DNA of 64,000 bases from Anaerolineaceae bacterium. GTDB lineage: Bacteria > Chloroflexota > Anaerolineae > Anaerolineales > Anaerolineaceae. The stretch covers positions 19,703 through 83,702 of the forward strand of contig WOYY01000061.1 in the NCBI GenBank assembly GCA_011620555.1. The letters run 5' to 3'. Each line of letters starts with the position of its first letter. The stretch's first letter is position 1. The position numbers and the translations under genes were made by a program. The notes beneath the pieces are model-generated. The model saw only the letters and a list, made by a program, of their open reading frames with translations, was not told where the DNA came from and did no database searches. Shown piece by piece: positions 1 to 64,000 of this stretch.

Positions 1-18
1 AGCTCTAAGGAGTTTGGT

Positions 19-1578
19 ATGGAACAAAAACGAGCGGCAGGGATTCTCCTGCACCCCACCAGTCTGCCCGGTCCGGACGGCATCGGCGACCTGGGACCGG
101 AAGCCTTTCGATGGATCGATTTTCTGCACCAGTCGGGCTGCCAGTTCTGGCAGGTCCTGCCGCTGGGGCCGACCGGTTACGCCGATTCACCCTATCAATG
201 TTTCTCCGCGTTTGCAGGCAACCCCTATCTGATCAGCGCGACCGCGCTGCTGGACCAGGGACTGCTCACCAGGGCTGACCTGGCTGACCGGCCGGCCTTT
301 CCCCTGGAACGGGTGGATTACGGCCCCGTGATCCGATGGAAACTGGAGCTTATCTCCCGGGCCTTCAGGAATTTCCTGGCCCAGGGCGACAAAGCCCTCC
401 AGGCGGAGTTTGACCTCTTCAAAGGAGTCGAGAAAGAGTGGCTCGCGCCCTTCGCGGTTTTCATGGCCATCAAGTCGGAACATAATCTTGAACCCTGGGA
501 TCAATGGCCTAAAGACCTCCGCCAGCGCAAACCCTCAGCGCTGAAAGCCTTCGCCCAAAGTCACACCAATGAGATCGAACAGCACGCCTTTGCTCAATTC
601 ATTTTCTTCAGGCAATGGCAGGCCGTCAGGCAGTATGCCCACGAAAAGGGCATCCGGATCATCGGGGATATCCCGATCTTCGTCGCCTATGACAGCGCCG
701 ATGTCTGGGTGAATAAGGACCTGTTCTATCTGGATGCTAAAGGAATGCCCGAAGTCGTCGCAGGCGTCCCGCCAGATTATTTCTCCCGCACAGGCCAGCT
801 CTGGGGCAACCCGCTCTACAAATGGGACGCCCACAAGGCTCAGGGCTACGCCTGGTGGCTCTCCCGGCTGCAGGCCGTGCTCCGGCAGGTGGATATCGTC
901 CGGCTGGACCATTTCCGCGGCTTTGAGGCCTATTGGGAAATCCCTTTCGGAAACGAGACCGCTGAACAGGGACGCTGGGTGAAAGGCCCTGGCAAGGATT
1001 TCTTCCGTGTGGTTGAAGAAAAGTTGGGTAATCTGCCGATCATTGCGGAAGACCTCGGCGTGATCACCGCAGGCGTGACGGAGATGCGGGAAGCCTTTCA
1101 CCTCCCCGGAATGAAAATCCTCCAGTTCGCTTTCGCGGCGGACCCCGATGACGATTTCCTCCCCCATAACTACCCGGTCAACTGCGTGGCCTACACCGGC
1201 ACCCATGACAACAACACCACCCGCGGCTGGTACGACAACGCCCCGGAGCGTGAGAAGGACTTTTGCCGGCGCTACCTCGCCCGTTCCGGCCAGGACATCG
1301 CCTGGTCAATGATCCGCGCCCTCTGGAATTCCGTGGCGGCCTGGGTGCTGGCGCCGATGCAGGATTTCCTCAGCCTGGGCGAATGGGCCAGGATGAACTA
1401 CCCAGGCAACCCCTCGGGAAACTGGAACTGGCGGATGCACCCCAACGCCATCAACGAAGGCTTGATTGCAAGACTACACGAAACAAACTTTTTGTACGGC
1501 CGATTACCTGAGGAAGAGAAAGCAGAATATCGCCAACAGGTGACCGCTGAGACCGAAGGCCAGGTCAAGCCCCATTGA
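19..1578 (+). CDS. malQ: 4-alpha-glucanotransferase (amylomaltase)
   Basis: 519 aa ORF; N-terminal RAAGILLHPTSLPGPDGIGDLGPEA..F..WQVLPLGPTGYADSPYQ and VDIVRLDHFRGFEAYWEIP, AEDLGVIT, GTHDNNTTRGW are GH77 motifs; AAGGAG just upstream. Confidence 0.95.
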   Translation: MEQKRAAGILLHPTSLPGPDGIGDLGPEAFRWIDFLHQSGCQFWQVLPLGPTGYADSPYQCFSAFAGNPYLISATALLDQGLLTRADLADRPAFPLERVDYGPVIRWKLELISRAFRNFLAQGDKALQAEFDLFKGVEKEWLAPFAVFMAIKSEHNLEPWDQWPKDLRQRKPSALKAFAQSHTNEIEQHAFAQFIFFRQWQAVRQYAHEKGIRIIGDIPIFVAYDSADVWVNKDLFYLDAKGMPEVVAGVPPDYFSRTGQLWGNPLYKWDAHKAQGYAWWLSRLQAVLRQVDIVRLDHFRGFEAYWEIPFGNETAEQGRWVKGPGKDFFRVVEEKLGNLPIIAEDLGVITAGVTEMREAFHLPGMKILQFAFAADPDDDFLPHNYPVNCVAYTGTHDNNTTRGWYDNAPEREKDFCRRYLARSGQDIAWSMIRALWNSVAAWVLAPMQDFLSLGEWARMNYPGNPSGNWNWRMHPNAINEGLIARLHETNFLYGRLPEEEKAEYRQQVTAETEGQVKPH

Positions 1579-2518
1579 TGCGCTGAGCGGACCGGCGCAC
1601 AGAGCCAACCACAATCCCAAATAAAATGAGAACGCCCCCCACGCCTTCCAACAGCGTGGGGCTTTCTTTCAAGAAGAGATAGGCCAGGATGGAGGTCCCG
1701 ATCGGTTCGCCCAGGAGCGTCAGCGAGACATACGCCGCGGAAATATATTTCAAAGCCCAATTCAACAGGGAATGCCCCAGCAGCTGGGGGACCAGTCCCA
1801 GGGCAAGCAGCCAGAGGTAGGTCCTGGGGGAATAGGAAAAGACCGGCTCGCTTCGGAACAACACCACGCTCAGCAGTAGAACAGCCGCCGTGCCATAAAC
1901 CAGCGCAGTATAGGACACCGTATCCAGCTTTTTGCGCAATTGTCGGCCCATCAACATGTAACCCGCCGCCATCCAGGCCCCAAACAAGGCCAAGGCATTC
2001 CCCCACATCGCCTTTCCGGCAAAAGCCTGCTGCGCCTGGCAGCTCAACCCGCCTTCAGCCCACTGGCAGACATTCCCCAGCCCCACGATCACCCCGCCGA
2101 TCACGGAGATCAGCAGCCCAATCCAGACCGTCTTGCTGATCCGCTCCTTCAGCACCAGCGGCGAAAGCAGCGTCACCCAGAGCGGTGTGGTTGTCACCAG
2201 CACCACCGAACTGGCAACGGAAGTGTATTCCAGTGAGGTGATCCAGGTGGCAAAGTGCAGCGCCAGGAAGACGCCCGCCAGCAAACCTTTGCTCCAATCC
2301 CGCCCCGTCAGATGGATGGGATTGCGGGCATTCCGGATCACGGCCAGCGGCACCAGGATCAAGCTGGCAATCGCCATTCGGGCCGCGGCGATCACAAGGG
2401 ATGAAGCTTCGGCTTGGGCAAAGCGGATAAATAGGGATGCGGTGGAAACAAACAGGATTCCCGTCAGGGTCGCCAGGACGGGGCGTGGGTTCTTGGAAGG
2501 GTTTTCTGGTTCGGCCAT
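1565..2518 (-). CDS. EamA/DMT-family transporter
   Basis: 317 aa, about 10 hydrophobic segments, two EamA-like repeats; convergent overlap with malQ. Confidence 0.85.
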   Translation of the reverse strand: MAEPENPSKNPRPVLATLTGILFVSTASLFIRFAQAEASSLVIAAARMAIASLILVPLAVIRNARNPIHLTGRDWSKGLLAGVFLALHFATWITSLEYTSVASSVVLVTTTPLWVTLLSPLVLKERISKTVWIGLLISVIGGVIVGLGNVCQWAEGGLSCQAQQAFAGKAMWGNALALFGAWMAAGYMLMGRQLRKKLDTVSYTALVYGTAAVLLLSVVLFRSEPVFSYSPRTYLWLLALGLVPQLLGHSLLNWALKYISAAYVSLTLLGEPIGTSILAYLFLKESPTLLEGVGGVLILFGIVVGSVRRSAQRINGA

Positions 2519-2547
2519 GGGGATTAATTGTAATGCAATTCAGCGGC

Positions 2548-2576
2548 TTGACAAAGGCCCACCTCTCCACTACAAT
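2548..2576 (+). promoter_or_regulatory. sigma70-type promoter for ferredoxin gene
   Basis: TTGACA (2548-2553), 17-bp spacer, TACAAT (2571-2576), 28 bp before the ferredoxin ATG. Confidence 0.75.
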
Positions 2577-2603
2577 CGCATAAAAACAGGAATTGGAGAT
2601 TTC

Positions 2604-3020
2604 ATGACTCACATCATTACCAGTTTATGCCTGCGTGACGGCAGTTGTGTAACGGTTTGCCCGGTGGAATGCATTGTCCCTGGCAACCCGCAGGACGAGT
2701 GGCCGCTGTACTACATTGATCCCGAAACCTGTATCGACTGCGGCGCGTGCATCCCTGAATGTCCCTTCCACGCCATCTTCCCCGAGGATGAAGTCCCCGC
2801 CGCCTTCCTGGCCCAGGGTGATGAGGTTCTGGCGGCCCCAGCGGGAACACCCGGCTTCAACGAACCCTTTGATGGGCACGACTATGAAGGCAACGAAGTC
2901 CATCTGGATCATACCCGCCGGCTGGCAGCCAATGAAGAGGTTGACCTGACCCCCGACATCCAGCTCAATTATGACTTCTTCGAGAACGGCCCAGGCTATG
3001 GCGCGCTGGGGAACGACTGA
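2604..3020 (+). CDS. 7Fe/8Fe-type ferredoxin with acidic C-terminal extension
   Basis: MTHIITSLCLRDGSCVTVCPVECI...CIDCGACIPECPFHAIF; start chosen inside the longer ORF 2133-3020. Confidence 0.9.
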   Translation: MTHIITSLCLRDGSCVTVCPVECIVPGNPQDEWPLYYIDPETCIDCGACIPECPFHAIFPEDEVPAAFLAQGDEVLAAPAGTPGFNEPFDGHDYEGNEVHLDHTRRLAANEEVDLTPDIQLNYDFFENGPGYGALGND

Positions 3021-3040
3021 TCCCCTCACCTAACAAAATA

Positions 3041-3074
3041 AGCGGTGTGCTGAGAGTAAGCACACCGCTTTTTA
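3041..3074. terminator. Rho-independent terminator (bidirectional)
   Basis: AGCGGTGTGCT-gagagta-AGCACACCGCT followed by TTTTTA; A-rich 5' side serves the opposite strand. Confidence 0.85.
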
Positions 3075-3094
3075 GTTGCAATGATCCCATCGGA

Positions 3095-3847
3095 TCAGTC
3101 AATGACCAGCGATTCCTCGGCCGCCATAGCCGCGCCGATGATGCCGGCCTGGTTTTGCAGTTCCGCAGGCAGGACTTCCGCCCGGATGCCCTTCAGATAT
3201 TTGCTAAAGCGGTCAAACTGCTTGCTGACGCCGCCGCCCAGGATGATCGCATCGGGACTGAAAAGGAAGTCATAAGTCTGCAGGACTTCATTCAGCCGTT
3301 TTGCCCATTGCTTCCAGGAGAGTTCCTTCTCCTTGCGGACGCCATCCCCTGCCCGGTGCTCAGCCTCCTTGCCCCGGATTTCCATATGTCCTAATTCGAT
3401 ATTGGGCCAGAGCTCTTTCTTAAGGAAGAAGGCGGACCCGATCCCGGTTCCGATTGTCAGGAAGATCACATAGCTGTCCTCGAAGCGCTTGCCGCCGCCA
3501 AAGCGCATCTCGGCCAGTCCAGCGGCATCGGCATCGTTCAGGATCACGGCCGGGCAGCCCGTTTGAGCCTGGATCAACTCCGCCATGTCCGTCCCAGTCC
3601 ATTCCGGGCTCACATTCGCCGCGGTGACCACTACCCCGCGGCGGACCACGCCAGGGAACCCCACCCCGATCTTGCCCTGCCAGTTGAACTCTTCAACTAT
3701 GTGACTGATAACCTCAATCACCTGTTCCGGCGATCCTGGCACCGGGGTTGGAATGCGGATGCGGTCCCGCAGGAATGCACCCGTCGCCACATCCACCGGC
3801 GCGCCCTTGATCCCCGACCCGCCAATGTCAATACCTAAAGCTGCCAT
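3095..3847 (-). CDS. Polyphosphate/ROK-family glucokinase
   Basis: MAALGIDIGGSGIKGAPVD..., LNDADAAGLAEMRFGGG, FLTIGTGIGSAFF; internal start preceded by GGAG. Confidence 0.85.
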   Translation of the reverse strand: MAALGIDIGGSGIKGAPVDVATGAFLRDRIRIPTPVPGSPEQVIEVISHIVEEFNWQGKIGVGFPGVVRRGVVVTAANVSPEWTGTDMAELIQAQTGCPAVILNDADAAGLAEMRFGGGKRFEDSYVIFLTIGTGIGSAFFLKKELWPNIELGHMEIRGKEAEHRAGDGVRKEKELSWKQWAKRLNEVLQTYDFLFSPDAIILGGGVSKQFDRFSKYLKGIRAEVLPAELQNQAGIIGAAMAAEESLVID

Positions 3848-3869
3848 CGCGTTGCTCCTCTCCAATCCA

Positions 3870-5006
3870 TCATTCACAACCATTATTTAAGTGTTCTTCA
3901 TAGGTAATCGCAAAATTATGTCGTCCGGAGCCATCGCAGGCCGCCCGGAAGAAATAGTAGGGCGTCTCCGCCGGGAAGGCGACCGCCTGCAATGAGGCAA
4001 GGTCCGGGTTATCCATCGGGGTCGGTGGCAGGCCGAAGACCTGATACGTATTATAGGGCGATTCAACCGCCAGGTCCGCCCCGTTCAGGGGGGATTTCCA
4101 CCAGCTTCCCCATTCCTCCTGATAGCCCAGCGCATACTGCACGGTGGGGTCCGATTCCAGCCGGATGCCATCCCGCAGCCGGTTGTAAAAGACCGAGGCG
4201 ATCAGCGGCTTCTCCTCATCCAACACCGCTTCCTTTTGAATGATCGAAGCCAAAATCACCGCTTCCTGCACGGTCAGTCCCTGCCGGGCGAAGCCATCCA
4301 GCATTTCCTGACTGACATTGTCTGAAAAAGCCGTGAGGAAGGTCTCCATCACCGTGATGGCTTTTGCCTCCCGCGGGATCTGATAGACCCCCGGGAACAA
4401 ATAGCCCTCCAGGGTGGGCGCCTCAGAGACCGGCAACACCTCAAAGAATTCGGGCAGCGGCGCATAGGCCAGGGTGAGGAACTCAGCTTCGGTCACGTTT
4501 AGGCCGCTGGCAGCCACACTGGCCGCGACTTCCTCAACCCGCCAGCCCGCCAGGATGCTGACGGTTGCCTCCCGCGGCGTGGCGTCCAACAGATCCGCCG
4601 CAATCTCCATCGGGGTCATCTGACCACTCAACACGTATTCACCCGACTGCAGCTGCCGGTCCAGACCGCTGTACACCAGGTAGATCCGGAAAAGTTCGGC
4701 GTCGGGGATGAAGCCCGCCTGTTCCAGCCGGATGCAGACCATCCCGACCGACTCGCCCTGCCCCACGCTGAAGGGCTGCTCCTCATTGCCCGGGCTGAAA
4801 GGCTCAAACATCTCCGCCCGGTTGGAGAAGAGTTCCAGGGGATAGATCACCCGCTGGGTCAGGGTCAAAAGGGATGAAGGCTTGCCAAATTGGGTCGCAA
4901 CCTCCGAGGAGACATACAAATATCCCGTCACCAGGCCAGCCAAGGTGACCAGGACGATCAGGATGACAATCAGGAGAAATAAGGACTTTCTTTGCCGGTC
5001 AGCCAT
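3870..5006 (-). CDS. mltG: Endolytic transglycosylase MltG (YceG-like)
   Basis: N-terminal TM; LEGYLFPGVYQIP, ASIIQKEA, VFYNRL, LESDPTVQYALG, SPYNTYQVFGLPPTPMDNP motifs. Confidence 0.93.
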   Translation of the reverse strand: MADRQRKSLFLLIVILIVLVTLAGLVTGYLYVSSEVATQFGKPSSLLTLTQRVIYPLELFSNRAEMFEPFSPGNEEQPFSVGQGESVGMVCIRLEQAGFIPDAELFRIYLVYSGLDRQLQSGEYVLSGQMTPMEIAADLLDATPREATVSILAGWRVEEVAASVAASGLNVTEAEFLTLAYAPLPEFFEVLPVSEAPTLEGYLFPGVYQIPREAKAITVMETFLTAFSDNVSQEMLDGFARQGLTVQEAVILASIIQKEAVLDEEKPLIASVFYNRLRDGIRLESDPTVQYALGYQEEWGSWWKSPLNGADLAVESPYNTYQVFGLPPTPMDNPDLASLQAVAFPAETPYYFFRAACDGSGRHNFAITYEEHLNNGCE

Positions 5007-5442
5007 GCGTGGTTTCCTCTCCGCGGACCCAGTCTTCGTTTTGGATCAGAAAATCCTGCAGCAGAATGCTGGCGGCGAGGTCGTCCAGATGCCCTTTGCG
5101 CTTTTTCCGGCTGACGCCAAGCGCCACCCGGCTGCCAATCGCCGCCTGCGTGGTCCCGCTCTCATCCCACAAGTGGACGGGAACTGCCGTCACTTCCCGG
5201 ATGGCATCCGCCAGGCGGATGGACTTACGCGCCTGGGGACCGACCTCTCCGTTGGCGTCCAAAGGCTGGCCGACCACGATCAGGTCCACAGCCTCGTCCA
5301 GGGCGATTTCTGCGAGCCGCTGGGCATCTTTATTCCGCGCAAGATGTTCCAGCACCCGCAGAGGCCGGGAAAGCGTCCCAGAGGGGTCGCTGACCGCCAC
5401 GCCGATCCGTTTCTCGCCCGGATCAACCGCCAAGACTTTCAT
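4999..5442 (-). CDS. ruvX: Holliday junction resolvase-like RuvX/YqgF
   Basis: MKVLAVDPGEKRIGVAVSDPSG..., VVGQPLDANGEVGPQA, LWDESGTTQAA; overlaps mltG start. Confidence 0.9.
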   Translation of the reverse strand: MKVLAVDPGEKRIGVAVSDPSGTLSRPLRVLEHLARNKDAQRLAEIALDEAVDLIVVGQPLDANGEVGPQARKSIRLADAIREVTAVPVHLWDESGTTQAAIGSRVALGVSRKKRKGHLDDLAASILLQDFLIQNEDWVRGEETTHG

Positions 5443-5543
5443 CAGAGGCCTCCAGCCTGAAGCTCCAGCAGGGCCGGGTTCCAAATTCTTTTGCAGGTTG
5501 TCATTAAGTTCATTTCACTTGGAATTATACAATATTTGCCTGG

Positions 5544-5583
5544 GTAACAAAAAAGTTCCCGGCGGTCAGACCGCCGGGAACTT
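5544..5583 (-). terminator. Rho-independent terminator downstream of tal-pgi
   Basis: AAGTTCCCGGCGGT-cag-ACCGCCGGGAACTT with A-tract on + strand (T-tract on -). Confidence 0.85.
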
Positions 5584-5601
5584 GGTTTAAATCCCTTCAG
5601 C

Positions 5602-8367
5602 TTAGAAGTTTAGTCCATCCCCCGCGGGAAGATTAATCCGGATCACCCGCCGGTCCCGGCTGCGGAGCGCGTCCAGGTCGCCCAGGGCCTGCGCCCGGGC
5701 CAGCAGGGAAAATCCATAGCCAGCTTCCGGGATAGTGAGGTCATCCACGTCCGCCTGCGTGATCTGCAGGAACAGGCCGTTGTTGGCGCCGCCCTTGTGG
5801 AGCTGCCCGGTCGAATGCAGGAAGCGGGGGCCGAAGCCGAGCGTGGTCGCCCTGCCAGTGTCCTTCAGGATCCGTTCCCGCAGGGCCGTCAGCTTCGCTT
5901 CAACTTTCGCATTTCGGGGCAGGTAAGCGTTGATCGCGATGTAATCGCCATCCTTGGCCAGCCCGTTGAAGGCTTTGATGACCTCGGCAACGGAGCCGCA
6001 TTTTTCCAGGCCAGCGAAGCCGACGCCGGCAACCTCAACTCCGGCTTTCGACCAGAGAGGCTCCGGCTCTTCCAATCGGCCCTGATCGAGATAGGATTGG
6101 ATTAACTTCGTGGTGCGGTCTTTGTTGTCCTGGACGTCCGGCTGGTCAAAGGCATTGACGCCGATCACGCTGCAGGCCACGGCGATCGCAAACTCCCAGC
6201 GGTAGAACTCCCCAGCCAGGTCATAGAGATAGGGGATATTCAGGGTGACCACCGGCTGCCCGGCCTTCACCAGCGCTGCAACGAATTCATCCCGCTCCCC
6301 GGTCGCCCGCAGGTAGGCAAACAGCCGGTCCTTGCCGTAACTCCCGGCGGCAACCCGCGGTTCATCGGCAACCGGGACGACGCCCTTGCCCAGCTTCCCG
6401 CTGGATTCAGCCACCAGCTGTTCCAGCCATGCGCCCAACGGCGCAACTGCCTCATCCGTCAGGAAGGTCAGTTTATCCCGCCCCGCCAGGGCAGCTTCGC
6501 CCAGGATGATGCCCAGGACCGCGCCGGCGTTCTCCACCAGGGGCTGATCAACCGAGCAGCGGGCAGCCATATCGCTGGCGGCCCAGAGGAACTGATCCAT
6601 ATCAATGCCCAACAGGCTGGCCGGGACCAGGCCAAATTGCGAAAGAGCGGAATAACGTCCACCCACATTCGGGTTGGCCGTAAAGACGGCCCGGAAGCCC
6701 CGTTCCGCACCCAGCGCAGCCAGCTTGCTGCCCGGGTCGGTGATGGCCACGAAATGCCTAGCGTAATCTTTGCCGGCCTCTGCTTTGGCCCGCGCCCAGA
6801 AATAGTGGAACAGGCTCATGGTCTCGGAGGTGCCGCCGGACTTGCTGGAGACAATGAAGAGGGTCTTGCCATAATCCACCCAGGCATCCAGCTCCCGGAC
6901 CTGCTCGGGGATGGTGGAGTCGAGGATGCGAAGCTCAGCGCCCTCCGCATAGCCTTCAAAAATACCGGCCAGGGTCTCAGGCGCCAGAGAAGAGCCGCCC
7001 ATGCCCAGCAGCAGGACCTTCTCAAAACCCTCGTCCAAAGCCTCATCGGCAAAATCATAAAGGTCAGCGACCAGGCTCTGGTTCGCCTCCGGCAAAGTCA
7101 GCCAGCCCAGCCGTTTCTGCACTTCCTCCCGGCCCGCGGGGTCATTCGTCCAGACGGTGGGGTCAATCCGGTGAATCCGGGAAACAAGATCCTCCGCCTC
7201 AAACTGCTCCACCCGGTCAGCAACCGCCTCAGCGAGACTGCCCAGACCCACCAGATATTGCTGGCGGCGTTCTTCGATCACCGCCAGCAACTTGTTGAAA
7301 CCATCGTTGAAACTCGCCAGACCTTCTTCTTCCAAGGTGGTTGTAATGTCATCCAGCGAGAGGCCGAGTTCGGCGAACTTGACAAAGTCATCCTTGGCCT
7401 GGTCGATTTCGTCGTAGATCGTCACGTGGGGATCGCCGTGATCCAGAAAGGCTTCCAAAGTCTTGGGGGGCATGGTATTGACCGTATTGGGGGCAACCAG
7501 TTGTTCAACATATTTCACATCGCTGTAAGCGGGGTTTTTGGTGCCGGTGGAGGCCCAGAGCGGTCGCTGTTTCTGCGCGCCAAAGCCCTGAATTTTTTGG
7601 AATCGTTCGGAATTGAAAAAATCTTCAAAATCCTGGTAGGCGAGCCGGATATTATCCACGGCCATCCGCCCCAGCAGGGCCTGCGCCACTTCGGCCTTCG
7701 GGCCGCCGGCATCCACAATTGCCTGCAAGGCGGCGTCGGTCTTGTTTTCCACCCGGGAGACGAAGAAGGAAGCGCAGGAAGCAATCCCATCCACCGCCAG
7801 GCCAGATTCCACCCGGCGTTCAAGTCCCTTCAAATAAGCATCCATCACTTCCCGGTAGCGTTCACGCGAGAAAATCAGGGTCACATTGACGTTGATCCCG
7901 GCCGCGATGGCTTCGGTGATCGCCGGAAGGCCTTCTTTGGTGCCGGGGATCTTGACGAACAGGTTCGGGCGGTTGACCGTTTCCCACAGCCAGATCGCCT
8001 CTGCCAGGGTGCCTTCCGCATCGCGGGCCAGCCGGGGATTCACTTCCAGGCTCACAAAACCATCTGCGCCGCCGGAGGCCTCGTAATAGGGCCGAAACAG
8101 GTCGGTCACGTCCTGAACGTCTTTGATCGCCAGATGATAAAAGATATCCAGGGGTTCCATGCCCGCCAAGGCCATAGTTTGCAGGTCAGCGTCGTAATCG
8201 TCGCTATCCGCGACCGCATTCATGAAGATGCTGGGGTTGGAGGTCAGGCCGAGGATATCCCGGCGCTCGATCATATCCATCAGGGTGCCATCCGCAATCA
8301 GTGATCGCCGGATGTTGTCATACCATACGGATTGGCCAAGTATGTGTAATTTATCTGCTGCGCTCAT
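5602..8367 (-). CDS. Bifunctional transaldolase / phosphoglucose isomerase
   Basis: 921 aa; N-terminal transaldolase (SVWYDNIRRSLI, LTSNPSIFMNAV, VKIPGT, NVNVTLIFS) joined to C-terminal PGI/SIS domain (LLGMGGSSLAPETL, SSKSGGTSET, SQFGLVP). Confidence 0.93.
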   Translation of the reverse strand: MSAADKLHILGQSVWYDNIRRSLIADGTLMDMIERRDILGLTSNPSIFMNAVADSDDYDADLQTMALAGMEPLDIFYHLAIKDVQDVTDLFRPYYEASGGADGFVSLEVNPRLARDAEGTLAEAIWLWETVNRPNLFVKIPGTKEGLPAITEAIAAGINVNVTLIFSRERYREVMDAYLKGLERRVESGLAVDGIASCASFFVSRVENKTDAALQAIVDAGGPKAEVAQALLGRMAVDNIRLAYQDFEDFFNSERFQKIQGFGAQKQRPLWASTGTKNPAYSDVKYVEQLVAPNTVNTMPPKTLEAFLDHGDPHVTIYDEIDQAKDDFVKFAELGLSLDDITTTLEEEGLASFNDGFNKLLAVIEERRQQYLVGLGSLAEAVADRVEQFEAEDLVSRIHRIDPTVWTNDPAGREEVQKRLGWLTLPEANQSLVADLYDFADEALDEGFEKVLLLGMGGSSLAPETLAGIFEGYAEGAELRILDSTIPEQVRELDAWVDYGKTLFIVSSKSGGTSETMSLFHYFWARAKAEAGKDYARHFVAITDPGSKLAALGAERGFRAVFTANPNVGGRYSALSQFGLVPASLLGIDMDQFLWAASDMAARCSVDQPLVENAGAVLGIILGEAALAGRDKLTFLTDEAVAPLGAWLEQLVAESSGKLGKGVVPVADEPRVAAGSYGKDRLFAYLRATGERDEFVAALVKAGQPVVTLNIPYLYDLAGEFYRWEFAIAVACSVIGVNAFDQPDVQDNKDRTTKLIQSYLDQGRLEEPEPLWSKAGVEVAGVGFAGLEKCGSVAEVIKAFNGLAKDGDYIAINAYLPRNAKVEAKLTALRERILKDTGRATTLGFGPRFLHSTGQLHKGGANNGLFLQITQADVDDLTIPEAGYGFSLLARAQALGDLDALRSRDRRVIRINLPAGDGLNF

Positions 8368-8396
8368 TTCAAAGGTCCTTTCAACAGTACTATTAA

Positions 8397-10436
8397 TTAT
8401 TTGTGGAAATTGTTGCCGTTCTTCGCGTGGCCATCAGCTTTCAACAGATCCAGCGCCGTTTTGATCACGTTCTCAGCTGTGAAGCCGAATTTTTTCATCA
8501 CCAGATCACCAGGGGCCGATTCGCCAAAGCGGTCAATACCCATGGTCCTTCCGGCATCGCCAACCCAGCGGCGCCAGCCAAAAGTGACGCCAGCCTCAAC
8601 GGAAATCCGCTTTTTGATGGATGGGGGCAGGACCTGATCCTGGTATTCCTGGGGCTGGGCGGCAAAGAGCTCCCAACAGGGGAAGGAAACCACCCGCACG
8701 TTCACGCCTTCCGCGGCCAAACGGCCGGCGGTGGTCATAATCAGACCCACTTCGGACCCTGAGGCCATCAGGATCAATTCGGGCGTGTCATCGCCCATAT
8801 CGGCCAGGACATAGGCGCCCTTCAGCAGCCCATCCGCATCCGCATACACGCTGCGGTCAATGGTTGGCAGATTCTGACGGGAGAGGATCAGCGCGGTGGA
8901 GCCGTCATGCTCAATGGCGAAGCGCCAGGCCTGGGCGGTCTCATTTGCATCCGCAGGCCGAATGGTCGTCAGTTTGGGGATCACCCGCAGAGATGCAATG
9001 TGCTCAATCGGTTCGTGGGTCGGGCCGTCTTCACCGACGCCGATTGAATCGTGGGTGAAAACCCAGATCGATTTATAGCCGGAAAGGGCCGAGAGCCGCA
9101 CCGCTGGGCGGACATAGTCCGAAAACACCAGGAAGGTGCCGCCATAGGGGATCAGCCCGCCATGGACAGACATCGCATTGACGATGGCGCCCATCGCGTG
9201 CTCCCGCACGCCGAAATGCATGTTCCGGCCGGCGGGGGTCTCAGGGCTGAAGGCCTCTTCCCCGTTGATCCAGGTCTTGTTGGAAGGCGCCAGGTCAGCT
9301 GAACCGCCCATCAACTCAGGCAGTGTGGCCGCCAGGCCATTGATCACCTTGCCGGAAGCGGACCGGGAAGCCATGCCCTTTTCATCCGCGGGGAAGACAG
9401 GCAGGCCTTTTTCCCAATCCTTGGGCAGGTCGCCGGAGATGCGCCGCTTCAGTTCAGCGGCCAACTCGGGATAAGCCTTTTGATAATCCTCAAATTTGCG
9501 CTCCCACCGCTTATTGAGGAACTCGCCCTCATCCAGCTTGGTGAGGAAATGCTCTTTGACATCTTCCGGCACATAAAAATGAGGTTCAACCGGCCAGCCC
9601 ACAGCTTCTTTGGCCCTGGCGATCTGCTCCCATCCGGGAGGAGACCCGTGGGCCTCTTCTGTCCCCTGCACATCCGGCAGACCAGCGCCGATCACCGTAT
9701 CCACAATGATCAGGGTCGGCCGGGGGTCAACTTTGGCGGCATTCACAGCGGCCACCAGCGCATCCACATCGTAAGGATCGCCCACATGGTCCACCCGCCA
9801 GCCCAGGGCTTCAAAGCGCATTGCGCGGTCTTCCGTGAAGGCCAACTCGGTGGAGCCGTCAATCGAAATGTGGTTATTGTCATAGAAATAGATCAGCTTG
9901 CCAAGTTTGAGATGCCCGGCAAGCGAAGCGGCTTCGTTGGAGATGCCTTCCATCAGATCGCCGTCGGTGACAATGGCATAGGTGTAATGGTCCACAATTT
10001 CGTGGCCAGGGCGGTTGAACTCCGCGGCCAGATGAGCTTCGGCAATCGCCATACCAACGCCATTGGCAAACCCCTGCCCCAGCGGGCCGGTGGTCACTTC
10101 CACGCCCGGCGTCAGGCCATATTCAGGATGGCCGGGCGTAATGCTGCCCCATTGCCGGAACTGCTCCAATTGTGAAAGCGGCAGGTCATAGCCCGTCAGG
10201 TGCAGTATGGTATAAATTAACATAGAACCGTGACCGCCGGAGAGAATAAAACGGTCACGGTCAAACCACTTGGGGTTCTTCGGGTTGTAACGGAGGATCT
10301 TCATCCATAAGGCATAAGCAATCCCCGCATCACCCATTGGTAAACCCGGATGGCCAGAATTTGCAGTCTGGACCCCATCCACGGATAGAAATTTAATCGT
10401 ATGGATAGCTTTTTCCTGAAGCGAATCCTTGTTCAT
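8397..10436 (-). CDS. tkt: Transketolase
   Basis: [57 protein letters not shown] motifs. Confidence 0.95.
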
Positions 10437-10585
10437 CAGATCGATTCCTTTCATTAATTGATCGAATTCATTTTACCATGTTCAGTTTTCCCCCAGGTGC
10501 CCATTATCCATCCCTCCAATATTGAATATAATAAAGTTTAAGAGTAAATTCTTATTTCAAACCCTTTGATTCTCCGAGGTACCTT

Positions 10586-11143
10586 TTGCAAAAAAGAACA
10601 TTCATCGCAATTGCGGCTTTAATCACCCTGGTCAGTCTGACCTGGATGGCCCTGACTCCGCTCTATTTCCCGGGGGTTCAGGCCGGCTCCTCCCAGGCTG
10701 CCCATCAAGGCTTCCAGGCCCCAGATTTCACCCTGCAAACTCCGGAGGGGCTGCCCGTGACCCTGGCGGACTACAGCGGACAGCCCGTGCTCGTCTTCCT
10801 CTGGGCATCCTGGTGCACGGTCTGCAAGGCGACCATGCCCGACCTGGAACCCATCTATCAGGAATATGCCCCGCAAGGTTTCGAGATCCTGGCGGTCAAT
10901 ATGACCGCCCAGGATACCGCGAGCGCTGCGATCAACTACTTCCAGGGACAAAATTATTCCTTCCCCATGCTGATGGACCCCGATGGCGCAGTCGCCCGGC
11001 AATATCAGATGTATGCTGTGCCGACCTCAGTCCTCATCGGCCCCGATGGGATCGTGCAGAATGTGGTGATCGGGGCGGGGATGAACGCTGGCGAACTGCG
11101 AGCCTGGCTGGATGACGTCCTGACCGCCGAACAGGGAGAGTGA
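10586..11143 (+). CDS. TlpA/ResA-like thioredoxin-family protein (TTG start)
   Basis: N-terminal signal/anchor; LVFLWASWCTVCKATMPDLEP; AVPTSVLIGPDG. Confidence 0.88.
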   Translation: MQKRTFIAIAALITLVSLTWMALTPLYFPGVQAGSSQAAHQGFQAPDFTLQTPEGLPVTLADYSGQPVLVFLWASWCTVCKATMPDLEPIYQEYAPQGFEILAVNMTAQDTASAAINYFQGQNYSFPMLMDPDGAVARQYQMYAVPTSVLIGPDGIVQNVVIGAGMNAGELRAWLDDVLTAEQGE

Positions 11144-11146
11144 GCG

Positions 11147-12391
11147 ATGTTCCCTGTCATTGATTTCGGCCCGCTTGCCATTCAGGCCGCCGGCCTCCTG
11201 CTGATCCTCAGCCTCTGGCTGGGCCTCTGGCTGAGCGGAAAACTCGCGCCTAATCTGGGCACCAACGGCGACACAATCGAAAATGGCTTGCTGATGGCTT
11301 TCCTGGCCGGGATTCTCGCGGCCCGGATCGGCTTCCTGCTGGCCAACCCCGCTATCCTGGTTGAAAATCCCCTTGCCATCATCTCGCTGACCCCCTCCAT
11401 GCTGGACGCCAACTTCGGCATCCTGGCCGGGGCAATCGTGCTGCTGATCGCATTTCAACGGAAGCATCTCCCCCTCTGGCCGACGCTGGATACCCTCAGC
11501 CCCTTGCTCATCCTGGGCTTTGCCGGAGCCCAGTCGGCAAACCTGGCCAACGGGAACGCCTATGGCCTGCCAGCGGACCTGCCCTGGAGCGTCTATCTTT
11601 GGAATGCAAACCGCCATCCCGTTCAGATCTATGCACTGATCCTGACCGCCATCCTGTTCATCTGGTGGCTGGTGAAAACCCGCCTGGCCAAACAAAATGG
11701 CTTTTTCCACAGCGGGGTCCTGTTCAGCATCGTTCTGGCCGGCCTGGCCTTCATCACCCTATTCACCCAGGCCTTCGTCGCGGATAAGCGGATCATCCTT
11801 GGGTTTGACCAGGTCCAATGGCTGGGGCTGATCATCCTGGCCGGCAGCCTGGCAGCGATCTACAAGCTGGAATTCACCCAACCGAAAGCGATTTCCGCCT
11901 TCATTTCGATGGGTTCCAATCTGGACCCCCTCGAAAACCTCTACGAAGGCAGTCAGGATGTTGCCGCCCAATTTAAAATCCTCAGCCGGTCCAGCATCTA
12001 CCAGACCGAAGATACCCGGGAAGGACATCGGGGTGAGTTCTACCTGAATCGGGTCCTCCAGATTGAAACTTCCCTGCCCTACCCGGCATTCCACACCAAG
12101 CTCAAGGAGATCGAGCGGGCGCATGGCCGCGAACCCGGCAACCGCGAGGTCGTGCCGCTGGACCTCGATATCCTCACTTTCGGCAAAGAGGTCTTCCGAA
12201 ATGCGGGAAAGCAAATGCCGGACCCCGGAATCATAGCTCACGGCTATATCAGTCTGCCCCTGGCTGAAATAACGCCCGCCTTTCGCCACCCCGCCACCGG
12301 CGAAGCGATTGATGACATTATCAGCAAATTGCCAGCTGTTGAACAAAACGTCCAAAAATTGGAAGAGGTGAAGGATGGAACTGAAGGGTAA
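11147..12391 (+). CDS. Lgt-like multi-TM domain fused to 2-amino-4-hydroxy-6-hydroxymethyldihydropteridine pyrophosphokinase (FolK/HPPK)
   Basis: N-terminal ~240 aa multi-TM with Lgt-like ANLANGNAYGLPADLPWSVYLWNANRHPVQIY; from ~11888 AFISMGSNLDPLENLYEG..., HGREPGNREVVPLDLDIL = HPPK; single uninterrupted ORF. Confidence 0.85.
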   Translation: MFPVIDFGPLAIQAAGLLLILSLWLGLWLSGKLAPNLGTNGDTIENGLLMAFLAGILAARIGFLLANPAILVENPLAIISLTPSMLDANFGILAGAIVLLIAFQRKHLPLWPTLDTLSPLLILGFAGAQSANLANGNAYGLPADLPWSVYLWNANRHPVQIYALILTAILFIWWLVKTRLAKQNGFFHSGVLFSIVLAGLAFITLFTQAFVADKRIILGFDQVQWLGLIILAGSLAAIYKLEFTQPKAISAFISMGSNLDPLENLYEGSQDVAAQFKILSRSSIYQTEDTREGHRGEFYLNRVLQIETSLPYPAFHTKLKEIERAHGREPGNREVVPLDLDILTFGKEVFRNAGKQMPDPGIIAHGYISLPLAEITPAFRHPATGEAIDDIISKLPAVEQNVQKLEEVKDGTEG

Positions 12392-13106
12392 GACCGCTCT
12401 GGTCACGGGTGGCAGCATCCGTCTGGGCCGCGCCTATGCCCTGGCGCTGGCCCGGGAAGGCGCCAACCTGGCGATCCATTACAATCGCTCCGCAGCGCCA
12501 GCCGAAGAGACAGCCCAGCTGGCCCGCGCAGAAGGTGTGGAAGCGATCACCGTCGCTGCGGATTTCAACAACCCGGCGGCTGTTGACACGCTCTTTCCCC
12601 AGGTTCTGAACTATTTCGAAGTGGTCGATGTTCTGATCAATAACGCCGCCATTTACCTCAGAGGGAACGGGATGGAGACAGACCGGGAAAAATGGGAAAG
12701 CCAGTTTCGGATCAACCTCCAAACCCCCTTCATGCTGATCCAGGCCTTTGCCCGGCAGCTGCCCAAAGGCCGCCCCGGACGCGTCCTCAATATCGCCGAC
12801 GCCCAGATCCTGCAGCACCGGCCGGATCACTTCGCCTACCGGCTCACGAAACTGGCCCTGGTCGAAATGACCCGCATGTTTGCGCTGGAACTCGCGCCGG
12901 ATATCACGGTGAACGCCCTTGCGCCCGGCATCATGCTGCCCCTCGCCGACCGGGAAGATGTGGATCTGGAAGCCTACGCAAAGGAATACGTCCCCCTCAG
13001 GCGCACTGGCACTCCCGAGATTGCAGCGGAGAACGCCCTGCATCTCCTCAAAAGCGATTTCACGACCGGCGCCTTTCTGCGGGTGGATGGCGGGCAGTAC
13101 CTCTGA
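12375..13106 (+). CDS. SDR-family oxidoreductase, pteridine-reductase/FolM-like
   Basis: TGGSIRLGRAYALALA, LINNAA, YRLTKLALVEMTRMFALELAP; overlaps the FolK fusion gene. Confidence 0.7.
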   Translation: MELKGKTALVTGGSIRLGRAYALALAREGANLAIHYNRSAAPAEETAQLARAEGVEAITVAADFNNPAAVDTLFPQVLNYFEVVDVLINNAAIYLRGNGMETDREKWESQFRINLQTPFMLIQAFARQLPKGRPGRVLNIADAQILQHRPDHFAYRLTKLALVEMTRMFALELAPDITVNALAPGIMLPLADREDVDLEAYAKEYVPLRRTGTPEIAAENALHLLKSDFTTGAFLRVDGGQYL

Positions 13107-13823
13107 TCAGGACTGGCCGTAAACCGGAATTGCCGCCCCGGTGATGTCATCCGACTGCGAAGAAGTGAGGGACAGAATCGTCTCAGCAATTTCAACCGGC
13201 GAAACCCATTTGGTAAAATCCGCATTGGGCATCTCAGCCCGGTTATTGGGGGTGTCGATCGTCCCTGGAAGGACGCAATTGACCTGAACCCCTGCCGGCG
13301 CCAATTCAGCCGCCATGCTTTCTGTCAGGCGCAGGAGGGCGGCCTTGGCCGCCGCATACGCTCCCGTTTTCGCCCCGCCTTTCAACGCGGCCTTCGCACC
13401 CACTGTGACCACCTTGCCCCGCCCCCGCTCGATCAGATCGGGCACAAAAGCCTTGCAAAGGTTCAGGAATGGGAGGACATTCACCGCCAGCATCCGCCGC
13501 AAGGTCTCTGTGGATAACTCGTAAACGGTCTCCCCGTAAGTGAAACCGCCCACTGTATTCACAAGCACCTCAACCTGACCCACCCGCTGATGGACCTGCT
13601 CCCTCAGGCTGGCAACCGTTTCTGGCTGGCTGAGGTCCATGCCATCAAAAATTTCCAAACGGCCAGGGCGACCTTCATCCAGCCCCAGCGCCGCCAGACG
13701 GCCCTCCCCTCGGTCCAGCGCGCAAACCCTTGCGCCCTGTTGCAGGAAGGTCCGGACGACCTCCCGGCCCAGCGCGCCGGCGGCGCCTGACACCACAACG
13801 ACTTTCTCCGTGAATTCACCCAT
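13107..13823 (-). CDS. SDR-family oxidoreductase
   Basis: VVVVSGAAGALGREV, YAAAKAALLRLTESMAAELAPAGVQVNCVLPGTIDTP. Confidence 0.85.
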   Translation of the reverse strand: MGEFTEKVVVVSGAAGALGREVVRTFLQQGARVCALDRGEGRLAALGLDEGRPGRLEIFDGMDLSQPETVASLREQVHQRVGQVEVLVNTVGGFTYGETVYELSTETLRRMLAVNVLPFLNLCKAFVPDLIERGRGKVVTVGAKAALKGGAKTGAYAAAKAALLRLTESMAAELAPAGVQVNCVLPGTIDTPNNRAEMPNADFTKWVSPVEIAETILSLTSSQSDDITGAAIPVYGQS

Positions 13824-13828
13824 CTTTT

Positions 13829-15244
13829 TTATCCTTCCTCTTCCAAGCGGGTTGGCACAAGACAGGTCCGCTCAAGCCAGCGCCGCCAATCCGCTTCCAC
13901 AATGCCCTGTTTCAGGGCATCATCTTTTGTTATTTGATCAGCTCCGGCCAACAGCTCCCCCAAACCCGGCGCGGGTTCAAACTGCCCTCTGAAGTCATGA
14001 TAAATCCGATCTCCCCGAAGCTCGCACCAGGGGGCCAGGCGGTAAAGCGTCGCCGGTGTGGGTTGAAGGGCTTTGAAAGCCATCGGCGGCCGCTTTGCCG
14101 CCCCGGTGATGATCTCGGCATACCGGCTGACCTGCGCCTCAAAGTTCAATTCACTCCGGAGATAGGCCATCGTTTTAGGGGAAACCCGCCGTCCGGATTG
14201 AATGATATTGGCGATGCATTCCGCCGCAGCCGGGATGTCGCCGAAATCAACCTTATCCAGCAAATCATCGGGCAGCAAAGTCCGATGCACGCCGACCCTG
14301 GCGACCACACTGGGCGTCCCGCAGGCCAGCGACTCATACGCCACGTTGCCAAAGGCTTCCACAATGTTCCCCAGGCAAAGCGTTGCCTGCCCCAGGCTGT
14401 AAAGCTCCGGCATCCGGGCCGCCGGCGTCCAGGGGATGAAGACGAAATTCTCCCGCACGTCCAGATCCACCATCAATTGCACCATCGCGTGATAGAAATC
14501 CGTTTCGCCCTGCGAGACCATCGACCCGATCCATTCCGGGACCAGCACCTTCAGGTCGTGAATCCCATAGCGATGCACCAGGGCTTCCGTCACCCGGATC
14601 GTCTCGGGCAGCCCCTTGCCGGGTTCCGGGCGGTGGGGGTGCAAAAGCAGGGTTTGGCGGGCAGGGTCCAGCCCCAATTCCTCCGCCAGCGGACGGGGGT
14701 CCACCGGTTTGAACATCTCGAAATCCACCCCATTATTGACCTGGTGCAGGCGTTCATTCAAGTCCGGGTAAAACCGTCCCACCGTGGCGCGAACAACCTC
14801 GGCGGAAAAGGGTGAAACGCAGATCAGTTCATCGTATTTCCCAATGAAAGAGCCAAGCACCGATTCCGGGTAGATGTTATCCCTCAGCGAGACAACCGTT
14901 GGGATATCCCGATACAGGTCCGGCACCAGAAATTCCCCGTCATGGATATAAAAACGGTCCGCCTGAGCCAGAAATGCGCTCAGCTTATCCAAGATCAGGG
15001 CCAGGTCCGCCCCGCTGATCGCGTAGGGCTGGGGAAAGGGCAAGTGGAAGGGCAAAACCGGGTGCACCCGCACCCGATCGGCCCAGGAAAAGGCTGGGAG
15101 CGGGTCCACCGCCTGCGCGCAGACGACCTCCACCTCGTGGCCCAAAGCGCCAAGGTGACGGGCAATGTAATAGAGGTGCTTAGACGCGCCTCCGGTGACC
15201 TTTTCTGGGAAGAGCGGATTGATGGAAAACATCACGATCTTCAT
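13829..15244 (-). CDS. Glycosyltransferase family 4-like
   Basis: MKIVMFSINPLFPEKVTGGASKHLYYIARHLGALGHEVEVV; HPHRPEPGKGLPETI; EAFGNVAYESLACGTPSVVARVG. Confidence 0.85.
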   Translation of the reverse strand: MKIVMFSINPLFPEKVTGGASKHLYYIARHLGALGHEVEVVCAQAVDPLPAFSWADRVRVHPVLPFHLPFPQPYAISGADLALILDKLSAFLAQADRFYIHDGEFLVPDLYRDIPTVVSLRDNIYPESVLGSFIGKYDELICVSPFSAEVVRATVGRFYPDLNERLHQVNNGVDFEMFKPVDPRPLAEELGLDPARQTLLLHPHRPEPGKGLPETIRVTEALVHRYGIHDLKVLVPEWIGSMVSQGETDFYHAMVQLMVDLDVRENFVFIPWTPAARMPELYSLGQATLCLGNIVEAFGNVAYESLACGTPSVVARVGVHRTLLPDDLLDKVDFGDIPAAAECIANIIQSGRRVSPKTMAYLRSELNFEAQVSRYAEIITGAAKRPPMAFKALQPTPATLYRLAPWCELRGDRIYHDFRGQFEPAPGLGELLAGADQITKDDALKQGIVEADWRRWLERTCLVPTRLEEEG

Positions 15245-15299
15245 GGATTTCTCATTTCACCGAATCTCGGTACAATTCAGTTGAGGAAAGGATAAGCTA

Positions 15300-15653
15300 A
15301 TGGACAAAATCATTATCAAGAACTTGAAGGTTGAAGGGCTGTTGGGGATCCACCAACAGGAGCAGGAGACCCCTCAACCCATCCGGATCAATGTTGTGAT
15401 GTCCGTGGATATTTCCGGCGCAGCCGCCCAAGATGACATCCACCAGACGGTCAACTATTCGACAATCGCCAAACAGATCGTCAGCCGGGTTGAATCAACC
15501 CATTATTACACCATCGAAGCCCTGATCTCCTCCCTGGCAGACCTGATCCTGGAAAACGAAAGGGTCCGGAAGGTCTGGCTGCGGGTCGAGAAGACCGAAG
15601 CGGTCACCATGGCCGACGCGGTCGGCGTTGAGATCACCCGCAAGCGGGATTAG
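15300..15653 (+). CDS. folB: Dihydroneopterin aldolase
   Basis: MDKIIIKNLKVEGLLGIHQQEQETPQPIRINV, TVNYSTIAKQI, ALISSLADLIL, WLRVEKTEAV. Confidence 0.9.
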   Translation: MDKIIIKNLKVEGLLGIHQQEQETPQPIRINVVMSVDISGAAAQDDIHQTVNYSTIAKQIVSRVESTHYYTIEALISSLADLILENERVRKVWLRVEKTEAVTMADAVGVEITRKRD

Positions 15654-15659
15654 CCCCAC

Positions 15660-16298
15660 TCAAAAGTGTAAGCGCTCCGCCCCGCGGCTGATATTATCGA
15701 GGAATTCCATCCGGGTGGACATATCCTTACGGAATGCGCCCAGCATGGTGGAGGTCGTCATCCGGGCGTCGTGCTTTTTCACGCCTCGCAACATCATGCA
15801 CATATGCAGGCCTTCAGCCACCACAGCCACGCCCTGCGGCTTGAGCACATAATCAATATACTCCGCAATTTGCCGCGTCATCCGCTCCTGCACCTGCAGG
15901 CGCTTGGCGAAAAGATCCACAATCCGGGGAATTTTGGAGAGGCCGATCACCTTATCCGATGGGATATAGGCCACATGGATCCGCCCGATGAAGGGCAGCA
16001 TGTGGTGTTCACACATGCTGTAAAATTCGATATCCCGAACGATCACCATTTCATCATAGCCCACGTCAAAGACGGCCCCATTGACGAGTTCGCGCGGGTC
16101 CATCCGGTAACCGCCCAAAAGTTCCGCATAGGATTTGGCCACCCGATGCGGGGTTTTGAGCAGGCCCTCGCGGTCCACATCCTCGCCGATCGCTTCGAGA
16201 ATATCCTTGACGGAATGTTCAATCGTATCAAGATCCATCTCCTGGTCGCAGAACAGATCAGCCTCTAAAGCCATGGGATCATTGCAATCATCAACCAT
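15660..16298 (-). CDS. folE: GTP cyclohydrolase I
   Basis: [82 protein letters not shown]. Confidence 0.95.
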
Positions 16299-16373
16299 TA
16301 CAAACTCCTTGCTGTTAATTTATATTTAGGATTTATTTTATCATCTTTAGACCTCTAAAATACCAAATATAAA

Positions 16374-16401
16374 CAGCCTGTACAATGTTTTGTACAGGCT
16401 G
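16374..16401 (-). terminator. Hairpin/terminator downstream of hpf
   Basis: CAGCCTGTAC-aatgtttt-GTACAGGCTG, A/T-rich flank toward the - strand 3' side. Confidence 0.65.
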
Positions 16402-16423
16402 CATCGTCTCTCAAGTTTGAAGA

Positions 16424-16990
16424 TTAGCCGATTTCGGGAATGATGATCCCATAGGTGCCATCCCGCCGCCGGTAAAGGACGTTAAATTCACTGGTATTGG
16501 CATTGTAGAAGACAAAGAAATTCTCGTGTCCCAGGAGCTTCATCTGCTCCACGGCCTCAAGTTCATCCATGGGCGCCAGTGTAAAGCGTTTCCGCCGGAC
16601 GATCATCGGTTCTTCCTCCGGTTCCTCAGGTTCCGGAAAGTCCATCTCAATGACATCCGCAATCACCTGGCCATCTCCCCGGCCCCGGTCCCGTTTACCT
16701 TTAAAGCGTCTGATCTGGCGGCGCATCTTATCAAGTGAGGCATCCACGGCCGCAAAGATGCTGTCGGAACGTTCCTCTGAACGCAGAATAAAACCTTTAC
16801 CCCGCAATGTGAGTTGGGCGACATATCGGTCTTCGGCGCTTCTGGCCGTTTTGGTGTGTGAAAGGTCAACGCGGCATTCATCCACTTCGTCCAGGAATTT
16901 TTCAAGCTTTTCAACTTTCGTAAACACGTAGTCGTGCAGGCGGTCCGTCAACTCTAAATTCTTGGTGAAGATATCGATTTTGACTGTCAT
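16424..16990 (-). CDS. hpf: Long-form ribosome hibernation promoting factor
   Basis: MTVKIDIFTKNLELTDRLHDYVFTKVEKLEKF plus C-terminal VRRKRFTLAPMDELEAVEQMKLLGHENFFVFYNANTSEFNVLYRRRDGTYGIIIPEI. Confidence 0.93.
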   Translation of the reverse strand: MTVKIDIFTKNLELTDRLHDYVFTKVEKLEKFLDEVDECRVDLSHTKTARSAEDRYVAQLTLRGKGFILRSEERSDSIFAAVDASLDKMRRQIRRFKGKRDRGRGDGQVIADVIEMDFPEPEEPEEEPMIVRRKRFTLAPMDELEAVEQMKLLGHENFFVFYNANTSEFNVLYRRRDGTYGIIIPEIG

Positions 16991-17030
16991 TTTGTCCTCC
17001 ATTTCAGATTAGGTAATCAGATTATTATAC

Positions 17031-17780
17031 TTATGGAGAGTCCGAAGGAATAGGGGCGTAGCCATGGATCGGCCTTGCAAGGGTCAAACAGTGAACCGCA
17101 GAAGCACCTCCTTCCAATAAGGCCTGGGTACATTCCCGCAACGTTGATCCCGTGGTGGTCACATCATCCACGAGCAGGACGCGCTTGCGGGCGACCAGAT
17201 CCGGGACAGCCTCAAAAGCGCCGAGGACGTTTACCCGGCGCTGGTCCGCGTTGAGTTCAACCTGAGACTGAGTATTCCGGGTCCGCTGCAACCCATAAGC
17301 GGTGTAGGGTAAGCCAAGAGTTAGAGCAACAGGGCGGGCCAGCAGAGCCGCCTGGTTGTACCCCCGTTCCGTCTGCCGGATGGGGCTGAGAGGGACGGGC
17401 ATCACAAGATCGAGGTTCCACCCCGATTTCAAGACCAATTCAGCCACCGGGTCTGCAAAATAATCGCCCAGGGCCTGGTTCCGGTGATATTTCAGGGAAT
17501 GAACGCATGCCCGGATGACCCCCTCGTAACGGGCCAGGCTCCGCAGCGCGGTGAAGGCCGGCTCTTCCGCCTGACAGGCCTCGCACAGGTCCCTTTGCCC
17601 GTCCAGCGGCAGGCCGCAATGCCGGCAAACGGAACCCGTGATGAATTTAATTTCCTTTTGGCAGTTAAAACATAAGCGATAACCCGGCTCGCCGCATCCG
17701 GCACAGGTGGGCGGGTACATCCAATCCAACGCCGTCCAAAACCCCCGATACAAGACCTGTGCAATTCGGAAATTCAACAA
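17031..17780 (-). CDS. comF: ComF-family phosphoribosyltransferase
   Basis: Zn-finger CAGCGEPGYRLCFNCQKE..CRHCGLPL...C; VLLVDDVTTTGSTLREC PRTase motif. Confidence 0.9.
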   Translation of the reverse strand: MLNFRIAQVLYRGFWTALDWMYPPTCAGCGEPGYRLCFNCQKEIKFITGSVCRHCGLPLDGQRDLCEACQAEEPAFTALRSLARYEGVIRACVHSLKYHRNQALGDYFADPVAELVLKSGWNLDLVMPVPLSPIRQTERGYNQAALLARPVALTLGLPYTAYGLQRTRNTQSQVELNADQRRVNVLGAFEAVPDLVARKRVLLVDDVTTTGSTLRECTQALLEGGASAVHCLTLARPIHGYAPIPSDSP

Positions 17781-17814
17781 AGGTTATCGCCTTTTGATGA
17801 AACTCTTTCGTTTG

Positions 17815-17967
17815 CTACTGTTGTATTGATTGTAACATTGATTCCCAAAGCATCAATAGTGCCGGTTCAAGCAACAGATAAGCCGTCACCAGAACCAGTC
17901 CAACCAGGATGACGATCAGGATCCATTCAATAACGCTTAAACCCCGATTCTCTCTCAGTTTAGCCAT
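17815..17967 (-). CDS. Small type-IV/Flp pilin-like single-TM protein
   Basis: MAKLRENRGLSVIEWILIVILVGLVLV: Gly, then E at +5, then hydrophobic helix; GGAGG 6 nt upstream of internal ATG. Confidence 0.55.
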   Translation of the reverse strand: MAKLRENRGLSVIEWILIVILVGLVLVTAYLLLEPALLMLWESMLQSIQQ

Positions 17968-18064
17968 GGAACCTCCAGACTTTAATTTGCGCTCATTATA
18001 ATACAAGCCAAATCTAACCTATAATAAGATTACTGCAAGTCTGGCGGATTCCTGAGATTATCTA

Positions 18065-18093
18065 TTGCTAAGCTATTTTGAAATTTGTATAAT
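18065..18093 (+). promoter_or_regulatory. Putative sigma70 promoter for SPFH gene pair
   Basis: TTGCTA-17 bp-TATAAT upstream of ORF at 18157. Confidence 0.6.
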
Positions 18094-18156
18094 AATATCG
18101 AAAGTAAATAAGGGAAAAAAACCAAAATTTATCCGAATACCCTAATTGGAGGAACG

Positions 18157-18681
18157 ATGAGTGATATATATGAAAAAGTATCCGGTGAACAGGATTTCAT
18201 CAAGAAAATTCTGGCGAAGATCCCCGGCTTCAAAGGCTATATCGAACGCGGCGACCGCCGGATGTCCGATAAATTGCTTCGGGAACAGGTGACCCTCGAA
18301 TTTGAAACCCTCTATGGCCGGATCTCCGGGCTTCAGCGTGACTTAATCAGCCAGGGCGGTCTCGAATATGTTGATGACCTGGAAGCCGCGGTGATCAAGC
18401 TCCGCCAGTTCATTGACCGCGTGAAAACCGCATCCTACGGCTACAGCGGGATCTTTGATGCCCTCAAGATCAAAGAGGACAAGCTGGCCCAGATCTATGA
18501 ATATGATGCCGCTCTGCTGGGCCTCTCTGACGAAGTCAGCTCGGCTGTTGACAACGTCGAGACCTCAATCGGCACCGATGGCCTGGATGCCGCCATTCGG
18601 CACCTCGTCACCGTCAGCCAGCAGTGCGTTGATGCTTTCAACAAGCGCTCTGACGTGATGAAAGATATCGCGGCAGAGTAA
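18157..18681 (+). CDS. Conserved-looking soluble alpha-helical hypothetical protein, partner of downstream SPFH gene
   Basis: 174 aa; GGAGG before ATG; high coding quality; no recognisable domain. Confidence 0.75.
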   Translation: MSDIYEKVSGEQDFIKKILAKIPGFKGYIERGDRRMSDKLLREQVTLEFETLYGRISGLQRDLISQGGLEYVDDLEAAVIKLRQFIDRVKTASYGYSGIFDALKIKEDKLAQIYEYDAALLGLSDEVSSAVDNVETSIGTDGLDAAIRHLVTVSQQCVDAFNKRSDVMKDIAAE

Positions 18682-18733
18682 TGGCCCGGATATCATTGTT
18701 GTCATTGAATAATAGAAAACGGAGTAAATAATT

Positions 18734-19786
18734 ATGGCTAGAATTTTTGATGTTGTTGAATACCCGAAGGAGATGACGGACGAGATCGTCCACCGATTCC
18801 CCGAGAGTGGTCCTGCAGATCTGCGGATCGGCTCACAAGTCATTGTCCGAGAATCACAGAACGTTGTTTTCATGCGGGATGGACGCGCGTTGGATGTATT
18901 CGGCCCCGGCCGGCACACCATCACAACCGCCAACGTTCCCCTCCTGGTTGATTTTGTCAGCAAAGCCTTTAGCGATCGGACCCCCTTCACGGCTGAGGTC
19001 TTCTATGTCTCCATGAAGGAATTCGCCGATCGCAAATGGGGCACCCCCCAACCAATCATCGTCCGCAACCCCGGCATGGGCCTGGGCGTCGCCCTGCTGC
19101 AGGGCTTCGGCACTTACAGCTTCAAAATTGCCGATCCCCAGCAATTTGTCACCCAGATCGTCGGGGCACAGGGTTACTATCGCACCAGCGACATTGAAAA
19201 TCGCCTGCGCACGATGCTGCTCTCGAAGCTGCAGGACCTCCTCGGCGAGACCGCCGCTACCAAGAGCGTGCTCGACCTGATCGGCCTGACCGATGAGCTT
19301 TCCTCCGGTGTCCGGGCAAAAACTCAGGATGACTTCAAGGCCATCGGCCTGCAGCTGATCTCATTCTATATCGGCAACCTGAAACCCTCCGACAAATCCG
19401 CCGAAGAACTGCGGGCGATGGGGATGCTCGATATGCAGACCTACACCCAACTGCAGGCTGCGGATGCGATGCGGGATGCCGCCCAGAACCCCAGTGGCGG
19501 GGCCGGCCTCACCGCTGGGATCGGCGCCGGGATGGGCATTGGTAATGTCCTTGGCTCCACGCTCAACAGCCAGCTGCAGGGCGGCCAGAACGCTGGCCAG
19601 GCAGCAGGCGCCGCAGCCGGTTCCGTGATGCCCGATGTAATGACTCCCGCCGAAGCGGCCACCTTCCTGAAGGTCTCCGCTGAGGACGTGGTCGCCGCAA
19701 TCGAAGCCGGTGATCTCAAAGCCCGCAAGATCGGCAGCGCCTACCGCATCAGCAAGGATGCCCTCAACGATTTCCTGAAAGGCTGA
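18734..19786 (+). CDS. SPFH/band-7 domain protein (virion-core/YdjI-like) with C-terminal excisionase-type HTH
   Basis: SQVIVRESQNVVFMRDGRALDVFGPGRHTITTANVPLL... and C-terminal MTPAEAATFLKVSAEDVVAAIEAGDLKARKIGSAYRISKDALNDFLKG (19640-19786). Confidence 0.85.
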   Translation: MARIFDVVEYPKEMTDEIVHRFPESGPADLRIGSQVIVRESQNVVFMRDGRALDVFGPGRHTITTANVPLLVDFVSKAFSDRTPFTAEVFYVSMKEFADRKWGTPQPIIVRNPGMGLGVALLQGFGTYSFKIADPQQFVTQIVGAQGYYRTSDIENRLRTMLLSKLQDLLGETAATKSVLDLIGLTDELSSGVRAKTQDDFKAIGLQLISFYIGNLKPSDKSAEELRAMGMLDMQTYTQLQAADAMRDAAQNPSGGAGLTAGIGAGMGIGNVLGSTLNSQLQGGQNAGQAAGAAAGSVMPDVMTPAEAATFLKVSAEDVVAAIEAGDLKARKIGSAYRISKDALNDFLKG

Positions 19787-19807
19787 TCCCTTTCCAGCTA
19801 AAAAACC

Positions 19808-19840
19808 AAAGGTGCTTGAAAAGTTCAGGCACCTTTTTTT
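19808..19840 (+). terminator. Rho-independent terminator
   Basis: AAAGGTGCTTGAA-aag-TTCAGGCACCTTT + TTTT. Confidence 0.85.
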
Positions 19841-19892
19841 GTTAATTCCAACCCTTTTTTGCAAGACCTTAACCTTTCACAGATGGGCCTCA

Positions 19893-19901
19893 TGGTATAA
19901 T
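19893..19901 (+). promoter_or_regulatory. Extended -10 promoter for sucCD
   Basis: TGGTATAAT (TGn-TATAAT) 32 bp before sucC ATG. Confidence 0.55.
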
Positions 19902-19933
19902 TAGTTTAACAAAATATTAACAACGAGAGTGAT

Positions 19934-21073
19934 ATGAGGCTCCACGAATACCAATCCAAAGAAGTTTTTGCCCACCATCAGATACCCATACCAAAAGGAC
20001 GTTTGGCTTCCACACCCGAGGAAGCCAAATTGATTGCAGAGGAACTTAACGGGACAGTCGTACTCAAAGCTCAGGTTCTCGTCGGCGGCCGGGGGAAAGC
20101 AGGCGGCGTCAGACTGGTCAATTCTCCAAAGGAAGCGGAAGAGGAAGCTTCAAAGCTCCTCGGCAACCGGGTTAAAGATATCCCGGTCAGACGCTTGCTG
20201 GTGGAAGAAGGCGTCCACATTCAACAGGAGATCTACCTGGGGATGACAGTGGACCGCGAGCGCGGTGAGACCATGCTGATCGCCAGTGCGGAAGGCGGCA
20301 TCGAAATTGAAGAGGTCGCCCGGGTCTCCCCGGAAAGAATCATCAAGGTTGGCATCAACCCCCTGCTGGGATTGCGGGATTTCCAAATCCGCAACCTGGC
20401 AACGGAAATTGAAATTCCCCGGCCGTTATGGCGAGCCTTCATCACCATCTGCCACAATCTCTACGAAGCCTATCAGGAGCTGGATGCCACGTTGGTCGAG
20501 GTGAACCCCCTGGTGATCACGACCGATGAACGCATCATCGCCCTGGATGGCAAGATCATCGTGGACGACAACGCCCTGTTCCGCCATCCAGACCTCGTCG
20601 ATAAGCGGGATATCTCGGCCGAGGCCACGGAAGAGACTGAAGCCCGCAAATTCGGCCTATCCTATATCAAGTTGGATGGCAACATCGGCTGCCTGGTCAA
20701 TGGCGCGGGCCTGGCGATGGCTTCGATGGACATCATCCACCATAAGGGCGGCCTGCCGGCAAACTTCCTGGATATCGGCGGCGGCGCCAGCGCCGAAAAG
20801 GTGGCCGCCGCGCTGCGCATCATCCTTTCGGATTCCCAGGTGGAGACTGTGCTGATCAATATTTTCGGCGGAATCACCCGCTGTGATGAAGTGGCGAACG
20901 GCATCAAGCAAACGCTGGAAGAACTCAAACCTGATGTTCCCTTCGTGATCCGGCTGGTAGGCACCAATGAAGTTGAAGGACGAAAAATTCTGGCCGAGGC
21001 GAATCTGGTCACTGCCGAAAGCCTGCAGGAAGCGGCGGAAAAAGCGGTGAACCTGGCAAAGGAGGTGGCCTGA
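19934..21073 (+). CDS. sucC: Succinyl-CoA synthetase (ADP-forming) beta subunit
   Basis: [45 protein letters not shown]-like [28 protein letters not shown]. Confidence 0.93.
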
Positions 21074-21939
21074 TGAGCATCCTGATCAACGGGTCTACCC
21101 GCCTGCTGGTTCAGGGCATCACCGGGCAGGAAGGCCTCTTCCACACCCGCCAGATGCTCGACTATGGCACCAATATCGTCGCGGGGGTCACGCCCGGCCG
21201 CGGTGGCGAATGGGTTTTGGATGGCAAGATCCCGGTCTTTGATTCAGTCCGCGCCGGGGTGGAAGTCACCGGCGCCACCGCCAGCGTGATCTTCGTCCCG
21301 GCCCGTTTCGCCGGAGATGCCATTCTGGAAGCCGCGGATGCCGGCCTGGAACTGATTGTGTGCATCACAGAAGGTATCCCGGTCAATGACATGCTGACGG
21401 TCAAACAGGTGATCCGGGATAAAGATGTCTATCTGATCGGCCCAAATTCCCCTGGCCTGATCACCCCCGGCTCCGCCAAAGTCGGGATCATCCCCGGCTC
21501 CATCACGCAAAAAGGCAATGTCGGTGTGGTCTCGCGTTCCGGAACCCTTACTTATGAAGTGCTTTATGCCCTCAAACAGGCGGGCGTCGGGACGAGCACC
21601 TGCGTCGGGATCGGCGGCGACCCCGTGATCGGCACCAATTTCAGCGAGATCCTCTCCCATTTCGAGGGAGATCCCCAAACGGATGTCGTGGTGATGATCG
21701 GTGAGATTGGCGGCAACGAGGAAGAAAAGGCTGCGGCCTTCATTACGGATAACATGACCAAACCTGTGATCGGTTTTATCGCTGGCCAGGCCGCCCCGCC
21801 CGATAAACGGATGGGCCATGCCGGAGCGATCATTGAAGGCGGCGTAGGCACTGCCCAGGCCAAGATTGAAGCCTTGCAAAAGGCCGGCGTCCAGGTGGCG
21901 CACTACCCGGAAGAAATTCCAAACCTGATCAAACAATGA
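21073..21939 (+). CDS. sucD: Succinyl-CoA synthetase alpha subunit
   Basis: [53 protein letters not shown]-like [17 protein letters not shown]. Confidence 0.95.
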
Positions 21940-21971
21940 GCTGTAAAATCCAATCAATTGCACTTTAACCA

Positions 21972-22003
21972 ATAGAACTCCCGAATTGGGAGTTCTATGT
22001 TTT
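21972..22003 (+). terminator. Rho-independent terminator after sucD
   Basis: ATAGAACTCCC-gaatt-GGGAGTTCTAT-gtttt. Confidence 0.8.
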
Positions 22004-22023
22004 CGACTTCATTGCTAGTTGTA

Positions 22024-22046
22024 GGGATTGACCAGAAGTCAATCCC
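22024..22046. other. Perfect 9-bp hairpin between sucD and acpP
   Basis: GGGATTGAC-cagaa-GTCAATCCC; no clear T-tract on either side. Confidence 0.5.
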
Positions 22047-22087
22047 GAGCGGCCTTATATAACCGGGATAAAATCAGAAGACTAATT

Positions 22088-22321
22088 TTACTTATGGGCA
22101 TCAATATAAGACACGGCATCCTGAACGGACTTGATGTCGCGGGCATCTTCATCTGAAATGGTGATATCAAATTTCTCGCAAAACCCATCGATCAGGAAGA
22201 ACTGGTCCATTGAATCGGCTTTCAAATCTTCAATGAAACGAGTTTCCGGGGTAATATTAGCATCATCAATCTTTAACACATCAATGATGACTTCTTTGAC
22301 TTCTGATAATGTATCGGACAT
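22088..22321 (-). CDS. acpP: Acyl carrier protein
   Basis: 77 aa; FIEDLKADSMDQFFLIDGFCEKFDITISDEDARDIKSVQDAVSYI; phosphopantetheine DSM motif. Confidence 0.9.
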   Translation of the reverse strand: MSDTLSEVKEVIIDVLKIDDANITPETRFIEDLKADSMDQFFLIDGFCEKFDITISDEDARDIKSVQDAVSYIDAHK

Positions 22322-22421
22322 AACGCCTCCTCTAACTCAAGATGATCTACACAAATTCTAACCTGCCTTGGCAAACTGTCAAGCCCACAGGCCAAATTTC
22401 TGAGATGATAAACACAGGATC

Positions 22422-23453
22422 ATGAAAAAAGATACTCAAATCGACAACAGAAAATCCGAGCATATCCGGATCAATCTTGAAGAAGATGTCCAATCGGGCC
22501 TGACGACCGGGCTGGAACACTACAGCCTGATCCATCAAGCCCTGCCCGAATTGAACCTGGCTGAGGTTGACCTCAGCCAAATCCTCTTTGGCAAGCAGCA
22601 GAAGGTCCCTGTGTTGATCTCCTCCATGACCGGTGGAACGGAAAGCGCGGCTCGGATCAATCAGAACCTGGCCAGGGCTGCCCAGGAAGTGGGCCTGGCG
22701 ATGGGCGTAGGTTCCCAGCGGGCGGCAATCCAGGACCCGGAGCTTGCCCCTACCTTCCAGATCAGAAAGTTTGCCCCGGATATCCTCCTCTTCGCCAATC
22801 TGGGCGCCGTGCAATTCAACTACGGCTATGGCCTGGAGGAGTGCCGCAGAGCGGTGGATATGATTGAAGCCGATGCCCTGATCCTACACCTGAACCCCTT
22901 GCAGGAAGCCCTGCAGCCCGAAGGCGACCATGAGTTTTCCAACCTTGCGGAAAAGATCGGCGCCATCACCAGGAAGCTCACCTTGCCGGTGATCGTCAAA
23001 GAGGTCGGATGGGGCATCTCCAAAGAAGCTGCCCGGCGGCTCATAGAAGCAGGCGTGGCAGCGATTGACGTGGCGGGCGCAGGGGGCACCTCCTGGTCGC
23101 AGGTGGAAATGCACCGGATCAAGGACCCCTACCGCGCTCAGACGGCGGCCGCGTTCATAGATTGGGGGATTCCAACAGCTCAGTCCATCCTGAATGTCCG
23201 CGGTGAAAGCGAAACCCTGCCCCTCTTTGCCTCGGGCGGCCTGAAAAATGGGATCGAGATCGTCAAATGCCTCGCTTTGGGGGCGAATCTTGGCGGCATG
23301 GCCGGCCTATTCCTGAAAGCGGCAAACGATTCGGAGGAAGCGGCCATCCAAACCATGCGGATGATCGTGGATCAGGTCCGGATTGCCATGTTTGCAGCAG
23401 GTGCAAAGTCACTCTCAGACCTCATTTCATCCAAGCTCTCCTCAAAAGAGTGA
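22422..23453 (+). CDS. fni: Type 2 isopentenyl-diphosphate delta-isomerase
   Basis: [64 protein letters not shown]. Confidence 0.95.
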
Positions 23454-23460
23454 TCCCGGA

Positions 23461-24477
23461 ATGACATTAGAGAACCTGCAATCCCTCCTCCTTCCCCAAA
23501 TTGAAACCTCACTCATAGACTTCTTCAACTCGCTCGATTTCGGCGCCAGCCCTGAACTGGGGCAAATACTCCGCTATCACATGGGCTGGGAAGCGGATGC
23601 ATCCGGCAACATGCCCAGAGGCAAACGTCTGCGCCCCTTGATCACATTGCTTGCCACCGGTGGGTTCAACGAATATCCCCCCGCATCCATGCCCGCTGCG
23701 ATTGCTGTGGAATTGCTGCACAATTTCACGCTGATCCATGATGACATCGAAGACCAATCCCCCCTGAGGCATGGCCGCCCGACCCTCTGGCAGCGCTATG
23801 GGACCGCCCAGGCGGTCAACGCCGGGGATGCCCTCTTCAGCATCGCCCAACTCAGTATGCTGAACCTCGCCGAGACCAGCAGCCAGGTGGTGGTCCTGGA
23901 TGCGCTCCAGGAATTTAACCGTTCTTACCTCCATCTGGCCCAGGGACAATACCTGGACATTTCATTTGAAGATAAAACGGATGTGGCCGTATCCACCTAC
24001 CTGGAGATGGTTGCCGGCAAAACCGGCGCTCTGATCGCCCTCGCGGCAAGCCTTGGCGCGCGAATCACCGGTCAAACGCTGACGGAGTATCATAAACTGG
24101 CTGAATATGGGCATTATCTTGGCCTGGCATTCCAGATTCAGGATGATATTCTGGGGATCTGGGGGGACCCAAAAATCACGGGCAAATCAGCGGCGAGTGA
24201 CATCCTGACCCGCAAGAAGTCCCTCCCCAACCTCATCGGCTTAGCCGAATGCCCTGAGTTCCGGAGTCTCTGGAAAAAAGAAACGCTTGCGGATGAAGAA
24301 GTATTGAAAATGGCAAACCTATTGGAAAATTGCGGCGTCCGGGAAAAGGTGAATCAGCAATCTGAAGAGCTGACCCAGTTGTCGCTTCAATCCCTCGAAA
24401 CTGTTTTCCCCAAAAAGAACGATTACAGCGCCGCGCTATCCGAATTGGCCGGGTCTTTGCTCAGCCGGGATTACTGA
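23461..24477 (+). CDS. Polyprenyl (geranylgeranyl/farnesyl-type) diphosphate synthase
   Basis: GKRLRPLI, LIHDDIEDQSPLRHGRPTLW (first Asp-rich motif), FQIQDDILGIWGD (second Asp-rich motif). Confidence 0.93.
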   Translation: MTLENLQSLLLPQIETSLIDFFNSLDFGASPELGQILRYHMGWEADASGNMPRGKRLRPLITLLATGGFNEYPPASMPAAIAVELLHNFTLIHDDIEDQSPLRHGRPTLWQRYGTAQAVNAGDALFSIAQLSMLNLAETSSQVVVLDALQEFNRSYLHLAQGQYLDISFEDKTDVAVSTYLEMVAGKTGALIALAASLGARITGQTLTEYHKLAEYGHYLGLAFQIQDDILGIWGDPKITGKSAASDILTRKKSLPNLIGLAECPEFRSLWKKETLADEEVLKMANLLENCGVREKVNQQSEELTQLSLQSLETVFPKKNDYSAALSELAGSLLSRDY

Positions 24478-24483
24478 GCAGGT

Positions 24484-25809
24484 TCAAACCGGCTGTTCGA
24501 CCACCTCACGCCGGATTTTGCGGCTGCGAAACCAGAGCCAGACCGCTTGAATGAGGTGCGCCGCTGTAAAAGCGACCGCCGCCACATATACCCCTTTGAA
24601 AGTCTGTACCACAACGCCCCCAATCAGGACAGTCACCATCCCGATCAGAAAAGCCACCACAGCCTCGGCCACCCCGCCCGTCGTGGAACGCTGAACCAGG
24701 AAGCCCTGATAATAGCTGATGTACACACTCAGCGCTCCCAAAGGGATCGCCAGAATAAGAGCAACCCTGCCGGATTCGATGAGTCCCGGCAGCAGCGCCG
24801 CAACGAATTGAAGCCAAAGCCTCGAAAGCGGAGTCAAAACAAAAAGCAGGATGACAGCTGTTGTTCCCAGGGCGATATTCCGGGCAAAGCGCTTCAAGGC
24901 CTGAACCGAATCCCGCTCCTCCAAAAGGGCAACCATCACTTCGTTGTAGGCAACCCCTGGGCTGCGGAACATGAACAACAAGCCGGTAATCACCGACCAC
25001 ACCGCCAGCGACTCCAGCGCATTCGGCATCCGCGAGATGGACGCGCTGACCAGGGGCTGCCAGAGCAGCCAGAGGGAAGAAGTCAGAGCCAGAGGCAAAT
25101 AAAAGGAAACGAAGCGCTTCAGCGTTAATGACTCGGGAACCTCTGGAGCGGCCTGGATCAACGGTCTGATCTTCCGCACCGCCAGGCCTGCATAAATTGC
25201 CTCAGCGGTCACGCCTAATCCCTGAGCAGTCCCCGCCAGGATCGGGCCGGGAATGGTTTTGACCAGATAGCCAACCGTCAGGACGATCGTCACTGTGATC
25301 AAACGGACAAAAGTGGTTTGACCCACCATTTCGGAATGTCCCTGACGGATCATCGCCCCTTGCTGGAACCGCCGGAACGCGATCGCAAAGGTCCAGGGCG
25401 AGAGGTACAAAAACCCCTGGCGGGCAGGCTCGATGATCTCAGGGGGCGCTTTCAGCAGGACATTCGTAATGAAATCAAACATCGGCGTGAGCGCGATCAG
25501 GACATGCAGGGCCATCAAAGACCCGCCCATCCAAAGGGTGATCCGCCTGAGCTTGCGATAAGAATCCCAATCCCGGCTCAGAGCGGTTGAGGCCGCCAGC
25601 AGCATGATAACCGGCGCTTCAATAATCAACGCAATCGGATAAACCACGCCCCCATAGGCGGCCAGGCTGATCTCAGGATTAGCGAGACGAGCCACAACGG
25701 CATTGATCGCCGGCAGTTCAAAGCTCATCAACATCCAGCTGACAACCAATGGCAGCCAGGTCTGGAAAATTTTATTGTGAGTAAGCGAGTTTTCCGTTTG
25801 TGCGTTCAT
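24484..25809 (-). CDS. MOP/MATE-superfamily multi-pass membrane protein
   Basis: 441 aa, about 12 TM; TWLPLVVSWMLMSFELPAINAVVARL..; convergent with polyprenyl synthetase. Confidence 0.65.
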   Translation of the reverse strand: MNAQTENSLTHNKIFQTWLPLVVSWMLMSFELPAINAVVARLANPEISLAAYGGVVYPIALIIEAPVIMLLAASTALSRDWDSYRKLRRITLWMGGSLMALHVLIALTPMFDFITNVLLKAPPEIIEPARQGFLYLSPWTFAIAFRRFQQGAMIRQGHSEMVGQTTFVRLITVTIVLTVGYLVKTIPGPILAGTAQGLGVTAEAIYAGLAVRKIRPLIQAAPEVPESLTLKRFVSFYLPLALTSSLWLLWQPLVSASISRMPNALESLAVWSVITGLLFMFRSPGVAYNEVMVALLEERDSVQALKRFARNIALGTTAVILLFVLTPLSRLWLQFVAALLPGLIESGRVALILAIPLGALSVYISYYQGFLVQRSTTGGVAEAVVAFLIGMVTVLIGGVVVQTFKGVYVAAVAFTAAHLIQAVWLWFRSRKIRREVVEQPV

Positions 25810-25921
25810 AAATTTGCAAAGATTGTCCAGACCGGAAGATTGACTGCTGCCATTCCGGATTAATAATGTTGAGCAATGGATATTTCAAATTCAAAAAGGG
25901 GTTTTGTCAGAAACCGTTTTG

Positions 25922-27106
25922 CTACCTGGGTTTCAACTTCTCCAAAACCGCCACCGCACCGTTCGCCATCACGGCCACAGCGGTGGGCAGGCAAGCTTCA
26001 TCCACATTGAACCGGGGATGGTGGTGCCCAAAATCCAGGCCCTTGGCCGAGTTTGACGAGCCTACCAGCAGGTAACATCCCGGGATATCCTGGGTCATAT
26101 AAGAGAAATCCTCGGACCCCATGGTCTGATAGTCCTGAGCCACCTCCGCTGCCGGCTGGAGGCTCTGCACGATATCAGCCATCAGGTCCGCCAATTCGGG
26201 GTCATTGACCACCGGATAAGTGACCTGCGCGATTTCGATATTCACCTGGCAATCCATCGCCCTGGCAACGCTCTCAACGATCTCCCGGAACCGTTTTTCG
26301 ACAACGTCATATACTGATTTCTTGAAGGTGCGGATCGTGCCATCAAAGACCACGTCCTGAGGGATCACATTGAAGGCTGTTCCCGAGTGCAATGTCCCAA
26401 CGGTGACCACGGCCGAATCCAAAGGGCTGACGTTCCGGGACACGATGCTCTGCAATGCCGTAATGATCTGCGCCGCGGCAACAACAGGATCAATGCTGAG
26501 CTGCGGGATCGCGCCATGCCCTCCCTGGCCCCTAACCTTCACCCGGAAGGTGTGCGCCCCTGCCATCATCGGCCCTTTCGTGAGGCCATACCAACCGACA
26601 GGCTTCTCATTCCAGACATGCATCGCCAGGGCAAAATCCGGTTTCGGTTGGGTCAGGACTCCTTCCCTGACCATCCGTTCCGCCCCGCCATCGCCCTCTT
26701 CGGCGGGCTGGAACACGAACTTGACCGTTCCCGGCAGCGTCCCGCGCATCCCGGCAAGGATCTTCGCCACACTTAACCCCACCGCGATGTGGTTGTCATG
26801 CCCGCAGGCATGCATCTTTCCCGGAACCTCGGAGGCAAAGTCGATCTCATTTTCTTCCTGGATCGGCAGCGCGTCCATATCAAACCGCAGCAACACGACG
26901 GGCGAGGCTTTGGCACCCTTCAACAGGCCCACGACACCCGTCTTCCCCACACCAGTCGTCACTTCCAGGCCCAAATCCGCCAGTGTATCCGCAACGATCT
27001 TCGCCGTCCGCACTTCTTCAAAGCCAAGCTCTGGGTGCCGGTGGAAATCGCGCCGCAGTTCAACGGTATAGGCTTTGATCTGATCGGCCTGATCCAAGAA
27101 GTTCAT
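25922..27106 (-). CDS. M20-family amidohydrolase
   Basis: RRDFHRHPELGFEE, KMHACGHDNHIAVGLSVAKIL, FVFQPAEEGDGGAERM, MGSEDFSYM. Confidence 0.93.
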   Translation of the reverse strand: MNFLDQADQIKAYTVELRRDFHRHPELGFEEVRTAKIVADTLADLGLEVTTGVGKTGVVGLLKGAKASPVVLLRFDMDALPIQEENEIDFASEVPGKMHACGHDNHIAVGLSVAKILAGMRGTLPGTVKFVFQPAEEGDGGAERMVREGVLTQPKPDFALAMHVWNEKPVGWYGLTKGPMMAGAHTFRVKVRGQGGHGAIPQLSIDPVVAAAQIITALQSIVSRNVSPLDSAVVTVGTLHSGTAFNVIPQDVVFDGTIRTFKKSVYDVVEKRFREIVESVARAMDCQVNIEIAQVTYPVVNDPELADLMADIVQSLQPAAEVAQDYQTMGSEDFSYMTQDIPGCYLLVGSSNSAKGLDFGHHHPRFNVDEACLPTAVAVMANGAVAVLEKLKPR

Positions 27107-27828
27107 GCTTCAGCCCTCCTGAATTTGATCCTGCGAAAGACCTCTTCCAGTTTGGGTTGCTCTGCTTCCTCCTCCACCCGGCCCCGCATCCGTTTCTCAA
27201 ATTCAACTGGATCGCCAATCTGAGAGGCATGGTGTTTCAGCGCCTCCAACTTAATGGACATGAATTCCGTCACATCGAGCGTGACATCGGGCTGGTTCGT
27301 CAGGCTCATCCAGACTTCTTCCACCTCGTGCGGAGGATAGCCCTCATCTATCAATTCCGTGAAAAAGAAAGGGTTGCCCGCCGCGGGAAAAACCGCATCC
27401 ACAACGACCTGGCCGGCATAACGGTGATCGGGATGGTTAATGTATTGAGCGCTGGGAAAAATATTGGTCGGGTCACAGGTCACCAGGATCTGGGGACGGT
27501 ATTTGCGGATATAACGGACCACTTTCTTGCGCATTTCCAGGTCTGGAACGAGATAGCCATCCTCGTAATCCATAAAATCCACAGAAGACACGCCCAGGTA
27601 GTCACAGGCCGCTTGCTGCTCTTTGATCCGAATGCTGGAAATGTCCCTGGCCGTCAGGGTCACATCCTTGGCCCCTTTATCTCCCTGGGTCAGCAGAACA
27701 TATCGGACTGTATGCCCCGCCGCAATCCAGCGGGCAATCGTGCCGCCGAGGAAAAATTCCGGATCATCGGGATGCGCTAAAACGACGAGGATCTCTTTTT
27801 TTGAATCCCAACCTTCAACATAATCCAT
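27103..27828 (-). CDS. PIG-L family deacetylase
   Basis: ILVVLAHPDDPEFFLGGTIARW, RIKEQQAACDYLGV, NHPDHRYAGQVVVDAV; 4-bp overlap with amidohydrolase gene. Confidence 0.93.
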   Translation of the reverse strand: MDYVEGWDSKKEILVVLAHPDDPEFFLGGTIARWIAAGHTVRYVLLTQGDKGAKDVTLTARDISSIRIKEQQAACDYLGVSSVDFMDYEDGYLVPDLEMRKKVVRYIRKYRPQILVTCDPTNIFPSAQYINHPDHRYAGQVVVDAVFPAAGNPFFFTELIDEGYPPHEVEEVWMSLTNQPDVTLDVTEFMSIKLEALKHHASQIGDPVEFEKRMRGRVEEEAEQPKLEEVFRRIKFRRAEA

Positions 27829-27854
27829 GGTTAATGATGTCCTTAGTGTCGGAG

Positions 27855-28904
27855 TTACGTTTTCTTTTGGTGACTATTGCTGTTATTGTTTGTGTTGTTC
27901 TTATTGCCGGAATGTTTGGATCGCCGTCCCCGCCGCTGATTGGAATTCCTGCTCTTGGAATTGGAATTCCCTTGGTTATTGGTCTGAGAACGCTCGACCT
28001 TTTGGTCTTCCGGCCGGCTCAAAAGGACATCTTTGGGAGCCTCAACAACTTCCAATGGTTCAACTTCCTCACCCCGGGAAATCTTCTCAGCCCGATCCAG
28101 CTCATCCTTGGTGAATTGACGGGGGCCAATATCAGGAATATCCACAATCACCGTCTGCCGCAGAGGGAGGATTTGGATCACGCGCCCTTCGCCCATCGGG
28201 GTCGGGACTCGCTTCTTCCGCTTGGGCAGGGTCTTGATCGCCTCGACATATTGGTCATACTCATAACTGAGGCAGCAGCGCAGACGGCCGCACATCCCCG
28301 TGATTTCCGTGGGGGTCAGGGAGATATCCTGAGTCTTGGCCATCCGGATGGAAATAGATGAGAACTCCCTCAGGAATTTGGAACAGCAGCGCTTCTCCAG
28401 CCCGCAGGCGCCCATCCCCTGGATCATTTTCGCGGCATCGCGCGGGCCGATCTGGCGGATCTCTAGATGGACGTCTTTGACCATCTTTTGAATGTCCTGG
28501 TGCAAGCGCTTGAGATTGTAATGAACCGAGTTCTCACTGTTGAGCGTGACGAACAGTTGCTGCCCATCCAAAGAGAATTCAATCGAAATGATCTTAACCC
28601 CGCTCATATCGTTCTCATTGAGATGGGTCCGAATCGCCTCGCGAAGTTCATCTTCCCGGATCGCCAGCGCCTTCCGCTGCATCAGGTCTTTGGCAGTTGC
28701 AGGGCGCTCAACGGGTTTGAAGGTTGCCAATTCCAGCTCATCTACATCCAGGTTCACCTGGGTGGTGGTGGCCAGTTGGGTTCCCCGGCTGGTGCGAACG
28801 ACGACAGGATCGCCCGGCTTGACATCCGGGAAATTGGACGCGTCGAAATAGTAATTTTTTCCTACTGCTTCGAATTGAACACCGATAATGTTTGTTTGAG
28901 TCAT
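27855..28904 (-). CDS. PSP1-domain protein RicT-like with low-complexity Asn/Ser/Lys/Arg tail
   Basis: IGVQFEAVGKNYYFDASN, RQIGPRDAAKMIQGMGACGLEKRCCSKFL, MCGRLRCCLSYEYDQYVE; N/S/K/R-rich C-terminus. Confidence 0.9.
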   Translation of the reverse strand: MTQTNIIGVQFEAVGKNYYFDASNFPDVKPGDPVVVRTSRGTQLATTTQVNLDVDELELATFKPVERPATAKDLMQRKALAIREDELREAIRTHLNENDMSGVKIISIEFSLDGQQLFVTLNSENSVHYNLKRLHQDIQKMVKDVHLEIRQIGPRDAAKMIQGMGACGLEKRCCSKFLREFSSISIRMAKTQDISLTPTEITGMCGRLRCCLSYEYDQYVEAIKTLPKRKKRVPTPMGEGRVIQILPLRQTVIVDIPDIGPRQFTKDELDRAEKISRGEEVEPLEVVEAPKDVLLSRPEDQKVERSQTNNQGNSNSKSRNSNQRRGRRSKHSGNKNNTNNNSNSHQKKT

Positions 28905-28943
28905 AAGCAAATTATAACATGCCACAAAATGGCAGGTCCAAGA

Positions 28944-29981
28944 TCAATCATAGACTTCCATACTCATCCGGGCGGCCACGTTTTGGGCCAGCGCAGTCAG
29001 CGCCAGGCCGCCGGGGGAGGTCGGGTCGGCGATGGTCACAGGTTGGCCCTCATCCCCGCCCAAGCGCACATTTTCATCAATCGGGAGGTTTGCCAGCAGC
29101 GGCGCGCCCGCCATCCGGGCCAGCTGCTCGCCGCCGCCTTCACCGAAGATCTTGCGCCGGCTGCCATCCGGCATCTCGTAGTAGCTCATGTTTTCCACCA
29201 CACCCAGGATCGGCACTTCCATCTTCTTGAACATGGCGACCGCCCGGGCGGCATCATCGAAAGAAACCTGCTGGGGCATGGTGACGATCACGCCGCCGCT
29301 CAGCGGGACGGTCTGCACCAGCGAAAGCTGCACATCACCGGTTCCCGGCGGCAGGTCCACGATCAGGTAGTCCAATTCGCCCCAGTCCACATCCATCAGG
29401 AACTGTTTGATCGCCGAATGCAACATGGGCCCGCGCCAGATCAGGGGCTGGCCCGAGCTGACCATAAAACCGATCGACATCACCTTGACGCCGTAAGCGA
29501 CGGCGGGTTGGATCTTCATGCCTTTGGGCGTTGGCGGGAGGGCATCCACGCCCATCATGGTCGGGACGTTGGGACCGTAAATATCGGCATCCAGCAGCCC
29601 CACCTTGGCGCCAGCCTGCGCCAGAGCCACAGCCAGGTTCACAGCGACAGTGGACTTGCCCACGCCGCCCTTGCCGGAGCCGACCGCGATGATGTTCTTG
29701 ATATCGAGTTCGGTGATTTTCTTATCCTCGGGCACCTTCGCGCCCATCGTGACCTTGACCGTCTCCACGCCATCCAGCGCCAGCACGGCCCTTTCAGCTT
29801 CCTTCTGGATCTGAGTCCGCAGAGGGCACGCAGGGGTCGTCAGTTCCAAGGTGAAAGCCACCGCCGAACCATCAATCTTGATATTCTTAATCATTCCCAA
29901 GCTCACCAGATCGCGGTGCAGTTCGGGGTCCTGAACCTGGCTGAGCGCAGCCAGGACATCTTTTTCGGTGAGACCTGCCAT
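28944..29981 (-). CDS. Mrp/ApbC Fe-S carrier P-loop ATPase
   Basis: DUF59/MIP18-like N-terminus; VGSGKGGVGKSTVAVNLAVALAQ, LLDADIYGPNVPTMMG, DYLIVDLPPGTGDVQLS. Confidence 0.95.
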   Translation of the reverse strand: MAGLTEKDVLAALSQVQDPELHRDLVSLGMIKNIKIDGSAVAFTLELTTPACPLRTQIQKEAERAVLALDGVETVKVTMGAKVPEDKKITELDIKNIIAVGSGKGGVGKSTVAVNLAVALAQAGAKVGLLDADIYGPNVPTMMGVDALPPTPKGMKIQPAVAYGVKVMSIGFMVSSGQPLIWRGPMLHSAIKQFLMDVDWGELDYLIVDLPPGTGDVQLSLVQTVPLSGGVIVTMPQQVSFDDAARAVAMFKKMEVPILGVVENMSYYEMPDGSRRKIFGEGGGEQLARMAGAPLLANLPIDENVRLGGDEGQPVTIADPTSPGGLALTALAQNVAARMSMEVYD

Positions 29982-30181
29982 AGTAGCTGTATCCTTTCAG
30001 TTCGAACAAACGAAAACGGGGGCGCCATCACAAAGCACGCAGCCCCAGGGAGTCCACAATTCTGGGTCAATTTTACCCACTAACGCGAAAAATGACCATG
30101 ACCCGGGGATGGTATTCAGGGCAGACATAAAGTGGAGGCGGGTCTTCCTTTCCTCTCCAGATTACCTTTTTTAAAAATACA

Positions 30182-30209
30182 AGGGTGGGTCACTTGAATG
30201 ACCCACCCT
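30182..30209 (-). terminator. Hairpin terminator downstream of glmS
   Basis: AGGGTGGGTCA-cttgaa-TGACCCACCCT; A-rich + strand flank reads as T-tract on -. Confidence 0.75.
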
Positions 30210-30243
30210 GCTTTATTCATCCTTCCCCCGCTGGGGATATTTC

Positions 30244-32085
30244 CTACTCCACCGTCACGCTCTTCGCCAAATTCCGCGGCTGGTCCACGTCCAGGCCCCG
30301 CAGCGAGGCGATGTGATAGGCAAAAAGCTGCAGCGGGATGATCGTGATCACCGGGGAGAGCAGCCAGGGGACTTTCGGCACCCAAAGGATGTTCTCGGTC
30401 AGGTCCGGGATGCGGTTGTCGCCGTCGGTCGCCACCGCGATCACAGCCCCGCCCCGCGCCAGCGCCTGCTCGATCTGGCTGATCATCTTGTCATACCAGG
30501 GGTCATCCGGCGCCAGCGCCACCACGGGCATATCCCTGTCAATCAGGGCGATCGGGCCGTGTTTCATCTCGCCCGCCGGATAGCCCTCTGCATGGATATA
30601 CGAAATCTCTTTGAGTTTCAGCGCGCCCTCATAAGCGATGGGATTATTGATCCCCCGCCCCAGGTAGAGCATGTGCTCCATATTCATAAATTTGCGAGCC
30701 AGGGCTTTCACCTGCGGCTCCCGGCTCAAGCATTCGCCCACCAGCGCGGGCACGGCCATCAGGTCCTGCACCAGCCGGAAGCGTTCCCCGGCCTCCAGCG
30801 TGCCGCGCAGGTCGCCCAGGTAAACCGCCAGCAGGTAAAGGTCAATCAGCGGCGCAGTGAAGGCCTTGGTGGAGGCCACGCCGATCTCCGGCCCGGTCTG
30901 CATCGAGATGCAGCCATCCGCAATCCGCATCGCCTGCGAGCCGATCGCATTCACGATCGACCAGAGCCTGGCGCCCTTCTGCCGGCCTTCCTCCATCGCG
31001 GCCAGCGTATCAGCCGTCTCGCCGGACTGGCTGATCGCCAGCACGACGGTATCCTCATCCACCAGCGGGTCCGCATAGCGGAACTCGGAGGCGATGGCCA
31101 CTTCCACCGGGATCCGGGCGATCCGTTCGATCAGGATCTTCCCGACCATCCCGGCGTGGGCCGCGGTGCCGCAGGCGGTGATGATGATGCGCTTGATCTT
31201 TTTGGCTTGTTCGGCATCCAAATTTAGCTCATGCAGGATCACCTTGCCCTCATCAAAATCCACCCGCCCGGCCAGCGTATCGGTCAGCGAGCGCACCTGC
31301 TCGTGGATCTCCTTCTGCATGAAGTGGCGATATTCGCCCTTTTCAGCCGCCACCGGGTCCCAAGAGATGGTCTGCACAGGCAGCTTCACCGGGTTGCCGT
31401 CCAAATCCGTCACCTCAACCGATTCCTTGGAGACGATCGCCATCTGGTGGGATTCGAGGAACATCACCCGGCGGGTGTGCTCAAGGATCGCCGGAAGGTC
31501 CGAGGCGACGAAATTTTCGCCCTCGCCCAGGCCGATCACCACGCCGCCGGCGTTGCCCATCCGGGCCGCCACGATCTTGTCCGGCTCACGAGAGGACATC
31601 ACTACGATCCCGTGCGCGCCCTTCAACCGGCGCAGAGTCTGGCGCACGGCTTCCGCAAGATTGGAACCCGCGGCATAAAATTTCTCAACAAGGTGGACGA
31701 TGGTCTCCGAATCGGTATCAGAATGGAACTCAGTACCCTCAGCCGCCAGCTCCTCCCGCAGGGCTAGATAATTTTCCACGATCCCGTTATGCACCACCAC
31801 AAACTCGCCGGTGCTGCCGATATGGGGATGAGCGTTGCGGGCGTTGGGTTCCCCGTGGGTGGCCCAGCGGGTGTGCCCGATGCCGATCTTGCCGTGCAGC
31901 GGGGTGTCATGCACCAAAGCTTCCAGGTGACTGAGCTTGCCAGCGTCTCGCCGGATCTCGATATGGCTGTTTTCCAAAACAGCCACGCCGGCCGAATCAT
32001 ACCCCCGATACTCGAGGCGTTTCAGTCCTTTTAAAATAATGGGCGTTGAATCCTGCTCGCCGATATAGCCAACAATACCACACAT
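30244..32085 (-). CDS. glmS: Glutamine-fructose-6-phosphate transaminase (isomerizing)
   Basis: MCGIVGYIGEQDSTPIILKGLKRLEYRGYDSAGVAV; SIS domains; C-terminal DVDQPRNLAKSVTVE; internal start adopted (ORF track starts 35 codons too early). Confidence 0.97.
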   Translation of the reverse strand: MCGIVGYIGEQDSTPIILKGLKRLEYRGYDSAGVAVLENSHIEIRRDAGKLSHLEALVHDTPLHGKIGIGHTRWATHGEPNARNAHPHIGSTGEFVVVHNGIVENYLALREELAAEGTEFHSDTDSETIVHLVEKFYAAGSNLAEAVRQTLRRLKGAHGIVVMSSREPDKIVAARMGNAGGVVIGLGEGENFVASDLPAILEHTRRVMFLESHQMAIVSKESVEVTDLDGNPVKLPVQTISWDPVAAEKGEYRHFMQKEIHEQVRSLTDTLAGRVDFDEGKVILHELNLDAEQAKKIKRIIITACGTAAHAGMVGKILIERIARIPVEVAIASEFRYADPLVDEDTVVLAISQSGETADTLAAMEEGRQKGARLWSIVNAIGSQAMRIADGCISMQTGPEIGVASTKAFTAPLIDLYLLAVYLGDLRGTLEAGERFRLVQDLMAVPALVGECLSREPQVKALARKFMNMEHMLYLGRGINNPIAYEGALKLKEISYIHAEGYPAGEMKHGPIALIDRDMPVVALAPDDPWYDKMISQIEQALARGGAVIAVATDGDNRIPDLTENILWVPKVPWLLSPVITIIPLQLFAYHIASLRGLDVDQPRNLAKSVTVE

Positions 32086-32104
32086 AGTTTTTCTCCATGC
32101 TTCT

Positions 32105-32321
32105 AGGCGTGCTAGGCGTCCAGAGCAGGGGCCGCCATTCGGGGCCGTCTCTTGGGCGTGGCACTCGGTTGTGTTCGGTATGGGAATCAACTACTCTTGT
32201 AGCGGGAGGCATCCGCCGATCTCTCGATTTTCCGGCTGGTCTTTGCCAGCCGTTAACCCCGGCTTGCACCGGGGAACCTCCTTCCTCGTCACCAGCCCAA
32301 TAAAAGGGCTGGCCTGGCGCT
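32105..32321 (-). ncRNA. glmS ribozyme/riboswitch (GlcN6P-activated self-cleaving) in glmS leader
   Basis: On - strand: A/GCGCCAG..CCAGCCC-uuuuauu-GGGCUGG-UGACGAGG...AUCGAGAGAUCGGCGGAUGCCUCCCG-CUAC-aaga-GUAG: glmS ribozyme core motifs in order, directly upstream of glmS. Confidence 0.93.
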
Positions 32322-32384
32322 TCTTATTCCCATGTCAAGGTGCTTCTCTTACCCTGACCTGATTTGTGAAATCAGATGCCCCCC

Positions 32385-32390
32385 ATTATA
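32385..32390 (-). promoter_or_regulatory. Putative -10 of glmS leader promoter
   Basis: TATAAT on - strand about 65 nt upstream of the predicted ribozyme cleavage site; -35 weak and within the preceding gene's end. Confidence 0.4.
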
Positions 32391-32392
32391 CC

Positions 32393-33778
32393 CTACTCGA
32401 CCGAATCGGATAGGAAATCATGGAATCCCGTCCCGCGTTCAGAATCCGGGAAATAAGCCCGTTGGAGCCGGGCGTAGCCGGCTTCATCATCCACATCCAG
32501 CGCGTTGCGCTCATCCACCCAATCCAGCCAGGCGGCTTGGAACTGGTCAAACACCGCCCGGCCGCCCTGATCGCCCTGGACCGTCCGCAGGGCATCAAAG
32601 GTTTCCCGGTCAAAGAGCACCGGGTTGGCGCGCCGCCCGGCGATCCGCGGCGCGGCGATGGGCAAACGGTTTGTGAAATAGGTCTCCAGCACAGCCCGGA
32701 TCAAAGCCGGCGAGCACTGCGGCTGGTCGCTCATCAGGAACATGAGGGCCTGGCAATCCGGGGGCAGGGCCGCCAGCCCCGCTTTCAGTGAAGTGGACTG
32801 CCCCGCCTGCCAATCGGGATTGGGCACAATTTTCACCGGCATACCGGCCAGGGCCGCGCGGATCGCTTCCGAATTGGCCCCTGTGACCACGATCAGAGGC
32901 GTCAGGCCAGCATCTAAGGCGTTTTGCACCACTTTGGCGATAAAGGTTCGTCCCTGCCAGCCCAGGAGTTGCTTGGGCCGCCCCAGACGCTGGCTACCCC
33001 CCGCCGCCAGGATCACGCCCGCCACCCGGCTGTGGACGCTGGGAATCGTCCCGCTCTTGCCGTCCTGCCGCAACGAACCGATCACAACCTTGTGAAAAAC
33101 ATCTTCCACCGCCCCAGCGATCCAGTTAGCCTGCGAAAGCAGTCCAGGTGTCTCAGCCTGGTTGAGGAACAGGACTCGTTCCGCGGCGGACGGCAGCCCT
33201 TTGAGTCCGCCCTTCGGATCCCGCAGGACCTTCGCCAAACCCGCCGATGTGATAGCCTCACCGGGTTTCAGATCACTGAGCGCGGCAAAGCGTTCCGGCC
33301 GGTGAACGGTCGCCGCCTCCAGCGGCTGTCCCAAGACGCTCAGTCCGGCCACCACGATCACCTTCATCGCCCACGCCGGGACAGCGGGTTCATGCTCGGC
33401 CGGCGCTTTTAAGCTTTTCTGCCGGGCGCCATCCGCCTCGACCAGCAAAGTGAAGTTTCTCTGCTCGGCATACTGCCGGAGCGCTTCAAGCTGCTGGGGC
33501 GTCAGCGCGGTCAGGCGCTCATCTCGTCCAGTTGGGCCGGTAATCAACAAGGTGTCAAATGGTTCGGGAATCTTCTCAATCAAATCCTCACCGGGGACAA
33601 GGATCAGGTGCCTCTCAGCCAGAGATGCCTGCCACGCCCCCAGATGGGTGGCCGTCGTCAGCAGGACCGGCCCCGGACCCGCCTTCGCCAGGGTGAACAT
33701 CAGGCCGGTTTTCCCCCCCGCACCGGTCAGGGCCACGGTCTCTCCCGGGTGGATCGAGAAGGCGTGCAGAAGGTCCAA
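32393..33778 (-). CDS. YqeC (selenium-cofactor/SDMH accessory) fused to MocA-like molybdenum cofactor cytidylyltransferase
   Basis: N-term VALTGAGGKTGLMFTLA..LLTTATHLG.., VEADGARQKSLKAPAEHEP (YqeC); C-term VAGVILAAGGSQRLGRPKQLLGWQG.., MFLMSDQPQCSPALI (MocA). Confidence 0.87.
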   Translation of the reverse strand: MDLLHAFSIHPGETVALTGAGGKTGLMFTLAKAGPGPVLLTTATHLGAWQASLAERHLILVPGEDLIEKIPEPFDTLLITGPTGRDERLTALTPQQLEALRQYAEQRNFTLLVEADGARQKSLKAPAEHEPAVPAWAMKVIVVAGLSVLGQPLEAATVHRPERFAALSDLKPGEAITSAGLAKVLRDPKGGLKGLPSAAERVLFLNQAETPGLLSQANWIAGAVEDVFHKVVIGSLRQDGKSGTIPSVHSRVAGVILAAGGSQRLGRPKQLLGWQGRTFIAKVVQNALDAGLTPLIVVTGANSEAIRAALAGMPVKIVPNPDWQAGQSTSLKAGLAALPPDCQALMFLMSDQPQCSPALIRAVLETYFTNRLPIAAPRIAGRRANPVLFDRETFDALRTVQGDQGGRAVFDQFQAAWLDWVDERNALDVDDEAGYARLQRAYFPDSERGTGFHDFLSDSVE

Positions 33779-33786
33779 GGCCGGGG

Positions 33787-34599
33787 TCAGCCTTCCCAGA
33801 GCTGGCGGCGGATTTCAGGTTGGGTCAGCAGCGCTTCCAACACACCGCCGCCGATGGCCAGCGATTTCTCCGAAGCGTACCAGCAGCGGAAAACTTCCGG
33901 CCGAGGGTCCACATCCCCCACCTTCATCCCCTCCCGCACCGGCACGCCGTTATGGATCAGACCGCGCACCACGCCGTCAAAAGGCGCGACACAGGCTTCC
34001 CCAGCCACCAGCAGCAGCGGTTCGCCCTCTTTGACAGAATGGCCAATCGGCACCAGCGTTTCCACAATGCCCGTGGCCGGCGCATGCAGGATGCGTTCGG
34101 CCGCGAAAGCCTGCACCTTGCCGGGGATACCGGTATCCGGCTCCGGGCTGCCCTCCCAGTAGACCCGCCCCAAAAAGTGCCCGCGATTGGTCTCCACCGC
34201 AGCGTGGCAGTTTTCGTCCACAGTAAAGCCCGGCCCCAGTCCGATCACCAGGTCGGCAATTGTGAGGTCCAGCTCGGTTTCCTTTTTGCGCATCCGGGCA
34301 TCCACCACCGCGACAGGGCGGAAATCCGTCAGCAGGTGCAGGTCCGGGTCAACGATCACCGGCACTTCACCCTTCGCCCAACAGCTTTCCATCTGGTCCG
34401 GGGCATCGATCAACCTGCCAGTGACTGCTTCAATCGTGGTTTCGCCGTCATAGACAGCCTGAGCAAAGGCCACGGACCGCCGCACGGCCAGGGGCTGGCT
34501 CCGTTCCACAACGACCACGTGAATGCCGGACCAATGCAATCGCAGCGCGACCCCACTGGCCAGGTCACCCCCGCCCCAGATCAGCACAAAGGGGATCAT
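33787..34599 (-). CDS. yqeB: YqeB/EF2563-family selenium-dependent molybdenum hydroxylase system protein
   Basis: VLIWGGGDLASGVALRLHWSGIHVVVVERSQPLAVRRSVAFAQAVYDG; DLVIGLGPGFTVDENCHAAVETNRGHFLGRV. Confidence 0.88.
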   Translation of the reverse strand: MIPFVLIWGGGDLASGVALRLHWSGIHVVVVERSQPLAVRRSVAFAQAVYDGETTIEAVTGRLIDAPDQMESCWAKGEVPVIVDPDLHLLTDFRPVAVVDARMRKKETELDLTIADLVIGLGPGFTVDENCHAAVETNRGHFLGRVYWEGSPEPDTGIPGKVQAFAAERILHAPATGIVETLVPIGHSVKEGEPLLLVAGEACVAPFDGVVRGLIHNGVPVREGMKVGDVDPRPEVFRCWYASEKSLAIGGGVLEALLTQPEIRRQLWEG

Positions 34600-36806
34600 T
34601 TGATCTTTCCCAGGCCCCGCAGGACGCGTTCCGGTGTCAGGGGGAATTCATGGAACCAGACCCCGGTCGCGTCGTGCATCGCCGCCATGATCGCCGGCGC
34701 CAGCGGGAGATAGGGCATTTCCGCCATGCCCCGCGCGCCGTAAGGGCCATTCGGTTCGGCAAATTCAAGGATGACGGATTCCACCTCGTCCGGGATATCC
34801 AGGACTGTTGGAATCAGGTAATTGGAGAGCATATTCGTCAGCACTTTGCCATCCTTCTGAATGAAGTTCTCCAAAATGGTGTACCCGGCCGCCTGGATCA
34901 AAGCGCCTTCAATCTGCCCTTCAACCTGCATCGGGTTGATCGCCCTGCCGACATCGTCCGCACAGAGGATTTTTAGCAGGTGAATTTCACCGGTTTCCGT
35001 ATCCACTTCCAATTCAACGGTTTCCGCAACATAGCCATAAGAAACGTTGGGATAAGACTCGCCGGTCTCCTGATCATAGGGCTGGGTCGGCGGAGCAAGG
35101 TATTTGTATTCAACCGTCAGCGGCCTATCATCCGTCTCCTGCCACTTCTTAAGCGCCAATTTGGCCGCGCCCAGAACGGCATTCCCACCCATAAAGGTCA
35201 TCCGGGAGGCGGAGGAACTTCCGGCGTTGCCGGAGAAACCGGTATCCGATCCAATCATCTCCACCTTCTCAACCGGGATATTCAATTCTTCGGCGACGAT
35301 CTGGCGTAAAACCGTGTGAGCGCCCTGCCCAACATCCGCGCCGGCGTGGTGCAGGACAGCTTTTTCAATTTCCTGGTCCCCATACAAGTCAAGGATCGCC
35401 GTGCTGTTTTCGGCATAGCCAAACGAGAAACCGACATTCTTATAACCGCAGGCCACGCCGCGCCCGCGCTTGACAACGCCCTCCCCGGGCATCAGCGCCG
35501 GTCGCTGCCAGCCGTCCTCGGTCTTCTGCCAGCCCGATCGCTCCGCACAGGACGCCATGACGGACTTGATCGTCACACCCTTGGGTGGTTTAGTATTGAC
35601 CGAGAGAATCGAGTCGTCATCAATCAGGTTCCGCATCCGCAGTTCCACCGGGTCCATCCCAAGCGCTTCCGCCAGATGGTTCATCTGCATTTCCGCTTCA
35701 AAAGCGCCCTGCGGCCCGCCGAAGCCCCGGAAAGCGCCGCCGGGAATGTTGTTGGTATAAACCGATCGAGAATCAACGTACACGTTGGGGATTTCATAGG
35801 GGCCGGAGCACATCAGGGTCGCGTTGCCCTGAACCTTGTTGGTCGTATACATATAGGCGCCGCCATCCGCCAAAATATCAACTTTGGCCGCGAGGACCTT
35901 GCCGTCTTTGGTCGCGCCCCACTTCGCCCACAGTTTATAAGCATGGCGTTTGTGATGCCCGATAATCGATTCTTCCCGCGTCCAAATGATCTTGACCGGG
36001 CGGTCAATGCCGCGTTCATGCAGGCGCATGGTTGCCAGGGCCAGCACGATCTGCACAGACATATCCTCCCGCCCGCCAAAGGCGCCGCCGATCGCCGGAT
36101 AGATCACCCGGATCTTTTCCTCAGGCAGCCCGAGGGAATGAGCGATCTGTTCCCGATCCTCATGGGCCCATTGACCTGCGACGACCACCGTGATCCGCCC
36201 TTCCTCATCGTAATAGGAAATCCCGGCTTCCGGCTGCAGATAGGCATGCTCCTGCATCGGCGTGCGATATTCGCCTTCCACGATCACATCACACTTTTTG
36301 AAGGCTTCTTCCACGTCACCATGCCGGATCTTATAGTGCAGCATCAGGTTGGTTTCCCTATCAGGATGCAGCAGGGTCTGGTCCTTCAGGGCATTTTCCA
36401 TCTCTGTCACCAGGGGGAGGTCCTCATAATTCACTTTGATTTTCTTCCGGGCGGCATCCGCAATCTCATTGCTCTCAGCCACCACTAATGCCACCTGGTC
36501 GCCCACAAAGCGCACCCGGTCCGCATAGGGTTTGGAAGAACCCGGCCCGCAGAGGACGGGCTGATCCGCAATGCCCAGCCCATACTCATTCACCGGCACA
36601 TCCCTGGCGGTTAGGACAGCGATCACACCCGCCATGGCCTCAGCCTCGGAAGTGTCAATGGCCTTCACGATCGCGTGAGGCCGGTCGGAAAAGAGGACCT
36701 TCATGTAAAGCTGGTTGGGCCTATTGAAATCGCCGGGATAGAGCGCCGCTCCGGTGGCTTTGTCTTTTACGTCAAAACGTGCAATGGATTTTCCAAGGCT
36801 TGCCAT
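34596..36806 (-). CDS. Xanthine dehydrogenase-family molybdopterin-binding (large) subunit
   Basis: MASLGKSIARFDVKDKATGAALYPGD..., GGAFGGREDMSVQ, GGAFRGFGGPQ, GADVGQGAHTVLRQI, GPYGARGMAEMP; true start 36806. Confidence 0.93.
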   Translation of the reverse strand: MASLGKSIARFDVKDKATGAALYPGDFNRPNQLYMKVLFSDRPHAIVKAIDTSEAEAMAGVIAVLTARDVPVNEYGLGIADQPVLCGPGSSKPYADRVRFVGDQVALVVAESNEIADAARKKIKVNYEDLPLVTEMENALKDQTLLHPDRETNLMLHYKIRHGDVEEAFKKCDVIVEGEYRTPMQEHAYLQPEAGISYYDEEGRITVVVAGQWAHEDREQIAHSLGLPEEKIRVIYPAIGGAFGGREDMSVQIVLALATMRLHERGIDRPVKIIWTREESIIGHHKRHAYKLWAKWGATKDGKVLAAKVDILADGGAYMYTTNKVQGNATLMCSGPYEIPNVYVDSRSVYTNNIPGGAFRGFGGPQGAFEAEMQMNHLAEALGMDPVELRMRNLIDDDSILSVNTKPPKGVTIKSVMASCAERSGWQKTEDGWQRPALMPGEGVVKRGRGVACGYKNVGFSFGYAENSTAILDLYGDQEIEKAVLHHAGADVGQGAHTVLRQIVAEELNIPVEKVEMIGSDTGFSGNAGSSSASRMTFMGGNAVLGAAKLALKKWQETDDRPLTVEYKYLAPPTQPYDQETGESYPNVSYGYVAETVELEVDTETGEIHLLKILCADDVGRAINPMQVEGQIEGALIQAAGYTILENFIQKDGKVLTNMLSNYLIPTVLDIPDEVESVILEFAEPNGPYGARGMAEMPYLPLAPAIMAAMHDATGVWFHEFPLTPERVLRGLGKIK

Positions 36807-36831
36807 ATTCTGCTCCTTCGCCTCTGCTCGC

Positions 36832-38244
36832 CTAAACCTGCTTCGATTGGGCCTGGCTTGCAACCTCAATCGCTTCAATGATCTTGTAATAGCCGGTGCA
36901 CCGGCAAAGGTTACCGGTGATCGCCTGCCGGATCTCCGCCTGGGAGGGAGTCTGCCGCTCTTCCAGCAGCTTGGTTGCCGACATGATGAAGCCGGGGGTG
37001 CAGAAGCCGCATTGGATCGCGCCCCGCTCCACGAAGGCATCCTGCACGGGGCTGAGTTCATCGCCGACCTGCAGGCCCTCAATTGTCACAATTTCAGCGC
37101 CATGCGCCCTTGCCGCAGGCACCAGGCAGCTCATCACCGCCCGGCCATCCAGGAAAACGGTGCAGGCGCCGCATTCCCCTTCGGCGCAGCCTTCCTTGGT
37201 GCCCGTCAAGCCGGCCTCTTCCCGAATCAGGTTGAGCAGGGTCTTTTCAAAGCCGGTCGTGAAGTGATATTCCCTGCCGTTGATCCAGGTATGAATCGCC
37301 TGGCCGTCCCAGGGCACCATCGGCGGCCGGGTTTCCATCCCATCCCCCATCAGGAGGATCGCCTCAGCAGGCACCAGTTCCTTATCCACACCGTTCATAA
37401 TTGCCGTGAGCGCGCGTTTGGCGATCACACCGATCATATAATTCCGATAGTCGGCCGAACCGCGGATATCGGAGATCGGCCTGGCCGCCTGAGCGGTCAG
37501 TTCGCCGGCTTCCGCGATCACGCTTTCGCTCAAAGACTTCCCCTTCAGGAAAGTTTCTGCCCCTTCCGCGTGGATGATCGTCGGGGCGGCCGCCCCGAGC
37601 GTGATCCTGGCTTGCGAGATCAGATCGCCAGTCCTTTCCAGGATAACGGAAATATTGATGACCGAGATCGCCTGAGCCTTCCGCAAAGCGGTCTTGATGA
37701 AGAACGAAGGTTGGATTTCAGTCAACCCTTTGAAGGCAATGTCCGTGATGATCTCATCCGGAGCCATCACGGTCCGGCGGACGCCGGTGTAGAATTCCGA
37801 AAGCGGGACAACCCGTTCACCTTTGGTGGAGCGCAGGGTCAATTTGGCGTTCAGGGCCATCAAGGGACTGATGGTATCGTTGGCAGGGGAAGCCGTCGCC
37901 AGGTTGCCCGCCACCGTCCCGCGGTTGCGGATTTGGGGCGAACCCACTTCCCAACAGGCCTGCAGCAGGGCAAAGGCCTTCTCCCGGATCAGGGGGGATC
38001 CCACCACATGGTTATGTGTCACCGTTGGGCCAAGGTGGATCATGCCATCCGGGTCCTCCGTGATGCCATCCAGACCGGGGATCTTGGTGATGTCGATGAT
38101 CGTCTGGAGGTTTGGCCGGAGGCCGCGTTCGATCTCGAGGATCAAGTCCGTGCCGCCGGCGACGATCCGGGCAGTTTCGCCGGATTGCGAAAGCGCCTCA
38201 ACTGCCTCGTCCAAAGATTCTGCCATAATATAGTTTTGCCACAT
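36832..38244 (-). CDS. FAD-binding (CoxM-type) subunit fused to C-terminal 2Fe-2S (CoxS-type) domain of molybdenum hydroxylase
   Basis: N-term IVAGGTDLILEIERG..RNRGTVAGNLATASPANDT; C-term CAEGECGACTVFLDGRAVMSC..CGFCTPGFIM..CRCTGYYKI; true start 38244. Confidence 0.92.
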   Translation of the reverse strand: MWQNYIMAESLDEAVEALSQSGETARIVAGGTDLILEIERGLRPNLQTIIDITKIPGLDGITEDPDGMIHLGPTVTHNHVVGSPLIREKAFALLQACWEVGSPQIRNRGTVAGNLATASPANDTISPLMALNAKLTLRSTKGERVVPLSEFYTGVRRTVMAPDEIITDIAFKGLTEIQPSFFIKTALRKAQAISVINISVILERTGDLISQARITLGAAAPTIIHAEGAETFLKGKSLSESVIAEAGELTAQAARPISDIRGSADYRNYMIGVIAKRALTAIMNGVDKELVPAEAILLMGDGMETRPPMVPWDGQAIHTWINGREYHFTTGFEKTLLNLIREEAGLTGTKEGCAEGECGACTVFLDGRAVMSCLVPAARAHGAEIVTIEGLQVGDELSPVQDAFVERGAIQCGFCTPGFIMSATKLLEERQTPSQAEIRQAITGNLCRCTGYYKIIEAIEVASQAQSKQV

Positions 38245-38257
38245 ACGACTTCTCTCC

Positions 38258-39052
38258 TTAGGCTTTGCGAAAGTGCCGCTTGCCCTCATTGCGAATGGCG
38301 GTGATCTCCGCCATGATGCTGACTGCGATTTCATCGGGGGTTTCCGCGTTGATCTCCAGACCAATCGGGGATTTAACCCGGTCAATTTGTTCCTGAGGCA
38401 GCCCGGCTTCCAGGAGCTTTTCCTGGCAGTGCGCCCAGCGCCGCTGGGAGCCAATCAGGCCGATATAGGGCGCGCCCGTCGCGAGAATGGGCGGCAGACC
38501 TTTGAGGTCCACATCCACACTGCGCGTCACCAGCACAAAGTAGGTCTGCGGCCCAACAGGCACCCGCTCCGGCACCTGTTCGATCGGGATCGCCAGATAG
38601 TCGTCCGCGCCCGGGACGGATTCCGGGGTGCAGAGTTCAGCCCGGTCATCACTGAGAACGACGCGGTAGCCCAGCCAGGAGGCCAGATGGACCACCGCGC
38701 GGCCGACATGCCCCGCGCCGATCACGACAACCGTCGGCGCACTCAGAAAGGGTTCGACGAAAATCGTCACCGTCCCTCCGCAGATCCCAGGGTCGCCCTT
38801 TTCAACGTCGATCAGTTCATAGCGGAGGAAGCGCGTCCGCCCATCTGCCATCGCCGCCAGAGCTTCCTGCAAAACGAGTTTTTCCGTCTCACCCCCGCCC
38901 ACAGTCCCCTCAAAGCGGCCATCGGCAAAGACCAGCATCTTCGTGCCGGGGTGCCGGGGGACCGACCCCGTGGTGTTGACCACCGTGCAGAGGGCAACCG
39001 CTTGGCCGCCGTGGATGGCTTCATTCAGGCGATCCAGCAGGGCCATACTCAA
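38258..39052 (-). CDS. xdhC: XdhC/CoxI-family molybdenum hydroxylase maturation protein
   Basis: VALCTVVNTTGSVPRHPGTKMLV, FEGTVGGGETEKLV, ICGGTVTIFVEPF, VVVIGAGHVGRAVVHLA, LIGSQRRWAHCQEKL. Confidence 0.92.
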   Translation of the reverse strand: MSMALLDRLNEAIHGGQAVALCTVVNTTGSVPRHPGTKMLVFADGRFEGTVGGGETEKLVLQEALAAMADGRTRFLRYELIDVEKGDPGICGGTVTIFVEPFLSAPTVVVIGAGHVGRAVVHLASWLGYRVVLSDDRAELCTPESVPGADDYLAIPIEQVPERVPVGPQTYFVLVTRSVDVDLKGLPPILATGAPYIGLIGSQRRWAHCQEKLLEAGLPQEQIDRVKSPIGLEINAETPDEIAVSIMAEITAIRNEGKRHFRKA

Positions 39053-40428
39053 TCCTCCAGCAAACTGAATACTACCGGCAAGAGCTGCTTCTTGCGAGAA
39101 ACCACGCCTGTTGCCAGGCGGGTCCCATCGGCGAGCGGCCGGTAAGGCAATTCTTCCAGAACCGCGGGTGCATCCACCATCAGAAGCCGGCTGTCGCCCT
39201 GCACCACGTCCGTCACCATCAGCATGGCAAAGTCGAGGCTCCGGCGTTCGCGCAGTTCCTGCAGCGCATCCCGCAGCGGTTCGAGGTAATCGTTCAGTTC
39301 ATACAAATCCGAGACCTCCGCCTGCGCAATCGCAAAGCGGGTGTTGCCCGTCTCGTATTGTTTCATATCGGTGGTGACAACATCCAGCGGGTCCCGGCTG
39401 GCAAGACCAGTCCCAGCGGCCAGCACTTTTTCGCCGAAGCCCTGAATGGTCTCGCCTTCCAGCGGCGCACCCCAAACAAAAGCCCAGCGCGCCAGGCGGT
39501 CCGCTGCCTGGTGGTCCCGCTCCGTCGTGGTTGGCGAGGTCATCACCAGGGTATCAGAGAGCAGCCCGGCGAGCATCAGCCCGGCCAGTTCCGGCGGCGC
39601 GCTCAGGCCCGCATCCTCAATTAATTCCGAGACCAGGGTGCTCGTGCTGCCGACCACGTCCACGGTGAAGCGGATCGGTTCATGCGTGGTCGGATTCCCC
39701 AGGCGGTGATGATCGAGGATCTCAATCAGTTCAGCCTCATCCAGCGAACCAAGGGCCTGCTGCGATTCGTTGTGATCCACCAGGATGATCTTCAACCGAG
39801 GCGGGTCAAGCAAGTCCCGCTGACGGCAGATGCCCAGATAGCGTTTGTTGTCATCCAATACCCAGAACTCATCCACCTCATCCCGCAAGAGCCGCCGAAT
39901 GACGTCCCGAATACGGGTCGTGGCGGAATAGCGGGCGATGTCCGTTTCCGCGGCTTCCTTGCAGGGGATCTCCAGCAGTTCCGCCATGGTCATGTCCTTA
40001 TACCTCGGATGAGGCCCCATATGGCGGCTGAGGAAGTTGAACAGCGACTTGCCGGTGATCAGGCCGTAAGGTGTGCCGTCCGGGTTCACGACCGGGGCAA
40101 TCCCGCCCGTCCGGTTGAGGATCGCCCAGGCTTCGCTCAACGGTCGTTCCGGCGTCACCGTATCCAGCCGGCGCATCACCGAATCAAAGCGGGGTGAGGC
40201 GTCGTTGAACAACAAGGGCGGTTCAAGGTTTAGCTCGCGCAAAACCCAGGAAGTCTGGCGGTTGATCGCGCCGGAACGGGCGGCAACGGCATTCGCGCCG
40301 TCCCGTTCCTGCAGCAGCCAGGCATAGCCCATCGCGGAAGCAATCGCGTCCGTATCCGGGTTGACATGGCCGATGACAAAAATGCGATTGGGATCGCGCA
40401 GATTGGGCATACTGTGAACACTTGCCAT
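39049..40428 (-). CDS. CBS-domain-containing family II (DHH/DHHA2) inorganic pyrophosphatase-like protein
   Basis: FVIGHVNPDTDAIASAMGYAWLL, LVDHNESQQAL, EILDHHRLG, VGSTSTLVSELI, SDTLVMTSPTTTERD; CBS region between the DHH motifs. Confidence 0.87.
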   Translation of the reverse strand: MASVHSMPNLRDPNRIFVIGHVNPDTDAIASAMGYAWLLQERDGANAVAARSGAINRQTSWVLRELNLEPPLLFNDASPRFDSVMRRLDTVTPERPLSEAWAILNRTGGIAPVVNPDGTPYGLITGKSLFNFLSRHMGPHPRYKDMTMAELLEIPCKEAAETDIARYSATTRIRDVIRRLLRDEVDEFWVLDDNKRYLGICRQRDLLDPPRLKIILVDHNESQQALGSLDEAELIEILDHHRLGNPTTHEPIRFTVDVVGSTSTLVSELIEDAGLSAPPELAGLMLAGLLSDTLVMTSPTTTERDHQAADRLARWAFVWGAPLEGETIQGFGEKVLAAGTGLASRDPLDVVTTDMKQYETGNTRFAIAQAEVSDLYELNDYLEPLRDALQELRERRSLDFAMLMVTDVVQGDSRLLMVDAPAVLEELPYRPLADGTRLATGVVSRKKQLLPVVFSLLED

Positions 40429-40453
40429 TATCTCTCTCGCCCTCTTCCTTCGA

Positions 40454-43447
40454 CTAAAGACCTTTCAAATTCCGCCAGATCCGCTCAGGAATGGCCGGAA
40501 TGGTGCTCAAAGCCGCGCCGCAGGCATCCAGAATGGCGTTGCCAACCGCCGGGGCCACCCCATCCAGAGGGATCTCAGCGACAGCCTTGGCCCCAAAGGG
40601 GTGAGAAGGCTCGTAGGTTTCCACGAAAATTGTGGTCAATTCCGGCATCTCGTCGGCCCGGAAGATATGATAGTCCACAAAGTCCATCTCGCGGGGCTGG
40701 CCATCCCCATCATAGCGCATTTCCTCACTGACGGCGTAACCCAAGGCCTGAGCCATACCGCCTTCGATCTGCCCGGAAGCCGTCACGGGGTTGATGATCA
40801 CGCCCGAATCCACGGCCATGACCAGCTTATCCACCGTCACCCTGCCGGTTTCGACATCCACCGTCACCTCAGCAAACTGAGCGGCAAAGGGCGGCGGGGC
40901 AACCGGGGACATATGCGAAGCGACCGCCATGATCTGTTCCTGGTCCGTCTGGTGCAGCGCATTCAGACCGATTTCCTCCAGGGTGAAGGATTCGCCCGAG
41001 GGGGCAATCGCCTTGCGGTTTTCCAAAAGGATATCGGCTGGTTCAACCGCCTTGCCTTCTTCGGCGAACATCATGGACGCTCTCACCCGGATGCGCTCCG
41101 CCACTTTTTCGGCCGCTTTGACGGTCGCCGTGCCGGAGATGTAGGTCGTGCTGGAGGCGTAAGCGCCCTTATCAAAGGGGGTGAAGTCAGTATCGGATGA
41201 ATAAACCACAATATCCTCCACCGGGACGCCCAAGGTCTCAGCGGCCATCTGCGCCAGGACCGTATCCGAGCCGGTGCCGAGGTCGGTCGCGCCGACCAGC
41301 AGGTTGAAGGAGCCGTCATCATTCATCTTGATGCTGGCGCCGCCCATATCCAGGTAAGGAATGGCCGTGCCTTGCATCACCATCGCCACGCCGATCCCCT
41401 TGCGGAGGTGTTTCTTGCCGGGGACCAGGTGCCATTGCTGGTTATTGAATTTGTGATCCCAGTCGATCGCCATCCGGCCCTGTTCCACGCAATCCTCTAA
41501 ACCAATGGTGTAGATCGTCTCGGGTTTGGGTTCGCGTCCCTCGCTCCAGGCCTTGCTGAAGGGATGGATCTCGCCGGAACGCAGGGCGTTCTTCAGGCGG
41601 AACTCAATCGGGTCCAGGCCCAGCTCGCGGGCGATGTTCTCCATGTGGCGCTCCACCGGCCAAAAGCCCTGGGGAACGCCGTACCCCCGGTACGCGCCGG
41701 AGGGCACGGTGTTGGTATAAACCACATCCGAATAAAAGCGGATATTGGGGTCCTTGCGGTATTCGCCATCGCCAACGTAGATCGCCATGGCCTTGTGTCC
41801 GGTGTTCCCGGCCACGGTCAGCGCGTGGCAGCCATAGGCGCCGGTGTCGCTGAGGGCAACCATCTCATTGGCTGTGATGGTGCCATCCTGCTTGACGCCC
41901 GTTTTGAGATGGATTCGCATCGGGTGCCGCGTGCGGGCGCCGACGAATTCCTCTTCGCGCGTCATCTCATAGAGCACGGGCTTCCCTGTGGCAATCGTCA
42001 GGTGCGCGGCGACATCTTCCAGCAGCACTTCCTGCTTGCCGCCAAAGCCGCCGCCAATCCGGGGCTTGATCACCCGGATACGCTTGATCGGCAACCCCAA
42101 AACCGGGGCAATCTGCCGCCGCACATGGAAGGGCACCTGCGTGCTGGTTTTGATCACCAGCCGGTCATCCTCATCCCAATAGGTCAGGACAACATGCGGC
42201 TCAATATGGGCCTGCTGCACCTTGGGGACGTCAAAGTCGCCCTCGAAAATCTGGTCCGCCTCGGCAAAACCCTTGTCCACATCGCCGATATCGATCCGGA
42301 TCTCCGCTGCGATATTGCGTGAGGGGTCCGATTTGTCAAAATTCACATATTCCGGTTCGTCGTGGATCACCGGCGCGCCTTCAGCCATCGCCTTGGCCGG
42401 GTCCAAAATCGGTTCCAGAACCTCATATTCCACATCAATCAAATCCAGGGCCGCTTCGGCGATTGCCGGGGATTCGGCGGCCACAAAGGCCACCCGGTCG
42501 CCCACAAAACGGACCTTGTGGTCGAGCGAGAAGGAATCCAAGGGCCCGGGGATGGGATGCGACTGTCCAGCGGTCGAATAAGCGACCCTCGGTAGGTCTT
42601 TCCAGGTGAGCACGGCGACCACACCGGGCAGAGCCTCCGCCCGGGAGGTGTCGATGTGCTTGATCTCGGCATGGGCGTGCGGGCTGCGCAGAACCTTCGC
42701 ATACAGCATGTCGCGCTTCTCAAAATCCGCCGTGAAGGCCGGCTTGCCCTGAACCAGCTTCACCGCGTCCACTTTCGTCTCGGCATGGCCCACCGTCTTC
42801 ATCTCAGAATGCGGGTCAACAATTTTCAATTTCGGGAGGATTTGGGTTTCGGTGAGCGTCCTCTTGCCATTGAGCACCGGCCCGCCCAGATCGTCAGGCG
42901 CGCCCGCACCGTCCAAAGCATCGGTAATATCAATCGGCCTATCCACCGGCAGAACTTGCTCGCCGCGCAGGATCGCCGCCGCGCGCAACACCGCCTGCAC
43001 GGGTTTCAGATACCCGGTGCAACGGCAGAGGACGCCGGAAAACGCGTCCCTCACCTGCGCTTCCGAGGGGCTGACGTTACCGTCCAGCAAAGCTTTGGCG
43101 GTCAACACCATCGCCGGTGTGCAGTAACCGCACTGGATCGCGCCGACATCCACAAAAGCCTGCTGGATCACGCTGAGGCCATCGGTCTTCTTCCAGCCAT
43201 GGTCCGGGTGTTCGCCTTCGGCTTCCACCGTCCGGATCTGGTGACCCTCCGCCTGGACGGTCAGCATCGTGCAGCTGTTGACAGGACGCCCGTCGAAAAG
43301 GATTGTGCAGGCGCCACATTCGCCATGTTCACAGCCGCCGCTCTTGATGCTGAAAAAGCCCAGCTTGCGCAGGGTATCCAGCAGCCGCTCGTTCGCATCC
43401 ACCCGCAGGGGAAAATCCTGCCCGTTGATCGTCAGGGTCACGTTCAT
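40454..43447 (-). CDS. Molybdenum hydroxylase: 2Fe-2S domain fused to molybdopterin-binding subunit (xanthine dehydrogenase family)
   Basis: CEHGECGACTILFDGRPVNSC..CGYCTPAMVL..CRCTGYLKP then GGGFGGKQEVLLEDV, SGAYRGYGVPQ, GATDLGTGSDTVLAQM, PFGAKAVAEIPLDG; true start 43447. Confidence 0.93.
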   Translation of the reverse strand: MNVTLTINGQDFPLRVDANERLLDTLRKLGFFSIKSGGCEHGECGACTILFDGRPVNSCTMLTVQAEGHQIRTVEAEGEHPDHGWKKTDGLSVIQQAFVDVGAIQCGYCTPAMVLTAKALLDGNVSPSEAQVRDAFSGVLCRCTGYLKPVQAVLRAAAILRGEQVLPVDRPIDITDALDGAGAPDDLGGPVLNGKRTLTETQILPKLKIVDPHSEMKTVGHAETKVDAVKLVQGKPAFTADFEKRDMLYAKVLRSPHAHAEIKHIDTSRAEALPGVVAVLTWKDLPRVAYSTAGQSHPIPGPLDSFSLDHKVRFVGDRVAFVAAESPAIAEAALDLIDVEYEVLEPILDPAKAMAEGAPVIHDEPEYVNFDKSDPSRNIAAEIRIDIGDVDKGFAEADQIFEGDFDVPKVQQAHIEPHVVLTYWDEDDRLVIKTSTQVPFHVRRQIAPVLGLPIKRIRVIKPRIGGGFGGKQEVLLEDVAAHLTIATGKPVLYEMTREEEFVGARTRHPMRIHLKTGVKQDGTITANEMVALSDTGAYGCHALTVAGNTGHKAMAIYVGDGEYRKDPNIRFYSDVVYTNTVPSGAYRGYGVPQGFWPVERHMENIARELGLDPIEFRLKNALRSGEIHPFSKAWSEGREPKPETIYTIGLEDCVEQGRMAIDWDHKFNNQQWHLVPGKKHLRKGIGVAMVMQGTAIPYLDMGGASIKMNDDGSFNLLVGATDLGTGSDTVLAQMAAETLGVPVEDIVVYSSDTDFTPFDKGAYASSTTYISGTATVKAAEKVAERIRVRASMMFAEEGKAVEPADILLENRKAIAPSGESFTLEEIGLNALHQTDQEQIMAVASHMSPVAPPPFAAQFAEVTVDVETGRVTVDKLVMAVDSGVIINPVTASGQIEGGMAQALGYAVSEEMRYDGDGQPREMDFVDYHIFRADEMPELTTIFVETYEPSHPFGAKAVAEIPLDGVAPAVGNAILDACGAALSTIPAIPERIWRNLKGL

Positions 43448-43448
43448 C

Positions 43449-44222
43449 TCAGGCCTCGCTTTCTTTGAGTGCGTCAATCCGGTCCAAGCACCTCAGAGCC
43501 AGCTTTGAGGCGACTTCCCGCCGGTAAACGGCGGTGGCCCACTGATCTTCCGCTTCGTAATAAGCATCCCGCGCGGCCACATCCGCGCCCCGGTCTTCCG
43601 GGCCGTCCATGGCGACGATTGGCGCAGCGCCATAGCCGCCCAGCACGATCCGGGTCCGCCCAGATTCCCATTGGGCTGCGGCGACAATCAGGGTCGGCCG
43701 GTCTTTCGGTGAACGCGCCACCACCTCAAAAACAACCCGCGGGCGCAGCCACCATTCCACCTCGGTCAGCAGGACGCCAGGCGTTTCCTCCGCCCGCAGC
43801 GGCAGCCAGTTCCCCATCCGCACCCGATTGTTATCCGGCTCCCAAACCAGAGTTGCATCGAGGGCGAGCAGAACCGTCGAAAAGGTCGAACGGGCATCGC
43901 TGCTGATGAGCCAGCCGCCCAGCGAAACCGCGTTGCGGATATTCAGGCTGGCATCCAGCAGGATCGCCTCTTTGATTGCATCCTGAACGTCCGGGTGCTC
44001 CAAGAGGTCGCTCAGGCGAGCCATTGCGCCGGCAACAATCCGCTGGCCGCGGCTCTCAATCCTGTTCAGACCGGCGTTCTGCAGGTCAACAATGCCATAG
44101 GCATCGCCCGGGTGCCGGCTGAGATAGGTCCCACCGCCCAGGGGTTTCAAGATGCCATTTTCCTGGGTCAGGAGCTGTACGGCCTCCTCAACATTCGCAG
44201 GCCGGAAATATTCTTTAATCAT
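43449..44222 (-). CDS. FAD-binding subunit of molybdenum hydroxylase
   Basis: FRPANVEEAVQLLTQENGILKPLGGGTYLSRHP.., IRNAVSLGGWLISSDARS. Confidence 0.85.
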   Translation of the reverse strand: MIKEYFRPANVEEAVQLLTQENGILKPLGGGTYLSRHPGDAYGIVDLQNAGLNRIESRGQRIVAGAMARLSDLLEHPDVQDAIKEAILLDASLNIRNAVSLGGWLISSDARSTFSTVLLALDATLVWEPDNNRVRMGNWLPLRAEETPGVLLTEVEWWLRPRVVFEVVARSPKDRPTLIVAAAQWESGRTRIVLGGYGAAPIVAMDGPEDRGADVAARDAYYEAEDQWATAVYRREVASKLALRCLDRIDALKESEA

Positions 44223-44692
44223 CAGTCCTCCTCATCGGGATAAACCCGCCACCCCATCTCCTCAGGATCCATCTCCGTCAGCTTTTCTTCCGGGATATCA
44301 ACCAAGACCAACTCCCCTTCCGTCAGAACATCACCCTCCAGCGTTCGGATTTCTGCGTGGGCATAGGATACCCGCCCCTTCCGCTCGCCAGCCACCCCCA
44401 CCGCCTCCAAAGGCGTATTGGGCGGGACGGGTTTGCGGTAACGGACGTTGAGTTGGGCGGTCACCATAAGATGGGTCGGTTCGTCCATGTGCGCCCGGCC
44501 CCCGGTCTCATCCAAAATGGCGGCCAAAACCCCGCCATGAACCACGCCGGGATAGCCTTCATACTGGGCGGGAATGGTGAACTCCGTGCGCACCAGCCCG
44601 GGTTCGATAACATAAAAATCCAGCTTCAAGCTGATCGGGTTTTCCCGACCGCAGACGAAACAATTCTTTGAGCCTGGTTGTTTTTTAATCAT
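44222..44692 (-). CDS. PaaI-family (hotdog) thioesterase
   Basis: NCFVCGRENPISLKLDF.., GYPGVVHGGVLAAILDETGGRA, NVRYRKPVPPNTPLEAVG. Confidence 0.85.
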   Translation of the reverse strand: MIKKQPGSKNCFVCGRENPISLKLDFYVIEPGLVRTEFTIPAQYEGYPGVVHGGVLAAILDETGGRAHMDEPTHLMVTAQLNVRYRKPVPPNTPLEAVGVAGERKGRVSYAHAEIRTLEGDVLTEGELVLVDIPEEKLTEMDPEEMGWRVYPDEED

Positions 44693-44693
44693 T

Positions 44694-45692
44694 TCACTTG
44701 GTCGCAAAGGTATCAATCAGAACTTTCACATTGCCGCCCACCGGGTAGAGCACCGGGCAGGTCGCGCCGTTATCAAGATATTCCTGCACCTTGGCGCGGG
44801 CTTCATCCGGCGTTCCGGAGGCCGTGATCTTGTGGATCAACTCATCGGGCACCAGGTGTTTGGCCTGTTGGATCTGTTCGTGGGTCGCTGGCCAGCCGAG
44901 GAGCGATTGGATCTCATGCACGATATCCATCGAGACGCCGGAGGCCTTGGCGATGTGGGGCTGCTGGGCCAGGTACTGAGTCAGCAGTTCCCGGGTGGTA
45001 TCCCGGGCCTTGTCGCCGTCCTCATCCACCGAGCAGACCACCAGCTGCGGCCGGTCGAGGTCATCCAGGGTCCGCCCGGATTCCTTCAGGCCTACCTTAA
45101 GATTTTCAATCGCAACCTGATTGTAGGCTGGCGGCACGCAGTAATTAAGCAAGGCGCCATCGCCAATCCTGCCCGTCATTTCGAGCATCTTGGGGCCGGT
45201 CGCGCCGATATAGATCGGCACGTTCCGGGGTTCCCGGCGGCCGTGGACGACATCCAGTTCAATGCCGTTGACATGGACGAATTCGCCGTCGAAGCTGACC
45301 CGTTCCATGTTGAGCAGCCGGCGCATCACGAGCACCGTCTCCTCCATCGCCTTGAGCGGGTTCTGGCGGTCAATCCCCACATTCGCGGCCAAGGGGTCCC
45401 ACCAGGCGCCGATCCCGCAGATGATCCGGTCCGGAGCGAGGTCATCCAGTGTGAGATAAGTCGCCGCGAGCAAGCCAATATTGCGGGTCCAGTTGTTGAT
45501 CACGCCGGAGCCGATCTTGATCTTCTCCGTGACGGCAGCGTAAGCCGCCATTGGGACGATCGCATCGCGCACCAGGCGGCTCTCCGCCTGCCAGACCGCT
45601 TCAAAACCACGCGCCTCGGCGTATTGGACGTAGTCCAGCCCATCCCGTAAATCGTGGGCGTCCTGTAAATAAAGGGCAACTCTCTCAAACAT
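44694..45692 (-). CDS. LLM-class F420-dependent oxidoreductase (Mer-like)
   Basis: [92 protein letters not shown]. Confidence 0.85.
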
Positions 45693-45707
45693 GGCTTCTT
45701 CCTTTTT

Positions 45708-46340
45708 CTAGAGGTGAGGTTTAATATCATCAAAGACCGGGATCGCCTTATTTAAATTGAGGAGGTCATAGTCTTCAGGAAGATCAAGGTCCAGAGCAAT
45801 CCGCTCATTTTCAACAATCACCACCCGGGCATTCTGCTCTTTTGCCAGTTCGATATGGCGTTTGAATGAATCTTTGCCATAGGAAAAGGCCAAAAGGTCG
45901 GCTGGGTTGGCAAAGAGCAGGTTGGTGCCCTGCTGCCGCCGATCGGGTGCGATCACGATTCCCGGCGAATTCGAACGCAAATCCAGGAAGGCTTTCACAT
46001 CCTCGGACGTCATCATGGGCAGGTCCGCTGGGACGATCAGCACGCCTTCCGTGGAGAAGGTTTTTGAGAATAAGGTCGCCCGCCGGAGGGCCGCATTCAG
46101 TTCCGGCGTACCATTTTCCGTGACGGTCCGCACGTTCAGATTGCGCGCCTCGGTGAGCACGTCTGAATCACGGCTGACCACCAGGATATCGGTGATCGCC
46201 TCAACGTCTTTCAAGATCTCAATTGTGTGGACAAATAACTGGTGGTTGAGGTAAGTGCGTTCATCTTCGGATAAAATTTCAGAAAGTCGGGATTTTCCCC
46301 GGCGGAGTGGTTTAACTGGAACGATTGCCCAAAGGCTCAT
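45708..46340 (-). CDS. cofC: 2-phospho-L-lactate (or PEP) guanylyltransferase CofC/FbiD
   Basis: MSLWAIVPVKPLRRGKSRLSEILSEDER, VSRDSDVLTEA, VLIVPADLPMMTSEDV, VIAPDRRQQGTNLLF; true start 46340. Confidence 0.92.
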   Translation of the reverse strand: MSLWAIVPVKPLRRGKSRLSEILSEDERTYLNHQLFVHTIEILKDVEAITDILVVSRDSDVLTEARNLNVRTVTENGTPELNAALRRATLFSKTFSTEGVLIVPADLPMMTSEDVKAFLDLRSNSPGIVIAPDRRQQGTNLLFANPADLLAFSYGKDSFKRHIELAKEQNARVVIVENERIALDLDLPEDYDLLNLNKAIPVFDDIKPHL

Positions 46341-46344
46341 GTGG

Positions 46345-47289
46345 TCATTGGCTCCTATTGAGGACCGTTTCGCCAAAATCCAATACTTCCCTGGCCAGGC
46401 GAGCACGGTCTGGTCTGTCTTTCATTATAATATTAGTTGCAAAAGGAATTATACGCCATTGGCGAATTTTATCCAATTCAGCCGCATCCATGGCGTCCAA
46501 AACGAAACCGGTCAGGAATTCCCGGTAATGGGCTGCGACGGCCGCGGCCGAAGGCGCGATCCCCAGCTCGTGAAACATTTTTGCGGCCGGCCCCTTGAGC
46601 GCTTTGCCGTCCACGATCGGGGAAACCGCAATCACCGGCTTTTGCCGGATCACCGCCAGAACCCCCGGCATTGCCAGGATCGGACCGATGCTCACCCAGG
46701 GATTGGAGGGCGTCAGGATCACCAGGTCAGCATTGCGGATCGCGTCCAGAGCTTCCGGGATGGGACGGGCTGTTCCAGCCCCCCGGAACTCAAAACCGGT
46801 CACCTCCGGCTGGCAGGCTCGGTGGACGAAATATTCCTGAAAACCAAGCACTTCGCCCTGTCGCGTAGACACAAACGTGCGTACCGGGTCGTCGCTCATC
46901 GGATAGATCGGATGTTTGATCCCCCATTTATGGCACAGGTCCCGCGTCACCTGCGAGAGGGACTGCCCCTTTTTCAGCGCTTCCGTCCGGTAAAGATGGG
47001 TCGCCAGATCGCGGTCCCCCAGGCGGAACCAGTCCAGCCCGCCCAGGGCGGATAAGGTCTCAAAGGTCCGCCAGCTCTCATCCCGCTGCCCCCAGCCCGT
47101 GGCTGGGTTGGCCAGCCCTGCCAGCGTGTAACAGACCGTGTCCAGATCCGGGCTGATCTGCAAACCCAGATATTCAAAATCATCGCCGGTGTTGACGATC
47201 ACGCTGAGTTCATCGGGCGGCAGAAGGGCCGCCAGCCCATCCACCAGCTTTGCGCCCCCCACTCCGCCCGCCAGCGCGGCCACTCTCAC
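46345..47289 (-). CDS. cofD: 2-phospho-L-lactate transferase CofD/FbiA
   Basis: VAALAGGVGGAKLVDGLAALLPPDELSVIVNTGDDFEYLGLQISPDLDTVCYTLAGLANPATGWGQRDESW. Confidence 0.95.
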   Translation of the reverse strand: MRVAALAGGVGGAKLVDGLAALLPPDELSVIVNTGDDFEYLGLQISPDLDTVCYTLAGLANPATGWGQRDESWRTFETLSALGGLDWFRLGDRDLATHLYRTEALKKGQSLSQVTRDLCHKWGIKHPIYPMSDDPVRTFVSTRQGEVLGFQEYFVHRACQPEVTGFEFRGAGTARPIPEALDAIRNADLVILTPSNPWVSIGPILAMPGVLAVIRQKPVIAVSPIVDGKALKGPAAKMFHELGIAPSAAAVAAHYREFLTGFVLDAMDAAELDKIRQWRIIPFATNIIMKDRPDRARLAREVLDFGETVLNRSQ

Positions 47290-47840
47290 AGTCCGGCTCC
47301 CTCATCCGCCAGCCTGAAAACGGCCAGGGTCTCTCCCGTGCTCTGATTCTCCGATTTGACCAAAGCCACGGTCTGCACGATGGATGTCAATTCCTGAGGC
47401 TCGCCAGCCACGGCCGCCAGCGCGCAGGGCAGATTCTCCGGGGTCAAGTCCCGCATCGCCAGGGTGATATGCGGAACCCAATCGTTGGGCGAATGAAAGG
47501 GATTGGCTTCCTGCGCATACGGCAAGATCTGGTCCCAGATCGAGCGGTGCAGCATCATCAAACGGGGGGATTTCACCACGGGCAGATACAACACCGGGGC
47601 TTCGCCGGGAAAAAGGCCGATACCCACTGAATGTACCGCGAAGGATGGGCTTTCGGCGGTGATCATCTCCAGGATGGGCTTACAGCGCTCAACGTCCATC
47701 TCCTCGGCGGAAAACCAGGTGAAATGAGGGGTAGGGTAGTTGAATATCCCTTCCAGACCGCAGCCCCGGTTCAGCTCCCGCCAGAGATGCATCACCTGGA
47801 CTGTAGCGGTTTCGTTCAGTTCACTGATAATGGCATACAT
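47286..47840 (-). CDS. 2H phosphoesterase superfamily (2'-5' RNA ligase/LigT-like) protein
   Basis: Two HxT motifs: TPHFTWFSAEEM and WVPHITLAMRDL; 184 aa; overlaps cofD start. Confidence 0.85.
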   Translation of the reverse strand: MYAIISELNETATVQVMHLWRELNRGCGLEGIFNYPTPHFTWFSAEEMDVERCKPILEMITAESPSFAVHSVGIGLFPGEAPVLYLPVVKSPRLMMLHRSIWDQILPYAQEANPFHSPNDWVPHITLAMRDLTPENLPCALAAVAGEPQELTSIVQTVALVKSENQSTGETLAVFRLADEGAGL

Positions 47841-47846
47841 GGAGCC

Positions 47847-48614
47847 TCACCTGAATAAATCCAGATCTTTGGGGCGGATCAGTTCCTGCAGGCTGCCCTC
47901 CCGCAGGGGATAGGGGAAGCCGCGAACATGGACCACCGGCGTGCCTTCGGCCGCCTGCCCCATTACCAGCGAGGCCGCCGCGGCCAGTTCATCCGCCGCG
48001 CCCACCGTTGTCACCCGCAAATGATAATCAAAAAGGTCCGGTTCGCCGCGCAGGTCCACCAGGCCCGGAATACCGGAAAGCCCGATCGTCACGCCGACCG
48101 TCCCCATCCGCCAGGCGCGGCCATGCGAATCGATAATCTGCACGCCGATCCGGCAGCCGCATTCAGCTTCGATCGCTTTGCGGATCTTCTCTGCCGATTG
48201 GTCTGGGTTTTCGGGCAGAAGCAGGACCCAATCCTCAGGTTCGCCCCAGCTTGCTTCCACATTGGAATGGTCGATCCCCGCATTAGCGCTGATGAAGCCC
48301 AGTTTGTGTTCCACAATGATCAGGTTCTCACGGGTCCGCACCACCTCCTTGCTCTCCGAAAGAATCAATTCCAGAAGCCGCGGGTCCTTGCCCGTGATCT
48401 CCGCATAGCGCAGGGCCTCGGCGCCGGGTTCGACCAGCGCCAGGTTCTTCATCCGCCCTTCAGCTTTGGAGACGATCTTTTGCGCCAAAACGAGGATATC
48501 CCCATCCTGCAAGCTAATCCGCTGGACCGCGAGCGAATCCAGGATCATCCGGGCGAGATCATCCGCGGGTTGGACGAGGGGGATAGCTTGCAGCGGTGTG
48601 AGCGTCAGTGCCAT
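47847..48614 (-). CDS. cofE: Coenzyme F420-0:L-glutamate ligase
   Basis: DGDILVLAQKIVSKAEGRMKNL, SANAGIDHSNVE, IDSHGRAWRMGTVGVTIGLSGIPGLVDLRGEPDLFDYHLRVT. Confidence 0.95.
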   Translation of the reverse strand: MALTLTPLQAIPLVQPADDLARMILDSLAVQRISLQDGDILVLAQKIVSKAEGRMKNLALVEPGAEALRYAEITGKDPRLLELILSESKEVVRTRENLIIVEHKLGFISANAGIDHSNVEASWGEPEDWVLLLPENPDQSAEKIRKAIEAECGCRIGVQIIDSHGRAWRMGTVGVTIGLSGIPGLVDLRGEPDLFDYHLRVTTVGAADELAAAASLVMGQAAEGTPVVHVRGFPYPLREGSLQELIRPKDLDLFR

Positions 48615-48617
48615 GGA

Positions 48618-49307
48618 TTAAGCCTGTTCGGGAATCCCCGTAATCCGGATGCCGGAAGCCTTGACCTTATGCTGGATGTTCAGGCCGATCAACACAGAGG
48701 TCAGCCCTTCGACCACGACGGCGTTCTCAATCGGGCCGGCGTCCCAGCCCTTGAGGCCCGTATCGGCCACCAAACCCAAAACGACCTCCCGGGCGGCTTT
48801 GGTCCTGCCGCAAACCAGCACGTCGCAATCCACATTGTCATTCGCGTTCATCAGGCGTTCATAGGAAATGTTCTGGAAAGCGTCCACCACCCGGCAGTTC
48901 TCGCCGAGGATTTCCTGCGCCTCCTGGGCCACAGAGCCGGCCGGCGGCATCTGCACCCTGGTGACCTTGGGCGGCACAATCGGCACCACCACATCCACCA
49001 GGATCTTCCCATCCAGCACGTCTTTCAGCCCTTCCAGGGTCGGCCGGTGGGCGGCATAGGGCACAGTGACCACTGCGATCTCGCAGGCGGCCACAGCCTC
49101 GGCGTTTTCCATCCCCGCCAGCAGCTCACCGCCGGTTGAGAGCAAAGCCTGCAACTCCGCAACCGCACGCTGGGCTTTCTCCGCCTGGCGGGAGCCGATG
49201 ACCACGTGGTGGCCCGCCTGAACCCAGCGATAGGCCAGGCCCTTGCCTTCTTTGCCGGTCCCGCCGATGATGCCGATCGTATAGTTTTGTTTTTCGTTTT
49301 CAGTCAT
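48618..49307 (-). CDS. npdG: F420H2:NADP+ oxidoreductase (NpdG)
   Basis: IGIIGGTGKEGKGLAYRWVQAGHHVVIGSRQAEKA; VVDAFQNISYERL; VLVCGRTKAAREVVLGL. Confidence 0.9.
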   Translation of the reverse strand: MTENEKQNYTIGIIGGTGKEGKGLAYRWVQAGHHVVIGSRQAEKAQRAVAELQALLSTGGELLAGMENAEAVAACEIAVVTVPYAAHRPTLEGLKDVLDGKILVDVVVPIVPPKVTRVQMPPAGSVAQEAQEILGENCRVVDAFQNISYERLMNANDNVDCDVLVCGRTKAAREVVLGLVADTGLKGWDAGPIENAVVVEGLTSVLIGLNIQHKVKASGIRITGIPEQA

Positions 49308-49316
49308 TTCCCAATC

Positions 49317-50675
49317 CTATTTCTTGAGCGCGAACTCTTCATAGCGCTGCCAGGTTCCAACAGAGACTTCCAGCGCTTTGCGGGCGATCTCCGCCTCATC
49401 CAGCGTGAGCAGTTTCTTCTGATACATCAGGGGCTTGCCCGCGACGATCGTCGCCGTCACCATGCTCTCCTGGAACCCAAACAGGATCTGCCAGGGCAGG
49501 TTGCCGGGGGTCAGCGGGGTGATGGGGTGGTAATTCACAAAGATCAGGTCAGCTGCCGCACCCTCTTTGATCCAGCCCACCCGCAGGCCGTCAAAAACCT
49601 CTGTAACCAGGTCGCTGTTGTTTGCAACGGCCATCTTCATCACCGTGTTGCCGTTCATCTGCTGAGGGTTGAAATGGGCCATCTTCGGGAGCAGGTAGGC
49701 TTCTTTCCATTCCTGCCACATCGTGTTGGAGAAACCATCATTCCCCATCCCAACCCGGACGCCCGCTTCCAGCATTTCTTCCACCGGGGCCACGCCGACC
49801 GCGTTGTTCATGTTCGAGCGAGGCTGATGCGTCAACCAGGCGCCGGTCTGGGCAACATGCGCAATCTCCCGGCTGTCCAGATGGACGCCGTGCACCAGGA
49901 TCGACTGCGGCTGGACAATCCCGAACTCATCCAGGCGGAAGATCACCCGCTTGCCGGATTTCTCCAGGCTGTCCACCTGGTCGGCCAGGCCTTCGGCCAC
50001 ATGGATATGGAAGCCGACTTCATCCGGGCAGAGGTCCCGGGACCGCTGGAGCGTGCCCGCCGAGAGGGTCAGGCTGGCGTGCAGGCCGAAATGCGCCCGC
50101 AGCTTGGCGTCCGCTGGGTCGCGGCGGGCGATTCGTTTGATGAACCGCAGATTTTCCTGAATGCCCTGCTCGGATTTCTCCATCCCGTCCCGGTCGGTGA
50201 CTTCATAGCACAGCGAGGCCCGCACGCCGGCCTGATTGACAGCGTCTGCGAGGATATCCAAGGAACCCTCAATGGCATTCGGAGAGGCATGATGATCGAT
50301 CAGAGTCGTCGTACCGTGTTTGATGGCATCCACCAGACAGACCAGGGCGGAGTATTTGACGCCCTCTTCATCCAAGGCCTTATCCAGGTTCCACCAGAGC
50401 TTTTCGAGGATCTGGACGAAATTCTTGGGCGGATCGCCGGGGATCGCCAGCCCGCGGGAAAATGCGCTGTAAAAATGGGTATGCGCGCAGATATTCCCCG
50501 GCATGACGTATTGCCCGGCGGCGTCGAGTTGCTCTTCATCGGGATAAGCGCGGATGAGTTCGTCCTGTGGAGCGATCTTTTCAATGATCCCCTCCCGCGC
50601 CAGAATCCCCGTCCCCTCCGGCAGGATCTGGTTTTCAGGACCCCAGGTAATGATCTTACCGTTAATGATCAGCAT
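49317..50675 (-). CDS. ssnA: SsnA-like amidohydrolase
   Basis: MLIINGKIITWGPENQIL.., VMPGNICAHTHFYSAFSRGL, TTLIDHHASPNAIEGSLD, GMGNDGFSNTMWQEWKEAYLL. Confidence 0.88.
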   Translation of the reverse strand: MLIINGKIITWGPENQILPEGTGILAREGIIEKIAPQDELIRAYPDEEQLDAAGQYVMPGNICAHTHFYSAFSRGLAIPGDPPKNFVQILEKLWWNLDKALDEEGVKYSALVCLVDAIKHGTTTLIDHHASPNAIEGSLDILADAVNQAGVRASLCYEVTDRDGMEKSEQGIQENLRFIKRIARRDPADAKLRAHFGLHASLTLSAGTLQRSRDLCPDEVGFHIHVAEGLADQVDSLEKSGKRVIFRLDEFGIVQPQSILVHGVHLDSREIAHVAQTGAWLTHQPRSNMNNAVGVAPVEEMLEAGVRVGMGNDGFSNTMWQEWKEAYLLPKMAHFNPQQMNGNTVMKMAVANNSDLVTEVFDGLRVGWIKEGAAADLIFVNYHPITPLTPGNLPWQILFGFQESMVTATIVAGKPLMYQKKLLTLDEAEIARKALEVSVGTWQRYEEFALKK

Positions 50676-50716
50676 CCTTTTCCTCTCATTGGCAGGTGAT
50701 GGTTGGTGATGGCAAA

Positions 50717-50725
50717 ATTATAGCA
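50717..50725 (-). promoter_or_regulatory. Extended -10 promoter for the ssnA/F420/XDH cluster
   Basis: TGCTATAAT on - strand, about 42 nt upstream of ssnA ATG. Confidence 0.65.
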
Positions 50726-50750
50726 CAAGCACCCCTCTCAGAAGGAAAAC

Positions 50751-50767
50751 CCTGAGATAATCTCAGG
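50751..50767. promoter_or_regulatory. 17-bp perfect palindrome, candidate operator
   Basis: CCTGAGAT-A-ATCTCAGG between the two divergent -10 elements. Confidence 0.55.
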
Positions 50768-50784
50768 CTGAATCCGCCCCTCAA

Positions 50785-50793
50785 TGCTATAAT
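50785..50793 (+). promoter_or_regulatory. Extended -10 promoter for DUF309-pcp genes
   Basis: TGCTATAAT on + strand, 28 nt before the ORF at 50822. Confidence 0.6.
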
Positions 50794-50821
50794 GCCTTTA
50801 TCTCAATCAGGCAGGTGACCC

Positions 50822-51211
50822 ATGATCCAACCCACATCTGGCATACATCCCGAGGCCGTCAAGGGTCTGCAAGCTTTCAATCAGCGTGAGTTTTATGATG
50901 CGCACGAATACTTTGAAGATGCCTGGCGGATATCCCCCCTCGAAGAACGCGAATTCTACCGGGCCCTGCTGCAGCTCAGCGGCGGCTTTTACCGTTTAAC
51001 GCAAGGCCGCCCCGCTGCGGCCCACAAATTTTTTGACCGCGCCCTCTTCTGGCTGCGGCCCTTCCCGGACAGCTTCAAATCCCTGGACGTGGTGGACCTC
51101 CGCGCCCGGTTGAAGGCCCTGCTGATCGCATTAGAGAAGGACCTGCCCAGCGCTGAGATCGCCGCCCAGCACTTCCAGCCGATCAAGCTGCCGCCCGAGG
51201 TGAAGCCATGA
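50822..51211 (+). CDS. DUF309-family protein
   Basis: GLQAFNQREFYDAHEYFEDAWRISPLEEREFYRALLQLSGGFYRLTQGRPAAAHKFFDRAL. Confidence 0.88.
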   Translation: MIQPTSGIHPEAVKGLQAFNQREFYDAHEYFEDAWRISPLEEREFYRALLQLSGGFYRLTQGRPAAAHKFFDRALFWLRPFPDSFKSLDVVDLRARLKALLIALEKDLPSAEIAAQHFQPIKLPPEVKP

Positions 51212-51816
51212 AAGTCCTGATCACCGGTTTTGAACCCTTTGGAGAAAGTTCGCTCAACCCCAGCCAGATCCTGGTGGAGGGCGCTCCAGCGGCCTTCCCC
51301 AACGGCATTGAGATCATCAAAGCGATCCTGCCCGTGGAGCGGGCGGCCGGCCCTGAAGCCCTGATCGATGCCCTCCTGCGCCACCAGCCCGATGCGGCGA
51401 TCTGCTTTGGCCTGGCCGTTGGCCGCCCGGTCATCTCTCTGGAGCGCGTCGCCGTGAACCTGTTGGACTACCGCATCGCGGATAACGCCGGCGAGACCGT
51501 GCAGGACCAGCCGGTCGCAGCGGAGGGTCCCCCAGCCTATTTCAGCCGCCTGCCGCTGACCGCGATGCTCGCAGCCCTGCAATCCAACAGCATCCCCGCG
51601 GAGCTTTCGCTGACCGCCGGAGCTTACCTCTGCAACCAAATCTTTTACACCCTGATGCACCATCTCGCCGCTCACCAGCGGGATATCCCCGCGGGCTTCG
51701 TCCATTTGCCCGCCTGCCCCGAACAGGCAGCCCACTTCAACAAACCCCTGCCCACCATGAGCCTGGACCTGTTGGAAAAAGCGCTGCCTCTCCTGTTGGA
51801 AACGCTGGGAGGATGA
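51208..51816 (+). CDS. pcp: Pyroglutamyl-peptidase I
   Basis: MKVLITGFEPFGESSLNPSQILVE; CFGLAVGRPVISLERVAVNLLDYRIADN; LSLTAGAYLCNQIFYTLMHHLA (Cys active site), HLPACPEQA. Confidence 0.92.
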   Translation: MKVLITGFEPFGESSLNPSQILVEGAPAAFPNGIEIIKAILPVERAAGPEALIDALLRHQPDAAICFGLAVGRPVISLERVAVNLLDYRIADNAGETVQDQPVAAEGPPAYFSRLPLTAMLAALQSNSIPAELSLTAGAYLCNQIFYTLMHHLAAHQRDIPAGFVHLPACPEQAAHFNKPLPTMSLDLLEKALPLLLETLGG

Positions 51817-51839
51817 TGCACTTTCTGAAAGGCATCGGC

Positions 51840-53120
51840 ATGAAAACCATTCCACCCACTAACGCATGGATCCTCCGGGAAGACACCCGTTTTGAACCGG
51901 GCACTTATTTTGTGCCGGAAGGGATCACCATCGCTGCCGATGGGATCACCCTGGATGGCAATGGCGCCAGGCTGATCGGCAACGGTTCGTCCGGCACAGC
52001 TATCCGCCTAGAAGGGGTCAGCCAGGTGACCCTCAAGAACCTCCAGATCAGCGGCTTCAGCCGCGGGATCACGGCGGTCGAGTGTCAGGGGCTGACGATC
52101 AAAAATTGCCGGATCAGAGAATGCACGGCCAGCCCGGGCTCGCCAGCCGCTGCCTTCCCCTGGCAGCCGGCAGCCCCTTGCCCCGTTGCGATCTTCTTCG
52201 CAGGCGTGACGAGCAGCGAGGTGCTCAACAACGATCTGCAATGCCAGGCCAATGGCTTCTCGGCCTATTCCTGCCGGCATTTGGTGGTGAAAGGCAACAC
52301 CGCCAGCCACCAGCCGGGGGTTGGATTTCTGCTGAATGACACCAGCAAATCGCTCTTCAACGAAAACAACGCCAACAACTGCGGGACGGATGGGCTGCCT
52401 CCCCGCAACCACGCAGGGGACGGCGGGGCTTTTGCGGGCTTCCTGCTGGTCAATGGCTCCGAGCACAACGAATTTCAGGCCAACAGCGCCCGCCTATGCG
52501 CAACCGGGTTCAAATTGATTGGGCTGACGCCGCAAAATCAGGCCGTTCCCTGCGGCCACAACCGCTTTGAGAATAACGATGCCTCCCATTGCGTCTATGA
52601 CGGCTTTGCGGATCGCCAGAACCAGGACAACCGCTATCTGCAAAACCAGGCCAATAGCGCGAATAACGGATTTGCCCTGGACCACGTCACCGGTTCAAGG
52701 TTGGAAAACAACGCCCTCTTTGGGAACCACCGAGCTGGAATCGCCGCGGTGAACAGCGCCCATTGCGAGGTCATCCACAACACGCTGCAGGATAACCGCT
52801 TTGGCCTGCTGTTTTGGAGCCGGCCTGACCCGCAGGCCCAAACCGTCCTCCCCGAAAACGACACCAGCAAGTTCTGGGAGATCCGCAACAACACCTTTTT
52901 GCGCAACCACACGGGCATCCGGATCGCGGCCGACCAGATTTCAGGGATTACGGCGCTTGGCCCCGACCAGGCCGGCAAACAGCCCAAACCGCACGACCAC
53001 GAGATCCTTCAAAACGTGTTCTCCGATAACCGCCTGGGCGTTCAAACCCAAAATGTTGAGCGGACGGTGATCAAGGACAACCAATTTGAACTAAACTTAT
53101 TGGGTGATATCAAATCCTAA
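51840..53120 (+). CDS. Right-handed parallel beta-helix repeat protein
   Basis: Repeated N-rich coils (VLNNDLQCQANGFSAYSC, NRFENNDASHCVYDGFADR, RLENNALFGNHRAGIAAVNSAHCEVIHNTLQDN); no obvious signal peptide. Confidence 0.85.
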   Translation: MKTIPPTNAWILREDTRFEPGTYFVPEGITIAADGITLDGNGARLIGNGSSGTAIRLEGVSQVTLKNLQISGFSRGITAVECQGLTIKNCRIRECTASPGSPAAAFPWQPAAPCPVAIFFAGVTSSEVLNNDLQCQANGFSAYSCRHLVVKGNTASHQPGVGFLLNDTSKSLFNENNANNCGTDGLPPRNHAGDGGAFAGFLLVNGSEHNEFQANSARLCATGFKLIGLTPQNQAVPCGHNRFENNDASHCVYDGFADRQNQDNRYLQNQANSANNGFALDHVTGSRLENNALFGNHRAGIAAVNSAHCEVIHNTLQDNRFGLLFWSRPDPQAQTVLPENDTSKFWEIRNNTFLRNHTGIRIAADQISGITALGPDQAGKQPKPHDHEILQNVFSDNRLGVQTQNVERTVIKDNQFELNLLGDIKS

Positions 53121-54321
53121 AATCAGGCGAACCATGAACCCCATCGTCATCGAGAAGACCCGGCAGACCGCCAGCCTGCTCAAAGAGAATAACATCGACC
53201 TGTGGTTGACCTTTGTCCGCGAGACCAGCGCCGGAGGCGACCCAATCCTGCCCTTGATCTACGGCGACTCGGACCTCACCTGGCAGAGCGCGCTGATCTT
53301 CACCTGCAGCGGAGAAAGCCTGGCCATCGTCGGCCGCTTTGAAACGGAAACCGCTGAGAACCTTGGGGCTTTCTCCCGCGTGATCCCCTATGATGAAAGC
53401 ATCCGCTCCGTGCTGCTCGCGGAGTTGGAACGGCTCAATCCAGCCCAGATCGCGATCAATTATTCCGAGAGCGATGTGCTGGCCGATGGCCTCAGCCACG
53501 GCATGTACCTGAACCTGCTCGCCCTGCTGGAAGGCACACCCTTCACCGGAAGACTCATTTCCGCGGAACACCTGATCAGCAGCCTGCGGGGGCGCAAATC
53601 CGACCTCGAAATCGCCCGCATTCGCCAGGCCATCGCCATAACCGAAGAAATCTATGCGAAAGCCTTTGCCAATCTCAGTCCGGGGATGAGCGAGATCGAA
53701 GCGGCAGGGATGATGCAGGCGGAAGTCCTCAAAAGAGGGCTGGGTTTTGCCTGGCCGCGCGCCAACAACCCCGCGGTCAACTCCGGCCCCGATTCGCCGG
53801 TGGGCCATAACGCGCCGACCGGCATCAGGATCGAACGCGGCCACCTGCTTCACTTTGATTTTGGCGTTCGGGAAAGTGATTACTGTTCCGATATTCAGCG
53901 GATGGTCTATTTCCTCAAACCGGGCGAAAGCCAGCCACCCGCCCCCGTCCGCAAGGGCTTCAACACGGTGGTACAGGCTATCCAGGCCGCTTTCAATGCG
54001 GTCCGCCCCGGCGCTCAAGGAGTAGAGGTTGACCAAGCCGCGCGGGCCGTCGTGATGGGCGCGGGCTACCCGGAATATAAATACGCCACCGGCCATCAGG
54101 TCGGCCGTCTGGCGCATGACGGCGGCGCGATCCTTGGCCCGGCCTGGGACCGCTACGGCCGGACGCCCTTCCTCCCGCTGGAAGTCGGCCAGGTCTTCAC
54201 GCTCGAACCCGGCCTGATGGTGCCGGGCTATGGCTATGTCGGCCTGGAGGAGGATATTCTGGTCACCGGGGGAGGCGCAGTATTCCTCTCCACCCCCCAA
54301 ACCGAACTGATCCTGAAATAA
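53104..54321 (+). CDS. M24-family aminopeptidase P/Xaa-Pro peptidase
   Basis: LRGRKSDLEIARIRQAI, LLHFDFGVRESDYCSDIQRMVYF, YKYATGHQVGRLAHDGG, VFTLEPGLMVPGYGYVGLEEDILVT; ATG at 53134 is an alternative start. Confidence 0.92.
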   Translation: MISNPKIRRTMNPIVIEKTRQTASLLKENNIDLWLTFVRETSAGGDPILPLIYGDSDLTWQSALIFTCSGESLAIVGRFETETAENLGAFSRVIPYDESIRSVLLAELERLNPAQIAINYSESDVLADGLSHGMYLNLLALLEGTPFTGRLISAEHLISSLRGRKSDLEIARIRQAIAITEEIYAKAFANLSPGMSEIEAAGMMQAEVLKRGLGFAWPRANNPAVNSGPDSPVGHNAPTGIRIERGHLLHFDFGVRESDYCSDIQRMVYFLKPGESQPPAPVRKGFNTVVQAIQAAFNAVRPGAQGVEVDQAARAVVMGAGYPEYKYATGHQVGRLAHDGGAILGPAWDRYGRTPFLPLEVGQVFTLEPGLMVPGYGYVGLEEDILVTGGGAVFLSTPQTELILK

Positions 54322-54338
54322 AAACGGAAGATTAACCA

Positions 54339-54368
54339 AAAACAGGACACGAAATCGTGCCCTGTTTT
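54339..54368. terminator. Bidirectional hairpin terminator
   Basis: AAAACAGGACACGA-aa-TCGTGCCCTGTTTT. Confidence 0.8.
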
Positions 54369-54386
54369 GTGATTTTGATTGCGGAC

Positions 54387-54905
54387 TTACTTTTCAATCA
54401 CATCAATTGACTGGATTTTTACACCTTCATATTCCGGGTGCATCGGGTCCCGCGCCGGGATCGCAAAAACGACATCCATCCCATCCACCACCTCACCGAA
54501 GACGCTGTGTTTGCCGTCCAGCCAGGGAGTCGGGACGTGCGTGATGAAGAACTGAGACCCATTAGTGTTCGGGCCGGCGTTCGCCATCGAGAGGATGCCC
54601 GGCTTGTTGTGGCGGAGGTCATTGTTAAATTCATCCTTGAAATTGTAGCCCGGGCCGCCCGCGCCGGTCCCGGTCGGATCGCCGCCCTGGACCATGAAGT
54701 TCAAGATCACCCGGTGGAAAATCGTGCCGTCATAATATCCCTCTTTGGCCAGGAACACAAAATTGTTCACCGTCCGGGGAACCTGCTTTTCAAAAAGGTC
54801 AAGGGTGATGTCGCCCTTATCCGTGTGCATCACGGCCTTATAATCCTTCGTCAGGTCGATCATCATCTCTGGGGCGGTTGCCCATTGCTGAATCTTCTTT
54901 GCCAT
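54387..54905 (-). CDS. Cyclophilin-type peptidyl-prolyl cis-trans isomerase
   Basis: [72 protein letters not shown]. Confidence 0.95.
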
Positions 54906-54938
54906 TACGTGCCTTTCTTCTCCATAAAACTTCAGTAA

Positions 54939-55343
54939 TTAGGTTAATTCGTACAATTCTACCAATACCCCATTCGCTGCCTTGGGGTGGATAAAAGCCA
55001 TCTTGCGTCCGGGCAGCTCCAGCGGCGTCTCATTGATCAAGCGGGCGCCCTTTTCCTTTAAGCTGGCCAGCATGCCCTCAATATCCTCGACCTCCAGGCA
55101 GAGGTGATGCAGTCCTTCGCCCCGCTTTTCAAGGTATTTACTCAACCCTGATTCCGGGTCGATCGGTTCCACCAATTCCACCTCGCTGTCGCCAAGGGGG
55201 ATGAAAGCGACTTTGGAGGCCTGGGATGGAACTTCTTCGATATGATCAAGTTCCAGACCCAGCACATCCCGCCAAAAGCCAAGGGCTGAATCGATATCTT
55301 CCACCACAATCGCGACATGATTGATTTTTTTCACTCCAGGCAT
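54939..55343 (-). CDS. mce: Methylmalonyl-CoA epimerase
   Basis: MPGVKKINHVAIVVEDIDSALGFWRDVLGLELDHIEEVPSQASKVAFIPLGDSEVELVEPI...GLHHLCLEVEDI. Confidence 0.93.
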   Translation of the reverse strand: MPGVKKINHVAIVVEDIDSALGFWRDVLGLELDHIEEVPSQASKVAFIPLGDSEVELVEPIDPESGLSKYLEKRGEGLHHLCLEVEDIEGMLASLKEKGARLINETPLELPGRKMAFIHPKAANGVLVELYELT

Positions 55344-55357
55344 GACCGCCCTCCTTC

Positions 55358-57010
55358 TTAGATGAACGTTGGGGGCCGGTATTGCCCCCAAACCTGGCGC
55401 AGGACGCCGCAGATTTCGCCAAGCGTGACGTCATTCTCCGCACACTCGATGAATAAAGGCATCAGCGGTGTGTCGCCCTGGGCAGCCTGTTCCAATTGTC
55501 CCAAAAGTTGGCCCACCTTCTCGCCGTCCCGCCGGGCGCGCAGGGCGGCCAGCCGGGCTTTTTGGTCCTCTTCCACCGAAGGGTCCACCCGGAGCGATTC
55601 GAGTTCAATCTCTTCATCCACCGTGAAGTCGTTCACGCCGACCACAATTTCATCACCGCTCTCGATCGCCCGCTGCACCTGATAGGCGGCCTCCTGGATC
55701 TCGCGCTGCATAAAGCCGGTATTGATGGCGCTCAGCGCGCCGCCCATCGCGTCAATCTTTTCGATGTAATCCATAGCCATCGCTTCGATCTGGTCCGTGA
55801 GAGATTCGATCACATAAGACCCGGCCATGGGGTCCACCGTATCGGCCACGCCCGATTCATGGGCGATGATCTGCTGAGTCCGCAAGGCCACCCGCACCGA
55901 TTTCTCCGTGGGCAGCCAGAGCGCCTCATCCATGCTGTTGGTGTGCAGCGACTGGGTGCCGCCCAGCACGGCCGCGAGCGCCTGCAGCGTGACGCGCACG
56001 ACGTTGTTCTCGGGCTGCTGCGCGGTCAGGGTCGAACCAGCGGTCTGGGTATGGAAACGTAACCGGCAGGATTTTTCATCCTGCGCGCCGAAGCGTTCCT
56101 TCATAATCCGGGCATAAAGCCGCCGGGCCGCCCGGAACTTGGCAATCTCTTCGAGGAAATTGTTATGCGCATTGAAGAAGAAAGAAAGCTGGTTGGCGAA
56201 ATCATCCACCTTCAATCCGGCATCCAGCGCGGCCTGGATATAGGCAATCGCGTTCGCCAGGGTAAAAGCGACCTCCTGGGCCGCTGTGGAACCCGCTTCC
56301 CGGATATGATACCCGGAAATGCTGATCGTATTCCAGCGCGGGACTTCGTCCTTGCAGAACTTGAAGACATCCGTGATCAGGCGCATGGAGGGTTCCGGCG
56401 GGAAAATATAAGTCCCCCGGGCAACATATTCCTTGAGGATGTCGTTCTGAATGGTGCCCCGCAATTTGTTCAAGGGGACGCCCTGTTTCTTGGCCACGGC
56501 GATATAAAACGCCAAGAGAACCGCCGCCGGCGCATTGATCGTCATACTGGTTGAGACCTTGTCCAGCGGGATGTCCTTGAAGAGCGTTTCCATATCCTCC
56601 ACGGAAGAAATTGACACGCCAACCTTGCCCACTTCCCCCTGCGCCAGCGGGTCATCCGCGTCATAACCGATCTGCGTGGGCAGGTCAAAGGCCACCGAGA
56701 GGCCGGTTTGACCCTGCTCCAGCAGGTAGCGATAGCGGGCATTGGATTCCTGGGCCGTGGCGTAACCCGCATACTGGCGCATCGTCCAGAACCGCCCCCG
56801 GTACATGCTGGGCTGCACGCCGCGGGTATAAGGGTAGTTACCTGGGAATCCCAGGTCTTTCATATAATCCTGTTTTTCAGGGGGGAGCATCACCGGAGGG
56901 AGTTCAATCCCCGATGAGGTCATGAACCGATCCCGGCGCTCGGGAAATTTCCGGACCAAGGGGCCATAGTCCTCATTTTCCCATCTTTTCATCTCATCAT
57001 TTAAAGACAT
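55358..57010 (-). CDS. Methylmalonyl-CoA mutase, large (catalytic) subunit without B12-binding domain
   Basis: [80 protein letters not shown]; ends ...GQYRPPTFI. Confidence 0.95.
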
Positions 57011-57324
57011 TCACACCTCAAATGGCTTTCAATATTTGGTTTAGGACTAACCCCAAGTATACCCGAAACCCCTTTGACCTTCCTGTACGTCTTTGGGGAA
57101 ATGCGTGCGGAGGGGCGAGTTAAGAAATGGGGTGCGCCCTCCTTTGGGCGCGCCTCCGTTTTTTAGCGCGCTCAATACCGGAGCACATCCGGTTGAATCC
57201 CAAACCATTCTCCATTTACCCCCGTTCCCATCCACCAATTTTTCTGGTAAAATCGTTTAGCTTATCCGTTGTACCCTTCGGGTAAGACACTCAAAAATTG
57301 TATGAACGAAAGGGCTTGTCTGAA

Positions 57325-57942
57325 ATGAAAGTATTGTTGATCAAAGATGTGTACAAATTAGGCCGGGCCGGCGAGATCAAGAAAGTCGCCAATGGCTATG
57401 GCCGCAACTATCTCATCCCCCAGGGCTTTGCCATCCCCGCAACCCCCGGCGCCATGACCCAGGCCGACCGGATCAAAGTCAAGGCCACCGCACGGCGGGC
57501 CGTTTTGAACGAGGAATTAAGCTCTGTGGCTGAGGTGTTGGAAGGAAAAACCCTGACCTTCGCCGTGAAAGCTGGCGAGACCGGACGTCTCTACGGTTCC
57601 GTTTCCGATCAGGATATCATGGAATACGTCAAGGACAACTTTGAGATCGAGCTGGAAAAACGCCAGATTGAAACCGAACCTATCCGTGAACTGGGCATCT
57701 ACCAGATCCCCGTTCATCTGACGATGGACCTCATCCCCACCATCAAGGTGATCATCCACCGTGAAGGTGAAACTCCCGCTTCCGAAGAGAAAAAAGCGGA
57801 AGCCGCCGAAGCGGAAGCCGCTGAGATGAAATTTGTGGTCGAAGAAGCCGTTGAACCCCTCGTTGAAGAGGCCATTGAAGGTGAAGAAGAAGCTGAAGAA
57901 GAAGCCTCAGACGCTGAGGCCTCAGAAGCTGAGGTCTCCTAA
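57325..57942 (+). CDS. rplI: 50S ribosomal protein L9 with acidic C-terminal extension
   Basis: [41 protein letters not shown]-terminal E/A-rich tail of ~60 aa. Confidence 0.95.
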
Positions 57943-57976
57943 ACTGAGGGCTTAATTCACACCCATTTTGAACCGC

Positions 57977-58013
57977 AACCGGCCTGTTTGTGAATGAGCA
58001 ACAGGCCGGTTCT
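57977..58013 (+). terminator. Rho-independent-like terminator after rplI
   Basis: AACCGGCCTGTT-tgtgaatgagc-AACAGGCCGGTT-ctt. Confidence 0.7.
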
Positions 58014-58035
58014 TATATGAGCTATAATAACGCCC

Positions 58036-59451
58036 ATGGAACCCACTCTCGGACAACAACTCAAAGCCATCCGCCAATCTCGGGGGATTTCGCTTGAAGA
58101 GATTGCCGAAATCACCCATATCCGGCTGGCCTACCTCAAAGCCATCGAGGAAGGCGACCTGGAAAACCTGCCTTCCCCCGTGCAGATGCGCGGCTTCATC
58201 CGGCTCTATGCGGCCACCCTGGGTATTGAATTTGAAGATCTTCAGGTCAAAGGCTATCACCTGACCCAAGTTGAAGAAAACGACCTTTCCCCGGAAGCAA
58301 TTGAAACTGAAAAGGAAATGAACGGCGAAGACCGTCCTGCGCCCGATGCAGAAGATGAATCGCCGGCATCCGAAGACCTCGCAGAAGAAACGCCCGCGGC
58401 TGAGGCTGAACGGACTCCAGAATCACCTGAGCCGGAAGCCCCAGAGGAACCCCTGGCTAAAGTGGATGAGGAACCTGCCCCCGAAGAAATCCGCCAGCCT
58501 GAAGCCAGACTAATCTTCACGGAAATCGGCGAGCAGCTCCGGCAGCGGCGCGACCTCCTGAGCCTGTCCCTGGAGGATGTGGAAAAGCACACCCACGTCC
58601 GCAAACACTACCTGGAACTCATCGAAGCGGGTCAATTCGGCGAACTGCCCTCGCCCGTCCAGGCCCGTGGGATGCTGGCAAATTACGCCGAATTTCTCAG
58701 CTTGGATGGGGACGCCATCCTGCTGTACTATGCCGAAGGCCTCCAAAGACAACTCCAGGAGTCCCAGGCTGCAGGTCCCACCCGCAAACCGGCCCGGGCG
58801 CTCAGCCCGAACGCACTCCGCTTGAAGAATTTCTTCTCGCTGGACCTGTTGGTCATTGCCGGGATCTTCATCGTTTTCGCTGTCTTTGTGATCTGGGGTG
58901 TCAATCGAATCCTCTCAGCCGACCTGCCCAATGCCGCAGCCACGGACCTGCCGGAGGTGGTGGACGTCCTCCTGGCGACTGACGTCGCTGAGACCACCAC
59001 GCCGGAAGCCACGCTCCCTGAGGGGACCGCCGAGGCCGCTGCCGGGGGCGAAACGACCGGAGAGGCAGTCGAAGCCACCCCGCTTTTCACGGCAGTCGCC
59101 AACACCAGCCCGATCAATCTGGTCATCATCCCCCGGCACAACACCTGGGTCCAGATTTACACGGATTACAATTTGGCCTTTGAAGGGCGGATGCTGACCG
59201 GCAACGCCTATGATTACTCCGCCAACCAGCTCATTGAACTCAATACCGGCAACGCAGGCTCATTGCAGATCTACTTCAATGACCAGGATATCGGGACCAT
59301 CGGCCTGATCGGCGAAGTGGCCGACCTGGTCTTCAATGAGAACGGCCTCGTCCAGCCCACCCCCACACCCAGGCCGACGGCCACGGAGACGCCCCTGGTG
59401 ACCCCGACGCCGTCGCCCACCCCAACAGCGACCAATGACGAAGCAAACTAA
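58036..59451 (+). CDS. RodZ-like HTH membrane protein with two HTH_25-type domains
   Basis: LGQQLKAIRQSRGISLEEIAEITHIRLAYLKAIEEGDLENLPSPVQMRGFIRLYA and again IGEQLRQRRDLLSLSLEDVEKHTHVRKHYLELIEAGQFGELPSPVQARGMLANYA; then TM and DUF4115-like C-terminus. Confidence 0.85.
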   Translation: MEPTLGQQLKAIRQSRGISLEEIAEITHIRLAYLKAIEEGDLENLPSPVQMRGFIRLYAATLGIEFEDLQVKGYHLTQVEENDLSPEAIETEKEMNGEDRPAPDAEDESPASEDLAEETPAAEAERTPESPEPEAPEEPLAKVDEEPAPEEIRQPEARLIFTEIGEQLRQRRDLLSLSLEDVEKHTHVRKHYLELIEAGQFGELPSPVQARGMLANYAEFLSLDGDAILLYYAEGLQRQLQESQAAGPTRKPARALSPNALRLKNFFSLDLLVIAGIFIVFAVFVIWGVNRILSADLPNAAATDLPEVVDVLLATDVAETTTPEATLPEGTAEAAAGGETTGEAVEATPLFTAVANTSPINLVIIPRHNTWVQIYTDYNLAFEGRMLTGNAYDYSANQLIELNTGNAGSLQIYFNDQDIGTIGLIGEVADLVFNENGLVQPTPTPRPTATETPLVTPTPSPTPTATNDEAN

Positions 59452-60793
59452 AGGCACCTATCACCTGATCTCCTTGGGCTGCCCCAAGAATTTGGTTGAT
59501 TCCGAATCCATGGCGGAGCTGCTCAACCGGCAGGGGATGAACCCGGTGGGCCTTCCCGAGGACGCGGAATTTCTGATCGTCAACACCTGCGGGTTCCTCC
59601 AGGCCGCGCGGGATGAGGCGATCGGCGTGCTGACCGACCTTGCCAGCGAGAAGATGTCCTGGCAGAAACTGATCGCGGCGGGCTGCATGACCGAACGCCA
59701 CCGCCAGGAGATCATCGCCAACGTGCCCGGAATTGACGGCCTGCTGGGGACCCGGCGCTGGATGGACATTCTGGACGTGATCGAGGAGACTGAAAAGGGG
59801 CGGAAAAGCCTGCCCTATACGCACTTTCCTGAAGTTCAAACGGTGGGCAGAGATGAAAAAGGCACCCATCGCGCAGCCGTGCAGGGCGGCAGCGCCTACC
59901 TCAAGATCGCGGATGGCTGCCGGCGGGCCTGCGCCTATTGCACCATCCCCCTCATCAAGGGAACCCTCGCCAGCCGCCCAATGGATAAAATTCTGGAGGA
60001 TGCCAGGGCCTTGGCCGATAGAGGCCTGCAGGAGATCGTCCTGATTGCCCAGGATGTGACGGATTACGGCCACGACCTGCAAATCAAGGATGGGCTGACC
60101 AAACTGCTCGAAAAGCTGGTCAAAACTGTTCCCAACGTCCCCTGGATCAGGCTGCTTTACACCTTCCCGGGTTATGTCACCCGCCCCCTGATGGAATTGA
60201 TGGCCGCCGAACCGCAAATCCTGCCCTATCTGGACATGCCCCTGCAGCACGCCGACCCGGCCGTCCTGAAGGCCATGCACCGGCCCAGCGATATGGGAGC
60301 CGTCCGGGAAACGCTTTTCACCATCCGCGACTTGATGCCCGAAGCCGCCCTCCGGACGACCTTCATCGTGGGCTACCCCAACGAGGACGAAGCCGCCTTC
60401 CAAAATTTGGTGGATTTCACCCGGGAGGTCCAGTTTGACCACATGGGCGCCTTCACCTACTCCTTTGAACCGGGCGCGCCGGCTGAACCCTTGGGGGACC
60501 CCATCCCCGAAGAAACCAAGATCGAGCGGCTGGAGACGCTGATGCAGGCCCAGGCGGAGATCTCCCTCTCCCGCAACCAGCCGTTCATCGGCAGGACACT
60601 GGACGTCCTGATCGAAGGCGTGGACGAGGAGAACGGGATCTCCATCGGCCGCTCCTACCGCGATGCGCCGGAGATAGACGGCCTGGTCATCCTGGAAGAC
60701 CTGGCGCCCGTTGGCGAAATGGTGCCTGTGCAGATCAACAGCGCCCTCACGCATGACCTGGTTGGCCGGCTGGCGCAGCCCAAAGCAGACTGA
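59435..60793 (+). CDS. rimO: Ribosomal protein S12 methylthiotransferase RimO
   Basis: HLISLGCPKNLVDSESMAELL, LIVNTCGFLQAARDEAI, LKIADGCRRACAYCTIPLIKGTLASRP, radical SAM CxxxCxxC. Confidence 0.95.
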   Translation: MTKQTKGTYHLISLGCPKNLVDSESMAELLNRQGMNPVGLPEDAEFLIVNTCGFLQAARDEAIGVLTDLASEKMSWQKLIAAGCMTERHRQEIIANVPGIDGLLGTRRWMDILDVIEETEKGRKSLPYTHFPEVQTVGRDEKGTHRAAVQGGSAYLKIADGCRRACAYCTIPLIKGTLASRPMDKILEDARALADRGLQEIVLIAQDVTDYGHDLQIKDGLTKLLEKLVKTVPNVPWIRLLYTFPGYVTRPLMELMAAEPQILPYLDMPLQHADPAVLKAMHRPSDMGAVRETLFTIRDLMPEAALRTTFIVGYPNEDEAAFQNLVDFTREVQFDHMGAFTYSFEPGAPAEPLGDPIPEETKIERLETLMQAQAEISLSRNQPFIGRTLDVLIEGVDEENGISIGRSYRDAPEIDGLVILEDLAPVGEMVPVQINSALTHDLVGRLAQPKAD

Positions 60794-60828
60794 AGAGTCC
60801 GGCCTTTTCCCGAACAGCTTGGATCTAA

Positions 60829-60863
60829 AAACCGGCAGCCCTGTTGGACTGCCGGTTTCTTAT
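60829..60863. terminator. Bidirectional Rho-independent terminator
   Basis: AAACCGGCAG-ccctgttgga-CTGCCGGTTT-ctta. Confidence 0.8.
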
Positions 60864-60881
60864 TTAAAATTTTGATGGAAC

Positions 60882-61979
60882 TCAGGGAGTAGGGGTCGGC
60901 TCTTCCGGCAGTGGGGGTTCCGTGGTTGAGCCAACTGTCGGGGTCGGCGTCGCCTCAGGCGGTGCCGTGGTGGCCGGGTGCTGCTGCGACCAGCATTTAT
61001 CGGCTACCCACTGAGCGGTGGGTTGCACTTCCGGATCGGAGAGCAAAGACTGCGCTTTCTCAAGATACTCCTGAGCCTGACAGTACTCACCGGCAGCGGC
61101 CAGATCCTCAGCATAATAAATCGCAGCCTTGCGATACCGTTCCGTGGCCGTCATCCCGGTGCCATCCCGCAAATTGGGCAAAGCCGGATAGACCTGGTTG
61201 AAATAGTACAAGACCTGCTCCCAATTCACATCCCAATAGCTGGCGCCGGTCAAATAAAGCCGTGTCCAGGTCCGGATGCCATCCGCATACCCATCCAGCG
61301 GGGCAAACTGCTCCGCCAGGGTCAGATCATAGATGCCGGGTTCCAGGCTGCCATCCACCAGGATTTTATTCACTCCGCGGTTCCGCAGGGCGATGTAGAA
61401 CATCCCGTCCACCTCAACAGCCCGGTATTTGAGGTTCTTTTCCCGCAGGGTTTCCAGAGTCTGGATCGCCTCATCCCAGGATTCCGAGGCCATGTAGCCC
61501 TCAGCCGTGATGAAGAGGTCTTCCTCGCCGCGCAAATCCGGCGTGGGTGTGATGGTCGGTTCGCTGGGGGTTGCTGTGGGGCCCGGCGTGGGGGTTCCCG
61601 CATTGCCGATCATCAGAAGGGTCTGGCTGTAAAGCTCGCCGACGATCGCCAGTTCCCCTTCCGTCAGGTACGGGGACATATTGTCCAGGATCCAGTCCAA
61701 ACGGCTCTTCGCCACCTGATAACGCCCCTCGGCAATATCCGTCTGGGCCAATTCTATTTGGGAACTGATCTTGGGCGCAGCCTGCGCCTCCGCCAGCTTC
61801 ACCCGGTCATTGATCCCGCGGGGAATGCCCAAAAGCGCGCCGATCAGAACGATCAACAGTCCGACCAGGATCACCAGCAGATACCAGGACCCGCGCCGCT
61901 GGAGGAATGGCTTTTTATCTTGCTTCTTTTTCTTCTTTTCGGCGACGGGTTCCGCCGCCTCAGGAATATTTTCAGTCAT
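60882..61979 (-). CDS. Single-TM, TPR-like hypothetical protein
   Basis: Lys-rich N-terminus, one TM (WYLLVILVGLLIVLIGALLGIP), helical repeats, Thr/Pro-rich C-terminal tail. Confidence 0.75.
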   Translation of the reverse strand: MTENIPEAAEPVAEKKKKKQDKKPFLQRRGSWYLLVILVGLLIVLIGALLGIPRGINDRVKLAEAQAAPKISSQIELAQTDIAEGRYQVAKSRLDWILDNMSPYLTEGELAIVGELYSQTLLMIGNAGTPTPGPTATPSEPTITPTPDLRGEEDLFITAEGYMASESWDEAIQTLETLREKNLKYRAVEVDGMFYIALRNRGVNKILVDGSLEPGIYDLTLAEQFAPLDGYADGIRTWTRLYLTGASYWDVNWEQVLYYFNQVYPALPNLRDGTGMTATERYRKAAIYYAEDLAAAGEYCQAQEYLEKAQSLLSDPEVQPTAQWVADKCWSQQHPATTAPPEATPTPTVGSTTEPPLPEEPTPTP

Positions 61980-62004
61980 AGCGGAGATTATACCTTAATC
62001 CAAT

Positions 62005-63546
62005 TTAGAGGTTAACCAAAAGTTTAATATCTTTCCAGATTGGGATAGCGGCGGCAAGCGCGCCGGCGGCTGCCCCTCCCAGGGCCAGGAGAAGGTCCGA
62101 GAACGGAAGATCCAGCCCCAGGAAAATCAGCCAGGTCACTGCCCCGCCCAAAACCGCTCCGATCAGGCCCCGCAGGAAAGATGGCCCGATCCGGAAGCGC
62201 TCCGGCATCCGCCGGCTGAGGATGAGCACCAGGATCAAAGCCTGGAGACTATACGAAAGCGAATTTGCCAGGGCGATCCCGCTTGCCGCAAACGGCCCCA
62301 TCAAGGCGATGGCCAGGCCGATGTAAACAACCAGCCCGACAAATGACACGAGCATCGGCACGGTGGCATTCTGCCGGGCATAGAAAGCCCGCACGCCCAC
62401 TTCCACAAGGCTGTGCCCGAGCAGGCCGATCATGTAGCCCTGAGTCGCCCAAAGGATCATCTGGGCATCGCTCAGCGCGAAGCCAAAGGCGGCCTGGATC
62501 AGCGGCAGGCTGGCCAGGGAGATGATGACCGTGATGGGCAGCGCCAGCGCGATCATCACCCGCAGCGAGCGCTCAATCGTATCCTTGTAGACCTTTTGCT
62601 CCCCCTCCGCCGCCAGGCTGGAAAGCGTCGGCAAAAGCGCGGTCGCAATCGCTGTGCCGATCAGGGTTTCCGGCACCTGCTGGATCCACCAGCCATAGCT
62701 CAGCGCCGTCACGGAGCCGACCGCCAGCCGGGAGGCCAAATTATCCCGCGCGAGGAAGATCAGCTGGATGAAGACCATACTCACCAGCCGGGGGCCCATC
62801 AGACGCAGGACCTCCCGCAGGTGCTCATCTTTGAAATTGATCCGCGGGGACCAATGGAATTGATATTGGATCAGCCCCGGCACCTGGATCAGCAGATGCA
62901 GGGCCGCGCCGATGATCACGCCATAGACCAGCCCCTCGATCCCCAGGCCGAACGCGGGGAGCTGGACCCCGCCCAGCATCAGGCCCTCCTCCGGGGCCAG
63001 GATGACGGCGCCGAAAATCTGCCCCAGATCGTAGAGCAAAGGCGCAATCGCCGGCAGCAGGAAGTGCTGGTTGGACTGCAGCCCCGCCATCACCAGGCCG
63101 CTGATCGAGAAGATCAGGGTCGAGACCAGGTTCATCCGCATCAACTGGATCGCCAAGTCCTGCTGTTCAGGGGTGAACCCCGGCGCAATCCCCAGCTGGC
63201 CGCGGACCAGCGGCCCCGCCAGCAGGGCAACAACGATCGCCAGCACACCGGTGACTAGGAAGGCGAGGTTCGCCACCTGAGAAAACAAGCGCCAGGCGGA
63301 TTCGCGGCCCTCTTTGGAAAGCGTGGCGCTTAGAACCGGAATGAAGGCGATCGCCAGAGCGCCGCCGGAGATCAGGGCAAAAAGCAGGTCCGGCAGGTTG
63401 TTAGCGGCATTGAACACATCCAGTTCTTCTGAAAGACCAAATTGACGGCCGATGATGATCGTCCGCAGGACACCCAAAAGTTTATCCACCCCGAAAAACA
63501 CGGCCAACAACAAAGAAACCCGGGTCAATTGACTGGTTTTATTCAT
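62005..63546 (-). CDS. murJ: Lipid II flippase MurJ
   Basis: GVLRTIIIGRQFGLSEELDVFNAANNLPDLLFALISGGALAIAFIPVLS; ~14 TM; GWWIQQVPETLIGTAIATALLPTLS. Confidence 0.93.
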   Translation of the reverse strand: MNKTSQLTRVSLLLAVFFGVDKLLGVLRTIIIGRQFGLSEELDVFNAANNLPDLLFALISGGALAIAFIPVLSATLSKEGRESAWRLFSQVANLAFLVTGVLAIVVALLAGPLVRGQLGIAPGFTPEQQDLAIQLMRMNLVSTLIFSISGLVMAGLQSNQHFLLPAIAPLLYDLGQIFGAVILAPEEGLMLGGVQLPAFGLGIEGLVYGVIIGAALHLLIQVPGLIQYQFHWSPRINFKDEHLREVLRLMGPRLVSMVFIQLIFLARDNLASRLAVGSVTALSYGWWIQQVPETLIGTAIATALLPTLSSLAAEGEQKVYKDTIERSLRVMIALALPITVIISLASLPLIQAAFGFALSDAQMILWATQGYMIGLLGHSLVEVGVRAFYARQNATVPMLVSFVGLVVYIGLAIALMGPFAASGIALANSLSYSLQALILVLILSRRMPERFRIGPSFLRGLIGAVLGGAVTWLIFLGLDLPFSDLLLALGGAAAGALAAAIPIWKDIKLLVNL

Positions 63547-63869
63547 TCATTTCCTTTTCTGATTTGCAGCTCAGTCGCCCTGATTATGCCATATTCACCC
63601 CACTCTGACCAGCACCCCCCAGGAGCATTGCAGAGTAAGCGACTATTACAAACCGATCACTCATTCTCATTCTAGAAAATTATGAGAGTAGAGGCAGGTC
63701 TCCGTGCCCACCCACATCGGAATCACAGGCCCCTGCGGGCAACCACAGCTCTTTGCAGAGGCAGAGTGGCCCAAGCGTTCCCCAAAATAGGATAATGAAT
63801 TCTTAATCAACCCAAAGAATGAACTTTTAATTTTGTCTTTGCAATTGTCCGGAGCACCCCCCGCCGTAA

Positions 63870-63928
63870 TGCCTCAAAATAAAACCTTACTTTAGGGTAT
63901 CGTTGCCTCAAATAAGAATGTTACTTTA
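63870..63928. repeat. Two imperfect direct repeats, possible IS-end-like motif
   Basis: TGCCTCAAAATAAAACCTTACTTTA (63870-63894) and TGCCTCAAATAAGAATGTTACTTTA (63904-63928); 20/25 identical, 34-bp period. Confidence 0.5.
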
Positions 63929-64000
63929 TGATTTTCCATAACTTCCCAATATTCAAGTCGATTTTCTTCCGCAAAGCGACTGGATTGAGTTGAACATAAA

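Follow-up and report, generated by a model that had tools for sequence, protein, structure and literature searches.

The closest described relatives of the element studied here are the canonical glmS ribozymes (RF00234; B. subtilis, B. anthracis and T. tengcongensis), with which it shares the cleavage context, helices P1 and P2, the P2.1/P2.2 double pseudoknot, the catalytic guanine and a position in the glmS leader. Known glmS ribozymes are stabilised by P3.1, P4 and P4.1 and have a contact between L4 and P1, and in B. subtilis the cleaved glmS mRNA is degraded by RNase J. Variants from Deinococcus-Thermus with additional core stems and altered supporting substructures were reportedly described in 2011 by McCown, Roth and Breaker, who are said to have found 463 glmS ribozymes, all but two of them in glmS mRNAs. 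These variants, which may or may not share an insertion at J2/2.1, form the main limit on the novelty of the insertion reported below. No Deinococcota glmS was found among the plasmid matches listed. To our knowledge, glmS-type ribozymes are hardly known before glutamine synthetase genes, and a literature search returned no relevant paper on a glmS ribozyme with glnA, glutamine synthetase or Chloroflexi. The glnA RNA motif, or glutamine riboswitch (RF01739), likewise precedes glnA, but is unrelated.

The window, a 64,000-nucleotide stretch from an Anaerolineaceae bacterium whose numbering is used throughout, carries a glmS leader on its (-) strand, to which all parts of the element described below belong. 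On the strength of its homology and position, the preservation of the core and pseudoknot strands, the covariation of both hairpins and a layout kept across a clade, we judge it highly probable (roughly 0.88) that this leader contains a glmS ribozyme controlling glmS through self-cleavage assisted by glucosamine-6-phosphate (GlcN6P), and that it represents a Chloroflexota sub-family with two additional helices in J2/2.1, of which a divergent type II copy stands at glnA.

Identification and architecture of the ribozyme element

The RF00234 match, obtained with Infernal, spans 32332-32223 (-) with 40.3 bits (E 2.3e-7), just 3 bits above the gathering cut-off of 37, and the core is wrongly threaded by the model. 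The Rfam alignment puts the model P3 and P4 onto two inserted hairpins and passes over the model P2 core; the true core strand, AUCGAGAGAUCGGCGGAUGCCUCC (32228-32205), comes after these hairpins. Manual parsing recovers both pseudoknots along with P1 and P2, the catalytic guanine (32284) and the A/GCGCC cleavage context are likewise retained, and the glmS ribozyme identity proposed in the initial annotation was borne out by the score and by the presence of every named motif at its (-) strand position. The element lies 235 nt upstream of glmS (30244-32085 (-); TIGR01135, 795.8 bits, above cut-off), which starts at ATG 32085, the open reading frame from TTG 32190 being over-extended with a spurious start. 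The fold of the leader is more stable than all 200 of 200 dinucleotide shuffles (z -3.6).

The predicted cleavage site A-1/G1 (32321/32320) was located by its AGCGCC context and the RF00234 alignment. It is followed by the P2.2 5' strand CGCC (32316-32319), which pairs with GGCG (32214-32217) in the scheme of PMC7125110, and by the canonical bulge A6 (32315, numbered as in PMC7125110). The P1 hairpin GCCAGCCC/GGGCUGGU (32291-32313, with 32313-32306 paired to 32298-32291) is supported by motif, RF00234 and folding, and leads into ACGAGG (32284-32289), which provides the P2.1 5' strand CGA (32286-32288) and G32284. The general base of described ribozymes, G40 in T. tengcongensis and G42 in B. 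subtilis, is the last G of GACGAGG (PMC11602151), and G32284 is by sequence the homologue of this catalytic guanine. The P2 strands GGAGG (32277-32281) and CCUCC (32205-32209) are 100% paired in 25 relatives, with three of the five pairs covarying. The P2.1 3' strand UCG (32225-32227), which belongs to the cofactor pocket (PMC7125110), is invariant in the same 25 sequences.

The consensus short J2/2.1 is replaced in the window copy by an insertion of ∼45 nt consisting of two hairpins. Hairpin A, CCCCGGU-GCAA-GCCGGGG (32257-32274), is closed by a GNRA loop and separated by a conserved YUAA linker (32253-32256) from hairpin B, CGGCUGG-CAAAGA-CCAGCCG (32233-32252). The initial annotation had described a two-hairpin insertion adjoining P2 and P2.1, and this stands: neither the Rfam consensus nor the canonical members have such an insertion. 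Hairpin A has 7 bp and a GCAA loop, where that annotation gave 6 bp. As a short J2/2.1 is a consensus feature and not a catalytic requirement, the insertion is treated as sub-family variation. Downstream of P2, a short P3-like hairpin, CUAC-AAGA-GUAG (32191-32202), is present without the canonical P3.1, P4 and P4.1 and their A-rich internal loop. An additional helix, P0, is formed between AUGGGAAU (32326-32333), just upstream of the cleavage site, and AUUCCCAU (32180-32187), as supported by folding and a duplex permutation test. Compared with canonical RF00234 members, the window copy thus gains two J2/2.1 helices and P0 and lacks P3.1/P4/P4.1; the RF00234 consensus structure includes neither the insertion nor P0. 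The missing P4, the P0 helix and the glnA-associated paralogue lay beyond the reach of the initial annotation.

Distribution among Chloroflexota and division into two types

The layout TT-[hairpin A, often GNRA-capped]-YUAA-[hairpin B]-GAAA-UCG is common to ∼190 relatives, mostly from Anaerolineae and other Chloroflexota families, and is thus the normal arrangement in a Chloroflexota clade rather than the peculiar single case that the initial annotation had envisaged. It was found in the Anaerolineae families read and in families f24, f25, f35 and f61 outside the class, whereas f22, f27, f48, f56 and other Chloroflexota families have an ordinary short J2/2.1. RF00234 was searched in a sample of 400 Chloroflexota genomes, from which loci were retrieved for reading. 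A pattern scan of 85,462 species genomes returned at least 119 stretches, nearly all from Chloroflexota among the matches listed, and a fuller pattern matched in 267 of 400 genomes of the window's order. ACGAGG, UCG and GCGGAWGCC are conserved among the relatives, although conservation in the pattern scans is partly by design, since ACGAGG and AAAAUCG were required by them; the Rfam-based matches, which are free of this bias, agree with the scans. Four loci (L088, L090, L127 and, from Clostridia, L109) have one hairpin at the J2/2.1 site followed by GAAAAUCG, and two from other Chloroflexota families (L024, L290) carry an insertion of another kind, within the loop that connects the P2.1 strand to the P2.2 strand.

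The 195 well-parsed elements comprise 112 of type I, in which P1 begins at nt 8, and 83 of type II, in which it begins at nt 9; these counts refer to retrieved, mutually related elements and not to independent events. Type I elements lie directly before glmS in 104 of 112 cases. Because the two types differ by one nucleotide, a covariance model built from a mixed alignment of both obtained the wrong P1, and this model was left unused.

Covariation of the inserted hairpins

Across a diverse set of 25 type I sequences, 96.1% of cells were paired, compared with 73.8% after shuffling and 33-51% when the sequences were slid, and the covariation score was 0.668 against 0.223. Both hairpins show changes on both sides at seven of seven pairs, with 100% of cells paired in hairpin A and 87% in hairpin B. 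The check for covariation among Chloroflexota relatives that had been proposed for these hairpins therefore came out positive for both, beyond chance. RNAalifold recovered P2, hairpin A and hairpin B unaided, and hairpin A of type II elements is 99.5% paired with six of seven pairs covarying. The loop of hairpin A has four bases in 175 of 190 parsed elements and is of the GNRA type in 133 of the 185 that have A at -1, and an added tertiary contact made by this hairpin is possible. The strand joining P2 and P2.1, which borders the cofactor pocket, tolerates two helices, and their presence can accompany loss of a supporting domain.

The periphery and alternative readings of the insertion

P4 is absent from the window copy and from other Anaerolineaceae glmS leaders; in four of the relatives (L041, L042, L172 and L174) the gap between P2 and the glmS start is 50-56 nt and thus too short for P4. 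This absence, together with the way cmscan fits the model's P3 and P4 to the two inserted hairpins, is what would be expected if the canonical P3/P4 domain had been relocated into J2/2.1 by permutation. Hairpins A and B occur, however, together with a canonical downstream P3/P3.1/P4, including its A-rich internal loop, in L048, L049, L053 and in L002, the glnA-associated paralogue from the window's own genome. As these relatives carry both sets of hairpins, the arrangement is an insertion; the permutation was rejected and we assign it almost no weight. The missing P4 might also indicate a decayed glmS ribozyme that has lost cleavage and is merely a structured leader. We find this very unlikely, since the relatives examined retain A-1/G1 and the catalytic guanine as well as the core strands, and since PMC11602151 refers to earlier studies in which cleavage did not require P4.

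The two hairpins could instead constitute a second sensing or protein-binding module providing an extra input, for which the single-stranded YUAA and GAAA, both conserved, and the GNRA loops would offer a potential binding site. The conserved strands are, however, equally explained by junction packing on the core, and the loop of hairpin B ranges from 3 to 75 nt in relatives with variable sequence, which makes a second module improbable. The second input raised in the initial annotation is accordingly unsupported, hairpin B being free to vary in both length and sequence. In type I leaders P0 joins the segment immediately 5' of the cleavage site to bases after P3, and duplexes between a leader's own two strands are on average more stable than swapped duplexes, with 0 of 5000 permutations reaching so low a value; for type II elements the same duplex permutation test was not significant (268 of 5000 as low).

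A second element upstream of glnA

A further RF00234 match in the window's genome (L002, 39.6 bits) lies 170 nt upstream of glnA, the identity of which was confirmed by TIGR00653 (534.8 bits). This element, at 1501-1719 of its own stretch (G000:C39:7059-7277) on the (-) strand, has AGCGGC, A at nt 26 and AUCAGCGG, retains the canonical P3.1/P4 periphery, and matches RF00234 as the sole family at gathering threshold. No third element was found in the window's genome, which has exactly two, at glmS and glnA.

Type II elements recur across Anaerolineales and stand directly before glnA in 61 of 83 cases, and in a further 6 of 83 before an operon in which glnA is a later gene. Operons of the latter kind in family f2 encode, in sequence, an Ada-like AraC/methyltransferase, an EamA transporter and glnA, and the order type II element, Ada-like gene, EamA (YedA-like) transporter, glnA was seen at L096, L115, L124, L150, L170 and L184. 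Four type II elements (L078, L093, L123 and L164) precede open reading frames that look glutamate-synthase-like from shared sequence motifs and, in L078 only, a weak Pfam match; one type I element (L101) precedes a GltB-like protein. Elements before glutamate-synthase-like frames suggest a wider nitrogen regulon. Two genomes have extra type II copies (L254, L255), with no downstream glnA match within the stretch retrieved.

Nucleotides 4-6 of type II elements are mostly GCU, ACU or UAU and are accompanied by A53. This pattern fits a shifted P2.2 with pairs C5-G54 and U6-A53, in which nt 4 would be bulged in the GCU and ACU forms. Migration of the P2.2 bulge has been inferred from mutants and mutant libraries (PMC7125110), and the natural register shifts seen here agree with it. 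Nucleotide 26, the position of the first G in GACGAGG, is G in 112 of 112 type I elements compared with 43 of 83 of type II, and the 40 of 83 without G raised the possibility that type II elements are catalytically dead. This was rejected, as PMC11602151 places the general base at the final G of that motif, which is kept; nt 26 instead belongs to a base triple, and the type II catalytic core is intact. Pyrimidines at nt 26 of type II elements occur with G8 in 22 of 27 cases and purines with A8 in 49 of 56, a correlation that makes an 8-26 pair likely in part of type II.

Proposed mechanism

By homology with the canonical ribozymes, GlcN6P would bind a preformed pocket and assist cleavage at A-1/G1, after which the mRNA with its 5'-OH would be degraded by an RNase J; an RNase J homologue is present here. 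Hairpin A and P0 may take over core stabilisation from the P3.1/P4 domain, which Anaerolineaceae glmS leaders have lost, and the GNRA-looped hairpin A may substitute for the canonical L4-P1 contact. At type II elements before glnA, GlcN6P would presumably also curb the supply of glutamine, from which GlmS draws its amino group. We hold it probable, though with less assurance than the reading of the glmS leader, that in Anaerolineales a divergent ribozyme with a shifted P2.2 and P1 displaced by 1 nt puts glnA, and sometimes glutamate-synthase-like genes, under GlcN6P feedback. The glnA association is more surprising than the core insertion: it would broaden the regulon of a ribozyme thought almost confined to glmS and offers a connection from GlcN6P to nitrogen assimilation that can be tested. 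If true, a metabolite-driven ribozyme would couple cell-wall sugar and nitrogen assimilation. As two-hairpin members are wrongly threaded by it, the Rfam model needs amending.

Sequence neighbouring the glmS leader

A perfect TATAAT is located upstream of the leader at 32385-32390 (-); a promoter scan found no sigma-70-type pair. A sub-threshold match to the CPEB3 ribozyme at 32825-32891 (-), within an open reading frame, scored 19.3 bits against a cut-off of 35 and is probably due to chance. The genes upstream of glmS (32393-37082 (-)) resemble what we take to be a selenium-dependent molybdenum hydroxylase cluster.
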